Positions 1 to 64,000 of a DNA stretch of 64,000 bases are shown one piece after another. The notes under the pieces are model-generated. The model had not been told where the DNA came from. It did not search any database and worked only from the letters and a program-made list of their open reading frames with translations. The stretch comes from Polytrichum commune. Its lineage: Eukaryota; Streptophyta; Polytrichopsida; Polytrichales; Polytrichaceae. Where the stretch lies: NCBI GenBank assembly GCA_950295325.1, contig OX485805.1, positions 2,668,501 to 2,732,500 on the forward strand. The letters run 5' to 3'. Within the stretch, counting starts at the first letter, position 1. The number at the start of each line of letters is the position of its first letter. Both the position numbers and the translations under genes were made by a program.

Positions 1-87
1 AACACAATTTGTATTTAAGTATAAAAAAAAACCGACATGCACAGCTCAGGCCAATAATAGACATAGCCCACACGAGCCCACATGACT

Positions 88-306
88 ACACTAAATATGA
101 CATTTAGTGTCACTTATTGTTTGGAATTACGCAATGCTATAACTGTTTAATGTACGCCTCATTTTCTACCAATGAAGGTCGAATTGGTTCTTTGGACATT
201 ACAGAACATCAACAAATTAATTGGTAAAAAATGGAGTTCATAAATAAAAAGACATAGGAATGTGTAATTCTGGATAGTGAGCGACACTAAACATCATATT
301 TAGTGT
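88..306. repeat. MITE-like family A, copy 1
   Basis: The segment starts and ends with short palindromes of the form ACACTAAATA..ATTTAGTGT (88-110 and 284-306). The same palindrome-bounded structure recurs at 4252-4630, 10195-10573 and 18856-19224. The internal words GGAATTACGCAATGCTATAA also occur near 13.68 kb. No coding capacity is seen. I infer a non-autonomous DNA transposon family; the target duplication is not clear. Confidence 0.5.
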
Positions 307-2839
307 AGTTCCTTTCGGTTCACGACACCCATCATGGGAGGTGTGGTACAAACCTGCCCCTCCCAATTTATCCTGCCAATGCATTGTCACTTCAATAATA
401 CGACACTCGATAATACAACACCTCGATTATACGATGCATTTCCCGTCGACCAACCTCTCTAGTGTAAATTTTATCCCCACAACACGACTTCGACGCTTGT
501 AATACGACGTTTTTGAGGCCCATTTGTCATATAACTAAGGTGATTAATGCATGCAGGTGGTGGGACCCACACTAAGGATTTGCCTTGGGAATGGGGAGTT
601 GTTCCAGTACAAAATGAAACAAAATTTGAAAAAAAAATGAATCATGATCATTGGTGGGTTAGCTTAACTTGATTGAAGTCATTTGTTTAAACCTTGGTTT
701 CAAAACAAATGTTGCACTTTTGAATCTTTGGGATTGGGTGGAGGTGGCTTACTTACCTTAATTGGTAGGTGCGAGTTGGTGAAGGTGTTTGAAGGGCAGA
801 GGTTTTGTTAATTAGGAAGCCTGCTGGTGGGGTTAGGGGAATTCATTCATGTGCATTAGAAGAGTCTATCAGTAGGTGCTAGAATTTTGGTAACATCTTT
901 GGTGGGGACAATTCCAGGTTAGAGTTTTGATGGTTAGGTGGTGTTGGGTATAATGACTCCTCTCTCGTCTTCATATTATGTTTAAATTTGGAGTTGGGAT
1001 AGGGGAGTGATAATTGCTGGTGATTCAAATGATTAGGTCATAATCTCTTGAATCTTGAGATTGATCAGTGGATTGTAGTTGCAAAAATCAATTTCTCAAC
1101 CTCTTTGTTAACCTTGAATGTTGTGATGGGAGGGTTGTGTTTAAGGCATGGTTAAGTTGGTGGATTTGAATGAAGAGCCAATGGAGGAGAATGGTGTGGA
1201 TGACTAGCTAACACCAATAGTCAAGCTTACTCAAGCCCGTGAGTATGCCTAATTACTATCAAATTTTATAGTGGACTATTCTTCATAGTTTTTAGTTGCA
1301 GATGTGATGAACATGAAACATTTTATGGATAAGATGTCAATTTCCAACATCAACAAACATCATCAGAAGACAATAGATTCTTGCTTTTGTAGTGTTGATA
1401 TCATCATGGGACTATTTTTTATTTTATTTTTAAACTCCGTGTTGTGTGCTGGTGTGAACATTTTCTTCAGTGTAAACTATTATATCATACATGCGTATCT
1501 TCAATGTGTATACAAATGACATTTTACATCAAAATAGGTTATTTTCTTAAAAAACCTTGATAATAGGACATTCGGATAATATCACACTTTCTTGCACAAC
1601 CAAACATGTCATATTAGAGGAAGAACACTAACTCCGAAATTACACTTCACCCATTTCCTCAAAATATATATGCTATACAAAGCAACCATAACTTTTCTTT
1701 TGCTAAGAATACATCTCAGCTGAACTTATAAATTCCTTAAGATTCAAAGTTGATTTTCCAAAGTGCACTCTCAAAGCTTATGGGGCTTAATGTACAACCC
1801 TTTACACATTAAATCTACAATCCCTCACCCGGCCTTAAAATCACACCTCAAAAGAAAATCATGGGTTGGTAACTTTTTTGGCTCTGCCCATAGGGAAGAG
1901 ACTACATGACGATGGATGAATTAGTATGATTTTTTATTTTTTATATTTAAAATAAAAAATAAAATTTACGGTGTATTGCATTGCATGTGAGAAGGGTTGA
2001 AATTGTGCAGCTCACAATGCACAACATGAATTACCCTCGTAGGATTTATGGGATGCTCATTTTGGCAGATTGACAATACTGGATAAGCTGCTTTGTTATC
2101 TTAATATGTCACAGTGAAATAAAAATTAAGATCTTATGTTAAATTAATGATATGAACATTTGAAAACACATGCAAGTGCTTTCAAAATTGGTGTTCAAAA
2201 CGCGATTACATATGTACATGTCTCATTAGAACATAACCAACCAACAACGATCACAAAGTTTATTTAGGGTTTACACATACAATTATGAAGCAATTTGTGT
2301 CATTGGTCAAGTTCAAGTGGTTAAAACCACTCAATACATAACATCTAATTTTTTTTTGTGCTCAAGACAGAAAGTCCAAATCTTGGTTCTACCCCAAAAT
2401 TGCAAACTATACAATTTGCCAAAAACATTCCAACTAACACTACCAAGGGTTTGATCGATTCATTAACTTACTTCAAACCACTCAGGCTTCATGCACATAT
2501 CTCTCCAACATTGTGCCCCATGAATTTATGACTACTGGAGGCAAGCTTGGATCAAGTCTCTCAAGTCATGCGAAACATGTGAGTCTAGGCACTTGTACAT
2601 CTTGCCTTGAGCGCATCTTTTGTGCGCGTCAAGGCGTCGTTGGCGAGCTTCGGCTCTTTGGAGTTGGGCTTGCTTGGCCGCCAAGCTTGGCATGGTAGGA
2701 GCGTGGGAGCGCTCTATGGGAATTGTGCTTCCATAGAATTCTTGCTCCGGAGCGGGATCCGCTGCTACCTCCGCCACCAACCGGAGGCATGGCAAGTATT
2801 CCTCTTTGTAGCTCATTTTGGTGCGATTTTAGGTGTGGT

Positions 2840-2960
2840 AGGGCGAGGCAAGTGTGGGCACAAGGATTGAACCCGAGATCTCGTGGGTTGTGAAGGTACG
2901 CGCCTTGCCGTCGCCTCTTGTCAGGAACCATGCTCAATATGCGAGCACTAACCCTTTTAA
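2840..2960 (-). repeat. Possible tRNA-derived SINE fragment
   Basis: Read on the minus strand, the segment has a B-box-like GGGTTCAATCC (2863-2873 on the plus strand as its complement). A weak A-box-like TAGTGCTCGCATATTG lies about 75 bases upstream. The spacing is larger than in a functional tRNA and no cloverleaf could be drawn, so a degenerate SINE is the better guess. Support is weak. Confidence 0.3.
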
Positions 2961-3494
2961 ACTTCAAAAGGAGTCCGAATCCGCTTCAGGGTACTCATCC
3001 GGCGATATGTGCGCGTGTGCATATGCGTGTATGTGTGCGGGGAATGACGGAGACGAAGGAGACGAAACAGGAGGCGACGAGCAAGGAGCTCCTGCAGGTG
3101 GGTGGAGCGAGAAAGCGACCCCATGAGCTTCTCCTGATTACCCTCGGTTGTTCGTGATTTTGATTTTCTAAATTCACAAGGAAAGCAGTTCAATGCATGA
3201 AGCGTATGATAGCGGCGTTTGAACCCTAAACCTTAAGTGTTGTGCTTCGCCACTCTGCGACACTCCCATAGTTTACGTCCAGAACAAGTTTATCTTCACT
3301 TCGGACAGGAATTTTTTGAGTTCGAATTTTGGCGGCATTGTATGTCCACATTGTTCAATCTCACCGCAACACATGTCTCTTTGAATACCGTTCTTAACTA
3401 CAGCGTTTTCCGTGTACCACTCAAATATAGGTTTCTGATTGACAAGAGTGACCACATAAGGCCCACATATTCTGACACTTAAATATTTGTGCAG

Positions 3495-3719
3495 GGCTTA
3501 GCTTTGGGAATTGCTGATCTCAACACCCCTGAAGCTCTTGCAGCAGCTTACAGACGGACTGCCCCCCAATTGCATGAGATGGATGTACACGAAGATTGCT
3601 CCGAAGATGATATCATGATAGTCAATATGGTTCTGATGATAGCACTCACAAAACAGCAACAAAAAGTAGGTGATATGAGAAGCTCCTGCGAACACAAAAT
3701 CAGAACTCTCTACAAGTAG
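3495..3719 (+). pseudogene. NOPCHAP1-like last exon, frameshifted duplicate
   Basis: After an acceptor (TTGTGCAG) the frame reads GLALGIADLNTPEALAAA, matching the last exon of the NOPCHAP1-like gene at 9449-9619. An 8-bp insertion after the CSEDD codons (around 3608-3615) shifts the frame, so the acidic tail SQYGSDDN seen in the other copy is lost and an unrelated tail runs to a stop at 3719. No upstream exon homologous to 8619-8810 is visible here, so this is an isolated exon copy, not a gene. Confidence 0.65.
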
Positions 3720-3729
3720 CAAATAGCAA

Positions 3730-4200
3730 GTGAAGGTTTGCGACTTGGGCGTTGCCAGATCGAAAGACGACACGCACACCACAATTGTAACTCCCAATGT
3801 TGGCACAACGAAGTACAGGGCGCCAGATTTGATGGTTTTCCCTCGAGATAATTATTGGAATACATCAGGACGTTTATGGAGTATGATAACCAGGATGTGG
3901 AATATGAATGAACAGAGCGACAATCAGGACTTACCGAGGTCAAGTTATTTCAGAGCCAATGTCTACGTACAGTTTTGCTCTCACCTGCAGTGAGGTACTC
4001 ACGGGGTGCGAGGTTTAGAACGGCATCGACAGGATGGCAGATGTTAAGGGAGAGACACAACAAGGAGCACGGCATCCTGTCCCGAAAGATTGTCCATAGT
4101 CTTGAAGAAATGCTGGGATCCAAATCCTGGGATCCGGCCTGACTTCTCAGAAATGTGTAAGGAGCTCAGATTTCTCAAGGCCATTCTCCTCATCGGTAAG
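3730..4200 (+). pseudogene. Protein kinase fragment (PNL-kinase-like), copy A
   Basis: Three pieces of a kinase domain are readable on the plus strand. The first is an activation-segment piece VCDLGVARSKDD..VGTTKYRAPDL, with DLG for DFG and APD for APE. The second is a subdomain IX-like piece, YSFALTCSEV, near 3972. The third is a subdomain XI piece, CWDPNPGIRPDFSEMCKEL, at 4103-4160. Stops and frame changes separate them. The pieces resemble the kinase of the NLR-type gene at 62-63.7 kb (WSFAMTCSEIL and CWVEDPLRRPTFSEICEKL), so they are probably relics of the same plant kinase family. The ATP-binding lobe is absent. Confidence 0.65.
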
Positions 4201-4251
4201 TTTGTTTCAACTTCGAAGGATTGCTTGCTTGATGGATTACATGCATGCACC

Positions 4252-4630
4252 ACACTAAATATTGTATTTAGTGTCACCAATTCTATTTGTCTTGCTCAAT
4301 AGCAATTGTAAACCGCCCGTGTAGCGTCACTAATACCAAATGTATACCCAACATTATTTGTCATTCCTTGTAAAAGATTTTGGGCATTACAGATTTACAA
4401 TGGTGCAATTACTTTCACTTATTAAGTGAATTTTCATCCAAATTTGAATCGTCCATGACAATAATTTATTACAGGGATACTAGGATGCAGAATGTACCGA
4501 CATGTAAGTATTTAATCACATGAACATGAATTGAATTGACGGTACTTGTAAATTTATTCAGAGAAAGTGTCATTAAACAAGTTACCAGTCACATAAAATA
4601 CCAGATGACTCTGAATACAATATTTAGTGT
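4252..4630. repeat. MITE-like family A, copy 2
   Basis: It begins with the palindrome ACACTAAATATTGTATTTAG and ends with a related one (AATACAATATTTAGTGT). It lies inside segmental duplication A and is therefore duplicated with it at 10195-10573. The interior (CACCAATTCTA..TTTGTCATTCCTTGTA) is also recognisable in the copy at 18856-19224. No coding capacity is seen. Confidence 0.55.
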
Positions 4631-5132
4631 AGTTCTAATGAGTCAAGTCCAGATAGGGGACTGACGTACTGAGCATCTATGCATCTTTGCAGCCTTAGTT
4701 GAGAAGGACCCCAAATCCCAAAGACCAGAATGTAAAAAGGCCAGTGCTGCTCTCATGACTTATTCCATTCTCTGCTTGATAAATGTCATTTTTATATGGT
4801 CATATCTCACAACTACACGAGATACATTGGGCAATGTGAGTACTCACAATCCAATATTCACATGATAGGCTCATTCTATCAATATCCCAGCAGTAGAATT
4901 GATTCCTTTTATTCAAAATTGGGCCACTTGGGCTTTTAACGATTGACAGATGACATGACTTGACAGTGGAATTCATCAACACTTCCAGGGAATTGCAAAC
5001 GGTTCAACAGGCCCTTCGATGGGATCCTGGATGTAATTGTAGGAGTTAAATTTAGAATAACAAAGAGCTTAGGAATGTTAGGAGTCCAGTGGATACAATT
5101 GATCTGTCTGATGTCATTTTCAGGACCACTTA

Positions 5133-6253
5133 TGAATGAGGATGAACATTATGTCACATTGTCATGTGACAGAGCCAACCAAAATTCCAACCAAGCCAAT
5201 ATTATCTGACAAAGACACTATAATATTTCTTTACTGTGATTCTGTGGCCATTCAAAACATTACAAGTGCTCATAATTATAATATTGTAACTGGCGTAATG
5301 AGCGCTGAGGAAACAAGTTCGACATTATTAGAACATGAATCAACTAACCTAAATAAACATCCATTGCATATAACTCATTGCACGTGGTGTTGTTGAAATT
5401 TCATCCACCCATTTCAATAGGAAACAAAAATATGTTGCTGTTGAATCTCTTGATTACAATACTTTGGCAAATATCACAAGGACAACTTCCGAATATGGTA
5501 AATCTACTGCACGGAGCCTACTGTCATAACTTAGAGCACTACCATCACTAGAGACAACCCTTAATTCTAAACACTTGGCACACAAAGTGTATCTTGGGAA
5601 TGGTCCTAACCTACAGTACATATATAACATTGTTTGATATATGTATTAATACAAAACTGTGTACTAAATTATGTTTGAGTTCACAACAGAATATGGAAGG
5701 GGCAACTTTGAATGAATACTAATGTACAATTTTATCTGGGATGGACCAATACATTTTCTGCATCTGGACCTATTCAAAGATTATAGAAGCCCTTGAGGAT
5801 GGACTTGATATAGTGAGTGAAAGACTGTGGCGAAGTTTTATGAGACCCCCACATAGCACTCAATAACAAATAGGGAAGCCAAAAGTAGAATCCGCAGAGG
5901 ACCACGGTTTTAAGAGGCACCAGCTACAGCCCACATGGGTTAACTAACGACAGTCATAGTTGAGGTCCAGGGCGACAAAAGAGAAAAATCAGAACAGAGG
6001 GAAAAAATGTGGAGCCTGGAAGTGTATGATTGTACAGTAAATATTGACTACAGGGAACCCAACCCAAAAAGAAGGAAAAAGAAAAACATAAACGGAGTCA
6101 AGTAACAATCCTCACACTCACCGCGGGCTAGTAGCAGTAGGTGTTATGACTCGGTCGAGTTTTGGTTTCCAGACAATTTGAGCTCAGATATCCTTTCTTG
6201 CGCCACTCTACACACGTCTTTGAACTCCTCGTCCGCATTCTTCGAGCAGAAGG
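5133..6253. other. Intergenic, nothing recognised
   Basis: AT-rich sequence with only short chance open frames. No repeat, RNA gene or exon was recognised. Confidence 0.55.
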
Positions 6254-6446
6254 TTACTCTTGTGAGAAATCTGCCTTTCCCGCCTTCAATGAGCTTTGCA
6301 GGAGTCCCAAGTATTGGTTGATTTCGTGGCGGTCCAAGCCTTGTAAGAAAAATGGAAGAAGTCGTCCATGCGTCTCTTCCATCACAGCAAGGCACTGGAT
6401 TACAAGCTCCTCTTGCTTTCTTGTTTTCAAGACCCGCAGCATTTAG
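6254..6446 (-). CDS. Possible terminal exon, unknown protein
   Basis: On the minus strand a 62-codon open frame (MLRVLKTRKQEELV to AGKADFSQE, stop at 6254) follows a good acceptor-like CCTATCGCAG. Its composition (helical, charged, with a CLAVMEETHGRLLPFFLQG core) looks protein-like. I do not recognise the family, and no upstream exon was found. It may be a terminal exon, an exon relic or chance. A longer overlapping frame in another register (6144-6614) begins in low-complexity Lys-Ser repeats and is less convincing. Confidence 0.25.
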
Positions 6447-6574
6447 CTGCGATAGGCAGCAGAACCCTCTCTTGTTCGTGATAGTGTTCAACACTATTCT
6501 CCTGCGAACCATCATAAGATGAGGCACATCAATAACCCAAATTTCCAGACCTAGAGTTTCCCAACCTGATATTT

Positions 6575-6788
6575 TACTTTTACTTTTACTTTTACTTTTA
6601 AGGTTACATGGCAATAAATAAGAGCAGTGGACACCATTAGATCGTTCTCTCGAGCTTCCTCCGACTTCGTCCTCTCAAGTTACTATTACTTTTACTTTTA
6701 CTTTTAAGGTTACATGGCAATAAATAAGAGCAGTGGACACCATTAGATCATTCTCTCGAGCTTCCTCCGACTTCGTCCTCTCAAGTTC
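6575..6788. repeat. 106-bp tandem duplication upstream of the kinase gene
   Basis: A unit of about 106 bp occurs twice head to tail. It consists of a TTACTTTTACTTTTA run followed by AAGGTTACATGGCAATAAAT and ending in CTTCCTCCGACTTCGTCCTC. Corresponding points lie at 6601 and 6707. The copies are almost identical, differing at one clear base (GATCGTTC against GATCATTC), so the duplication is recent. It lies 300-500 bp before the kinase start codon. Confidence 0.85.
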
Positions 6789-6865
6789 CTTTTCTGGAGT
6801 TTATTCTTGAGCGGTGCGAGGTTTGTGGGCATAAGCGGGCGAGAGCCTAGGGTCTCTGAATCCAA

Positions 6866-6960
6866 CCGATTACATGTTTCGGGATTTTTTGAATTCTATA
6901 AACTCCTGAAATAATTGGGAAATCTTGAACTTTAACCGGTTATTTCTCAAACTCGACCGC
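6866..6960 (-). repeat. Dispersed repeat C, copy 1 (minus orientation)
   Basis: The reverse complement shares an ordered set of words (AACCGGTT, TATAGAAT, GTAATCGGTTGGATT) with 20272-20470 and 29958-30145. It looks like a shorter, diverged copy of an old dispersed repeat. No termini or target duplication were found. Confidence 0.4.
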
Positions 6961-6965
6961 TTCAT

Positions 6966-7087
6966 CTATAAGCAGCAGCTGGATCTCCCCATACACTGCC
7001 CGAGTCTATTCTCTCTTGCTCATCCTCTCGAGAGTAATTCGACTTCATTTTCTTGGACTCATCAAGTTTTAATCTGTTTGAAAAAAA
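6966..7087 (+). promoter_or_regulatory. Probable core promoter and leader of kinase gene
   Basis: A TATA-like CTATAAG at 6966-6972 is followed by a pyrimidine-rich leader (CTATTCTCTCTTGCTC and similar) and an A-rich run ending in AAAAAAAATGGCT, a favourable plant start context. Transcription start is inferred from spacing only. Confidence 0.35.
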
Positions 7088-8035
7088 ATGGCTCAATTAT
7101 ATGTAGCGCCCACCGGCTTGCCCTCGTTCGTTCGAAGAGCTTCTTTATTTCCAGAACTAGACACTGGAAAAGTGGAGGACCAATTCCGCATTGAGAAGTT
7201 TTTGGGGAGTGGATTCTCCTCCAGTGTATACAAAGTCTATGACAAGGTCACAAACCTCCCATATGCATGCAAAATGCTATCGAAATATAACAAAAACTTC
7301 AATGAGGAGGATGTGCGAAAGGAAGTTCAGATTATGCTAAGATTAAGTGGCCAACTCAATGTCGTCAACCTTCGCGGTATCTTTGAGAACTCCGACTATG
7401 TCTTCCTTGTTATGGACTTGTGTTTGGGAGGAGACTTGTTCGACTTCATTGCTCTGCAACATCCCTCGGGTTGCTCCGAACAATTAGTGGCGCATGTGAT
7501 GCTTCAAGTCATGACTGCCCTTCAATGTTGCCATGCGGCCGGAGTCATGCATGGTGATGTCAAGCCTGAGAATATCATGCTCTGTGAAAGTAGCACAAAT
7601 GACCCACTTGTGAAGCTCATCGATTTTGGGTTGTCGAAGATCACCGAAGGTGAGAGGGTGACTACAATTGCCGGCACCCCATGCTACATGGCCCCTGAAG
7701 TCCTCCAACAAAGCTATGGTTGTGAATCTGACATATGGAGTGCGGGATGCATCATGTACATGCTCTTCACTGGCGGACTACCTTTCGATCTTGAAGAAGT
7801 CGATATCTTCTCGAAGAGCGCACGAAGGAAACAACTTTGTGCATATCAACAATTCGAGAAGGAGTTCCCATCTTCTGGAGCATGCAAATCCATGTCAGAA
7901 AGTGCAAGAGATGTGCTTTTTAAAATGTTAGCAGTGAATCCATCGGTACGATTGACGGCTGATGAGTTTTTCCAACATCCATGGGCGGTGCAACATATGA
8001 CACAACTCCAAAGAGTAGATGTTGAAGAGAAATGA
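7088..8035 (+). CDS. Ser/Thr kinase, CDPK/PPCK-like, non-RD (HGD)
   Basis: Single-exon gene of 315 residues, essentially one kinase domain (about 33-302) with a short N-terminus and no EF-hands. Visible elements: glycine loop LGSGFSSSV (39-47), ATP-binding Lys62 in YACK, helix-C Glu79, catalytic loop HGDVKPEN (155-162), DFG 179-181, activation segment TIAGTPCYMAPE (to 204) and DIWSAG. Length and layout resemble phosphoenolpyruvate carboxylase kinase or a stripped calcium-dependent kinase. The substrate is unknown. The Arg of HRD is Gly156, so activation-loop phosphorylation probably does not switch it on in the usual way; all other catalytic residues are kept, so activity is expected. The start was chosen for its A-rich context and the absence of an earlier in-frame ATG. 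It is a gene in isolation, with a recent tandem duplication just upstream. Confidence 0.85.
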   Translation: MAQLYVAPTGLPSFVRRASLFPELDTGKVEDQFRIEKFLGSGFSSSVYKVYDKVTNLPYACKMLSKYNKNFNEEDVRKEVQIMLRLSGQLNVVNLRGIFENSDYVFLVMDLCLGGDLFDFIALQHPSGCSEQLVAHVMLQVMTALQCCHAAGVMHGDVKPENIMLCESSTNDPLVKLIDFGLSKITEGERVTTIAGTPCYMAPEVLQQSYGCESDIWSAGCIMYMLFTGGLPFDLEEVDIFSKSARRKQLCAYQQFEKEFPSSGACKSMSESARDVLFKMLAVNPSVRLTADEFFQHPWAVQHMTQLQRVDVEEK

Positions 8036-8296
8036 AAATTTAATAAGGAAGGATGTACCTCAAAAAGAGGATGCATCTCATGTTGTATAGCTGTGTTTAG
8101 AATAGACGAACTGAGTGCCCAAATGCACTTGAGAGATGCGACTCAAAAGAGGACGCATATTTTATGATTTATGTCACAATAACTTTGAATGCACCTCAAC
8201 GAGGAATCAAAAATTGTAACTTGTCTACACAATACAATCGAATGCACAATTTATGCACATATATAAGAGTCATTCCCCACATGTTCAGCAACTCCA

Positions 8297-8302
8297 AATA
8301 AA
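8297..8302 (+). terminator. Possible poly(A) signal of kinase gene
   Basis: An AATAAA about 260 bases after the kinase stop codon, in AT-rich DNA. It is the best candidate 3'-end signal before the next exon at 8619. Cleavage site unknown. Confidence 0.35.
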
Positions 8303-8618
8303 ACATAAACATCTAATTTCTTTGGTGGATTGATGACATACATACATGTTCAAGAGTTCCCATGATGGTTCAAGCATCTGACCATGTTGAAGCTTCTGAT
8401 ATGTTAAAACATCAAATTACAATTCTTGTTACGATATCTTGCTGAAAACCATAGCATGACTCAATCATGAACACTTTGGTGGATTCCAAAGTAAGACATC
8501 AAACTGTCATTCTGCATTTCTACCTACTGTGGATTTCAGGGAAGAGGCAGAGTACACAGAGGATTGAAAAACTCAAGTCAAATTTTAATTGAATAGCATA
8601 TAAATGGGTCTTAAGTAG

Positions 8619-9619
8619 GATTCTGTGTGTTCTGTTAATTCCGAGTTTTGTTCTGATGATTTTGCGGCAGCAGTGCTGGATCGGGCGAGAGCATTTCTTC
8701 CCATCATGGATGAAGCGAATCGAAAGCTGATGGCTGGCATTGAGAAGGGACAACAGGAGTTCGACATAGAAGCAGTGATTGCGAATGGTGCAGCAGCACA
8801 CATAGAGATGGTATTTGCAACAAAACTCTGCTTTCTTCCTCCAATACTTATTGTTGCCATCTTTTGCGTCGCAAAAATTTCAGGCACCCTTATGTTTGTC
8901 TACGATTGAGATCCCTTGCCAATTCTGCATTTAAAATTTCTGCAGTGGCTACAAAGGACCTATCCTTCAGCTCGAGTGGTAATTGAGCTAAGCGGTCCTA
9001 TGGTGAGCACTTCCAACTCCAGAGACGTTTCTGACTCTTGTCTTGGCTTGGGAATTGTCTCATCTCGTTGGCAATTGTGAATGACAAAGATTGTCATTTC
9101 AAGTTCAAGAAACGGAATCTCAAAAGTCCATAGCGAAGGTTTTCATTCTCTTAAGAATCGTATAGGCCCTCTCAATTGTGTTCAGCGGTGAACCTAGACC
9201 GGATATTATAATTCATACACATACTCCAATCTCATCAGCCTAACATGTGTCTTTCCGGTGTCCGCCCTCTGGGGAGCCTTGACTGGTTAATATATATGTG
9301 CACATTGCTCAATCTCATCGTAACACATGTCTCTTTGGTTTCCGTTCTTAACTACAACCTTTGCCGTGTACCACTCAAATATAGGTTTCTGATTGACAAG
9401 AGTGACCACATAAGGCCCACATATTCTGACACTCAAATATTTGTGCAGGGCTTAGCTTTGGGAATTGCTGATCTCAACACCCCTGAAGCTCTTGCAGCAG
9501 CTGAGCGAGCAACTGCCGCCCAAATGCATGAGATAAATGTACACGAAGATTGCTCCGAAGATGATAGTCAATATGGTTCTGATGATAACACTCGCAAAAC
9601 AGCAACAAAAAGTAGGTGA
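8619..9619 (+). CDS. NOPCHAP1-like protein, 3' exons (8619..8810, 9449..9619)
   Basis: Two exons can be joined. The first (about 8619-8810) opens after a TAG that can serve as acceptor and reads SDDFAAAVLDRARAFLPIMD, then ANRKLMAGIEKGQQEFDIEA..HIEM, ending at a GT donor. The second starts after TTGTGCAG at 9449 and reads GLALGIADLNTPEALAAAE, ending in an acidic tail (HEDCSEDDSQYGSDD) and a stop at 9617-9619. The VLDRxRxFLPxMxxANxKL core followed by FDIE and xIEM matches, from memory, the small NOPCHAP1 (C12orf45) family, cofactors that load NOP58 onto R2TP during box C/D snoRNP assembly. The N-terminal exon was not found, so the gene is partial as annotated or already truncated. The second exon lies inside the duplicated segment whose other copy is at 3.5 kb. 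Confidence 0.55.
8950..9110 (+). repeat. Possible SINE in the NOPCHAP1-like intron
   Basis: CTTCAGCTCGAGTGGTAATTG resembles a tRNA A-box (..AGCTC.GT.GGTA..GAGC), and a degenerate B-box-like GACGTTTCTGACTC follows some 70 bases later. The segment lies wholly inside the intron. No target duplication or tail was confirmed. Confidence 0.3.
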
Positions 9620-9675
9620 TATGAGAAGCTCCTGCAAACACAAAATCAGAACTCTCTACAAGTAGCAAATAGCAA

Positions 9676-10143
9676 GTGAAGGTTTGCGACTTGGGCGTTG
9701 CCAGATCGAAAGACGACACGCACACCACAATTGTAACTCCCAATTAATGTTGCCACAACGAAGTACAGGGTGCCAGATTTGATGGTTTTCCCTCGAGATA
9801 ATTATTGGAATACATCAGGACGTTTATGGAGTATGATAACCAGGATGTGGAATATGAATGAGCAGAGCGACAATCAGGATTTACCGAGGTCAAGTTATTT
9901 CAGAGCCAATGTCTACGTACAGTTTTGCTCTCACCTGCAGTGAGGTGGGTGCGAGGTTTAGAACGGCATCGACAGGATGGCAGATGTTAAGGGAGAGACA
10001 CAACAAGGAGCACGGCATCCTGTCCCGAAAGATTGTCCATTGTCTTGAAGAAATGTTGGGATCCAAATCCTGGGATCTGGCCTGACTTCTCAGAAATGTG
10101 TAAGGAGCTCAGATTTCTCAAGGCCATTCTCCTCATAGGTAAG
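9676..10143 (+). pseudogene. Protein kinase fragment, copy B
   Basis: Counterpart of the debris at 3730-4200. VCDLGVARSKDDTHTT, YSFALTCSEV and CWDPNPGIWPDFSEMCKEL are readable, but a 4-bp insertion near 9746 breaks the activation segment. A short deletion near 9944 changes the frame after SFALTCSEV, and Arg to Trp has occurred in the otherwise invariant RPDFSE motif. It is non-functional as a kinase. Confidence 0.65.
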
Positions 10144-10194
10144 TTTGTTTCAACTTCGAAGGATTGCTTGCTTGATGGATTACATGCATGCACT

Positions 10195-10573
10195 ACACTA
10201 AATATTGTATTTAGTGTCACCAATTCTATTTGTCTTGCTCAATAGCAATTGTAAACCGCCTGTGTAGCGTCACTAATACCAAATGTAGACCCAACATTGT
10301 TTGTCATTTCTTGTAAAAGATTTTGGGCATTACAGATTTACAATGGTGCAATTACTTTCACTTATTAAGTGAATTTTCATCCAAATTTGAATCGTCCATG
10401 ACAATAATTTATTATAGAAATACCAGGATGCAGAATGTACCAACATGTAAGTATTTAATCACATGAATATAAATTGAAATGACGGTACTTGTAAAGCTAT
10501 TCATAAAATGTGTCATTAGAAAAATTACCAGTCACATAGAATACCGTAGGACTCTAAATACAATATTTAGTGT
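10195..10573. repeat. MITE-like family A, copy 3
   Basis: Duplicate of the copy at 4252-4630, carried inside segmental duplication B, with the same palindromic ends. Confidence 0.55.
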
Positions 10574-11087
10574 AGTTCTAATGAGTCAAGTCCAGATAGG
10601 GGACTGACGTACTGAGCATCTATGCATCTTTGCAGCCTTAGTTGAGAAGGACCCTAAATCCCAAAGACCAAAATGTGAAAAGGTCAGAGCCGCTCTCATG
10701 ACTTATTCCATTATCTACATGATAAATGTCATTTATATTTGGTCATATCTCACAACTACACGAGATAAATTGGATAATGTGAGTACTTACAATCCAGTCT
10801 TCACATGATAGACTCATTCTATCAATGTCCCAGTAGTAGAATTGGGTCCTTTTACTCAAAATTGGGCCACTTGGACTTTTAACGATTGACAGATGACATA
10901 AGTTGACGGTGGAATTCATCAACCCTTCCAGGGAATTGCAAACGGTTCAGCAGGTCCTTCGATGGGATCCTGGATGTAATTGTAGGAGTTAAATTTAGAA
11001 TAACAAAGAGCTTAGGAATGTCATGAGTTCGGTTGATACAATTGATCTATTCTGATGTTACTTGTGTCATTTTCAGGACCACTTACG

Positions 11088-12481
11088 CTTCAAAGAAATG
11101 CGCACCCCAAACTTAACTGTGCAATAGGTAAGTATGTGATGCAACAACTCAGCAATATTCACATCCTTGTCACATTAGTTCACCTATGGTGAACCACCTA
11201 TCCATGGGAGCTCATATTGCTCGGTTGCTAACTAGAAGCAAGAAATTTCGGTTACTCCTCTGAACAAATGTACACCAATTCAATGTTCAGTTTTCAATGA
11301 CAGAGGCCACTGCCTCATCGGAAGGATGTTGAAAGAATCGTTAATGCAGAACCCTTAGTCTACGGTAATCTCTACAACCCTATTTTCCTGTGGGCGATCG
11401 ATGCATGTGAGGTTACATACAAGCTTAACGGTTACGATGACGATGCATCTAAAGAGGGATGATTGGCACACTATTGAGATAAGTTGAGATTATAAGGCAA
11501 AGGACGAATACATGTGGCAGGAGCTGGAAAAAAAAACATGATTTTGTTCGCAAAAATCAGATTTTTTGCATTAAAGGTTTGGGGGAGCATCCACTCCCCC
11601 AAACCTTTTCGGTTCGAAATCGATCCTTCACATTCCCAGTCTTTAGATTTGAAAATACATGCGCACTTTAGAGGCACGAGGCCATGGCGATGGATGCAGT
11701 ACACAATTGAGCCATTTTTTATTTATTTTGATTCCCGTCACAAGAAAAAATAAGTGAAAATAAGTGCCCATCAATGGATATGGGTGATAGTTAGGAACTA
11801 CACAGATCGTCCAAAGTCGTGTGTTATTCGAAGTTACTCAGTGATATAACTAGTTAATGAGATTGTGATATTTATCAATCAAAGTCATTTATATTTTGTA
11901 ATATTTATGCAATCTATTGAACTTCCATTATTAAACATTGAAATCGTAAGTAAGAAGTTATTGCATTGTGTAACTCCGAATAGTAATACACACTAATTGA
12001 GATAATCAATGCACTTATCATGGTTTTTACCAGAAAAAATGTGTCATTCTACATTCTACAAATTAGGATAATCACAAATAAGAACTTCTGGCACTGAAAT
12101 GTAGGGTCCTTCGTTTTGTATTACATATCCTCAAACCCTAATAAGAGCAACTCCTCAACCATGGCACTGGCGTCCAAGGTAGCTAATTATTGTATCACTC
12201 AATGAGTTGGTTCAGATTTCTCCAAGGTTACTACAATAATGTCTTAGGAACATAGTCTTCTAAACACACCCTTTAAATAAAATAAAATAAAATAAAATAT
12301 TTAAATTTTTTTAAGTGTGGGAAGTGGATGATGTCCAATGCAATTTGAAAATATCTATGTGAACTTCCTACTAGACAAAAATACCAAGTGGGGCACCTCA
12401 AAATCACCAATGTATAACGATCTAATGAAAAATTTCACTAGAATGTTCTAAATGAACATTCTACTTGGCCCTATAACACAC
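11088..12481. other. Intergenic, nothing coding
   Basis: AT-rich DNA without a supportable gene. It contains one compact hairpin (11573-11608) and a short AAAAT microsatellite near 12.28 kb. Confidence 0.55.
11573..11608. repeat. Perfect 15-bp-arm hairpin
   Basis: AAAGGTTTGGGGGAG, a 6-base loop CATCCA, then CTCCCCCAAACCTTT. A second AT palindrome (GCAAAAATC..GATTTTTTGC) lies just upstream. It could be the core of a small MITE or a chance hairpin; no RNA gene is inferred. Confidence 0.5.
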
Positions 12482-14135
12482 TAAGGGTGACTTTCCATGC
12501 AAGTTGTTCCCCCATTAGATTCTAGAAAATAGTGGGCCGGAGGTGTTCGCATGTACTTAAGCGCAAGCCGCCATCCAACCACATTCTGACGGTCCGCTAG
12601 AATGTGGAGGGCCATGGACACATGCCACTAGACTTCCACGCATGCACTAAAAAATCTTCAACCTACAAGTGCCAATCACAGAAGGTTTTGAAGGCCAATT
12701 TTAGAAGAAGGAGGTTTTAACCTGGAGGAGGATAGTAGGTGGGTCCAGATTTGAGAAAATGGGAGACAAAGATATAAGAGAAAGAATGACATTAAGGAGG
12801 TTGATATTATGGAGTTTAGGGTGTACCATATGTACCTTTCATGTGGGCCCACCCACTCATAGCACTACATTGATAATCCCATTTAGTGTGTATGGTACTA
12901 ATTTTTTGAAAGTTGAAACACACACTATTTTGCCAAATCTCAAAACTAATGAGGATTGAGTTTTTGACCGAGTGATACATAACATTAAGTAGCAAGCCCG
13001 AAATGACCTTCTCGAAAGAGCAAAGGTAGGTTTACATTTAAGTTTTACTTAGGCCATTTTAAATCTATTTGGGTAGTTACTTTCAATGCTTAGAATTAAT
13101 TATGTCAATTTCTAGGACATAACTAATGCCAAGTGGTGGTAATGGTTCTAATCTAGGCTAAATTATGATCTAAACAAATCTAAATAACTATAAAGCAACA
13201 AAAAAGTTGGTGAGATCAAAAAGGTAGTTACACTCTTTGGAAACGTCTCCCGAAACCTGCATTGGATACCTTTTTGAAGCTAAGTACTATATTTGATTAA
13301 TTATCCATTCATTCATGCTTGCTTTGCAAACTTTTCCCTTCTTGTTGAGGTAATATTGCAGGTACGTACCCTCCTAGCATTTCTACTTAATGTTATGTAC
13401 TAAATTCATTAATACCATACATTTCAAGAAAATTAGTGTGTGCTCTAAGGTGCTTTGAAGCTTGAGGTCACAACCCTGATAATCATTCTTGATGGTGCAA
13501 TGGCAACAAGTTCACATGTTGTGAAATTACATCGCTATTAACCAAAACCTGGCAAAACAATGGTGAAACACTTCAGGCTCCCAAAACCCCTAGATATTTT
13601 GAAGGCACTATTTACATAGTGTAAAGAAATTTAGTATCACCTTCACCACATTGATTATCCCAATTTGTGCATGTTACTATTTGGAGTTACGCAATGCTAT
13701 AACTATTTTATGGGAACATAGGCCACTTGCCCACCAATTCTAGTGTGAATAAGGACAAACCTACCCAAATGTAGATGAAATCTAGTGGGGATAGGGTTCG
13801 TACATGCCAACTAGCTACTCCTATCTTCTCAAATCCGGACCCACCTACTAACAATCCCCGCCCCCCCCCACCCCGGTTACCAAGGATGGTGTTCTAGATC
13901 ATCATTGGTTCTTGAGTCTCCAACTGGTCTTAATCCTTCAATGACTAGATGTAGGTTGAAGGTTCTTCAATAGACGCATGGAAGTATAGCAGCCCATGTC
14001 CAAGGCCTACCTCATTTTAGCATAATGTCAAAATGTGATAAGACAACGGCTTGTGCTTTAACTACATGCAAACACCTCTGACCCACTATTATCTAGAATC
14101 TAGTGGGCAAGTGGCCTACATGGAACTCACCCTTA
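12482..14135. mobile_element. Inverted-repeat (foldback-like) element, about 1.65 kb
   Basis: The left arm starts TAAGGGTGACTTTCCATG and continues through TTCTAGAAAATAGTGGG to GGTGGGTCCAGATTTGAGAA (12482-12760). The right arm (about 13790-14135) gives the same landmarks in reverse order and complement: TTCTCAAATCCGGACCCACC, CCCACTATTATCTAGAA and CATGGAACTCACCCTTA. The arms are diverged and the interior (12.8-13.8 kb) is non-coding. No matching target duplication was found, so class and exact ends are uncertain. A related piece of the arm (GGCCACTTGCCCACCAATTC) appears near 13.71 kb. Confidence 0.6.
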
Positions 14136-15413
14136 CCCAAATATCATCAAGACAGCGCTTGAATCACCATGTACTACTCACTCACCAAATAAATGCAATT
14201 CTACCGCCACTTAGGAGCCAAAAATAAGTGTCCAAATTAAGAAAGCTAATCGAATTAGCCTCATCTACCTTAGTATGCTCGGCATTTATGCATGTACTCA
14301 AGGATCTTGATTCTTGATATTATTCTTACAAGCTAGAATAGAAAGAGAACGTCCTTCAAACAACCTTAAGAAACTCGTTACACAAAAAGTGCAGCTCGTA
14401 CACAAATACATATTGAATGTGGGGAAACATACTACTGATAACAAAGCAGAAGTACTTATTCGACAAACCCAAGGTGGTCACATAAGCCATTCCTTTGCCC
14501 CTCAATGTCATGGACAAATGGGTTTCAAACAATCACACTTTGTGAACATGCAATGGTTTTAAATTCTGTAGGGTTGCTTCCAACTCCACAAACATACCTG
14601 AATGTTGAATTGGCTCAAGAATTGTGTCATCCGGTTAGTAAATGCAAATAGTCCACATGTTCACATGCCTGATGAAGACCAAATGACCCACATCTGAAAG
14701 CTTAAAATGTGAAACACACTTGATTCTCCAGTACTATCTCACAATATTACCACCGTAGTATATTATTTATAAGTATAAACCAGCATAAAACTTCTGTTCT
14801 ATTATGAAAATAGTGAAAGATCTCTTCCTGCATGTCGCACCACCTTCCTTAGCATGCAAAACATGAATGTTTTACATGATTGCTGAGGAAGGTATCCAAA
14901 AGAAAATCCTGGTAAAAATGTTGCATAATAACCAAAGTATCTATTCCAACATTCCTAAGATCCTGTCCTCTTGATAAAAACTCCTCGTAATGAGCAGCAA
15001 ACTTTACTCAATCCTCGAAGAAGTTTCTGATATCAAAAATCCCAAAGCAGTAGAATATTCATCAAAGCAAACGAGAATGGATTTTAAAGAGAAGCATACG
15101 AAGGAACTCCAGACCTGAATATTTTTATGCAAAATACAGTGATTACAACCCTATCCCTATCTTGGCATGGGTCATCCTGTTAATTTGATTCACCATCATG
15201 ATTACTGGTTACTAATTCCTGTGTCCTGCAGTAAGGTACTGAGCCTACTATCTATAAATGGCCTAGTCTACTACACATTGGCATCCATTCTTACGTGTTC
15301 TTCAGCTTCAACATGCAAAGCGCCAAAACACCAGCCTTCCCTAAGCAACCACATGTAGCAAAGGATCGTTTCTGAGTCAACTATGCATACCTAATGTGAA
15401 GATTTTCACCGAA
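14136..15413. other. Intergenic, nothing recognised
   Basis: No coding region or repeat recognised. The right end is the presumed 3' flank of the minus-strand DOG1-like gene. Confidence 0.5.
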
Positions 15414-16190
15414 TTACATAGCCAGATTGTGGCCAACGCCATTCACTCCATTTCTTTTCTTTCCCAGATCCCGAATGGCTATATGTATTTGAGCTGCTGC
15501 CACCAGATACTGTGCAGCTTGAACAGCATTCAGAAGAGTAAGCATCTTCGTGAGGGTCTCCATGCGTAGGTTGTCTGCAGCAAGAACAATCTCCGCCAGA
15601 ACCTTCAATTTGTCATCCACCGCAGTCTCCAAGACGCTTTCTGTATCCGCTTCCTCTTTTTCATGTTGTTTTGCATCGGCCTGCGCAAGAGAAAGCAGCG
15701 GCTGGTCTGCCATACCTTGCTGCAAAAGTGCCATGCGATGTTCCAATTCCTCCTCAGATGTCTGAGTTGTTTCTTGCAAAGCGCTTATTTTCTGCAGCTG
15801 CGACGCAGTCAGAGACGCCATATTGGGCGTATCTATTCCACTTAAAAATTCAGCTAACTCAGCTTCAATCTGCTGCCCAGCTTGCGCATATGCTAATTGA
15901 AACACCATCGTTGGTCTCCAACCTCCAATAAATGAAAAAGCATTTTCGAGTGGACTTCTCCACAAAGGGTGAACAACTTTCAACACATCTTGCTTAGCAG
16001 CCCTGTCCTTGGCTTTATAATACTGAACATAGTGGTTCAGGACTTTCTCATTCAACTGCTTAAGCTGATTTTCCCGCATATTACTTTCTAGAGCATCGCG
16101 GAGTTCCTGGAGCTCTTCCTTTTGCTCTTCCATCCAGTGCTGATAAAAGTCCTCGTACCTCTCATCATCAGGACCTAGTAATGGTGACAT
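15414..16190 (-). CDS. DOG1-domain protein (DOG1/TGA-related)
   Basis: Intact 258-residue frame on the minus strand with a clean ATG (MSPLLGPDDERYEDFYQHWM) and stop. The whole protein is helical and fits the DOG1 seed-dormancy domain, also found at the C-terminus of TGA bZIP factors. It has FYQHWMEEQKEELQELRDAL near the N-terminus, the hallmark LWRSPLENAFSFIGGWRP near residues 75-95, and long helices ending in AQYLVAAAQIHIAIRDLG. No bZIP precedes it, so it is a stand-alone DOG1-like protein. In seed plants, relatives act in dormancy and bind PP2C phosphatases and haem; the role in a seedless plant is unknown. An acceptor-like TTTGCAG near 16264 (minus strand) suggests an intron in the 5' leader. 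The presumed promoter region contains a threefold tandem repeat. Confidence 0.8.
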   Translation of the reverse strand: MSPLLGPDDERYEDFYQHWMEEQKEELQELRDALESNMRENQLKQLNEKVLNHYVQYYKAKDRAAKQDVLKVVHPLWRSPLENAFSFIGGWRPTMVFQLAYAQAGQQIEAELAEFLSGIDTPNMASLTASQLQKISALQETTQTSEEELEHRMALLQQGMADQPLLSLAQADAKQHEKEEADTESVLETAVDDKLKVLAEIVLAADNLRMETLTKMLTLLNAVQAAQYLVAAAQIHIAIRDLGKKRNGVNGVGHNLAM

Positions 16191-17165
16191 CTTTTAGTCC
16201 AGTCTCTAACAAACTCCAAGTACTTTCAATCTGCGGTCTCCTTACATATAGGAGTGGAGACCTGCAAACAATATTCAAAAGAAAATTAGATCAGATGTGA
16301 GGTTGATAATTTGGTCCTATCGATAAAATTTTCATGCCCCTAACAAAAGGCTAGTATGCCAAAGGTACCGAACAGCAACTTCATCTCCAACCATGCCTCA
16401 GTGAATTTTCTGTAGTTCTATTTTGTCACCATGGCGTCAGATACAAGTTCAAGAGCAGCACTGGCTTCTATTGACCACCAGATCTTACAAAAGAGAGCTC
16501 ACGATAGGCATACGATTGACAAAAGAAATTAATATTTTCAATGATGTTGTAGAGATTCAGTTCTATGTCGTTAAAAAAACACATACATACAGGTTTGTTT
16601 AATTCCTCTCTAGGTATCACATATGAGCACCAGCGCAACATTGAGTTTTCCAATCTTTAGTCGCTTGGAAGAAATATTTGGTGAGAAACAGGCAGCAGCC
16701 AAACCTTTGTAGTCAGACAAAAGCTTCCTGATAATTGATTTCAAAGAAGGATAAATCAGGCTGCAATTTAAAAGGTTTTCAGTTACAGCAGAACTAGACA
16801 CTGTAAGCGCATTACACAGACGATGCTGCACCAGCAAAGCTTAAGGATTGAGACAGAACCGAGATTGCAATACCAGATGCAACCTACAGCTCACAGGAAA
16901 CAAATTCAAGGCTTGCAAGAATTCATCGAACTATAACCTAAAGACTGCAGCTGCCAGTAAAAAATTCGAAGCCGGAATCAGCTAAAAGGTTGCTCCTCAA
17001 CTGTACGGAAATGACACGAGAAAAATTGTTTCAGGCTTGTAGAAAATCCTCAGATGCAGACTACTTACTAGACGTCCGATTCGCACACAAGAGACAAAAG
17101 GATAGTAGATCAGTTCACATTTTCTAGGCGCATTCCAAGGAGCGCCGAAGAAGCACGATAATATC
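16191..17165 (-). other. 5' leader/intron region of DOG1-like gene
   Basis: Between the DOG1-like ATG and the triplicated block I see no coding exon. An acceptor-like TTTGCAG near 16264 read on the minus strand makes a leader intron plausible, but donor and first exon cannot be fixed from sequence alone. Confidence 0.35.
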
Positions 17166-18298
17166 ATCCAAATAAAGACCAAAACAACCTGCAAGAGCTA
17201 CCTGACATCACTTCCGCTGTTGCAACTCTCCACCAAAAAGGTATAACAGCAGTACAACGGAGGAATGTAATTAGCCACTACGCAACGCAACTGCTCTTTC
17301 CTTTCTGGTCCACTAATCACGAACAAAATATAGAATTTCGCATCTCACTGTAAATTACTTCTCGTCTTCATCAACTGCGAAGTTCTTTCCGCATCCTTAA
17401 ACTTCCTTGTCGCGAGGCTCGCCTTCCCTCCCCCCTCACTCCCTCCTTCACCTCAATTCTCCTCTCTGTTCTCGGCTTATGTATACAGCATTCTAAAAAA
17501 AAGGTGTCTCTCGGTCAAGACTGGTCGTAAAAGCGAACCGTAAATACAAGATAACATCCCAAAACAATGACTAAAACAGAACCCGCAAGTGCTACCTGAC
17601 GTCACTTCCACGGTTGCAACTCTCCGCCACAGAAACACAACCGACAGATGCAAATTAGAGTCCAGACTCCAGAGCCACCACCACGCAACGGAAGTGCTCT
17701 TTCTGTTCCACTAATAAAAAAACGGAGAGAGACGCATTTCGCACCCTAGTGTAATAACTACCGCGCTTCATCAACTGCGCAAATTCTTTCTCCATACTTG
17801 GATATCTCTGTGGCGAGGCTTGTCTTCCCTCCCTCAACGTGCCTCTCTGTTCGCGGCATATGTCTAGAATACTCTTAAAAATTCATAATATCTCTCGGTG
17901 ACTCAAGACTGGTCGTAAAAGCGAGGTGTAACTTGAAAACAATAACATCCAAACACAAAATGACCAAAGCAGAAACCGCCAGGGTTACAGCACCTGAAAT
18001 CACTTCCGCTGTTGAAACTCTTCGCCACACAAACACAACCGTAATTAGAGTCGAAACCACCACCATGCAACGCAACTTCTCTCTCTGCTTCACTAATCAC
18101 GACATATTTCGCATCCTACTGTAACTACTACTAATCTTCATCAACTGCGCAAACTCTTCCTGCATGCTCAGGCTCAGAATTGTCTATTGCGAGGCTCGCC
18201 TCCCCCTCCCTCCTGCACTTGGCCTCTCTGTCCTCAGCACATGTTTACAGTAGTAAGCTAAAAAATCTAGTGTCTCACGGTCAAGACTGGCCGTAAAA
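17166..18298 (-). repeat. Threefold 396-bp tandem repeat upstream of DOG1-like gene
   Basis: Three head-to-tail copies start near 17166, 17552 and 17945. Matching points (CACTTCC.C.GTTG) lie at about 17211, 17605 and 18003, giving periods of 394 and 398. Every copy shows the same series of landmarks: ATTTCGCA.C, CTTCATCAACTGCG, GCGAGGCT, CCTCTCTGT and CGGTCAAGACTGG. The copies have diverged by substitutions and small indels. On the minus strand copy A has TGTATACATAAG, a TATA-like element, before a purine-rich stretch. Each copy may therefore hold a promoter and first exon of the DOG1-like gene. That role is inferred; the triplication itself is directly visible. Confidence 0.75.
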
Positions 18299-18329
18299 AA
18301 CAAGGAGAAGCAGGGAAGAGGAAAGGAGA

Positions 18330-18515
18330 GGGGAGCTTGATGGAGAAGGCGTGTGAGTAAATGAAGGATGACGGCATAGGAAGAGGGTTTGCAGGCAACA
18401 CAGCATTCATGGCTCTCAAGAGCTCCGCCGCTAGCGCACTTTTTCCGGAAGCAGCCCCACCACTGTCTCCGACGAGAACGACGTCCCAATCGAGGTCCCT
18501 GGCCTGACCGCGCAC
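18330..18515 (-). pseudogene. P-loop NTPase-like exon fragment
   Basis: Minus-strand frame DLDWDVVLVGDSGG..GKSALAAELL contains a Walker A-type G-x4-GKS in a context like a small GTPase or other P-loop protein (hydrophobic strand VVLVG before it). The frame then runs into low-information sequence. No ATG opens it and no G2-G5 motifs follow. It is best read as an exon relic, possibly chance. Confidence 0.25.
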
Positions 18516-18855
18516 GTCACCAAATCTGCCACATAGATTTTAACCCTAGTAACCCTAAGTATCATTAAGTTGCCAATGATAAGAGAAGTTCCCAAGTAGA
18601 TCCCAAGTGAAAATGGATGTATTTCAGATGAACTTAACATAGATGAAAGGAATTCTTGCTTTAACTACCACTTCATTATGACGAAACAAAGATTATGAAT
18701 GTCGCATTACGGAGTGTCGCAGTCGTATAAAAGAGGGAGTTTTGAACTAAAAAGTTTGGTCTCGCAAAAAAATGTGTCGTAATCTCTCGGGCGTTGTATA
18801 AACGAGTGTCGTATTAACGAGGTTAGATTGTTACCAATGAAAGCAAGGAATAAGT

Positions 18856-19224
18856 ACACTAAATACAACATTTAGTGTCACCAATTCTAGGGGGGCATCA
18901 CTAAGCAGTGTGTCACACCCACACTAAATGTTAGCCCCACATTCTTTGTCATTCCTTGTAGAATTTCGGGGGACTATAGACTTATAGTGTAGCAATTACT
19001 GTCACATACCAAGCGATTTCTCATCCAAACTTCAATCATCCATAGCAATATTTCATCACAAGTTGCTGACTAGGGACGGTCGGGTTTGGGCGGGTGGATG
19101 AAACTCATGCATCGTGCATGCCAAAAAAATCCGTTCCCTTATTCATACGAAGTGTCATCCGAAAAGGTACCATAGTGACACTAAATACCATACAACACTA
19201 ATAAATATCATAATCTTTTAGTGT
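18856..19224. repeat. MITE-like family A, copy 4
   Basis: Starts ACACTAAATACAACATTTAG and ends near AATCTTTTAGTGTCG. Internal words CACCAATTCTA, TTTGTCATTCCTTGTA and TCATCCAAACTTCAATC match copies 2 and 3 in the same order. It is more diverged and includes an extra CACTAAAT island. Confidence 0.5.
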
Positions 19225-19626
19225 CGTGTGTTGATGAGGCAAGCATCGGCCATCTCGGTCGGGCTGGACTTTCTGAGGCGAGGAGGTTTCTTATTGGTCG
19301 GGCAGGCGGGTGGGAAAACTTTTACGTGCTGCCCGGGAATATCGCCTTCTGACTAACAAGGGCAAGAGGCACCGCCAGCACGCTGCCTGCAACTCGGGAA
19401 CTCCATATTATTTATGGGCTTTGTTTTGATGTGGTCTCGGTCAGTGTCTGAAAATTTCGTTTTCAAATGCATTAAAAGCCGGATTCCCACCCGATCGAGC
19501 AGTGTTCAAGATTGGAGTCTTCAATGCCCTTCAAAACGCAACCTCCTAATTGAAAATAAGACGTCCCCTCAAGAAGTCCTTAATATAATGTGCCCGTCAC
19601 AAGAAACAACAAGCGTAGGGCATTGT

Positions 19627-20052
19627 CACTACAAGAAGCAGAGTTAGGCCCTTGCCACACGGACGGCAAGGCTATCTGCCGTCCTGGCTAGGGCTTCGCA
19701 CATAGTAGCTGGGTACAGCAGGGACAGTACCATCGACTGCAACCACACGGGCGGAGGGGAAGGGGGTTGAGGTGGCCTACCGTGTCAGAAGAAGCCCAAC
19801 ATCTTCCAAGGAGATTCCGGCCAGCAGAGCCGAGACTGAGCCGGGAAGGAAGCTCGGCGGTGGGCCCGGGTGGCATGTACCGGGTTTCAGGGATTACCAG
19901 GGGCCTTCCCCTAGTAGTTTTGTACCACCTGCGGCAGCGGCCACATCACCTTGCCGGTGGTCCTTCTGCCCCCCGTGTGGTATGGCCACGGGGAACCCAG
20001 CCAATCGCAGGCCAGGATTCGAGCAAATTGCCAGTGGTGTGGCAACGGCCTT
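19627..20052. mobile_element. CACTA-like transposon end fragment
   Basis: CACTACAAGAAG at 19627 is the classic terminus of plant CACTA (En/Spm) elements. It is followed by GGACGGCAAGG and CTGCCGTCC, typical of CACTA subterminal repeats. An inverted partner of AGGCCCTTGCCACAC occurs at 20034-20052 (GTGTGGCAACGGCCTT). No CTTGTAGTG right terminus was found, so this is either one end of a truncated element or a small deletion derivative. The block is locally GC-rich, and the overlapping open frames in it are not genes. Confidence 0.5.
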
Positions 20053-20271
20053 AGATGGTTGATTTTTAATCCTCCACATTATACTGGACACATGTACCGT
20101 ATAATTCGTGCACAAGTCTAATACGAGTTTTGTATTTCATTTCTATATTCTTGGATTAACGTCCTGGATTTGAACCAACCCTTGAAGTGCAGAGCTGAAA
20201 GTTGAGAGCCCTTCAAAACGAAACTCATATGAGGGCTGCAATCTTGAACACTACTCCCGAGCACTGCTCGG

Positions 20272-20470
20272 GATGGACTGGTTGAGTTTGAAAAATAACC
20301 GGTTGAAGTTGGAGACTTCCGAAGAATGACTGATCATTTTAGAGGAATCTATAGAAGAATATACCTCCAATGAATGAAAGCAAAACCGGAAGATATGAAT
20401 GTGTAACCGGTTGGATTTAGAATCCCTAGGATCTTTATGCCCAACAACTTCCCAGGCACTGCTCCCGAGT
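20272..20470 (+). repeat. Dispersed repeat C, copy 2
   Basis: Shares the ordered words AACCGGTTGAAGTT, CATTTTAGAGGAATCTATAG, AAGCAAAACCGGAAGAT and CTAGGATCTT with 29958-30145. A weaker reverse copy is at 6866-6960. Unit ends are unclear. Confidence 0.6.
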
Positions 20471-22259
20471 CTCAAGTGAAGAGTGTAGGTTGAGTCTGTC
20501 AGAGCACATGAGCTTCTCGAGTTGTCTGCAACAGAGTCCTTTGAACTTTGGGGTTCACTTCTTTACAAAACTTGTGCTTCTTGACTGTGCATGTTGCTTT
20601 TTGCTCGAGTTGTTGTGAGATGTCTCCGTGAGGAGGAGTAGCCCCTGCTCACGCAATGATCATTCCCTTGTCTTCTCTTGTCTTCACTTCTCTTTGTTTC
20701 TCAGAAGAAGAAAAAAAAACAAAATCATTAAAATTTTAGTATAATAAATTTTCTTTGTCATGGGTCCTTGCCTTTTTCTACCATAGCACATCTTTGGCCT
20801 CTCCCACCACAAACCCCATTGGACCATGTCAATGGATAATGTAGGCTTTGAAATACATTTTCTGGAGACCTTGAAGTCCATGGTCACTCTCCACAGTCAT
20901 GGGACGAATTCAACAACCAGTCACAGATTTTACAAGACCTTGGGACGACTTCATGGTCCCAGGTGTAACCAACCCCTAAAACCCCAAATGTAACTTTTTG
21001 TTTCCCCCCTCTTCCATATTGTACATTATACATGTGTAAGATGATGTGTTGTTCTCTTGTCTCACCTTTATTGAACACATCTTTGGAAGGGTGCCTTAAA
21101 TTTATGTGCACCTAAATAAGTAGGCGGGTGCATTCATTGTTTGCATGAGTGACAAGATGAGATGGTGAGGTGGTAGTTGTTTGGCAACTTGGTGGAGGTG
21201 GTCTTCAAGTACACACAACGTAGATTCAAGTTTAAAATGTTGCCCCCGGAATCCACAAAGAATTATCCTTGCATATCTCACAATTGTTCTTGGCCTCACC
21301 CAACTACAGTCTAAAGCTCATAATGTTATGTTCGTTTCAATATTTGTTTAAAGCTTTTGGGTGCAAAGGAGTGCTACTTTATTGGCTCTTGCCTTAGAGC
21401 AGAGATCTCAATTTGTTTCTTCCTTCTTGCCCATGAGTTCGTCTCTGAACGAATGTATGCAAATGGATGTAGGAACTAGATAACTAAAGTGGATGAAACT
21501 AGATTAATTTTAACTAATTAGAAGTTATGTAAGAAACTCGATAGAGCTTTCTAGAACTTGAGTTAACTTCCACTCTTTGAGGTATGAAGGAGTTATAAAT
21601 GAATGAAAGGGACACCAACATGGAGATATTGACATACGATGTCTGTTCACCATCCCTAGCCCATGCATGTGTGGGTATGGGGGTGCAGGGTTGGCCTAAT
21701 GCCTATATTTCATAGGTGGACTGGTAATTAGTTCAAAACTAGTTTAATACTTTGTTCTATGTATATTGATGGTTGGAGGGGGGGGGTGCATTAGTCTAGT
21801 GAGATCAAGACTTGTTTCTTTTCAAGTTTCCTTTTGTTTAGGATGATGTGTCATATAGTGGATGAAGACCTAGGATAAATTTTCCATAAATTTGTGGACT
21901 TTATTCTCGGGTGTTTTGAGGTCCATGAGGTTTTTGATGATGGGTGTTGTGGATGGCGCCTTTGATGCATCTTGTGATGATTATATGAAGTAGGATTGTC
22001 CAACCTTGTTGTCTCGGTGGGGCTTGGAGTATGTTGTATTTATTTGTTTGTTTGTTTTTTAGTGATGGTTGCTTGCAATCATTTTTCATTGTAGAATGTG
22101 AATTCGAAGATTTGTACTTTTTAGGTTAGGGCATGGTGTGAACGGGGGATTCTTTGTTGGTAATGTGCCCAATATGCAGAATATGTTATGCCGTGGTCAT
22201 GTGTGGATTTTACATCTTGAGAGTATGCATGGGATGAGCCATTGTAGTAAATGTTATCT
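20471..22259. other. Intergenic, nothing recognised
   Basis: No coding region or element recognised. It includes short homopolymer runs (G near 21.78 kb) and a TTTG microsatellite near 22.05 kb. Confidence 0.5.
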
Positions 22260-22267
22260 AGTATTAT

Positions 22268-22973
22268 CTCGGGGGGTGCACCTTTCATTAAAACCTAGAA
22301 TCACGTGCGTTCACTGCATACTCTAGAAACCCCCTATATACAAGTTATTTTTTGTGAAATGAAGTAATACACATACAATTGCAACAATAAACATACAAGT
22401 GACAATATGTATACACAAAAAAACATCCATTCATATATAGTCATTAACATAAGTATACAAATATACTTTTGAACAATAATCAACCCCTATAACAAAATAT
22501 CCTAGCTTTCATCAGCAAAGTCGTTGAAAACTTTTTCATCTCCTGGATGTAACTCATAAACATTTGATTCACCAATATATGTCATTGTAGCCAATGCAAT
22601 TATTGTCTCTAAGTCTACCATCAAATGATCAGTTGATCATATGTCCACTTGTTGTTAGCCCCTTTTTGATACCAACATAAACCAATCTCCACGTTTGATG
22701 GACGGTCCATCAAGTCAATTGGATCCCTATACTCCACCCAATGATTACAAAACTTCCTCCACATCCAATATGAAAACTTATGATATGTAGTATAGTAACA
22801 ATACCATACAAGTACAATTATTGTATACTTTTTAAAGGCCTTCCATATATGTATGTATCTATAAATTATAACATGTATACCATATGTATAAGTAATACGG
22901 CAAGGTCCAAATCAATACCCCTCCTGTGCACTCACGTATACTCGTACATGTTTAGTACAGTGCACCCCCCGAG
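22268..22973. mobile_element. 706-bp non-autonomous DNA transposon, 8-bp TSD
   Basis: Perfect 14-bp terminal inverted repeats CTCGGGGGGTGCAC / GTGCACCCCCCGAG are flanked by an exact 8-bp direct repeat AGTATTAT (22260-22267 and 22974-22981). An 8-bp duplication points to a hAT-like origin. The interior is AT-rich and non-coding, so it depends on a transposase supplied elsewhere. Intact ends and duplication imply a fairly recent insertion. Confidence 0.8.
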
Positions 22974-23121
22974 AGTATTATATCCCCAATTTTGTTGTCA
23001 TTTATGAGTGAAGCAACTCGTTCTGGGGAGTGGAGGACCTATCAGGTGGAAAGGGGTTACTACAAATCTGGGGGTTCTAGTGAACCTTTTTAAACTAATT
23101 TGTTTGTTTCATCATTGCTTG

Positions 23122-23688
23122 CACGGGTAGATCACTCTAAGGCATTTTTGTGCACCATGTGTGGCTGGGGGTTTTTTTGTTTTGGGGCTATTTACATTCA
23201 AGGGTTGAATTAAAGCCTCCCTATAATTACTTAAATTTAAAAAATGGCCCATTTGTTTGCACCCTTTTATTACTTATATTGTTCAAGTCACTGTAATTTA
23301 TTGTACTCTATATTTCTTTTAAGTAATAAAATCTAATCTACTTCCTAACGCAATTGACGAGTGTACGTTGAGGGAAAGCATGGAAACAAAGAAGGGTGCA
23401 AACAATAATACCATCGCAAATAGAGTTATGAAGAAAACACATAGGAGACCATAGCAAACATACTAAACATACCTTCTAGGATCCTTATCTTCAGCCCCTA
23501 TATTAATTTTACAAAAAAATAATGGCCCACGTTTTATGTCCATCTAATTTACTTATAATGGGATTGTCTACATTTAATGGCCCCTTCATTATTTGGAATT
23601 CCTTTATAATTTTTATTTCAAATGATTTTAATCCTCTCTATATTATGCCGCACGTCGTTTTTAAAATGCACCAAGTGATCTACCCGTG
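23122..23688. mobile_element. 567-bp element family B, copy 1
   Basis: Terminal inverted repeats CACGGGTAGATCACT / AGTGATCTACCCGTG (15 bp, perfect). Flanks ATTGCTTG and ATTGCTTA match in 7 of 8 positions, consistent with an aged 8-bp target duplication. It is nearly identical over its full length to 43192-43758, including the same 567-bp length. The interior (GTTTTTTTGTTTTGGGGCTA and so on) is non-coding. hAT-like by duplication length, class otherwise unproved. Confidence 0.8.
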
Positions 23689-23696
23689 ATTGCTTA

Positions 23697-26600
23697 TTAT
23701 GTTTGTGTAGGCTCTAACTTTTTAGATAGTGATGTTGAGTGCGAAAAAAATTATGCCAAATATAATGTGTTGACGTTTATTCGTTCCAATCAAAGTCATT
23801 CCCCTCCCTTAAAGCTTCAAGTTCTCTCATTGTGTCAACCACTCATTGGCCATCATGTAACATATTCTAAATTAGTGTGACAAATATAGCACAACTTCCG
23901 TGTGGATGGGGACCTGATCAACACATGAAAGTACAAGGCTTTAAGTTAAGGTCGGTGACATTATTCGACCATTGTTTACCAATAGATTGATCACTGTGAT
24001 GACTTGGTGCAAATTGCAAAAGGCTCTTGTCCTAGTGCTACATATCGCATGAGCTATGGCACAAGTTGTCTTACTTAATTGACTCATATTAATATATGAT
24101 CATAATAAACAATAAACGCCCGCAATAATAAACATGTTGACAATAAATATTATCATAAAAATTAATGCGGCCCTTGACAATGAGCCTAAATTTGTTCAAT
24201 GTTGTGGGTCGTTGATGAATAACACGGCCCAAACTAAATCATATATGTATGTGTATGTGTGTATGTGTGTATGTGTGTATGTGTGTATGTAACTTGTCAA
24301 ACAATCTTGGCAGCTTGGAGAAAGGGGAGGTCGGGAACTGATGGTCATAGGCTGAATTGGTGAGGGTCGCCACGTGTTGCAAATGAGCACACACAAATGA
24401 CTCCCTTGCAAGATGCAAGGTGTGAAAAAGTGAAAGGAAAGCCTATCACCCTGAAAAGGAGCTCAAAATGATAAGACATGGAGGATCCGTGCTAGATGTT
24501 CACCTCTTGGAGTTGGGCCCCAACCATTATCACCGAAAATGAAAAGGTCGTCAATTGTACTACAAACTAATATTTAGGTCATTTCAAACATTTTGGCCAA
24601 TTCTAGACAAAAACCGGTGCTTGACATCATCTTCCGTATCCGGGTATCCCTTCGATATCGTGCTTCTTCAACATTGTTGTTGTGCCTCGTACGTGGCTTC
24701 TGTTGGTGTTTATCATGCAATCGAGATCCTACATTCGTGTGTCTGCACTATGTCTTTGTTTGTTATCACATGATTCCGAAATTACCTAAACACTAGTTTA
24801 ATATATTATAGATTACTTATCCTTGAACAAATTAACACTGGAATTAACATTAGGAGACCCGATTTCTATATAAACAGACTCCCAGGAGATGGATTAACCA
24901 CAAATCTACGGGGCTCATGTTTTTACTAGACATCCTTTACACCGGTAAATAAGGGTGGGGGCCAAGCTCAAAGAGGTGATGCGTCTCACCCTAGCCGACA
25001 TGGAGGTAAAAGGACAACATATAAAACAGTTCGATTCACACTTGGGATGACAAGACTTCGGGTTCACGGCACTGCCCTGAAACAAAATACTCTGAACGAC
25101 CAAATCGTCACCTCAATCTTAAACGGCATTGGTGGACGTTGAAACAAAACAATTGGGACGTGGATGAGAGGCCAAGACCATTGAGTCAGTGGATGCAAGT
25201 CGAGTACAGTAGTGGCGGGCAGGCAGATGGGAAACTTTTTTTTTTTTTTTCAAATCTGTACAGTCACGTGGATGTGAAAGAGGCGGATGAATAGTACAGT
25301 ACATCGTTTTTCATCCATCCATCTGTACTGCCAAGTTGGGCCTTAAAGGCCGCCTTAAGTGGTGGCTGGGCTGGGCTGGGCAGGCAACTTGGCCACTAGA
25401 CCTTACTACCATTAGTAGCCCACTAGAGTAGTGTGTGAGGAGAAGCCTTATGAGTGCTTCCTTCCTTCCCTTCTTCCTTCCAACTTGCACTCCTTGCATT
25501 TCAACATGCACACTTATGCATAAAATAAGGAGTTGTCTTGCTACTAGCGTACAAGGTATACTCTAAGCTTTTGTAATATCAACTTTTTTTAATGTCACTC
25601 CTTCCTCTTTCTGTATTTTTGTAGTTCTCATAACATCATTCAACCATGTGGGTTGGTTCCATGATCTTGGAATATGTCATTTCTATTATGTAGGGTCCCG
25701 CGTACAAAGTAAGAATGTGTGTTTACTATCATGCATTTAGGTTGTCATTTGAAAAGTTGGGTGGAGACTTTATACTCCTGGCATTATTCATAGGATTCAT
25801 TTTTCATCCCGACATTATTCACTATAACTACTATATGTAGCAACGCTGTCATTGAAAATACCGACATTATTTATAAAAAAAAAACCTCTTGTTGTTCATA
25901 CTGGCACTATTCATTATTCGTACCGGCGTCGGTTTCTTCCTGTTTCCTAAGTTTCTTCCCATGAAGGTAAATGTAGCGGAGGGCCACGTCAAATGCTAAC
26001 TATAGAATGGAACACACCCATGCGATGAAATAATGCTTTTTAGGGAATGGATGTTCTCAATTGAAATCTCCTTCATTGTTATCATGGGTTTTGACATTAG
26101 AATAAAGAAGCAAAGAATTCAAACCACATGCTTGCATGCATCACTTTTTGTCATTTATGGCAATGTTGACTTTGTGTTATTCCATAATGCTATATGCTAC
26201 ATTGATTCTCTTTTTATCACACATCCATGTTGATAGTACAAAACACCTTAAAATCACATTCACTTTGGTTGCTACAAGCGTGAGAGTACAAAGTTTGGAG
26301 TGTACATGACCTCATTGTTGGCACTGCCAACTTGGCAAAAAGACAAGGTAATGAGCAGTCCTAGTAATTCGGTGTGTGGTCTTAAACATACATTTGAGAA
26401 ACGTTTGGGTTGTGTGGGTTAGGTTGAAATCAAAAATCAGACATTAAAAGAAAAAAGGTATTTAAAAGAGATTGGATTGCATGCTTAAAGTCTATTATAA
26501 ATAAAATGAAAGGCTCCACAATGTTGCGCCCAACCATTGATGACATATGATTAAATACTCTCCAAACAATTTTGGTATGTCTGGTTAGAAGTTATGGTTT

Positions 26601-29600
26601 GATTGAGTTTAAGACAGATTGTAATTAAAACAATTAAGCTTAAATTTTGGATATAGGATTTTGCAAAAATTAACACCCCTCACCATTAAAATCTCAATAT
26701 ATTATATCCTCTGAAAAGTGTATCCAAAGGATGATGGATACATGTGATATATAAGATCAATCAATAATATACCATTCACAATGTGTAGAATATAGGATTC
26801 AAAAGTTTATTTCAATATATCAATGAGTTGAAGTACATTTGCACCATGACTTGCCATTATTGAACATAAGTTATGTGAAGTCTATAAAGCCCAAAACTTA
26901 CTTATACTCAATTAACTGGGTCATGTCAACATTCCCAAACATTGGCTTCCTGGAATCTTCTTCTGTATTTTTTTTTTTTTTTTTTGCAAAAGCATTGGAA
27001 CCATTACTTCCATAACAAAACATAATATGAACATGTGAAATCTCCAACTATCACTGTACTTATAAGGCTCGAACATTAGCTTCACTAAATCCCATTCTAA
27101 TCTAACTTTGAAATGCACCTATGGAAAACATTCCAATGTTTAGTTCACCCCAAAAAAAAACTATCTCCGACTTTAGGTCATCAATAGAATAAAGATATAG
27201 TCAATATAATTTTGCATTAATGTGAATGGGAGCATGCTCTTCCTTACCTTGATCATGTTTTAAAGCTTCAAGGTAGGGTTCCTTCCATCTTTTCGGAGGG
27301 TGTGCTCCTTCAAAATTTGTTAATTATTCTAGGTTCAATAGTATGTATAATTGTCCCCCCCCCCCGGGAACCTATATGATCATTTAATAAAATAAAAAAG
27401 AATCTTCACTTTGATAATTCATATAAGGCAAATGGCTAAGTGCATAATTTGGATTTACTATCAACCTGCATGTTTCATATCCTCCAAGAAGCAGGGTGTG
27501 GGTAAGCGGGTTTTAAATGGACATTTTTCACCTTGTACCTTGCTATTGTTACATGATATGAAACTTGCAAGTTGTGCAAGATAATTAGCAAATCCAATTT
27601 GTGCCCATGGCCACTTTCCTCATTATTTTTGGAGCTCATATGAGTATTTTATAATCTATCAAAGTAAAGATTTTTTTTCAATCGAATTGCCATATATATC
27701 CCTTAAGTACATTCACTATTGTGTCTAGAATGGTTAACAAAATTTGAACACATGATCCTTTTTTAAAACACTTAAATTTTGGTGTCCGATCTTGGATCCA
27801 CATTTAACCATTCACCACTCAAATACATGTGTACTCTTAAGATAAGTAGCCAAATGAAGCGTGCTTACCTTATCAACATTGGATTGGTTCAAATATTGTC
27901 CCCACCGATCAACAATTTCGAATCACAATGACTGAAGTTTTTAGTTTTAGAATTGGATTTGAGATGTAATTTTTTTTTTCTCCTTAAGGGAGTGTATGAA
28001 CACTCTCACTTTCAACCTTGTGTTAATTGTTAAACCTAGACTTGTCAATACATTATGAGCATATAGTCCAAACTGATCTTAACGCATGTCTTTTTGGTGT
28101 CCGTTGTCAACCACAAGCCATACCAATACTACTTGAGTACCCAACTAAGAAGAGTGTTCACATAGGTCCATATACTTCAACATTATTCAACAAAAAGCCC
28201 ATCCTAGTGTTTAAATGAGATAAATAAGTCCATCTTCTCACTTTCAATAACCCTAGTTTCCTTGGGAGATTTGTGAATCCTCACTCAAGTGTTGTGAAGT
28301 TGAAATATTTTGAAAGTAATATGCTATTGTAAACTGTAAACACATATTATCGTTTCATGAATACGACTGAAGATTCAGGTTTAGTTGCATGACATAAGTA
28401 CCCTTGGACGTAAAATCGTATGTGGTATATTGATCATCGTTCATGTCATATATGACTATATGTTGATTCTCTCTTTGAGACATGATAATGTACTAAATAA
28501 ATTAGAAAAAAAAACCCTCAATTAAAAATATATTGTGACTTCGAGATTTCATAAGGACTTGTAAAAATGAATTATGAAGGTCGTACATTGAGCCCTTAAA
28601 CTTTTAAGAAAGCAAAACACTAAATTTGGACTCTTTCCTTGACGCGTAGTATCATAGTGGTCACATTGCGGTCCAATACACTATCTTGTCATCTTTTGAG
28701 GTATGTAGGCATGTTTTGGTCACTTTCCTTAAACTTGAAAGGTCCAAGAGAGCCATTATGGGCTTCAAAGTGTCAAAGGTAACCCTACCTAAAACTATGC
28801 CACTTACCATATGCATAATCCAGTCTAAGTAGACATATATGTACAATGAATCATGGGGAGATTTGAGATCGTATGAATGGCCTAGACTGAACTACATACT
28901 ATGTTATAATCATAGACCATGTTATATATTGTGTTTCCATCACCATTGTTAAGATGTTTTTGACTTTTTTGTGCTAAGTATATATTGGCTCAAATACATA
29001 GACCAAATATTATTAATACAATATTTGTTGGGGTAGAGTTGGGGTTTGAACAAATTGTCACAAATCCCGTATACACACATCTCCAATTCCTTAAGGGTTG
29101 ACTATGCAAATATATTTGAGTTATGTATGGCAAAGCTTGTACTCAAGAAAGAACACAAAATGGCAAGTGGTACAGTGAGATTGGAGAATGTTCAACATAT
29201 AGATATCACGTGATGTTCAATAATCATCTTTCAAAGTGTCGTAACCATTTCCTAAACAAACACAAAGATCTCTATAAAATTTTAGAAGTTCATAAGGAAT
29301 GCAAATTGCAACAGTCTTGTTCAAAATCGGCATGTGTGCAAGCTGAAACAAAATATCATCTTTGTTATATTCAACGACAACTTTTTAATTTCATCAACAA
29401 TTCTATACAAACGTCCGTATTCTTCAATGCATTTTAATATACATCATACGTCAACATAAGATGAACATATCAACGAAATATCCATGCAAACTAATGTTAT
29501 CTCTGTTTCGTGGAACTATTTCTTGAGTTTCTCCTTCCAAAAATTTGTACACGAAGCTCATGACTTTATGCAAAAAGTCCAACCATACACATATGTTCTT

Positions 29601-29957
29601 TGACTTTGTGTGAGCAATCTTGCTTTTATGGATGTTTCTTAAACCAAGCTTGTGGATCTCACTTTACATCGGATCTTCACAATACACAAAACCTTAGGGA
29701 CACAATAAGGGGTTAAATATCACGAGGGTCTTTCAAATAAGAAGGTCAACCAACGGAGACCATTGGCCTGTACCCAATGGGCAGCACTAAGCATTAATGT
29801 AACATTCTTCATTAGTGCAATATTAGTGCACACGAAGTGCAAATTAACACCACCCGCAATACTGTTTAAACTTTCCATCTTACAAAGTCTTTGCTTGGTG
29901 GTGCTAATTAGTATGAGTATGCTAATTAGCGCATGGTCAGAGTGATGTTCCAATCTA
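23697..29957. other. Long intergenic stretch, no gene recognised
   Basis: About 6.3 kb with no supportable exon. It contains a GTAT/GTGT microsatellite (about 24242-24290), a T(14) run near 25.24 kb, another T run near 26.97 kb and a C(8) run near 27.36 kb. The open frames here are short, differ in register and have no domain. The frame at 29123-29437 (104 codons) is the longest and also looks like chance in AT-rich DNA. Confidence 0.5.
24242..24290. repeat. GTAT/GTGT microsatellite
   Basis: Roughly eight-base period (GTATGTGT) repeated about five to six times. A simple repeat that may be polymorphic. Confidence 0.9.
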
Positions 29958-30145
29958 AGTCTGGGAAGAACCGGTTGAAGTTCAAGACTTAAGGAAATTT
30001 GCCGAACATTTTAGAGGAATCTATAGAAGGGAACATACCTCACATGAATGAAGCAAAACCGGAAGATGTCAACATGTAATCGGTTGCATTTAGGATCACT
30101 AGGATCTTGACCGACTATATATGCCCAAAAACTTCCCGGGAATTG
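29958..30145 (+). repeat. Dispersed repeat C, copy 3
   Basis: Same word order as 20272-20470, from AACCGGTTGAAGTTCAAGAC through GAGGAATCTATAGAAG to AACTTCCCGGG. The similarity is good but interrupted by small indels. Confidence 0.6.
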
Positions 30146-30684
30146 TTCAAGGTGATCATTTCACATACTCTTGAAATGTCAATACGTGGTGGTGTTGAAA
30201 TTTTGAAAGGAGATGAAGGTACATCAATGATCAAAATGTCAATTGTATTGGTGTGTGTTGTACGTAAATTGAGCATTTTTTCCTTTGAAGCAAGGTATTG
30301 GGGGCCTTGTGCCATTGACCACATCGTATGTGAGCCAGGACCAATTACTATTGGCCAACAACTCGTGGTGTCTACATGCACTTCAAGTGTTACAAAGTTG
30401 GACATGCATCCACCTATCCTATAAGGTAGAGGGTGCTAAAAACCAACACCCCACCCAAAAGCAACACCTATAAACATCACCCAATCACCAACACCCTACT
30501 ACCTTGAATTGTTTTCCCCGATGGAAAAGGAATGCATGGGCCCACGGAGTGACGGATTCAGGTGCCACCGACCTTCATTACATCCATGTAGAGTAGGTAA
30601 CGGGCTCCACTCCGTCTCAGGTCAATTCCATGTGCATTTAAGGTGGCTTATCAATGCCTATACCAGCCTTTCTATTCACCCGTG
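30146..30684. other. Intergenic, nothing certain
   Basis: Overlapping frames on both strands cover 30107-30424. Neither shows a domain, so no gene is called. Confidence 0.45.
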
Positions 30685-30692
30685 CTTGTGTT

Positions 30693-30730
<38 letters not shown>

Positions 30731-30741
30731 GGGGGGGGGGG
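30685..30741. repeat. GT microsatellite followed by a G(14) run
   Basis: A GT dinucleotide repeat of about 20 units (first interrupted by GTTT) runs directly into a G homopolymer ending at 30741. Such purine-pyrimidine alternation next to a G run is likely length-polymorphic and error-prone in assembly. Confidence 0.9.
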
Positions 30742-30744
30742 TAC

Positions 30745-31045
30745 AAGCCACAAAGCCAAAGAGGCAGACCCATGAAGCCAAGGGTTTCAATTATGGGACG
30801 CAAGGGGACGGTTATGGAGGTGGCTATGTTGGGCTTTCATCTAATTTGGGTTTAGTACCCAACTATGTTGGTTCTAGGCAATCTTGTGTTAGTGCTAAGC
30901 CACAAAGCCAAAGAGGCAGACCCATAAAGCCAAGGGGTCCAATTCTGGGACGCAAGGGGATGGTTAAGGAGGTGGCTATGTTGGGCTTTCATCTAAATTG
31001 GGTTTAGTACCCAACTATGTTGATTCTAGGCATTCTTGTGTTAGT
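30745..31045 (+). repeat. 152-bp tandem duplication
   Basis: Two head-to-tail copies of a 152-bp unit start at 30745 and 30897 (AAGCCACAAAGCCAAAGAGG) and end with TTCTTGTGTTAGTG-like sequence. In one frame the first copy reads like a Gly-rich repeat (GTQGDGYGGGYVGLSSN), but 152 is not a multiple of three and the second copy has a stop, so no protein is called. Confidence 0.75.
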
Positions 31046-31994
31046 GGTAAGCCAACGAAGGTCCTGATCATATGCAAGGCCATCATAAACAGGCCCAAGG
31101 ATCGGTTCAAGGAAGCTACAGTATTGGTTTTGACTTTGAATATTCATCATATATTCAATTGAGGCTAACTTCTTTTTCTTGATCAGCCCAAAGGCTGATT
31201 TGAATATATGTTTTATACATCAACCAAATAGCCATATGTGTGTGCAATAGCTTATGGCCAAGTGTTGGTTTAAGAACCCTCTACCTTTATGTTTAGAAAG
31301 ATCTTATTGGGGACTTGTTTTGTTTTTTACCTTCCATGCACACCCGAACCCAAGCTGTGATGTTGGGGATGGCAACCTGGATACTGCATTTTGTACCTTC
31401 CATCCTGGCTCATCATCATGAAGTTGTTTTAGGGAGAGGGAATTATCGCATACAAGCATACCTCTCATTCTGAGTTTTGATGTCAGATGGATGAGTACAC
31501 TCGTATACAATGATTCCCTCTGTCCCTGTTCAAGGAAGATCCATACATCATCAAACGCATACCCGCAGTTCTACAATCCACAAGAACCTGAGTCGCACAA
31601 TTGATGTGACTACTCTGCTCAAAAACCATTTCAGGAATCGTGTAACTTGTTCCTTAAATTTTCTCTAAAAAGAAAATGCAAGTTTCAAATGCGTATTCTC
31701 TTGCTGTTAAGAAGGTCCAAGCGGCATCCTCGTTATTTGTCTGATTTTGCCACCAGCGAACCCATCTAAAAAGATCTCTTATTAAACAGACCAACACATG
31801 TATGAATATTACTATCGAGAGGTTGATTGTAAATCAAATGACTTTATCCACCTGTATCGGGATTAGGTGAACTGCCACATGCTTTTAAAAAGCACACCAG
31901 CAGTTCGGACAGCCGAAAGTTTCAAATGCTTCCATTGCTAAACGAGCTGTAAAGCTGTAGAATAACTCATTGCAATTGTTTGTCTCATGAAGAA
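31046..31994. other. Intergenic, nothing recognised
   Basis: No gene, RNA or repeat recognised. Confidence 0.5.
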
Positions 31995-32256
31995 TATGTG
32001 GGGTTTCCGAAGTGGGACATCAGATTATGGGTGGTGATCTTTCAAGAATGGTCAGCATGGCCTTTGGGCCAATATGCCGAACGAGACCTTTCATGTTATC
32101 GTCATTGTCCCCACCTGGACTTCACTTAAAACAAAAGAATGCATGGGGTTTTCGAAGTAAGACATCAGATTATGGGTGGTGATCATTTCAGAATGGTCAG
32201 CATGGCCTTTGGGCCAATATGCCGAACGAGACCTTACATGTTATCGTCATTGTCTA
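31995..32256. repeat. 145-bp tandem duplication
   Basis: Two copies of a unit that contains CATCAGATTATGGGTGGTGA, GGTCAGCATGGCCTTTGGG and CATGTTATCGTCATTGTC. Corresponding points are 32021 and 32166. They differ by a few substitutions and indels. The first of three successive tandem duplications in this 2-kb stretch. Confidence 0.8.
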
Positions 32257-32754
32257 GACTTCTCGCCGTATTCAACCATGCTGCAAGAAAGTGTGACTGG
32301 GGAGGACGTCAGATTTAAGAAATCTCAACATAATTGTTCAGGCGAACGAGACCTTAAATTTTACTCATCCTCGTCCTCCCGCACACATACCGTTTGATTC
32401 AAGATCGAAAGGGAAACCAAAACCTGTAAAGCTTTGCCACCACACTTTAGAAGAAAAGCCTCGATCAGAAAACCCAGCCCCGTCTCGAACAATTGTCATC
32501 AGCCAGTTTCCCAACCCACACAGGACACTGTACCTAAAGAACTGTTACAAAAGCATAGATCCACTCAGAACTTGGTTGTTATTCATTGATGATGTTTGTC
32601 ATCTCCATAGTCTAACATGTATAATTCGTTTAAATCATCACTGCGGATTCTTCTTAATACATGAATCCACAAGTACATCAAAAGAGCGCTTTCTTCAGTT
32701 CAGGTCTCCAAATAGCTTTCCTCATTGCATGAAGCAGATAAGTAGAACGAAAGT

Positions 32755-33198
32755 ATTTGTTTGATCATCATCAGAAAGGCACCTCAAAACCTGTAGGGTG
32801 TTTTTTCATCTAGATATCGTCAGAGAACGTTCACTCTCATCCACAGCATATGCCGTGTAAGAAGGTGTCCTAAGATTTTATGTTTGTATCTCATCATCCG
32901 ATATGCTTCCCTGCTCGACAAATCAATGGATTCAGAAAGAACGCACCATGTTTCACATCATGAACTCAGTCCAAGTATTTCTTTGATCATCATCAGAACG
33001 CCAGCTCAAAAACTACAGGGTGTTTTTCCATCCAGGTATCGTCAGAGAACGTTCACTCTCATCCACAGCATATGCCGTGTAAGAAGGTGTCCTAAGATTT
33101 TGAGTTTGTATCTCATCGTCCGATATGTTACCCTGCTCAACAAAATCAATGGATTCAGAAAGAACGCAGCATGTCTCACATCATGAAGTCAGTCCAAG
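32755..33198. repeat. 222-bp tandem duplication
   Basis: Two copies starting near 32763 and 32985 (GATCATCATCAGAA). They share a long near-identical core, including CATCCACAGCATATGCCGTG and GGATTCAGAAAGAACGCA. Each copy carries an open stretch in some frame, but no family was recognised. Confidence 0.85.
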
Positions 33199-33639
33199 TG
33201 TTGGAAATATGTCGGTTTCATCACCATCCGACAAGGACAGTCTACTATAGCGCAACAAGCATGTAAACAGTCAACCCATCTGCATTTCGTCAGCAAGCGC
33301 CCCTCCCATAAGTAACTGAGTAGCAACAAATCTAGTACCATTTAACAGGAAAACCCTGGCTTATAAAATTCATCTCCTCTAGTTCCAGCAATCGTATTTA
33401 ACGCAAAACACATCTGCATATCTCTTTCCAAAAGAATAGAATAGCCCAGGCTCTGGGCTAGGCTGCAATCTGCATCTGCAGGAAATGGGTTTGAGGACTC
33501 GGTTAAACCTTTCCTCAGAAGAAAGGACACTGTATGAGCACACACAGCTTTCGCTGCCCTCAGATGTCCAGACATAATATCACCCAGACATAATGTCAGC
33601 CTATCAACATCCGAAACGATCCTTTATGAATGTTCGTGC

Positions 33640-34117
33640 AAAAATTTCAACAACCCATCGTACCAAGGCCGAGTTGAAATAACCAGCTCTGGCATAGCGA
33701 GGGCCGCATAAGCCTGAAGCGTTTCCTAGGCGCTTCAGACTCTGCACTATGGCTTCAGGGAACGGATCCACCGGCACATAACACCCGACGATCAGTTTAT
33801 GAAGCAAAGTTGAAACCCCAACAACGGGAGAAAAATCCTACACATGCGTCCTTACATAAAAAAGCACTCAAACATTCAGTGAGTGCGAGAGCAGAGGAAG
33901 CGATAAATAAAATGAAAATCACGTCTACTGTGGTCAAAAATGTCAACAGCCCATCGTACCAAGGCTGAGTCGATTCCACCTGCTCTGGCATAGCGAGGGC
34001 CGCATAAGGCTGAAGCGTTTCCTAGGCGCTTCAGACTCTGCGCTATAGCTTCAGGGAACGGATCCATCTGTACTGTACACGCGACGATCAGTTTATGAAG
34101 CAGACTTCAAACCCTGA
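33640..34117 (-). repeat. 296-bp tandem duplication with possible coding content
   Basis: Two copies (corresponding points 33654 and 33950) share CCCATCGTACCAAGGC, CTCTGGCATAGCGAGGGCCG and GACGATCAGTTTATGAAGCA. On the minus strand both keep the same peptide, DPFPEAI(V/A)QSLKRLGNAS then LCGPRYARAG and SALVRW, suggesting a duplicated exon or short coding unit. Confidence 0.75.
33876..34067 (-). CDS. Possible small protein in the duplicated 296-bp module
   Basis: A 63-codon minus-strand frame (MDPFPEAIAQSLKRLGNAS .. LVRWAVDIF) begins shortly downstream of a leader-like sequence and a telo-box at 34331. A second, overlapping frame (MPEQVESTQPWYDGLL then a hydrophobic TVDVIFILFIASSALAL) could encode a membrane peptide. 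I recognise neither. The upstream duplicate (33604-33807) conserves the first peptide, which mildly favours that frame. It may equally be an exon of a longer or non-coding transcript. Confidence 0.25.
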   Translation of the reverse strand: MDPFPEAIAQSLKRLGNASALCGPRYARAGGIDSALVRWAVDIFDHSRRDFHFIYRFLCSRTH

Positions 34118-34330
34118 CAAAGAGGAAACGAACCGAAACATGCATCCTTGCACACAAAAAGAGGCGCTAAGCTCGAGCGAACAGGAGGGGATGAGAACAG
34201 AGGGTGAGAGATGACTGGACAGAAGGAACGCGAGACATTATATCTCTGTGTGAGTCTTATCTACTTGCCGTTGCGAAGTGAATGAAACGGGGTTTCTCAA
34301 CGAATTCCGAAAGGTCTACGATCGAGACCG

Positions 34331-34348
34331 TTTTAGGGTTAGGGTTTA
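34331..34348 (-). promoter_or_regulatory. Telo-box (AAACCCTAA type), minus orientation
   Basis: TTTTAGGGTTAGGGTTTA, that is AAACCCTAACCCTAAAA on the minus strand. Such boxes are common near the transcription start of plant genes for translation and ribosome biogenesis. It lies just upstream of the minus-strand duplicated modules, so it could mark their promoter. Confidence 0.4.
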
Positions 34349-34612
34349 TCCGTTGATAACTAGGTCTTCATTCCTCCAATGTCACAAACACTACATGAAA
34401 TAAAGGCTTAGTACGCGATGCTCCACCCAACCATTGATGATGACATATGATTTACGGAGCGGTAAACAAGAACATTTATTTATAATTTATGATTTATATT
34501 GTCAAATATGTATTAAATTTTAATTTGGATAGTGAGATCGTTAATAAGTTGTTTATCGAGGAGGAGCCTCCTGCCGAAATGCTGGCTTCTCATCGGCCAC
34601 GTCACCAATTCG

Positions 34613-34628
34613 TTTTAGGGTTAGGGTT
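34613..34628 (+). promoter_or_regulatory. Second telo-box, 280 bp away
   Basis: TTTTAGGGTTAGGGTT about 35-50 bp before the ATG of the frame at 34664. With the box at 34331 it frames a 280-bp interval that could serve as a bidirectional promoter. Interstitial telomere-like DNA is the alternative reading. Confidence 0.35.
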
Positions 34629-34663
34629 CCGGAACGTCTCCTCTTTTAAACTTCCCCGGAGCG

Positions 34664-35059
34664 ATGGAGGTGGCGATGGCCGATGGGTCGCCACTGACAT
34701 CGCACAAAACATTGCGATGCTGCTGCACCCGAGCACAATCTAACGATTACGTCATTCCAGATAGCTTGCAAAGGAATTTCACAAAGAAACGGAATTTTCG
34801 GACGAAAGGGGACTTTGAATTTGCTCTTTCGAGCGACAGATCGGGTTTCATTGCACGCCTTCTGGTAACAGGTGATTCCTCCGCTTACAGGAAGATAGTG
34901 TTTCTTTTCCCGTTGTGTGTGAACTGGATGTCTTCGAATTCGAGGACTCTTGAATTCGGGATCAGGGGTTGGAATGGAAAGATGCTGATTGTGGCGTTTT
35001 TCAACGATTTTGTAAGCGTATCGAATGAAATGGAATGGAAGATTCGAGAGTCCGCGTAA
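34664..35059 (+). CDS. Hypothetical protein, weak candidate
   Basis: A 131-codon open frame (MEVAMADGSPLTSHKTLRCC .. NEMEWKIRESA) begins shortly after a telo-box and a CCCCGGAGCG block, a plausible promoter-leader context. Local GC is higher than in the flanks. No domain is recognised and an equally long frame lies on the opposite strand, so it may be a first exon, a relic or chance. Confidence 0.25.
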   Translation: MEVAMADGSPLTSHKTLRCCCTRAQSNDYVIPDSLQRNFTKKRNFRTKGDFEFALSSDRSGFIARLLVTGDSSAYRKIVFLFPLCVNWMSSNSRTLEFGIRGWNGKMLIVAFFNDFVSVSNEMEWKIRESA

Positions 35060-36324
35060 AGAGAGATTTATCGCTGCCTCTTGAATCGTGCAGTGAAGTG
35101 TCAAATTTATCGCAAGAGCGCGTTGCAGTGAAGTGTGCTAGCGAGGCAGAACTTATATGTCAAAATGTAAGGGCACATCCAGCTTTAAGCTTCCTGAGCA
35201 AGTTTGTACATGAGAAGCACAGAGTGAAGTGGTTCATTCAAAATTCAGACCATCCTTGAGCTTTCCGCATCGATTACTCGACCATAGTAAACTTCTGATG
35301 TGGTAGGGGATTATGATAGTGCACATCTAAATTTACTCTTTGTTCAAGTCAAAGGCCTGGATGCCGTTATCATGTCGTCTAGTCGAAATCTATCTTCCAT
35401 TTCCTGGTGCTGGAAAATTGGACATTGAGCTCCAGGATCTTGAAAATTTGTAGCCTGGCAACTAGTTTGATAAATGTGTGCTCATTGTACTGAACCTGTA
35501 AAGAGCTATGTCTTTTCAATATCAGCTCGTAATCGATTTGTAATCGAGGATGAACCTCGACAGGACTTTCCTCTGCATTGGAAGAAGAGAAAAATATATA
35601 CTCTGAACGTACGCTGTGCACTTGCAATTGCTCCTCAGTTCATGTGGTGCAGCGTATTTACTCCTGCTTTAGAGGTTACATACATTCAGTCTGTCAAATT
35701 AGAATCATCACACGTATTGCACTTTTAACAGTTAAACGCTGTCGCATTTTCTTACGAGAGTATTTATTTCTCAGTCGCCTAGACACTTGCGATCCCTACG
35801 AAAGAACCTTCACGGCCCCATTCCTTTATTCGACATTGACTTCTTCCTTTGCTGGACTTTAAATTTCCAATACTTCAATCGTCTTTTCATTAAGCCCTTC
35901 TGTGCTTCTTTTTATGCATATGTCTACCTGCACGCACCAAGTTTTATGTGCATAATTGGTCAGATCTTCTCTGTTTTGTTTGTTTGCTTGCAGATCTTCT
36001 GATCTCATACGTGCCAGGATGTTGATGACTTTCACTAGTCCTTTATTCTGATATCGTCATTTTCGGCTTCAGAAAGTCTGCTAGAATCGTCTTCCTAATG
36101 CTTCATTCTTATTTGTGATGATGCCTCAGAATACTACTACTTCCCAACGGCTATCTCCTGCGCCTTCAACTATACTGCCTTTGTTCAGCACAAAAGATTG
36201 TGGAGCTTTGGAATGGACGAATTTAATGTCTGTGTGAGTTTAGACACGAAGGAAGCACACTCCAGCCGAAATAGTTGACAAGAGGGGCAGCAGGAATAAA
36301 CTTGAACTTGAACAAACGAGGGCA
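35060..36324. other. Upstream of the kinesin fragment, nothing recognised
   Basis: No exon recognised. The right end may include leader sequence of the kinesin exon starting at 36325. Confidence 0.45.
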
Positions 36325-37654
36325 ATGGAGAAAATTTGTGTGGCCATCAGGATGAGGCCCCCTTCACATGAAGACAACAACCGAGGGCTTCAGTGGAAGG
36401 TAATGAACAATACAATTGCGTTGCTGAATACAGCTGGCGCACCAGTATCTGGTCATACCTTTGCCTTTGGTAAGTTTCTTGACAAATCCTTCCGTGTATG
36501 CCACAGAAATAGGAATCGCCGACGTCATACTAAAGCCAGGATTCATGTGTAGGTTTGAGCGAGAGAAAGCAAGTTAGACATGGAAGGAGCATATCAGAGT
36601 TATCCTTTAATTCAATGGGACTTTTCCTCGAAGTTGGTCTCCTATGGATTTTGTATTGGTTGTTTTGCAAACCAATTGATTATCAATAATGTCTCTCTAT
36701 TTCTTGTGCATGCTTGGAGGTTGTGTTCGAACTCAAATGAAGAGGAACCTATTTTGGTTCATTGAGGGCCAAAAGTTAGCACCTCTTGGCATGCCAAAAT
36801 GAGTTTGAGCATTCATGAGCCGATATAGAATGGTTTTCATGCGAACTTCCACACTTCCTCTAAGCATGCACCGTAAGCTTACCGGACATGACAAAACAAC
36901 CAACTCCGGACTAAACAGTCATGTTGAGTTAGAGAATAACTCTATTATTCTGTTCTTGGAGGCCATTTTCCCTTCTCAAGTGGCCATGAATTGTAAGTGG
37001 ACTAGCATTCGTAGAGCACTCACTCGATTATTACCTTGAGATTCCTGTCTCTGATGACCAAACGTCTCTTTACATTCTGAAGAGTTTCATAGCTTGGAAT
37101 TCCCTTTTATGGTGGTGGTACAGGTTTTTGGATCTTCCTTGTTCTCACTGTACGCTTGTGGATGGATTTTAACTCTTGTGGGTCACTATACTGCCTTCCC
37201 AATTTGAGCAGACATGATATTTGGATCAACAGCAAAGAATATCAACATCTATGAAGAGCACACCAAGGACGTTGTTCTATCTGCTGTGGCTGGTTTTAAT
37301 GGTACTTGATTTCTGCAAGTATTCAATGTCCTGTCATCTGCATGTGCTAATGAATAATGATGTCTTCAATATACAGTGGGGCCCTTCTATTGTTTGACTG
37401 CAATTCTCACTGGAGGTGGTGACGAGCGTCCTGCTCTCAAAAGCGATTCATGACCTTTCTGATGGTTTCTTACATGTTTTATAAAAATCTCTGTAGAAAG
37501 GACATCTTATTGATGTATGTTGCGAAAACATTCAGGGACTGTATTTGCCTATGGGCAAACAAGCAGCGGAAAGACGTACACCATGAGGGGTTCAGAATCC
37601 GAGCCAGGAATTACTAGGCTGGCTGTCAGTGAAGTATTTAATCACATCCGAAAG
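36325..37654 (+). pseudogene. KIN-7 (CENP-E-like) kinesin, first three exons only
   Basis: Three exons join in frame. Exon 1 (36325-36469) reads MEKICVAIRMRPPSHEDN to HTFAF and ends at GTAAGT. Exon 2 (37212-37311) gives DMIFGSTAKNINIYEEHTKD to AVAGFN. Exon 3 (37536-37654) gives TVFAYGQTSSGKTYTMRGSE, containing the motor P-loop GQTSSGKT, then ITRLAVSEVFNHIRK before a GT donor. This is the N-terminal fifth of a kinesin motor domain of the plant KIN-7 group (microtubule motors, some in cytokinesis). Splice sites and reading frame are intact, yet no further exon (switch I, switch II, coiled coil) is found before DBR1 sequence on the other strand begins 300 bp later. I therefore call a truncated 5' gene fragment. 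Very long introns could hide the rest only if they span the DBR1 region. Confidence 0.7.
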
Positions 37655-37950
37655 GTAACTCAGTATTCTTTCTAGAAGAGTAAATAGCTCTTAACATACC
37701 GTTCCAACAAAATCTAATTTTTCAAGGGACAAGTAATATTCACCATATGTGTGTACATCTCGTATGATAATCTTCCGATGGCCTCCAAAATCCTCCAAAG
37801 AGATGAGATCCAAAAAACTGGAATTAACTTCCCTCGTTCAACATATAAAATTTGCAAAACAAATACGCCACACGTTTGCAAGTGATGTTTCATTCCCTCT
37901 CACATAAAATTACATTAAAGACAGCATGAAGTTACAGAGATGGTACTCAC

Positions 37951-40187
37951 AGCTCCCAAAGATAATTAGATGCTTCATGGTTCCCACCCACGAAGAGAGT
38001 GGGGTAGTGCACTGCCTTCTCAACACCCGAATAATACTGGCGGACATTAAGTTCTCCCATACGAACTATGGGGGGTGTCAGATCCGGGCAGGGCAGCCTC
38101 CAAGAAAATTTATGAACCCGACCGAAAACTGCTGCCCGCCCCGCCCAACTTCGAAAAAAATATTGCCCTTGCATTTTTGAAGGCCGCTTGACTACAAATC
38201 CCATATTGAGTGCACTTCGCCTTCAAGGTCCAAAATCCAATATATATGTGCACTTCCAATTAGCAAATAAGCAATTCATTAGGATTTCATTCCGGAAATG
38301 AAGCCATCAATGAAGCACGTAATTAACTTGGAGGTCAAATAAATTTACAAAATCCTCATTAAGATTGAGGTTATAATTTTTATGACTAACCATTTGAAAT
38401 TTTCTTTGTCATTCTAAAATGACACTTAAATTTAGTGTGCTGATTTAGTATGTATATTTTAAAATATTTTAGTAACGCCGCCTACTTTCACAAGTATTCA
38501 TACACATTCAAACCAATTAAGTGTGATTTAATGTCATTAGGTTTAATGTCATTTAATGTCATTAAGTGTGATTAATACTATGTGTCATTTAATGTCATCA
38601 TGTGATTTAATGTCATTAAGTGTGATTAATACTAATAAGCCCAAATAAATCAGAAAAATATGCTTACCAAATTAAGTAAGACTAATTAATTATAAATTTT
38701 AATTACTGGAATTAAATCTAATTAATCCCAGTAATTAAATGAATGAATTAATTAATTCAATCAAGTGTGATTTAATGTCATTAAGTCTAATTAATTCTGA
38801 TTGATCCTAATTAAGCCCAAATAAATCAGAAAAATGCTTATCAAATTAAGTAAGACTAATTAATTATAAATTTTAATTAATGTAATTAAATATAATTAAT
38901 ACCAGTAATTAAATGAATGAATTAATTAATTAATTCCGGTAATTACATTAATTAATTAATTGTGTATGAATACTTGTGAAAGTAGGCGGCGTTACTAAAA
39001 TATTATAAAATATACATACTAAATCAGCACTCTAAATTTAAGTGTCATTTTAGAATGACAAAGACAATTTCAAAAGGTAAGTCATAAAAATTATAACCTC
39101 AATCTTAATGAGGATTTTGTAATTTTATTTGACCTCCAAGTTAATTATGTGCTTCATTGATGGTTTCATTTCCGGAATGAAATCCCAATGAATTGCTTAT
39201 TTGCTAATTGGAAGTGCACATATATATTGGATTTTAGACCTTGAAGGCGAAGTGCACTCAATATGGGATTTGTAGTCAAGCGGCCTTCAAGAATGCAAGG
39301 GCAATATTTTTTTCAAAGTTGGGCGGGGCGGGCAACAGTTTTCAGTCCGGTTCAGAAATTTTCCGGAGGCTGCCCCCGCCCGGATCTGACACCCCCCATA
39401 GTTCGTATGGGAGAACTTAATGTCCGCCAATAATACTTCCAGAAGCTATTCATAGCACGAAATTTTGCTGGGCAGTTCAAAGACAGGAGATCTTCTTCAT
39501 TCCGCACAGCCTGAATTAAAGCATCAACAGTATGTTACAAAATGAATTTGTGCACAAAAACCAGAAATGATTGCATGCGAGGTTCTTAAACCCTAAACCC
39601 TGAACCCTGAACTCCAACTTGCTAAACCCACAGTTATTTGAAGGAGTTCTGGTGGAATCGGTTGCCCATGACATTGGGTGAAGATTGCACTACAAAATAT
39701 GTATAGTATTCTTAATGATGTGTGACGACACTCTTTCTATTCTAGGTTCAAGAATCAAGGTCCTTAATCACATCCATGGATGCCAAACATAGTCTAGTGG
39801 CATTAAGCTCTCATTAGTCGACATAACCTCATTGTTGATGCCTATGATCTTCAGACACAAATCCTTCTTCCATCTACCATTAAAATTGCGCGTGTCCCCG
39901 ATGAAATCCTTCTTAGGCTATCCAAATTACCTACGAAGTATTCCATCTGCAAAGAAACTTAAATAGGCTGGCTACTTGACAATGTCACGTGCACCATAAT
40001 GATGCTCTCCTTAATTATTATTTTGTGGCGATTGGAACTCATAAAGGTTTAGGGTTACAGCAACCTGGAAGTCGCCATAGCAGATGAGCAGATCAATTTT
40101 AACATTCTCCACAACCTCCAAATGTTGCAAAGTGGCATAAATGTTGTCCAGGTCGCCATGTGCACATCCCTCCACAGCAATCTGCAT
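37951..40187 (-). pseudogene. DBR1: Lariat debranching enzyme DBR1, exons 1-2, exon 2 split by transposon
   Basis: Exon 1 (40187-40065, minus) encodes [20 protein letters not shown] .. [11 protein letters not shown], the N-terminal metallophosphoesterase motif of DBR1, and ends at CAG|GT. Exon 2 starts at 39510 (acceptor AATTCAG) with AVRNEEDLLSLNCPAKF and continues to FWKY at 39429. After a 1390-bp transposon it resumes at 38038 with YSGVEKAVHYPTLFVGGNHE and ASNYLWE, ending at a GTGAGT donor (37950). GNHEASN is the family's metal-binding signature. DBR1 opens 2'-5' bonds of excised intron lariats in the nucleus. The two halves of exon 2 fit exactly once one 9-bp target copy is discounted, so the frame was intact before insertion. 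Downstream exons are not seen toward 37.66 kb, so the copy was probably already a fragment. Confidence 0.8.
38039..39428. mobile_element. Mutator-like foldback element with 9-bp TSD
   Basis: 1390 bp, bounded by GGCGGACATTAAGTTCTCCC and its inverted copy, with an exact 9-bp direct repeat AATAATACT at 38030-38038 and 39429-39437. The 9-bp duplication is diagnostic for Mutator-like elements. The terminal inverted repeats are very long: about 430 bp on each side with high identity, including the CATACGAACTATGGGGGG end region and TTCATTCCGGAAATGAA. The centre (about 38.5-38.95 kb) is AT-rich, with tandem TTTAATGTCATTAAGTGTG units. There is no transposase, so it is non-autonomous. It sits in exon 2 of the DBR1 copy. 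Confidence 0.9.
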
Positions 40188-41366
40188 CGCAGTAGAAACG
40201 AGCATGGATGAAGAAACTATCAAAATTTACAAAAAATGATAAGGAAGTTGCATTTACATCACAACATCTCCTCTAAAGATTTTTGCAATGTAGCACCTGC
40301 TCTTAAAAGATTTAGATTCAGACACACGGTAAATAGTAAAATGTAACTCTCATCGGGTGTGTGCGGTTGCAAATTGTGGTTGCTGCACTTAGCAGAACGC
40401 AAATTACAAGTACTGACAAGGGCGGCTAGTTATTTTTAGTCAGGGATTACAAAAATCGCATTAAGGTCACAGCTTGAATGGCAAAAGAAGTCTTAATTCA
40501 AGGGTTTCAGTAAAATTATGGGGTCTGTTGTCAAAGAGCCACAATGGTTGTATGCTCCAAACATGTGTTGTTTCATTAAACCATAATGGCTTGAGAGTTT
40601 TTGGTTAATGATCAGGTAGTGCATTTGCTGTCCAGTTAGATAAATGAAAACGTAGAATGGAGCACTTTAGTTTTCATATTCTACCCATTTTCCTCTGAGT
40701 TTGTCCGGTTCTCTTTATGTGGATATTATAAACCAAATACCCATCAGTTTTGCATGTCAAAGCTTATGCTTACACTCCTTCCTTTCAATTGTGTTCTACA
40801 TGTGAAGTGCACAAAGACATTGCACCTCATCAACAGTTTTCAACACTTTGGATGGAATCCAATACTTTAAATGTCTTGCTCTTGTTGTTCGTGTCAAGCA
40901 GCTCAATTGAACGGTGGTGGTATCCAGTTCTAAAATGGCCATGGACATTCTGATCCATGACCTTGCATTCTCCAACCGGAGCGGATTGTCAGCAAGTATG
41001 TCTCCTTCAATGGCACATCGCTCATCTCAATGACTGCAAGTAATCCTTATTACCAGCAACTGCGGCTGATGTTCGTGATGGAGTTTCTGTCACCAAAGAA
41101 GATTGCAGCATCTCTGAGTATCCGTTAGGAGCAGGTCAGATTTCGATCTCTAATTCCCACTTGGTTTTGAATTGTTCTTGCTATTTTTCTTAAACTCCAG
41201 TGCTTTTGATTTGACGGAGGAACCTATAAAGTTGAGTACTACTTGATTGCATAGTCGTTCTTTGATCCTCACCTAACCACACACCAATCAAATATAGGTG
41301 TTCCATTGAGAAAATTAACCGAACAAAACCGGCATATCAAAGGGTCTAAGGTCAGATTTTACATAC
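40188..41366. other. No supported gene
   Basis: Only short open frames. A plus-strand stretch near 40.95-41.1 kb reads protein-like for about 25 codons (FSNRSGLSASMSPSMAHRSS) but is not bounded by convincing splice sites, so it is not called. Confidence 0.45.
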
Positions 41367-41550
41367 CTGGTGCGGAGGGAGCATCAATATGTATGGATTC
41401 TCGAAACTTGTAAATGCGTCCTGGAGTGAGCATATCAGTGTCAGTAAGCTCCGTGGCGTCATCGAGCAAAATGCCATCGTGTCCTAATTTCTTCTTCATG
41501 TTTTTGAGAATTATTGTATAGAGTGAAATGGACTTGGTCGACAATTTATC
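41367..41550 (-). pseudogene. Isolated spliced exon of unknown gene
   Basis: On the minus strand an acceptor (CAAGTGCAG) at 41551 is followed by a 184-base open exon reading DKLSTKSISLYTIILKNMKK, KLGHDGILLDDATELTDTDM and LTPGRIYKFRESIHID. It ends at a strong donor (CACCAG|GTATGT). The peptide looks authentic but I do not recognise the family, and no neighbouring exon is apparent. It adds a third gene source to the exon mosaic of 36-42 kb. Confidence 0.45.
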
Positions 41551-43191
41551 CTGCACTTGTGATGTTGTGTGCTGTTTGTAAAATGTTTCAGTTCATTATG
41601 CTTACTTGACTGTGCCTATGAAACGTGTTTGTGAATAAACCCGGTAACCTACCTACATACACAAGTCCAAACTATTTGGAGAGGGGGAATTATTGCATAC
41701 AAGCGTATATCTCATCCATCCAACATCAAAAATTGACCCTCTATAGGTTTGTTGTTGATTCACCTAACTTGTAAATGTAGGTATAAACAAGGTGAATCAA
41801 CAACAAACCTAATTCACCTTATAGGTAAATTAACCCGGTCTACATTTTTATATAGCGATTACTTAATCCCTTATATGTTTATTGCTGATTCAACTCATCT
41901 ATAGGTTCATATCTACATCATTTGAACTAATTTGGGAAACAAACTTAGATAATAAGGAGAAGTGATGTTGGTATGAATAGCATGACTATTTTGAATAGTT
42001 TTGCTATGCGTATATTTTTCTAGTAAATAATGTCGGAATGAACAATGCTTCCTAGATCTTATGGTGGCTCTAATTTCATAGCATGAAGAAATTTAATATA
42101 ACTTTATCCCACACGCATTATTATCCCACCCTCACTAAATGAGATAATTAGTGTAGTCAAGTGTTTGAGTTTTATAGCAAGCCTATGTTTATTTTTTTAC
42201 AATGAAAAATTGCAGAAACACCCTATCACATTAAATAATCTAAGTCAACATGTAATTATACCTTAATGACATTATTCTAAGTTTTTTTAAGGTTTTTTTT
42301 CCCTTTATTGAGCAGCTCATGATTGACTTCGGCCTTAACTTCACACCCGCATATTCACGTTGCCTTCCAGATGAACCGCCTCCCTTACGAGGGCCTCCTC
42401 CTCCCACCAACGGAGGGGCCTCGACCCTGAGTGGCTCGTTTGAATATTGACATGTATATAAGGGGGGCAGTGAAAATTGTCCTCTCCATGTCCACTTTGA
42501 AGAATTAATTTCATTTCATTGATGACCTAAAATTGGAGATGACTTATGCCCTTTATGATAACCTTGAAGTGCTCAACCATTCCAGTTTCAACCACCATTT
42601 CTTGGCGTGTCCTCTATACGTACATTTCAAATTTTACATGTTTTCTATACACGTAGATGTTGACACTGACATTGAATTGAACATGTTCATCACAATACGC
42701 CGTTTATGGTATTTAGAGTCACATGCGTAATAGTGTCACTTACCCTATTTTGAGGCATATGCTAGGTTACATCGATGATTACCAACTTCACCATAGGTGT
42801 CACCTCATGACACTCGGTGTTAAGTGCGCTTATTAATACCTTGGCAAGTTGGCATGAATATGTTCGATAGTGTTACGAGGTGCATGTTTATGTTACACAA
42901 TGGTCTACAAATTGACTAAAGTGTACACAAATGACACTTGCCATTAGTGTGCTCAAGAATATCTTCCTATTGCATACAAAAATACAAACACATGAAACTT
43001 GCCAGTTTTATGCTCAAAAACATCTTCCCCTATCATAAAACACAATACTATCATCTAAAGCATTCCAATGTGCTACTCTAAATGTCATAATGTAGATATT
43101 TTTACACTTTAAGAAATTACTTATGTTGATGAATGGAATCATATTGGCAAATAGCAGGCCTGACACTTTCAAACCTCTAGGCATCTAGTTT
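41551..43191. other. Intergenic, nothing coding
   Basis: AT-rich DNA with one hairpin (41744-41811). The 65-codon frame at 42533 lacks any domain. Confidence 0.5.
41744..41811. repeat. Hairpin with 22-bp arms
   Basis: TAGGTTTGTTGTTGATTCAC continuing to CCT on the left, and the perfect inverted partner AGGTGAATCAACAACAAACC on the right, separated by about 24 bases. Likely a MITE core or a remnant of a foldback element. Confidence 0.7.
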
Positions 43192-43758
43192 CACGGGTAG
43201 ATCACTCTAAGGCATTTTTGTGCACCACGTGCGGCTGGGGGTTTTTTTGTTTTGGGGCTATTTACCTTCAAGGGTTGAATTAAAGCCTCCCTATAATTAC
43301 TTAAATTTCAAAAATGGCCCATTTGTTTGCACCCTTCCATTACTTATATTGTCCAAGTCACTGTAATTTTTTGTACTCTATATTACTTTTAAGTAATAAA
43401 AGCTAATCTACTTCCTAACGCAATTGACGAGTGTACGTTGAGGGAAAGCATGGAAATAAAGAAGGGTGCACACAGTAATACCATTGCAAACATAGTTATG
43501 AAGAAAACACATAGGAGACCATAGCAAACATACTAAACATACCTTCTAGGATCCTTATCTTCAGCCCCTATATTAATTTTACAAAAAAATAATGGCCCAC
43601 GTTTTATGTCCATCTAACTTACTTATAATGAGATTGTCTACATTTAATGGCCCCTTCATTATTTGGAATTCCTTTATAATTTTTATTTCAAATGATTTTA
43701 ATCCTCTCTATATTATGCCACACGTCGTTTTTAAAATGCACTAAGTGATCTACCCGTG
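43192..43758. mobile_element. 567-bp element family B, copy 2
   Basis: Same ends (CACGGGTAGATCACT / AGTGATCTACCCGTG), same length and nearly the same sequence as 23122-23688. It has an exact 8-bp target duplication TCTAGTTT (43184-43191 and 43759-43766), so this copy is probably the younger. No coding capacity is seen. hAT-like by duplication length. Confidence 0.85.
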
Positions 43759-43766
43759 TCTAGTTT

Positions 43767-46425
43767 AGGCCCTTCACAAATAGTGTACATGACACTAAAT
43801 ACCATAAACGGTTTAGTTGTGGGGGAACAAATGGAGGTGTAAGCTAGCAAGAGGAGAGATAAAGTGAAGAGAGTGATGGCTTGGGTATGGCTTGGCTCAA
43901 ATTTAGTGTGCATCCAAGAAAAAGAAGAGGGGATGGGACATGACGATAGCAAGAGTTTGTGAACACGTTGGTAAAATTAGGGCTTGGTCACATCCTTGTG
44001 TCATTGGAGTGAGGGTTGGGCATTAGTTTCAACATCCAACTGTGAAAATTGACAATTATGTGTAATCTCAAATTTCATGTCGTAACTTATCATATGTTTG
44101 TATATTCATGAAAAATCCAATTGCCTTCGCAAATTGAAATATCATGTTCAAATCTCCCTCTCGATAAGGTAGTCAAGCCTAAAATCGACACTTTCAAAAG
44201 AAGAAAAAAACCTCTTTCAAGTAGGTTAATAGCTTGGAACCCTGTCATAAAATTTTCATAGCTTTGCAAAACTATAAAGCGTCTACAAAATTATTTTCAA
44301 GAAAAAATAGATTTGCGAAGTTGTTTTAAGAATTGAGCCTTTTACTATCCACTAGGGGGTCTATGGATGTTAGATTGCTAGGTGATAATCACCACAAAAT
44401 GAGCCTTATTGCATGCGAGAGCCTTCTATAAAGTGAAATTGTTGTTCCCCTTTTGTGGATCACTCCTTACACCACATTGTTGAGCGGATAGATCCTCAAT
44501 TAGCCATTGTGAATGGGAAAAATTGGTGCTATTCTTAAAGCGTTCTTGCATCCTTCTTACACCGCTACTACAAACCCACACATAGTTTATCATGCATGTC
44601 TTTAAGGCCAAGGCATGTCTGGCTATGGTGACTGCATGGGAGGCCAATGACCAGGGTGACCAGTCACCCTTGCTAAATTAGCCGGAAGTTAACCCAAGGT
44701 GTGATAAGGTGACCACTGCAATGTTTTGCAGAATCAATGCTACATAGTTTCTCTGGTTCCATTATTTTGCCGCACATGGACAATGAATGCATATTTCATG
44801 CACCATGATCGACGTCAATCATGGTGCCCGTCATGAATGTGACATCATGCATGGCACACCATGGGAACTCCCGCCTTGAAAGTTTGTTAAAAAATGAGAG
44901 CACATTCCCGTCCATGATATTTGAATTACACATGTAACATTAAGCCGTAATTAGGGTTAGGGTGGGGCCAACAATTGGGATTAAAGTTCTTCTACGAATT
45001 GCATAAATCAGGTTCCAATCAATATAAAACTGCCAATAGCATGCACTTTACACACAATTCACCATAATCCATGTACATGTACTACAAGTGGAAATGGCTG
45101 GAGAACACAATTTTCCTCTCTTTGGGTTTCTTTCCATAAATTGCACTCCACAAACCGTATGTTCGAAATAGAGGATTACATGCACCCCTACAATAAACCA
45201 CAACCATTCTTGAGGTTATGTGATTTATTTATTTATTTACTCTCTTTTTTCCGGTGCATCATCTTATTTGATGGTAAACCAAGGTACTCTAACCATCGCA
45301 GTGCTATACTCCTCTGGGCTGTTAATGTTTACTACAAGATTTGAGACATGGAAGAAACCTCAACTCAAGGTACTGATGAATCCTCCTTCACAAGAGTTTT
45401 AAGCTCCCTGGACTAGATCAAATACAAATAAAATTGATCAAGAAATGTGTAAATTACTTCTCCAGCTCACACCAGTGAAATGTTAACAAAAACCGTTTTA
45501 GATCCTCAGTTTAGTACTTTGCATTGAAGTTATCCTAACATTTTGATGGGTTTGGAATCCACTAGGTGGCAATCTACTTGGCTGGAAGGTATGTACTGGT
45601 GTAGGGTGGTGCCCATTGCCCACTACCATGTGGGCCAAAATAACACATAAAAACCCCATACTCCTAGCATCTTCGTAGGATTTTTTGTTAGGTTGGCATT
45701 GTTTGTTTTGGGAGGCGGTTGCATGTGTTGCCCAAATGTAGGAGCCATTATCTTTCACATATGATGGCCAATTTGGGTGGAGTTTTTCTTCTTCAAGACA
45801 AGGTGATAGTTGTGCACAACTTGACCAGATGGATGTGGGAAAAAATGAGTGCACATGTTGCTTGCTTCATGAAAGAAGGGAAGCCTTCCAAATTGACCTC
45901 ATGTGGCCCCTCCAACTTTGAGGGTGATGGACCTTTGTCCAGTTGCTCAAAAACCCCCAAATTGTTGGGAGTAGCTCATTGTCATCCACATAACATATAA
46001 TGGCAAAATTGTCAACTTTCTAAAATTTGTGGCATGAACTGACCGAAATGGTCATGAAAAGAAAAAATTAAAAATTCTACGGTTGCTCCCTGGATGAAGG
46101 ACCCGTTCATATGTAAAATTGACATAGCAAATGTGGTCTAATTGACTTAACATTTTCTCAACAAGAATATATGGTAGTCTAGTTCACATCCATACGAGTG
46201 GGAATATTCCATGGAATATTGTCGGTCCTACAAAACACTATTATGGATATGAATAATGTGATGTCATCTTCACCTTGTCATGATTACCAAATGAATGTAC
46301 GAAACATGTGTGCACTATAATTTCCTTCTATACTATTGGTTGGACCTTTGGCAATGTGCGCATTAGAGGGTATCAAAGTAGAATGCATAGGCTTTGTGAA
46401 TGTAGAAGCGGGCCAACCTCCCCTC
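43767..46425. other. Intergenic, nothing recognised
   Basis: No exon or element recognised. Overlapping frames on both strands at 45.5-46.0 kb have no domain. Confidence 0.5.
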
Positions 46426-47142
46426 TAAGGGCGGGACAGTGAGGGACCTGTAAATTTCGAAGAAGGAACGGAGTTAGACAGATTCTCTCAAATCTTTAAG
46501 GATGAAATGCTGACCGAGCTCGAAAGCTGGTAAAATTTGGAGGTACATTTGAATCCCCATTTCAGCTACAAACACCTCCAATGATGTTGAAATGCATATT
46601 ACAAGACATCCTACAAAAATGGGTACACAATGTAAAGAAACTCGGAAGGGGGGGAATAGAGTGATAGATATTTATTTTCTCAAACCTTGAGCTGCAGGAT
46701 GATGAAGCCCTATAATGCCACCCGATTGTGTAGAGGACTTCACAGCAGTGTTCAGACAACCTAAGAGAATCTCTGCACTTCCTTCAAACTCATAAACCGC
46801 TCCCTAGCTCCCAATCTTTCGGCTATTCATGCAACAGGCTCAACTAATGAAGTTTACGTTCTATTTCAGTCGACTCTGCAGATCAAGTATCAACACATGC
46901 ACATGCTATGTAACTCACGAAGGCTTCAAGGTAACTTAAAAGCCTTGAACCCAGGCTGATTTGTAGAATAGATTGTTATGCTGTCGCATCAGTGGAGTGA
47001 GTGAGCGGATCGAAGGAGGCCACGAGGAGATTTATTAAAGATGCAAATATAACAGAGTTTCGGCCACGATTCTCCGGCCGTCGAACAAGAGACAAGAAGG
47101 GAGCGCGGGGAGCCGGGGAGCTGCGGGCGCTGGGCGGGCAAC

Positions 47143-47197
47143 CTTGTGGTACTTTTGGGCCACCCCCTTTCGAGGGAGCCTAAAAGTACCACACAAG
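47143..47197. repeat. Imperfect hairpin with about 20-bp arms
   Basis: CTTGTGGTACTTTTGGG pairs with CCTAAAAGTACCACACAAG across a CCACCCCCTTTCGAGGGA loop that can itself fold. It could form a strong RNA hairpin; no RNA gene is claimed. Confidence 0.6.
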
Positions 47198-48599
47198 CCC
47201 TTCGGTGAAGGTGGCCTGCATTTGCAGGCGCCCAAGCCGAACCCGGATGATAGGTGTATAACGTGAGTAGTTAGATTTTTAAGGGAGATTAAATATGCGT
47301 CGTAGTACCTCCGGAGGTTAGGCCTTAGTTTTTTACTAGTGTGGCTTTAAACTCCACTAACCAATTTCATATCTAGTTCTAACCTTAACCTACAACCTAT
47401 TCTACGCGCAGACGCACCAGCCTTGAAACCAAGGCAATCCTAATTTGTGAATTGGGATGGTTCTGATACACCCAACCGGGTGTGACTCATACCACCCTAA
47501 CTCAACGAACGGAATAACGACAATTTGATGGACCATTCAATTCTTCTTATTTCTTTATTTAGTTCTATTTAGTTTTCTAAGCGGGGGAACTTGGCCTAAG
47601 TCCCACCCTTCACACAAATTCCTTCTTAATTACTTACTTTTGTTTGCACGTCCTAACTTACTACATTAACATATTAGGCATCACCCCTTACCTCGGGTCT
47701 CTTGCCAACAAGGGTTTACGATTTATTTTGTATGTTTTGATTGTTAAATGTGTTTACACTGGATAGACCACGAAATGCAACTCAATGGGACCAGGGTGAC
47801 GGGCGACCTGTAGGTTCAACCTGTTGCGCAATCTTCATAAATTGGGGCCATTACTCCCAATCTATGGGGCCAACAACATAATAGTGGATTCGCGGGTCAT
47901 TAACTCCACCTTTCCACCAACAACATTCAGAGTGGTCGTGTCGGTGATTAATCCGACTTACCACACACGAAACTTGCTAATAAATGAAGCTACTACCACA
48001 AAACATACCAAGGGCCCCGAAAACAATGGAATTGGGTACTCCCTTGGCGGTCAAGTGGTCAAGCCACTTGACCTTACGAGATAGGTGAGTGAGTTTAGAG
48101 ATGCGTACCTTAGCCGTGCTCCCTCCAATCCTAAATGAAAGGCTTAAGGTTAGTTAATTTACCTCAATTTTCCTCGGTTGATTTGGGCTTGATGTAGGCC
48201 GAGCCGCTACCTCCTTCCTTGCTCCACTTTCCGAGCGTCGACCTTGCCTCCTTCTTTGTAACTAGTTTGGTAGTAAGCGTACCTTAGTTAACAATTAAAA
48301 TATAAAGTGTTATTCTGCCCTGTAATTTAATCCTAAGCATAATATTTATACTTAGTGCACCAAATTATCTTTCCAATGATCTAAAAATCACTCTAATCGG
48401 ATAAGAAATGCAAAAGTTATGAGGGTTGGAAGTGTGAGGTCGATTCAACCGACCCTTCCAACCCACCTATCTACCTTCTAACTTCAAAAATTCATAGCAC
48501 ATTCCTTACTACTTGGATCTAGGCTTTCCTTATACCATTGGAAAGCTATGAACAAGCTCTAACTAGAAAAATTATGACATCAGCAGGTTAAACTAATAG

Positions 48600-49080
48600 A
48601 AATTCAGCGGACTCCTTGTAACACAGCAGTCAATCAAGAAGGCTTAAACTATGTATCTCGCCTTCAACAATTCATATCTAATTCAAATCTTAGTCAAATC
48701 AAACGTTCTATATGACCCTGGAGAGATATTAAAAAGATGTATTTGATAAAAATATGTGATTAGAAAGGTAAGCCGAAGTGAACCCAGCAGGTCCTCTGTA
48801 ATGCAGCAGTCAACCAAAAGTTCTCAAACTATGTGTCCCATCTTGCACAATTCATATCTAATTCAAATCATGCTCAAATCAAATGTTCTAAGCCATTTTG
48901 GAAAGCTACACAAAAGTTCTACTTGGGAAAAATATAATTTCTTGGAATTAAAATTCCTATTGGGCTCGCAGGTCTGATCCAGCAGCCGCTACCCACAAGA
49001 CCACCCAGTTTTTCTACTCCATCTTTGAAAATCCATAACTAATTGTCATCTCAACCAAATCACAAATGGGAAACGGCTAT
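48600..49080. repeat. Degenerate repeats with about 180-bp period
   Basis: Two clear copies start near 48605 and 48785 (CAGC.G.CTCCT.TGTAA..CAGCAGTCAA, then AATTCATATCTAATTCAAAT). A third, weaker one lies near 48965. The CAATTCATATCTAATTC motif is of a kind often seen in plant LTRs, so this may be retroelement LTR sequence. Confidence 0.5.
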
Positions 49081-50034
49081 GGATAGCTATATGAAATCTC
49101 TCTAAGAGAAAAATGATAAGTATCTTGTTCTAGCTTTTGAACTAAGCCTTCAGGGCATTGGCAGATGAGGTCTATAATGCCTCTACTCAAAACTCTACCA
49201 TCCAACCTACCTCTACAAAAGAAGGAATAATTTTGTTGGTGTGTTAATAAACACACAATCTAACTAGGAGAGAGAGAGTAGAGGAGGTTCTCAAGCCTTT
49301 CTTTTAGACCATTGAGAATACATGCTAAAGGATTTTTTCCTAACTACATTGAAGCAGGGCTTCGCCCAAAAACTAGAGAAAGAGAGAGAGCTACAAGGTG
49401 GAAGGAGGGGTTTTTAAACCCTCTCACAAAAGGGTTGGACCCCTCCTCCACCGGATCCATTTTTCAAACTCTTTCCCGAAATTTTGGCTCGGGGGTTTTC
49501 CCGGTTGAGGTTGCCACCCTCTCGCCGAGGTGGCTCCGACAAAAAACCTTTAGAAATCTTTCTAATTTTTCCGCCATCGAGTTGGCAAGGGGGCAAGTGG
49601 GCAAGTATCCCCCTTGCTCTCTTTCTTTTTTTTCTTCAAAATTCTTCACGCCGATTTTATCTTCTTACGTAAAACACCTCCAATAGTCTTGTGTGCCTCA
49701 CACTAACTAATAAACTAACACTTGCTTAGCTAGCATCTACTAACATTTGCTTAATAACTAGCATCTACTAATATTTGCTTAGCTAGTTGTTTTTACTAGC
49801 TAGCACATTTTTTCTACTTTGCTATCTTCTAGCACTACTTAGTTTCATTTTGACCTTCCTTCTTCTAGGCTAAATGCTAAATGAACTAATTTTTTCTAAA
49901 TTCCCTATCAATTCTAACTTTTAATGCTAACATTCTAACTAAAAGTGATCCCGCAGAGTGGTGGACCACTCAAAGGGTTCACAAACCTGCTTGGGCGGGC
50001 AGTGTGGCGTAGGTCCCTCACTGTCCCGCCCTTA

Positions 50035-53000
50035 TGATGCAACCTAGAAGATTTCATAATTGTTGGAATTATTCTTGATAAGTTGAAGGTATTTGCATCA
50101 ACCTTGAAGAATTTGGAGTTTGGCTTTTTGACATGCTCGTTGTTAAGAGTTGTTGCTTAAAATGGGATTTTAAGAGTTTTTGGATGCATGTGATTTGTTA
50201 ACTTGCACTCCATCCAACTCTACAAAATATTGTGGGTTGTGAGAGTCATACGTTATCATGAGATGATTGTGGTGACAATTCTTTGAACATGGGTGTTTCA
50301 TATGTGAAAGATCTCATAACCTTTGCTCTCTTGCAAGACTTGACATCTTCAATTCCCCTCAACCAAGTGGAAATAATTTAGATTTGGTCTATGAGTTGTT
50401 AATCCTTGGAAACTTGAGATCGCCAAGCTTTTAAATTCTCATGATAATGGCTATTTACTTTGACATTTTGTCATGAGCATTTTGATAGCTTTAATTTCAT
50501 CTTTCTTTTGAGTTGCAAGTAGAGAGAAAGAAGTTTTATAATTTTTCAAAATTGAAGTTCCCAAGATTCAATTTTTTTGCATTTTGAGAAGTGTTCCAAA
50601 TAATTTTTAGGTCTTTGTCTTAACTTTGGTCAAAGACTTATGTGTTTCTGCCTTGCACTCTCTATGTTGAAGATTTTAGTTTGAGCATTTAATTTGAAGA
50701 CATCAGTAGATTGATTAAAATAATAAAATAAACCTTGAAAGCGCATTCGTGATATGATGCAAGGAAATGATGCTCAAGAAGTGTAAGGCCCATGTACACT
50801 AAGAATCGAGTTGATTGAACACCACCCTTGAGAAAGTGCACATGTGATGTGAAAGTGTCAGCCATAAACCCCCACCCTTGTGCGTCGTAGTCCGGGTGAG
50901 AGCCCAAGGCTCACATGTACTTGATACTCAATGCTCCAGAGTATAAATCTCAACACACGGTTTTTTTTATTCAAGTGCACTAGGTTACAAGTGTTTAAAA
51001 ACACTCTTTCCCTTTGTAGTCATGGACAACACCAACCCCCTACTATAATTCAACACCCACTCCTAAACCCGCCATTGAAGACAATGTGCATACAATTTGA
51101 TAAATGAGAAGGAGGCCACACCTCAACACTTAGAAAATGCTCATGTGACCATCGATCATCAACCAACATTACTTTTACTTACTTCCACTAATGTCCAACT
51201 AAACTCATCAACGACCCACTGATTAGCAATTATGCCAACCGGCCCTTTTCACTTACCCCCTAAAGACTAATTTGACACGTTACTCCCATCCCCCCTTAAG
51301 GTAGTTGATTTTGCCCTTACTTCTATGTGTTGGGTTACTTGTGAACATTGATCGGCAACTGGAATTGCAACTGGTACAGCAACCGTCAACGCCCATCGCC
51401 CGTCGCCCGTCACTGGACCATTTAGGTCCAGCGGCCAAGGGTCCATCCTCTGAGCCCCCTGACCTCAGTCGTTAGTTGCTCCCTGGTTCCTTGAGCTCCC
51501 ACCTTCATCGTCTGTGCCCCCTTGCCGTCAAGGCTCTTGCGCCCTCGGCTGTTGTCCATAGCCTCAGCGATCCAGCTTCGGTCCCCTTTCAGGCATAAAC
51601 ATCCACCTCTCATCTACATTGCTAGCTACCTACATCCATCAGGCAACCCTCCAACGAGGCAGGAACAGAGTCCTCCCAGCCGTCGCTAGTTCGACTTCCC
51701 CTGTTCGATCACACCTAACTCAGCTTCTCCAAGGTTCCTCCCTGTTGATTCCTCATGAATCATTGATGCCGCAATGCAGTTGCTCTGCGCCTGCGTTGAG
51801 ATCTCGCATTCCCGAATGCTCTGCAACGTCCGCACTTGCCGCAAGCAGCCTCTGCTCCGTTAGTCGCCCTTGTGTGTTGCCTTTCCAGGTCTTCCAGCCG
51901 CCACTCGGGCTAGCTTCCCAATTGCAGCACGGATGCGCCCTCTCCTTTCCTGCAACTCTTCACCCCTTTTGCTGAACTCGACTTGCTACCGAAGGCCAAG
52001 CATGTCACGAATGCCCATGGCCTCTGGAATTCGGCCTCTGTTTTGCTTGTCTCCGAATCCATCCCGGCAACCATTCATCATCCATATTAGAGACCCAGGC
52101 CCATGTGCCAACAACCATTCCAGTCTCAATCCCAAATCCTCTCTATTAACAGCAAAATCTTGCAGAGCTTCCGCATTGCTGGAACCCATCCATTCCGAGA
52201 GAGAGGAGAATGAGAGAGGAGAGTCCTGGACTTGCCGGACCCCCCCCCTTTGGGCTCCCCGGAAATCCAATAACCACCCTATCTAAAGGCCGACCCCCTT
52301 CCCTAAACTAACTAAGCTCGAGCTTAAAACAAACAATAAAACCTGGCCTAAGCCATAACTCTCACGCTAATACTAAACCTATATCTCAATTCCCCGTAAC
52401 TCTAAGCTTTCCTGCCCTATTAATCAATTCACAACTAATTCTTACGTGCTCCAATTCAAAGTCACGCCTACATGAACACTTATACCTACCACAAACATTA
52501 GATCACAACTTCACTCTTTTTTATCTTTTCAGCAAGTCATTGTAAACCTAAAGCCTAGGATTTTAATAAGTCAAAGATTAAGAACACATGTGGGCACGAA
52601 TTCGCGCTCACAGAAAGCCTATGTGTAAATGCAACTAAGCTAAGATATAGAGAATTTCAATTCTCCGAGGGATGAATTCGGATTGAAGTTGTTTGTAGAG
52701 GTTAATCTTACGCTTCCGCCACAAATTGAGTTCAAATTGTCCTTGATATCTCTCCTTGCTACGAGGTTTGTGAAGGATAAATTATAATAAATCACAACAA
52801 ATAATAGATGTTGTTGCAAAGATGCCACACTCAACCCTACGACAATGTGCGTTTTGCAAAGTTACTAGAACTAAATCAACTTTCGGCTACTCCACATCAA
52901 CTCATCCTTGTTGTCGTGTACCGCATTTTGGATTGTGTACATTGAAGGAATGAGAGCCATTCATGAAACTTTCTAAATACGCTTACATAGATAGTTTTTG

Positions 53001-53661
53001 AATTTGAAGCTACTCTTCATTCGTAAACTCATTGCTATTGTTCATTGTGAAGGTCTGAAATTTTGTTAACCATTGTGGAAATTCCTATGATAAATGGGTG
53101 AATGTTGTGCCTCTTGCAATTAACCACTATAGAAGGTGCATGAGGGAATTCAAGAAAACCCAACGTTACAAGGACTCGTGAGTTGTTGGTGACAAACTTT
53201 GAAGCAATTCAAAAAAATCACCATCAATTTGAGATACCTTCACTAGAAACTGCCACCCTCAATGTAGCTTACTTATTGTCCAAACCTTCATGTCCTCTGA
53301 TCCGACTACATGATACACATGCATTTGGCGCTGCCCAAACACAAGTCTTTGGAAATTTGAAGTTCAAATTCCCGCCATGTTATTTTCCATCTCTTTTCAT
53401 CACCCTCTCCACCTTCGACTAGCCCCTCCTCTATACCTCATTGTGCACTTATAATTTGAGCAAATTATGTTTGTATCATGAGCTTTGTGACAAAACCATT
53501 CGCATTGTAGAGTCACACACATGTAGGATGATGATGTTCAACTATGACTTCCCTTCCTTCCATGGAACTCACATGAATCCTCCCAAGGACAAGGTTCATA
53601 TAGCATTTGGTTTCATATAGCTAATTTTGGATAAATATGTGGACATTGCATGTAGATAGTA
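50035..53661. other. Transposon-rich intergenic region, no gene
   Basis: No gene is supported. A GC-rich block at 51.35-52.29 kb has long overlapping frames in both strands without domains, typical of decayed LTR or coding-like repeat DNA. A short LTR-end-like sequence lies at 52584-52612. Confidence 0.45.
52584..52612 (-). mobile_element. LTR-end fragment related to the solo LTR at 57136
   Basis: Read on the minus strand, TGTGAGCGCGAATTCGTGCC then CACATGTG closely resembles the solo LTR start (TGTGAGCCCAAAATGGTGCC then CACATGTG). The opposite end was not located, so only the terminus is claimed. Confidence 0.4.
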
Positions 53662-53785
53662 CTCCCTCCGTCCCATAATGGTTGTCCTACCTCCCGGAGT
53701 TTTATATTCCAAAATGTTCGTCCAAACGAACATTTTGGGATATAAAACTCCGGGAGGTAGGACAATCATTATGGGACAGAGGGAG
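53662..53785. mobile_element. Stowaway-type MITE, 124 bp
   Basis: Ends CTCCCTCCGTCCCATAATGG / CATTATGGGACAGAGGGAG, flanked by TA on both sides (53660-53661, 53786-53787). This is the canonical Stowaway (Tc1/mariner-type) terminus and target. The element is almost entirely palindromic, centred near 53723, and would fold into one long hairpin. Confidence 0.9.
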
Positions 53786-54473
53786 TAGTACATAGTATAT
53801 CATGCATGTCAATAATTGATCAATCTAAATTGCCACCTCACAAGACACAATTCACTTGGTAGTGGCAAATGCGAAATACTCTCACCATGAAGAAACTCTA
53901 CACATCAAGTAAGGCAATACATATTTAACTTGCATCATTGGCTCAGTGACATAATTGTTTCACATAGTAATTAAACGCACATGTAGGATGTTCATGTTTA
54001 GCAATGACTTCCCTTTTATTCCACTCACATGAATCTTTCAAGAACGAAGTTTGTTGCATTTGCGTCCATATACCTAAATCAACAAAATTTTGTAGAGAAC
54101 CTATATAAAAGCACAAAGATATTGAATGTAACTGAGATGAAATTTTTTCTCTCTACACCCACTTCATGTAGGATATGCGACATGCAATTACTACAAGATG
54201 ATTTGCAAATTCTATTCATTCCCCAAGCCATTTGGCTCATAATTTTCAGAGCTCAAATAAATATTTTATTCATTATCAAAGTGAATATTCTTGTGCTCAT
54301 CAACAAGTCATCCAAGTGCCCATGAAGATTCAAAGTGCACATAAAAACCCTACAAACTTTTGGCATATGGGGTATGAATCATTTGCACTTTTGCATTCCA
54401 CGAAATTAGAACTATGTGAGACAACGTTAGTTTTTGGAGGAGCATTCCTATGGTGCAACTACGCGTTCGAAAT
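53786..54473. other. 3' flank of the LRR locus, nothing recognised
   Basis: AT-rich DNA downstream of the last recognisable LRR. No exon or poly(A) signal could be assigned with confidence. Confidence 0.45.
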
Positions 54474-57135
54474 CTACATAGAATTTGTTACCATCCAAGT
54501 TTCAAGAGAGAGTAAACACATACGTCCCTGGGGTAATGTTACCAAGCTTGTACATCCCCCCAAATCAATCTTCGTCAACGAAGTGAGGTTTCCAAGTCCC
54601 TTGGGTAATGTTGTCAAGCTTGAACATCCCTTGCATTGTTCTTTCCAAGTTCCTCGGGTAGCGTTGTCACGCTCGAACAATCACGCAAATCAAGCTACGT
54701 CAAAGAAGTGAGGTTTCCAAGTCCCCCTAATAATATTGCCAACCTTAAACAACCCCCCCCCCCCCCCCAACTCAACCTCCCTCAAAGAAGTGAGGTTTCC
54801 AAGTCCTTCGGATACTCTTGTCAAGATTGACCATCCCTTCAATTTCAACTTCGTCATTGAACAAAGGCTTCCAAGTGCCTCGGGTAATGAAGTCAAGCTT
54901 GAAAATCCCCCCAAACCAATCATCGTCAAAGAAGTGAGGTTTCCAAGTCCCTTGGCTAAGGTTATCAAGCTTCATCAATTCAACAATTGAAACTTCCCCA
55001 AATGAGGCTTCCAAGTTCCTTGGGAAATGTTGTCAAACTTCAACATCCGAACAAATTAAGCTCCCTCCAAAAAGTGAGGTTTCCAAGTCCCTCGGGTAAT
55101 GTTCTCAAACTTGAGCATCCAGCCAAATAAATCTCCGTCAAGGAAGTGAGGTTTCCAAGTCCCTCGGGTAATGCAGTCAAATTTGAGCATCCATCCAAAT
55201 AAATCTCCGTCAAGGAAGTCAGGCTTCCTAGTCCCTCAGGTAACGTTATCAAGCTTGAACATCCCCCTAAATCAATCTCCGTCAAGGAAGAGAGGTTTCC
55301 AAGTCCATTGGATAATGTTGTCAAGCTTGAACATCCCCCCAAACGAATCTCCCTCAAAGAAGTAAGGTTTGCAAGTCCCTCGGGTGATGTTGTCAATCTT
55401 GAACAATATTGCAAACCAAACATCGTCAAGGAAGTGAGGTTTCCAAGTCCCTCGGGTAATGTTGTCAATCTTGAACAATATTGCAAACCAAACATTGTCA
55501 AAGAAGTGAGGTTTCCAAGTCCCTTGGGTAATGTTGTCAAGTTTGAACATCCCCCAAATGAATCTCCGGCAAGGAACTGAGGTTTCCAAGTCCCTCGGAT
55601 AATGTTGTCAAGCTCGAACATCCCTCCAAATGAATCTCCGTCAAGGAAGTGAGGTTTCCAAGTCCCTCGGGTAATGTTGTCAAATTTGAGCATCCATCCA
55701 AATAAATCTCCGTCAAGGAAGTGAGGTTTCCAAGTCCCTCGGGTAATGTTGTCAAGCTTGAACATCCCCCCAAATGAATCTCCGTCAAAGAAGTGAGGTT
55801 TCTAAGTCCCTCGGGTAATGTTGTCAAGCTTGAACATCCCCCCAAATAAATCTCCGTCAAAGAAGTGAGGTTTCCAAGTCCCTCGGGTAATGTTGTCAAG
55901 CTTGAACATCCATCCAAATCAATCTCCGTCAAGGAAGTGAGGTTTCCAAGTCCCTCGGGTAATGTTGTCAAGCTTGAACATCCATCCAAATCAATCTCCG
56001 TCAAGGAAGTGAGGTTTCCAAGTCCCTCGGGTAATGTTGTCAAGCTTGAACATCCCCTCACATGAATCTTCCTCACAAAAGTGAGGTTTCCAAGTCCCTC
56101 GGGTAATATTGTCAAGCTTGAACATGCCCACAAATGAACCTCTGTCAAGGAAGTGAGGTTTCCAAGTCCGTCGGGTAATGTTGTCAAATTTGAGCATCCA
56201 TCCAAATAAATCTCCCTCAAAGAAGTGAGGTTTCTAAGTCCCTCGGGTAAACTTGTCAACCTTGAACATCCCTCCAAATGAATCCCCCTCAAAGAAGTAA
56301 GGTTTGCAAGTCCCAGGGGTACTGTTGTCAAGCTTGAACATCCATCCAAATAAATCTCCGTCAAGGAAGTGAGGTTTCCAAATCCCTCGGGTAATGTTGT
56401 CAAGCTTGAACATCCCCCCAAATGAATCTCCGTCAAGGAAGTGAGGTTTCGAAGTCCCTCGGGTAATGTTCTTAAGCTTGGACATCCCACCAAATGAATC
56501 TCCGTCAAGGAAGTGAGGTTTGCAAGTCCCTTGGGTAATGTTGTCAAACTTGAACATCCCCCCAAATTAATATGCGTCAAAGAAGTGAAGTTTCCAAGTC
56601 CCTCGGGTAATGTTGTCAAGCTCGAACATCCCCCCAAATGAATGTCCGTCAAAGAAGTGAGGTTTCCAAGTCCCTCGGGTAATGTTGTCAAGCTTGAACA
56701 TCCCCGCAAATCAATCACCCTCAAAGCAGTAAGGTTTGCAAGTCCCTGGGGTAATGATGTCAAACTTGAACAATTCCACAAATGAATCTTCGTCAAAGAA
56801 GTGAGGTTTCCAAGTCCCTCGGGTAATGTTGTCAAGCTTGAACATCCCCCAAATGAATCTCCATCAAGGAAGTGAGGTTTCCAAGTCCCTTAGGTAATGT
56901 TGTCAAGCTCGAACATCCCCCCAAATGAATGTCCGTCAAAGAAGTGAGGTTTCCAAGTCCCTCGGGTAATGTTGTCAAGCTTGAACATCCCCGCAAATCA
57001 ATCACCCTCAAAGCAGTAAGGTTTGCAAGTCCCTGGGGTAATGATGTCAAACTTGAACAATTCCACAAATGAATCTTCGTCAAAGAAGTGAGGTTTCCAA
57101 GTCCCTCGGGTAATGTTGTCAAGCTTGAACATCCC
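54474..57135 (-). pseudogene. Disrupted 3' part of the LRR array
   Basis: About 37 further 24-residue LRRs (minus strand) continue the array of the kinase-NB-ARC-LRR gene beyond the solo LTR. The LRR frame is broken at 56846-56850 and 55551-55555, where a C(6) tract has become C(5). Units below about 55 kb are increasingly divergent (FSSLTSLPEALGSL, YCSRLTTSPEGLANL), with a C(16)-like run near 54.75 kb, and the array ends near 54480 (TSLTKIDLGGCTSLVTLPQG). The block cannot be translated as one protein. It is either decayed 3' sequence of the upstream gene or the remnant of an adjacent tandem paralogue. A 288-bp (four-LRR) block is duplicated at about 56641-56850 and 56928-57135. Confidence 0.75.
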
Positions 57136-58660
57136 TGTGAGCCCAAAATGGTGCCCACATGTGGTGATTGACTCTTCGAAACCAATTTTAGTTTGACCTT
57201 GAGGTGTTATGATTATTCACAAAACATAAAAAGAGTGAAGTGTGGTGTGGATTTAAGTTTAGGCATTAAGTGGTGTTGTGTGATTATTTCAAGGTTTGAT
57301 TTCAATAGGAGAATGCCTTGATTATGTAAGTAGGGGGTAAGGTGAAGCAAGGTGAGCTCCGCGGGTTAAATGCCCACTTTTGGATCCACCTTGGTAGTTT
57401 AGGAAGAAGGAAGCTTGGTGGATGGGGATTAGTCCCTACTTTAGAGGTGAAGGTTAAGGGATTGTGATTGGAGGTGCTAATCCTCTCACCCTATCCTCAC
57501 CTTTCTCTCCCTCTCTCCCTCTCTCCCTCTCTCCCTCTTTGCTACTTAAGGTGTTTTCTCTCTCATTTTCCTCTCTCTCTATCTAGTGCTCTCAAGAGAG
57601 CGAGCTCTTAAGAGCTTGAGCCACGTGTGTGGATTGATTAGTTGTAGTGAAGTGAAGGAGTTAGGCTCTCTCTCTCTCAATCTCTCTCATGTGTAGGGAT
57701 CCCTTAGAATGATTAGGAAAAAAAAACCACGTGTGATTAGTTATTAACTTGAGGGAATTAGTAGGAGGATAGATTAATTATGAGTTGATAGGTTAGAAGA
57801 ATGTTAAGTTAATGACTAGAAGGGAGATTGGTTTGAAGGATTCATTAGACTTCGGTCCAAACACTGCTGGACTGGGCCAGCTGCTGGACAGCCGAGGACC
57901 TGAAACCGAGCCAGCTGTTGGAGCAGCCGAGGGCCTGAAACCGAGCCAGCTGCTGGAGCAGCCGAGGGCTTGAAACCGAGCCAGCTGCTGGGCAGCCGAG
58001 GACCTGAAACCAAGCCAGCTGCTGGAGCAGCCGAGGGCCTGAAACCGAACCAGCTGCTGGGCAGCCGAGGGCCTGAAACCGAGCCAGCTGCTGGAGCAGC
58101 CGAGGGTGGTTGGGTCTCAAGAAGTAGTGGGTAGTAGGGAGCATGTTTGGGTGACTAAAGCTTAGCTCAAATCGAGTACTATCACTCAAACTAAGCATGG
58201 GTCAAGTTAGGCATTTAGATTATCCTAGCACATATGTAAGTGTTAGATTTATTAGACTAATTAGCGTGAGGTGTGGTTTGCTAGTAAATGTAATTGGGGT
58301 GGATCATCAAGAACAGTGTTTCTAAACACTTGCATCTTCTTGGTCAAAATAAGTTACTTGTTCAAGAATGGAGAATGTGGTTGATCCTAGCAATGACAAG
58401 GCAAAGGAAGTAAAGATTAAAGGTGCTAGGGGAATGTATTTACGGGTATGCGTGGCCAAAGCCGCGGGATGGACCTTGGAGAAGTCTAATACCTCATATG
58501 GTCAAGAAACAAGTATTAATAAAACATCATGAACCTTAAAACTAGAAAGTTCACTGAGATGAAGGATATTTCTTATATCATCGAGATTTGATACCACATG
58601 TGATTCACAAACCCATCATCCGGACTAGGACGCTTAAGGGTGGTTGGGTTTGGCCTCACA
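57136..58660. mobile_element. Solo LTR (1525 bp) inserted in the LRR array
   Basis: Begins TGTGAGCCCAAAATGG and ends GGCCTCACA, with TG..CA termini, and is flanked by a 5-bp direct repeat ATCCC (57131-57135 and 58661-58665) characteristic of LTR retrotransposon integration. No gag-pol or second LTR is present, so it is a solo LTR left by recombination. Removing it with one ATCCC copy rejoins the LRR unit exactly in frame, so the target was an in-frame LRR unit. Interior features are a CTCTCTCC microsatellite near 57.5 kb and a 34/35-bp minisatellite. Confidence 0.85.
57853..58108. repeat. 34/35-bp minisatellite inside the solo LTR
   Basis: About seven units of AGCCAGCTGCTGGAGCAGCC followed by GAGGGCCTGAAACCG. 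Unit length varies between 34 and 35 bp depending on GGAGCAGCC or GGGCAGCC. Open frames through it are artefacts of the repeat. Confidence 0.85.
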
Positions 58661-58739
58661 ATCCCCCCAAATGCATCTCCGTCAAGGAAGTGAGGTTTCC
58701 AAGTCCCTCGGGTAATGTTGTCAAGCTCGAACATCCCCC
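58661..58739 (-). pseudogene. LRR unit stranded between frameshift and solo LTR
   Basis: After the C(5) tract the LRR frame resumes for one unit (GCSSLTTLPEGLGNLTSLTE, then MHLGG) and stops where the LTR begins. It is coding only if the lost base is supplied and shows that the array was once continuous across this point. Confidence 0.7.
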
Positions 58740-61700
58740 AAATGAATCTCCGTCAAAGAAGTGAGGTTTCCAAGTCCCTCGGGTAATGTTGTCAACCTTG
58801 AACATCCCCACAAATGAATCTCCGTCAAGGAAGTGAGGTTTCCAAGTCCCTCGGGTAATGTTGTCAAGCTTGAACATCCCCACAAATGAATCTCCGTCAA
58901 AGAAGTGAGGTTTCCAAGTCCCTCGGGTAATGTTGTCAAGCTTGAACATCCCCCCAAATAAATCTCCGTCAAAGAAGTGAGGTTTCCAAGTCCCTCGGGT
59001 AATGTTGTCAAGCTTGAACATCCATCCAAATCAATCTTTGTCAAGGAAGTGAGGTTTCCAAGTCCATCGGGTAATGTTGTCAAGCTTGAACATGCCCACA
59101 AATGAATCTCTGTCAATGAAGTGAGGTTTCCAAGTCCCTCGGGTAATGTTGTCAAGCTTGAACATCCCCCCAAATGAATCTCCGTCAAAGAAGTGAGGTT
59201 TCCAAGTCCCTCGGGTAATGTTGTCAATCTTGAACATCCATCCAAATGAATCTCCGTCAAAGAAGTGAGGTTTCCAAGTCCCTCGGGTAATGTTGTCAAG
59301 CTTGAACATCCATCCAAATGAATCTCCGTCAAAGAAGTGAGGTTTCCAAATCCCTCGGGTAATGTTTTTAAGCTTCGACATCCCCACAAACTAATTATCC
59401 TCAAAGAAGTGAAGTTTCCAAGTCCCTCGGGTAATGTTGTCAAGCTCGAACATCCCCCCAAATGAATCTCCGTCAAAGAAGTGAGGTTTCCAAGTCCCTC
59501 GGGTAATGTTGTCAACCTTGAACATCCCCCCAAATGAATCTCCGTCAATGAAGTGAGGTTTCCAAGTCCCTCGGGTAATGTTGTCAACCTTGAACATCCC
59601 CCCAAATGAATCTCCGTCAAAGAAGTGAGGATTCCAAGTCCCTCGGGTAATGTTGTCAAGCTTGAACATCCATCCAAATCAATCTCTGTCAAAGAAGTGA
59701 GGTTTCCAAGTCCCTCGGGTAATGTTTCTAATCTTGGACATCCCCACAAACTAATTATCCTCAAAGAAGTGAGGTTTCCAAGTCCCTCGGGTAATGATGT
59801 CAAACTTGAACATTCCCGCAAATAAATCTTTGTCAAAGTAGTGAGGTTTCCAAGTCCCTCGGGTAATGTTGTCAAACTTGAACATCCCCCCAAATCAATC
59901 TTCGTCAAAGAAGTGAGGTTTCCAAGTCCCTCGGGTAATGTTGTCAAGCTTGAACATCCCCCCAAATGAATCTTCGTCAAGGAAGTGAGGTTTCCAAGTC
60001 CCTCGGGTAATGTTGTCAAGCTTGAACATCCCCTCAAATAAATCTTCGTCAAAGAAGTGAGGTTTCCAAGTCCCTCGGGTAATGTTGTCAAGCTTGAACA
60101 TCCCCCCAAATGAATCTCCGTCAAGGAAGTGAGGTTTCCAAGTCCCTCGGGTAATGTTGTCAAGCTTGGACATCGTGACAAATTCAAGTGTGTCAAGGAA
60201 GTCAAGTTTCCAAGTCCCTCATGGAATGCTTTGAGGTTTCCGAGTCCGTCTATATCAAAGCTTTTCAAAGAATGCAATTCCCACAATTGCTCAGGCAATT
60301 GTTGAAATTTACCCTCTATAAGAATGGCCTTCAATTGACATACATTTTGTTTGTTGTTTAAATGAGGATGTTTGAATAGCCAGAAGTCGGTTGATGCATT
60401 GTTGGTATCATTATGAATTGCCAATAGTCGAAGATTGCTTAGATCCATGTCTAAACAATTGTTTTGACCTTGTAAATGGCATTGCGATATTTTGTACAAT
60501 ATACCTTCAACTTTCTTGTTGCCCTGCTTTGCAAAATGTAAAAATTATATATAAAAAATAGAATATCAATAAAATCATATATTATTGTGCAAAAAAATAG
60601 AATAAAGCAAATCATTGCAAAGATTGCACAAGAATCTAAACTGTTTATGAACATCTTGACCATCATAAACATTAAACTAATGGTCCAATAAAATCCAAAT
60701 CGAATTACACGCTTTGTTTCTATAGACTTTACAACCTAGAACAAACAATGTAAAAAAAATCATTCATTACATTTCATACCTCTTTTATGGATTGAGTTGA
60801 AGAACTCAAGTCCACGCTCCGAACTCGAGTGCCCAAGTATTCTCCATCCCTTTCCACAATCATTTGTCCCATGTCACGTAGTTGGTCGTGCATTTCTATG
60901 TGCCCATATTTGTCAACATTTACCAATGACCGCTCTATCAACATATTGAAGGATTGTATTGGGCGGATATCATTCACGGTCCACACGTGCAAGGCTCTAT
61001 TTATTGACATGCCTTTAGGCCACACATCCTTGCAAAAGAAGCATGCTATGTCCAAAAACATATTCTTTTCATCCCTTCCCAATCCATCAAAGCTTATCTT
61101 CAATGTGCTCCAAAGCTTCGTGTCTTCAAATTCTTGGTCACCATCCAAACATCTTCCCCTTTTCATTCTTCGTAATGCTCGCTCCCAACATCGCAACCTC
61201 CATTTATCCCGCAAAAATGCACCCAATACTCCTAGGCTTAAAGGCAAGCCATTGCAAGCTTCCACTATTCTTCCTCCTATATCACAAAATCCAATTGGTA
61301 AAGATTCTCCGGACCCACATGAATGAAGGATAAAAAGCTCTTTTGCTGCAATCTCATCCAATGTCTCAACCTCTATCTTGCCATTCTCCCCGACACTATG
61401 TTTAATCTTGTCCCAATGGCGGGTTGTCATAATCAATGTGATGCCCGCGTTGTCCCTCAAAATATCTGGACGTAGAACTTCATCTAGTTGATCTTCATCC
61501 CTTATGTCGTCCAATATTATGAGAACCTTCTTACCAACCATGAATTGCTTCAACTTGTTTTGTGCATCCACCAAATTTGTTGGCAAGCTTTTAGGATCTT
61601 CTCCAAAGTCTTTTAACATGTCACATATAATTCCAAGTGAATCACTTTTATTCTTCAAATCTTTGGCAAAATACGATGCATTGTATGTGGACTTCAATTC

Positions 61701-63706
61701 ATGAAATACGTCATTTGCCAATGTAGTTTTCCCAATTCCACCCATACCAATGACACCCAAAATCCTCACTTCCTTGAGGCGATCCTTGACTTTTGTAAGG
61801 TTTCGTTCAAGACCAACCACCATGTTGTTCACTTGCATGGTTGCCTCATTCACCTACACAAATAGCGCATGCAATAAGAACATAATTCTCATTCAAAATT
61901 ACACCCTCAAAGACTTGCATTTAATCCAAATCAATAGAAATAACAAGCTATAATTAGACTATTAAACATCAAAATGGTACGTACCTCTATAACATGTTTC
62001 TCCTTGACCTTCTTTGCCTTCTCAATTCTTGACTTCTTTTGGAGCGAGGCTCCATCCTTTTCAAACTTGGGACGTAGGCTTGCCGAATATGATCCTCTCA
62101 AAAACATTTTCTTCAAATCAATCAATTTTTCACAAATTTCCGAAAATGTCGGCCTTCGTAAAGGATCCTCCACCCAACATTCCTCGATCAACCTCGTAAG
62201 CTCTTCACAATTCATTGGCAATTGCGGCCTCTCAGATTCCTTAATTTTTTTCAAAATGTCTTTGGTTTTTGCAGGAAGGCTCTCAAATGGAGCAGTTTGT
62301 GACAAGATCTCTGAACATGTCATAGCAAAGGACCATACATCAGCTTGAAATAGACTTGCATGAGGTTCAAGCTTTCGATCAATTATCTCCGGTGCCATGT
62401 ATCTAGGTGTACCAACACGATAGCACTTTTGTTCCTTGGGAACTTTGCTTGGAACCTCAATGTTGGAAGTACCATAGTCAACCAACTTGACCAAATATCG
62501 CCTTGAATTCAATTTTCCTCCTTCCATGGAATTGGGTCTCATGAGCACGTTGTCCGGCTTCAAATCAAGATGGGCAACATGCATGTCATGAAGATAACAC
62601 ATGCCACTTGCAATTTGATGCATGATATCAATTGCAAGAAAATATGATAACGGTTTGGACTGCTTCAACATGCCACTCAAGCTCATGTGCATGAACTCCA
62701 TCACCAAATACAAATTCTCAAAAGAGTTTCTTGCTTTGAATTTCCGCAAGACTTTGAGAGTCCAAGAACACAACTCGTCTATGCTCCCACCAACTCCACA
62801 ATAGATGAATTTGATGAGATTCGGATGGCTCAAGCCTGCCAAAATACCAACCTCTTTGCGGAGATCTTGGATTCCATTTGAAATTGGCAAAATCTTTGTT
62901 GCACATTTAAATCCCAACCACATTGATTTGTACACAACACCAAAATTTCCTTTCCCAATTTGTTTCAAAAGTTTTGGTTTCAATGAATCAATGACAATTG
63001 GAACCTTCACACTGTCGAGTTCTCCACCCTCAAGTTGCAAGTCCCCCAATCTTTGCCATAAATGTTCTCTCCATTCATACTTGCTACCATCGTTGAGACT
63101 TTCTTGAAGAATTTCTTCGTCGTCCTCAATTTCTTTCAAGATCGGCATGTCTAGATCAAATGTAAACATGACAGGTTCCAACCGTGGACGGCTTGTTGAA
63201 TGCATCTCAAGTATCACATCCCAACAACACCTCAAATCGGACACAAGTTCTCGAAAAGCCTCCTTGTTATTTATTTGGAATGCAATTGCTCGACTTCGAT
63301 TTTGATTTCCGCATTCACTCATCACAACTCCCAATTTTTGTGTAATCCAACATAGCTCCTCCATTGCAACACCGAACTCTTGGATCTCACTACTCAACAT
63401 GATCATCTCACGAACACATGCTTCGACTTCTTTAAGCTTGGTGAGAACATGCTTACATTGCTTCTTATTCAATACTTCATTTCCATTTGACATCCCTTCA
63501 AGTCTATGTATTTCTTCCTTCTGCCATTGCAGTAAATCTCCAACATCATATTTGTCAATGGTTCCTCTTTGTTGATATGTCCAAAACATCATAAAGCAAG
63601 TTCCAATCAAATCCCAAAACCTTGATAGTTGCTCAAAAAACAATTCCAAAAGTTTCGCCATGATGAAATATTTCCTAGAAAACCATATTGTCTTGATCGC
63701 CAACAA
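58721..63706 (-). CDS. Kinase-NB-ARC-LRR resistance-like protein (PNL type)
   Basis: Three exons read on the minus strand: 63706-61985, 61853-60780 and 60523-58721, all phase 0 with GT..AG introns; 1532 residues. Exon 1: helical N-terminus, then a kinase (about 245-537) with GKGNFGVVYK (251-260), Lys271, Glu285, HLDLKPDN (379-386), DYG (410-412) and APE (438-440). Exon 2: NB-ARC with P-loop GMGGIGKTT (610-618), kinase-2 VLIILDDI, RNBS-B LIMTTR, CNGLPLSLGVLG and MHD (895-897). Exon 3: GNKKVEGILYK, then about 20 LRRs. The layout matches moss kinase-NBS-LRR immune receptors, expected to act as intracellular pathogen sensors. The kinase is non-RD, with Leu for Arg. A one-base loss at 58735-58739 ends the frame four codons later (DVRA, stop), so the product may be a truncation of a once longer protein. 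An alternative start is Met at 63661 (MAKLLELFFEQL). Confidence 0.85.
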
Positions 63707-64000
63707 GTGTCCAAAGAAATGGTAATCAACGTGGTTCCAACCATATAAAAGTGGTCATTCCATCTGCAAACATCATGTAACAAAAAGTCATAGCGACAAC
63801 CACTTTATATCTCCACAACTACAAATTTACATTGACATAGGTACATACAAATTGTCATGAAAGTATCCACTAATAAATGCAAACATATAAATCTAGTTAA
63901 TCTTGGCCCCAAATGCTCTCTTATTAGCAACATATGAAACATGACAAAGACACCACCCCTTTTGTTTCCTATACACATGCATTTTGAGTATTTAGATAGG
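63707..64000. other. 5' flank of the kinase-NB-ARC-LRR gene
   Basis: AT-rich sequence upstream of exon 1. No clear TATA box or upstream exon could be assigned, and the promoter may continue beyond the window. Confidence 0.4.

Follow-up and report, generated by a model that had tools for sequence, protein, structure and literature searches.

Loss of one G in a tandem LRR unit ends the reading frame of a predicted kinase–NB-ARC–LRR gene of Polytrichum commune: probable 3'-end decay at a mild slippage hotspot

In bacteria, homopolymer contingency loci are phase-variable, and the reading frame shifts when a G tract gains or loses one base. In mosses, the PNL class of receptors is described as a protein kinase-NBS-LRR protein, with phase-0 introns at both the kinase/NBS and the NBS/LRR boundary (Xue et al. 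2012, PMC3352924). The P. patens kinase-NL gene PpC24/PpKNL1 is reported to carry a stop ahead of the LRR sequence, at the end of the NBS (PMC3991678), and the kinase domain of a kinase-type NLR of P. patens is reported to have given a modest and variable response when tested (PMC11218826). The NLRs het-d and het-e of Podospora carry highly conserved WD40 repeats, with functional alleles usually holding 11 repeats (PMC12222747).

The stretch of DNA analysed here (hereafter the window; 64,000 nucleotides of GenBank assembly GCA_950295325.1, contig OX485805.1, positions 2,668,501 to 2,732,500 of the forward strand, numbered from its first letter) contains a predicted kinase–NB-ARC–LRR gene of the PNL type, an immune-receptor class known from mosses. 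The available part of the PNL description (PMC3352924) matches this gene in domain order and in both phase-0 introns, whereas an LRR array of near-identical 72-bp units cut by loss from a G tract is a feature of the window gene. Unlike the stop of PpC24/PpKNL1, that of the window gene lies inside the LRR array, after approximately 21 units (PMC3991678). The window array resembles het-d and het-e in being an NLR sensor whose tandem repeats are nearly identical and evolve in concert, but the Podospora genes are fungal and their repeats are WD40, while those of the window are LRR (PMC12222747). Among the literature matches listed, titles and abstract openings contained no published description of the G-tract reading considered below. 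Contingency loci show reversibility, population mixtures and tracts of hypermutable length, whereas the window array is known from one assembly.

A profile search placed the kinase, NB-ARC and LRR domains in this order on the minus strand. The protein-kinase exon (61985..63754; Pfam Pkinase, E 2.9e-43), the 5' limit of which is a stop-to-stop ORF boundary rather than a called start Met, ends in GAG/gtacgt at 61985/61984. It is followed by a putative phase-0 intron (61854..61984; gtacgt...tgtgtag), the NB-ARC exon (60780..61853; Pfam NB-ARC, E 1.5e-29, and WHD_ROQ1, E 5.1e-12), which ends in GAG/gtatga, and a second putative phase-0 intron (60524..60779; gtatga...aaagcag). Both introns were placed by eye from the splice consensus, and both would fall between codons (GAG/gtacgt...tgtgtag/GTG and GAG/gtatga...agcag/GGC). 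The LRR exon, as far as its first stop, occupies 58721..60523 (minus strand; ORF 60544-58721, acceptor 60524/60523), and the presence of a C-terminal LRR domain was indicated by Pfam LRR_14 (E 7.8e-65), together with other LRR matches.

The LRR exon consists of 72-bp units repeated in the manner of a minisatellite, and a scan from 60233 to 54544 found 58 of them. A first-pass annotation of this DNA had described a G(6) tract in most units, which was too strong, since six Gs are the longest run in 18 of the 58 scored units. It had also placed a G(5) tract in three units, and all three were found at the bases given: 58735..58739 in unit 21, 56846..56850 in unit 26 or 27, and 55551..55555 in unit 44 or 45, the latter two according to the numbering used (all on the minus strand, C(5) on the plus strand). 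Because G(5) replaces G(6), these three units measure only 71 bp; the other units that depart from 72 bp are three degenerate ones in the tail (68, 82 and 53 bp) and one unit bearing a 1.5-kb insertion. The frames after the three losses end in HLGDVRA, HLGDVQA and HLGDVQT, each followed directly by a stop, while the register entered by a one-base gain is open (NITRGTWKPHF...); both features agreed with the annotation when the frames were translated. The first loss, in unit 21, alone limits the protein by ending the reading frame at 58721, and the other two losses and the insertion lie beyond this stop.

Genome-wide, 34 full-length NB-ARC exons of at least 75% identity, including that of the window, were identified among 114 matches. 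Each of them matches over approximately its full length in one frame, with one stop codon in 4 of the 34. We parsed 35 arrays, including the window array, into 1,968 units; this list of arrays is a lower bound, as the candidates were the best-scoring among the listed part of 264 matches. Arrays L010 and L011 were counted although the pieces analysed contained no NB-ARC, and the locus at C1:36404653 (L030), with an NB-ARC 92% identical and no array within the 8 kb fetched, stands outside the 35. Against one consensus unit, a frame-breaking lesion was called in 32 of the 35 arrays, with a nonsense codon coming first in 23 of them and a frameshift in the other 9. Loss from a G(6) tract was the first lesion in the window array only (1 of 35), and the first lesion of L021 was a gain of one T adjoining the tract, not a gain of G. 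Some first stops near the array end may be natural (unit 46 of 47 in L012, and unit 26 of 27 in L032). Arrays without a lesion were L017, L018 and L008+L009, the last of which has 211 units, reads open as a single ORF of 5224 aa and shows no indel against the consensus across 15 kb. Array ORF lengths differ greatly among the paralogues, with 5 (L011) to 211 (L008+L009) units before the first frame break or the array end.

A total of 49 one-base indels were detected in the 35 arrays, or 42 independent indels after near-identical copies were joined under a 94% per-unit similarity threshold. The T3G6 stretch of the unit (positions 52-61, 10 bp) contained 13 of the 42, compared with 5.8 expected (p=0.0035); these 13 include changes of the T run, and 8 of them were found in units whose G run is uninterrupted and at least 5 long. 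The T3G6 stretch is a real, though mild, hotspot for small indels. Length changes of pure G(6) tracts were detected in 3 of 21 in the window array versus 2 of 147 elsewhere (Fisher p=0.014, post hoc), where only the changes in L002 and L023 were counted for the other arrays; alternative counts gave p values from 0.006 to 0.06, and this excess in the window array remains unexplained. We also searched the whole genome (408 Mb, of which 406 Mb is in seven contigs of 42-78 Mb) for the exact pattern TTTG(n)ATGTTCNAGNTTGAC, and obtained 5 matches with G(5), 101 with G(6) and none with G(7). Two of the five G(5) matches are losses, both in the window, the third G(5) unit of which falls outside the pattern. 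Two G(5) matches in L001, 72 bp apart, were rejected as losses because that array has no one-base indel, and the match at C3:8294018 (L3_4) was rejected because no indel was called there. The array parse detected G(7) units in L002 and L007, both past an earlier lesion. In the 3' tail of the window array, one unit carries a G(16) tract (54753..54768, minus strand), and the homologous tail unit contains G(17) in L005, G(7) in L007, G(5) in L023, while in L011 the run is interrupted. A G(6) unit of L001 may be another homologue of this tail unit; it is no closer to it than ordinary units are. The tail-tract differences and the cluster of indels together indicate that length change at this stretch is real over paralogue divergence, the variation known here being between paralogues of one assembly.

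Ordinary decay of the 3' end at a mild slippage hotspot, with three independent losses of G, is the likely origin of the state of the window array, which belongs to a birth-and-death NLR family. Decay by slippage was one of the readings offered in the first-pass annotation, and it is supported by the small-indel hotspot and by losses that look independent, in a gene that also has a degenerate tail and carries an LTR-like insertion. As to the number of events, pairwise comparison of the three G(5) units gave 5, 6 and 7 differences over 65 compared sites, and the units carry different private substitutions. They were no closer to each other than random triples of the G(6)/G(5) units of this array, 63% of which were equally close or closer. 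Unit 21 has its nearest relative in a G(6) unit, unit 11, with which it is identical at 65 of 65 compared bases outside the tract, suggesting that its loss is recent. The three G(5) units are thus not sisters in this comparison, and the simplest account is that each arose by its own loss, although independence was judged from units of 65 sites, which give little resolution.

These comparisons bear directly on the proposal that one defective G(5) unit was copied to three places, by gene conversion, as the annotation had suggested, or by duplication. Copying of this kind is seen in the family: L035 contains four near-identical copies of a defective unit in which the register changes in the same way, which would be how the copying of a defective unit looks, and L3_4 and L021 contain pairs of near-identical defective units. 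The window array itself has undergone a recent block duplication, with 243 bp identical, and a short conversion tract, barely larger than the G run, would fit the observed differences. However, the private substitutions of the three units, their ordinary distance from each other and the close relationship of unit 21 to a G(6) unit make a single copied unit very unlikely at the window locus, where the unit comparison does not support it.

Assembly error, with all three tracts being G(6) in the plant, was also considered. Some long-read assemblies characteristically err by dropping bases from homopolymers, and the difference between units 21 and 11 in the tract base alone is what such an error would leave. 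On the other hand, the other 34 arrays contain 144 G(6) tracts without a nearby length change, the 211-unit paralogue is free of indels, the 34 NB-ARC exons are read at nearly full length in one frame with one stop codon in 4, and the tail tract ranges from G(5) to G(17) across separate loci. These observations are indirect with respect to the three tracts themselves, as tract errors could by chance be rarer elsewhere, but they leave assembly error with little chance of being the explanation.

The stop that follows each loss was analysed as a property of the unit. Removing a single base from the consensus array, whichever of the 72 unit positions it occupies, brings a stop within 13 codons. 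When the unit was recoded synonymously in 20,000 simulated trials, a stop still lay no more than 6 codons from the tract in 62% of trials under family codon usage and in 66% under uniform usage, and the gain register stayed open in 38% and 29%, respectively. Adjacent Leu and Thr codons at the junction between units supply the TGA, which was present at 1765 of the 1924 junctions, including 53 of the 58 in the window array. The stop belongs to the unit as a whole, and because most synonymous recodings also yield it, a switch by design was set aside. Rescue of the tail by programmed frameshifting was entertained as a further possibility and likewise set aside. Neither the exact-pattern genome search nor the parse of 35 arrays revealed both gain and loss of G in translated units. 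The proposal of the annotation that the array is a length-variable truncation switch, taken here to mean that G-tract slippage in any unit toggles receptor length in populations or cells, would fit a true small-indel hotspot, a register that stops at once after loss but leaves a long frame open after gain, and the wide range of array ORF lengths among paralogues, but it is highly improbable given that the stop is generic to the unit, that the exact pattern gave no G(7) against 101 G(6), that nonsense comes first in 23 of 35 arrays while G(6) loss comes first in one, and that six Gs are short for a hypermutable tract.

Ordinary 3'-end decay is also in line with the DNA downstream of the first stop. 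Units 22-51 (55109..58724, minus strand) are orphaned, and they are interrupted at the tract of unit 22 by a solo-LTR-like insertion (57136..58660, 1525 bp, no strand assigned), which has TG...CA ends (TGTGAG...CTCACA) and a target-site duplication ATCCC at 57131-57135 and 58661-58665. The insertion belongs to a multi-copy family, at least 73 matching pieces of which, its own included, were found genome-wide with the query 57136-58655. In the consensus frame, units 22-51 show 142 codon differences from the consensus, none of them nonsense, the chance of which is 0.05 at the family post-lesion rate and 1.5e-4 under a naive neutral expectation; this fits recent orphaning. The missense to synonymous ratio of these units (106:36) is nearer to that of the family after the lesion (3981:1247) than to that of window units 1-21 (53:27), and suggests that constraint on the tail may have been lifted earlier than the nonsense count indicates. 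The degenerate 3' tail (54524..55108, minus strand) contains stops, deletions of 4 and 19 bases and a gain of 10 bases, and its units resemble those of L023, L011 and L005.

From these data we infer that replication slippage at the T3G6 stretch removed one G in three units independently, and that the most 5' of these losses shifted the frame, so that the receptor would stop after approximately 21 LRRs and a short protein would be made. The other two losses and the LTR-like insertion would then have been tolerated, as DNA past the stop is untranslated. Alternatively, the downstream lesions may have broken the frame first, and would later have been overtaken by the more 5' loss.

The window gene would represent a truncated or pseudogenising NLR tail, which is ordinary in birth-and-death families. 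A wider reading, which we regard as speculative and rather unlikely, is that the LRR length of the receptor across the family is set by a balance between the growth of arrays, which reaches 211 units in one open frame, and lesions that cut the frame. The T3G6 stretch would be one hotspot for such cuts, and the orphaned units would serve as a reservoir for longer or shorter receptors. If this balance holds, LRR lengths may vary between individuals. In that case the family would offer a natural system for determining how many repeats an intracellular receptor needs, a question to which it is suited because its arrays span from 5 (L011) to 211 (L008+L009) units.

At L035 (G000:C1:71273000-71279800), an LRR array elsewhere in the same genome, a unit that had lost one base at the tract position (GGGAG) was present four times in nearly invariant form, as the near-identical defective units 34, 50, 56 and 65. 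The frameshifted unit was therefore amplified within the array. In the window, 243 bases were identical between 57135-56893 and 56848-56606, at a shift of 287 bp, and this identity marks a recent block duplication. The duplicated block adjoins the second G5 unit of the window.

A solo-LTR-like insertion (57136-58660) lies in the G tract of an LRR unit and contains 35-bp tandem repeats at 57876-58106. A long inverted repeat was spotted by eye at 53660-53789 of the window, with CTCCCTCCGTCCC at one end; it resembles a Stowaway-type MITE. A degenerate tail unit of the window carries a G16 run (54753-54768), and its homologues carry G17 in L005, G7 in L007 and G5 in L023.

Downstream of the open NB-ARC exon of L030 (92% identity), no LRR array was found within the 8 kb examined (G000:C1:36396000-36404000). 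The kinase, NB-ARC and LRR paralogue L008+L009 (G000:C3:12190000-12209999, minus strand) has an LRR frame open for 5224 aa, or approximately 211 units, with no indels relative to the consensus across 15 kb. Assembly expansion may underlie the size of this array. Growth by block amplification is suggested, because unit-to-unit similarity peaked at shifts of 57, 92, 120 and 35 units.
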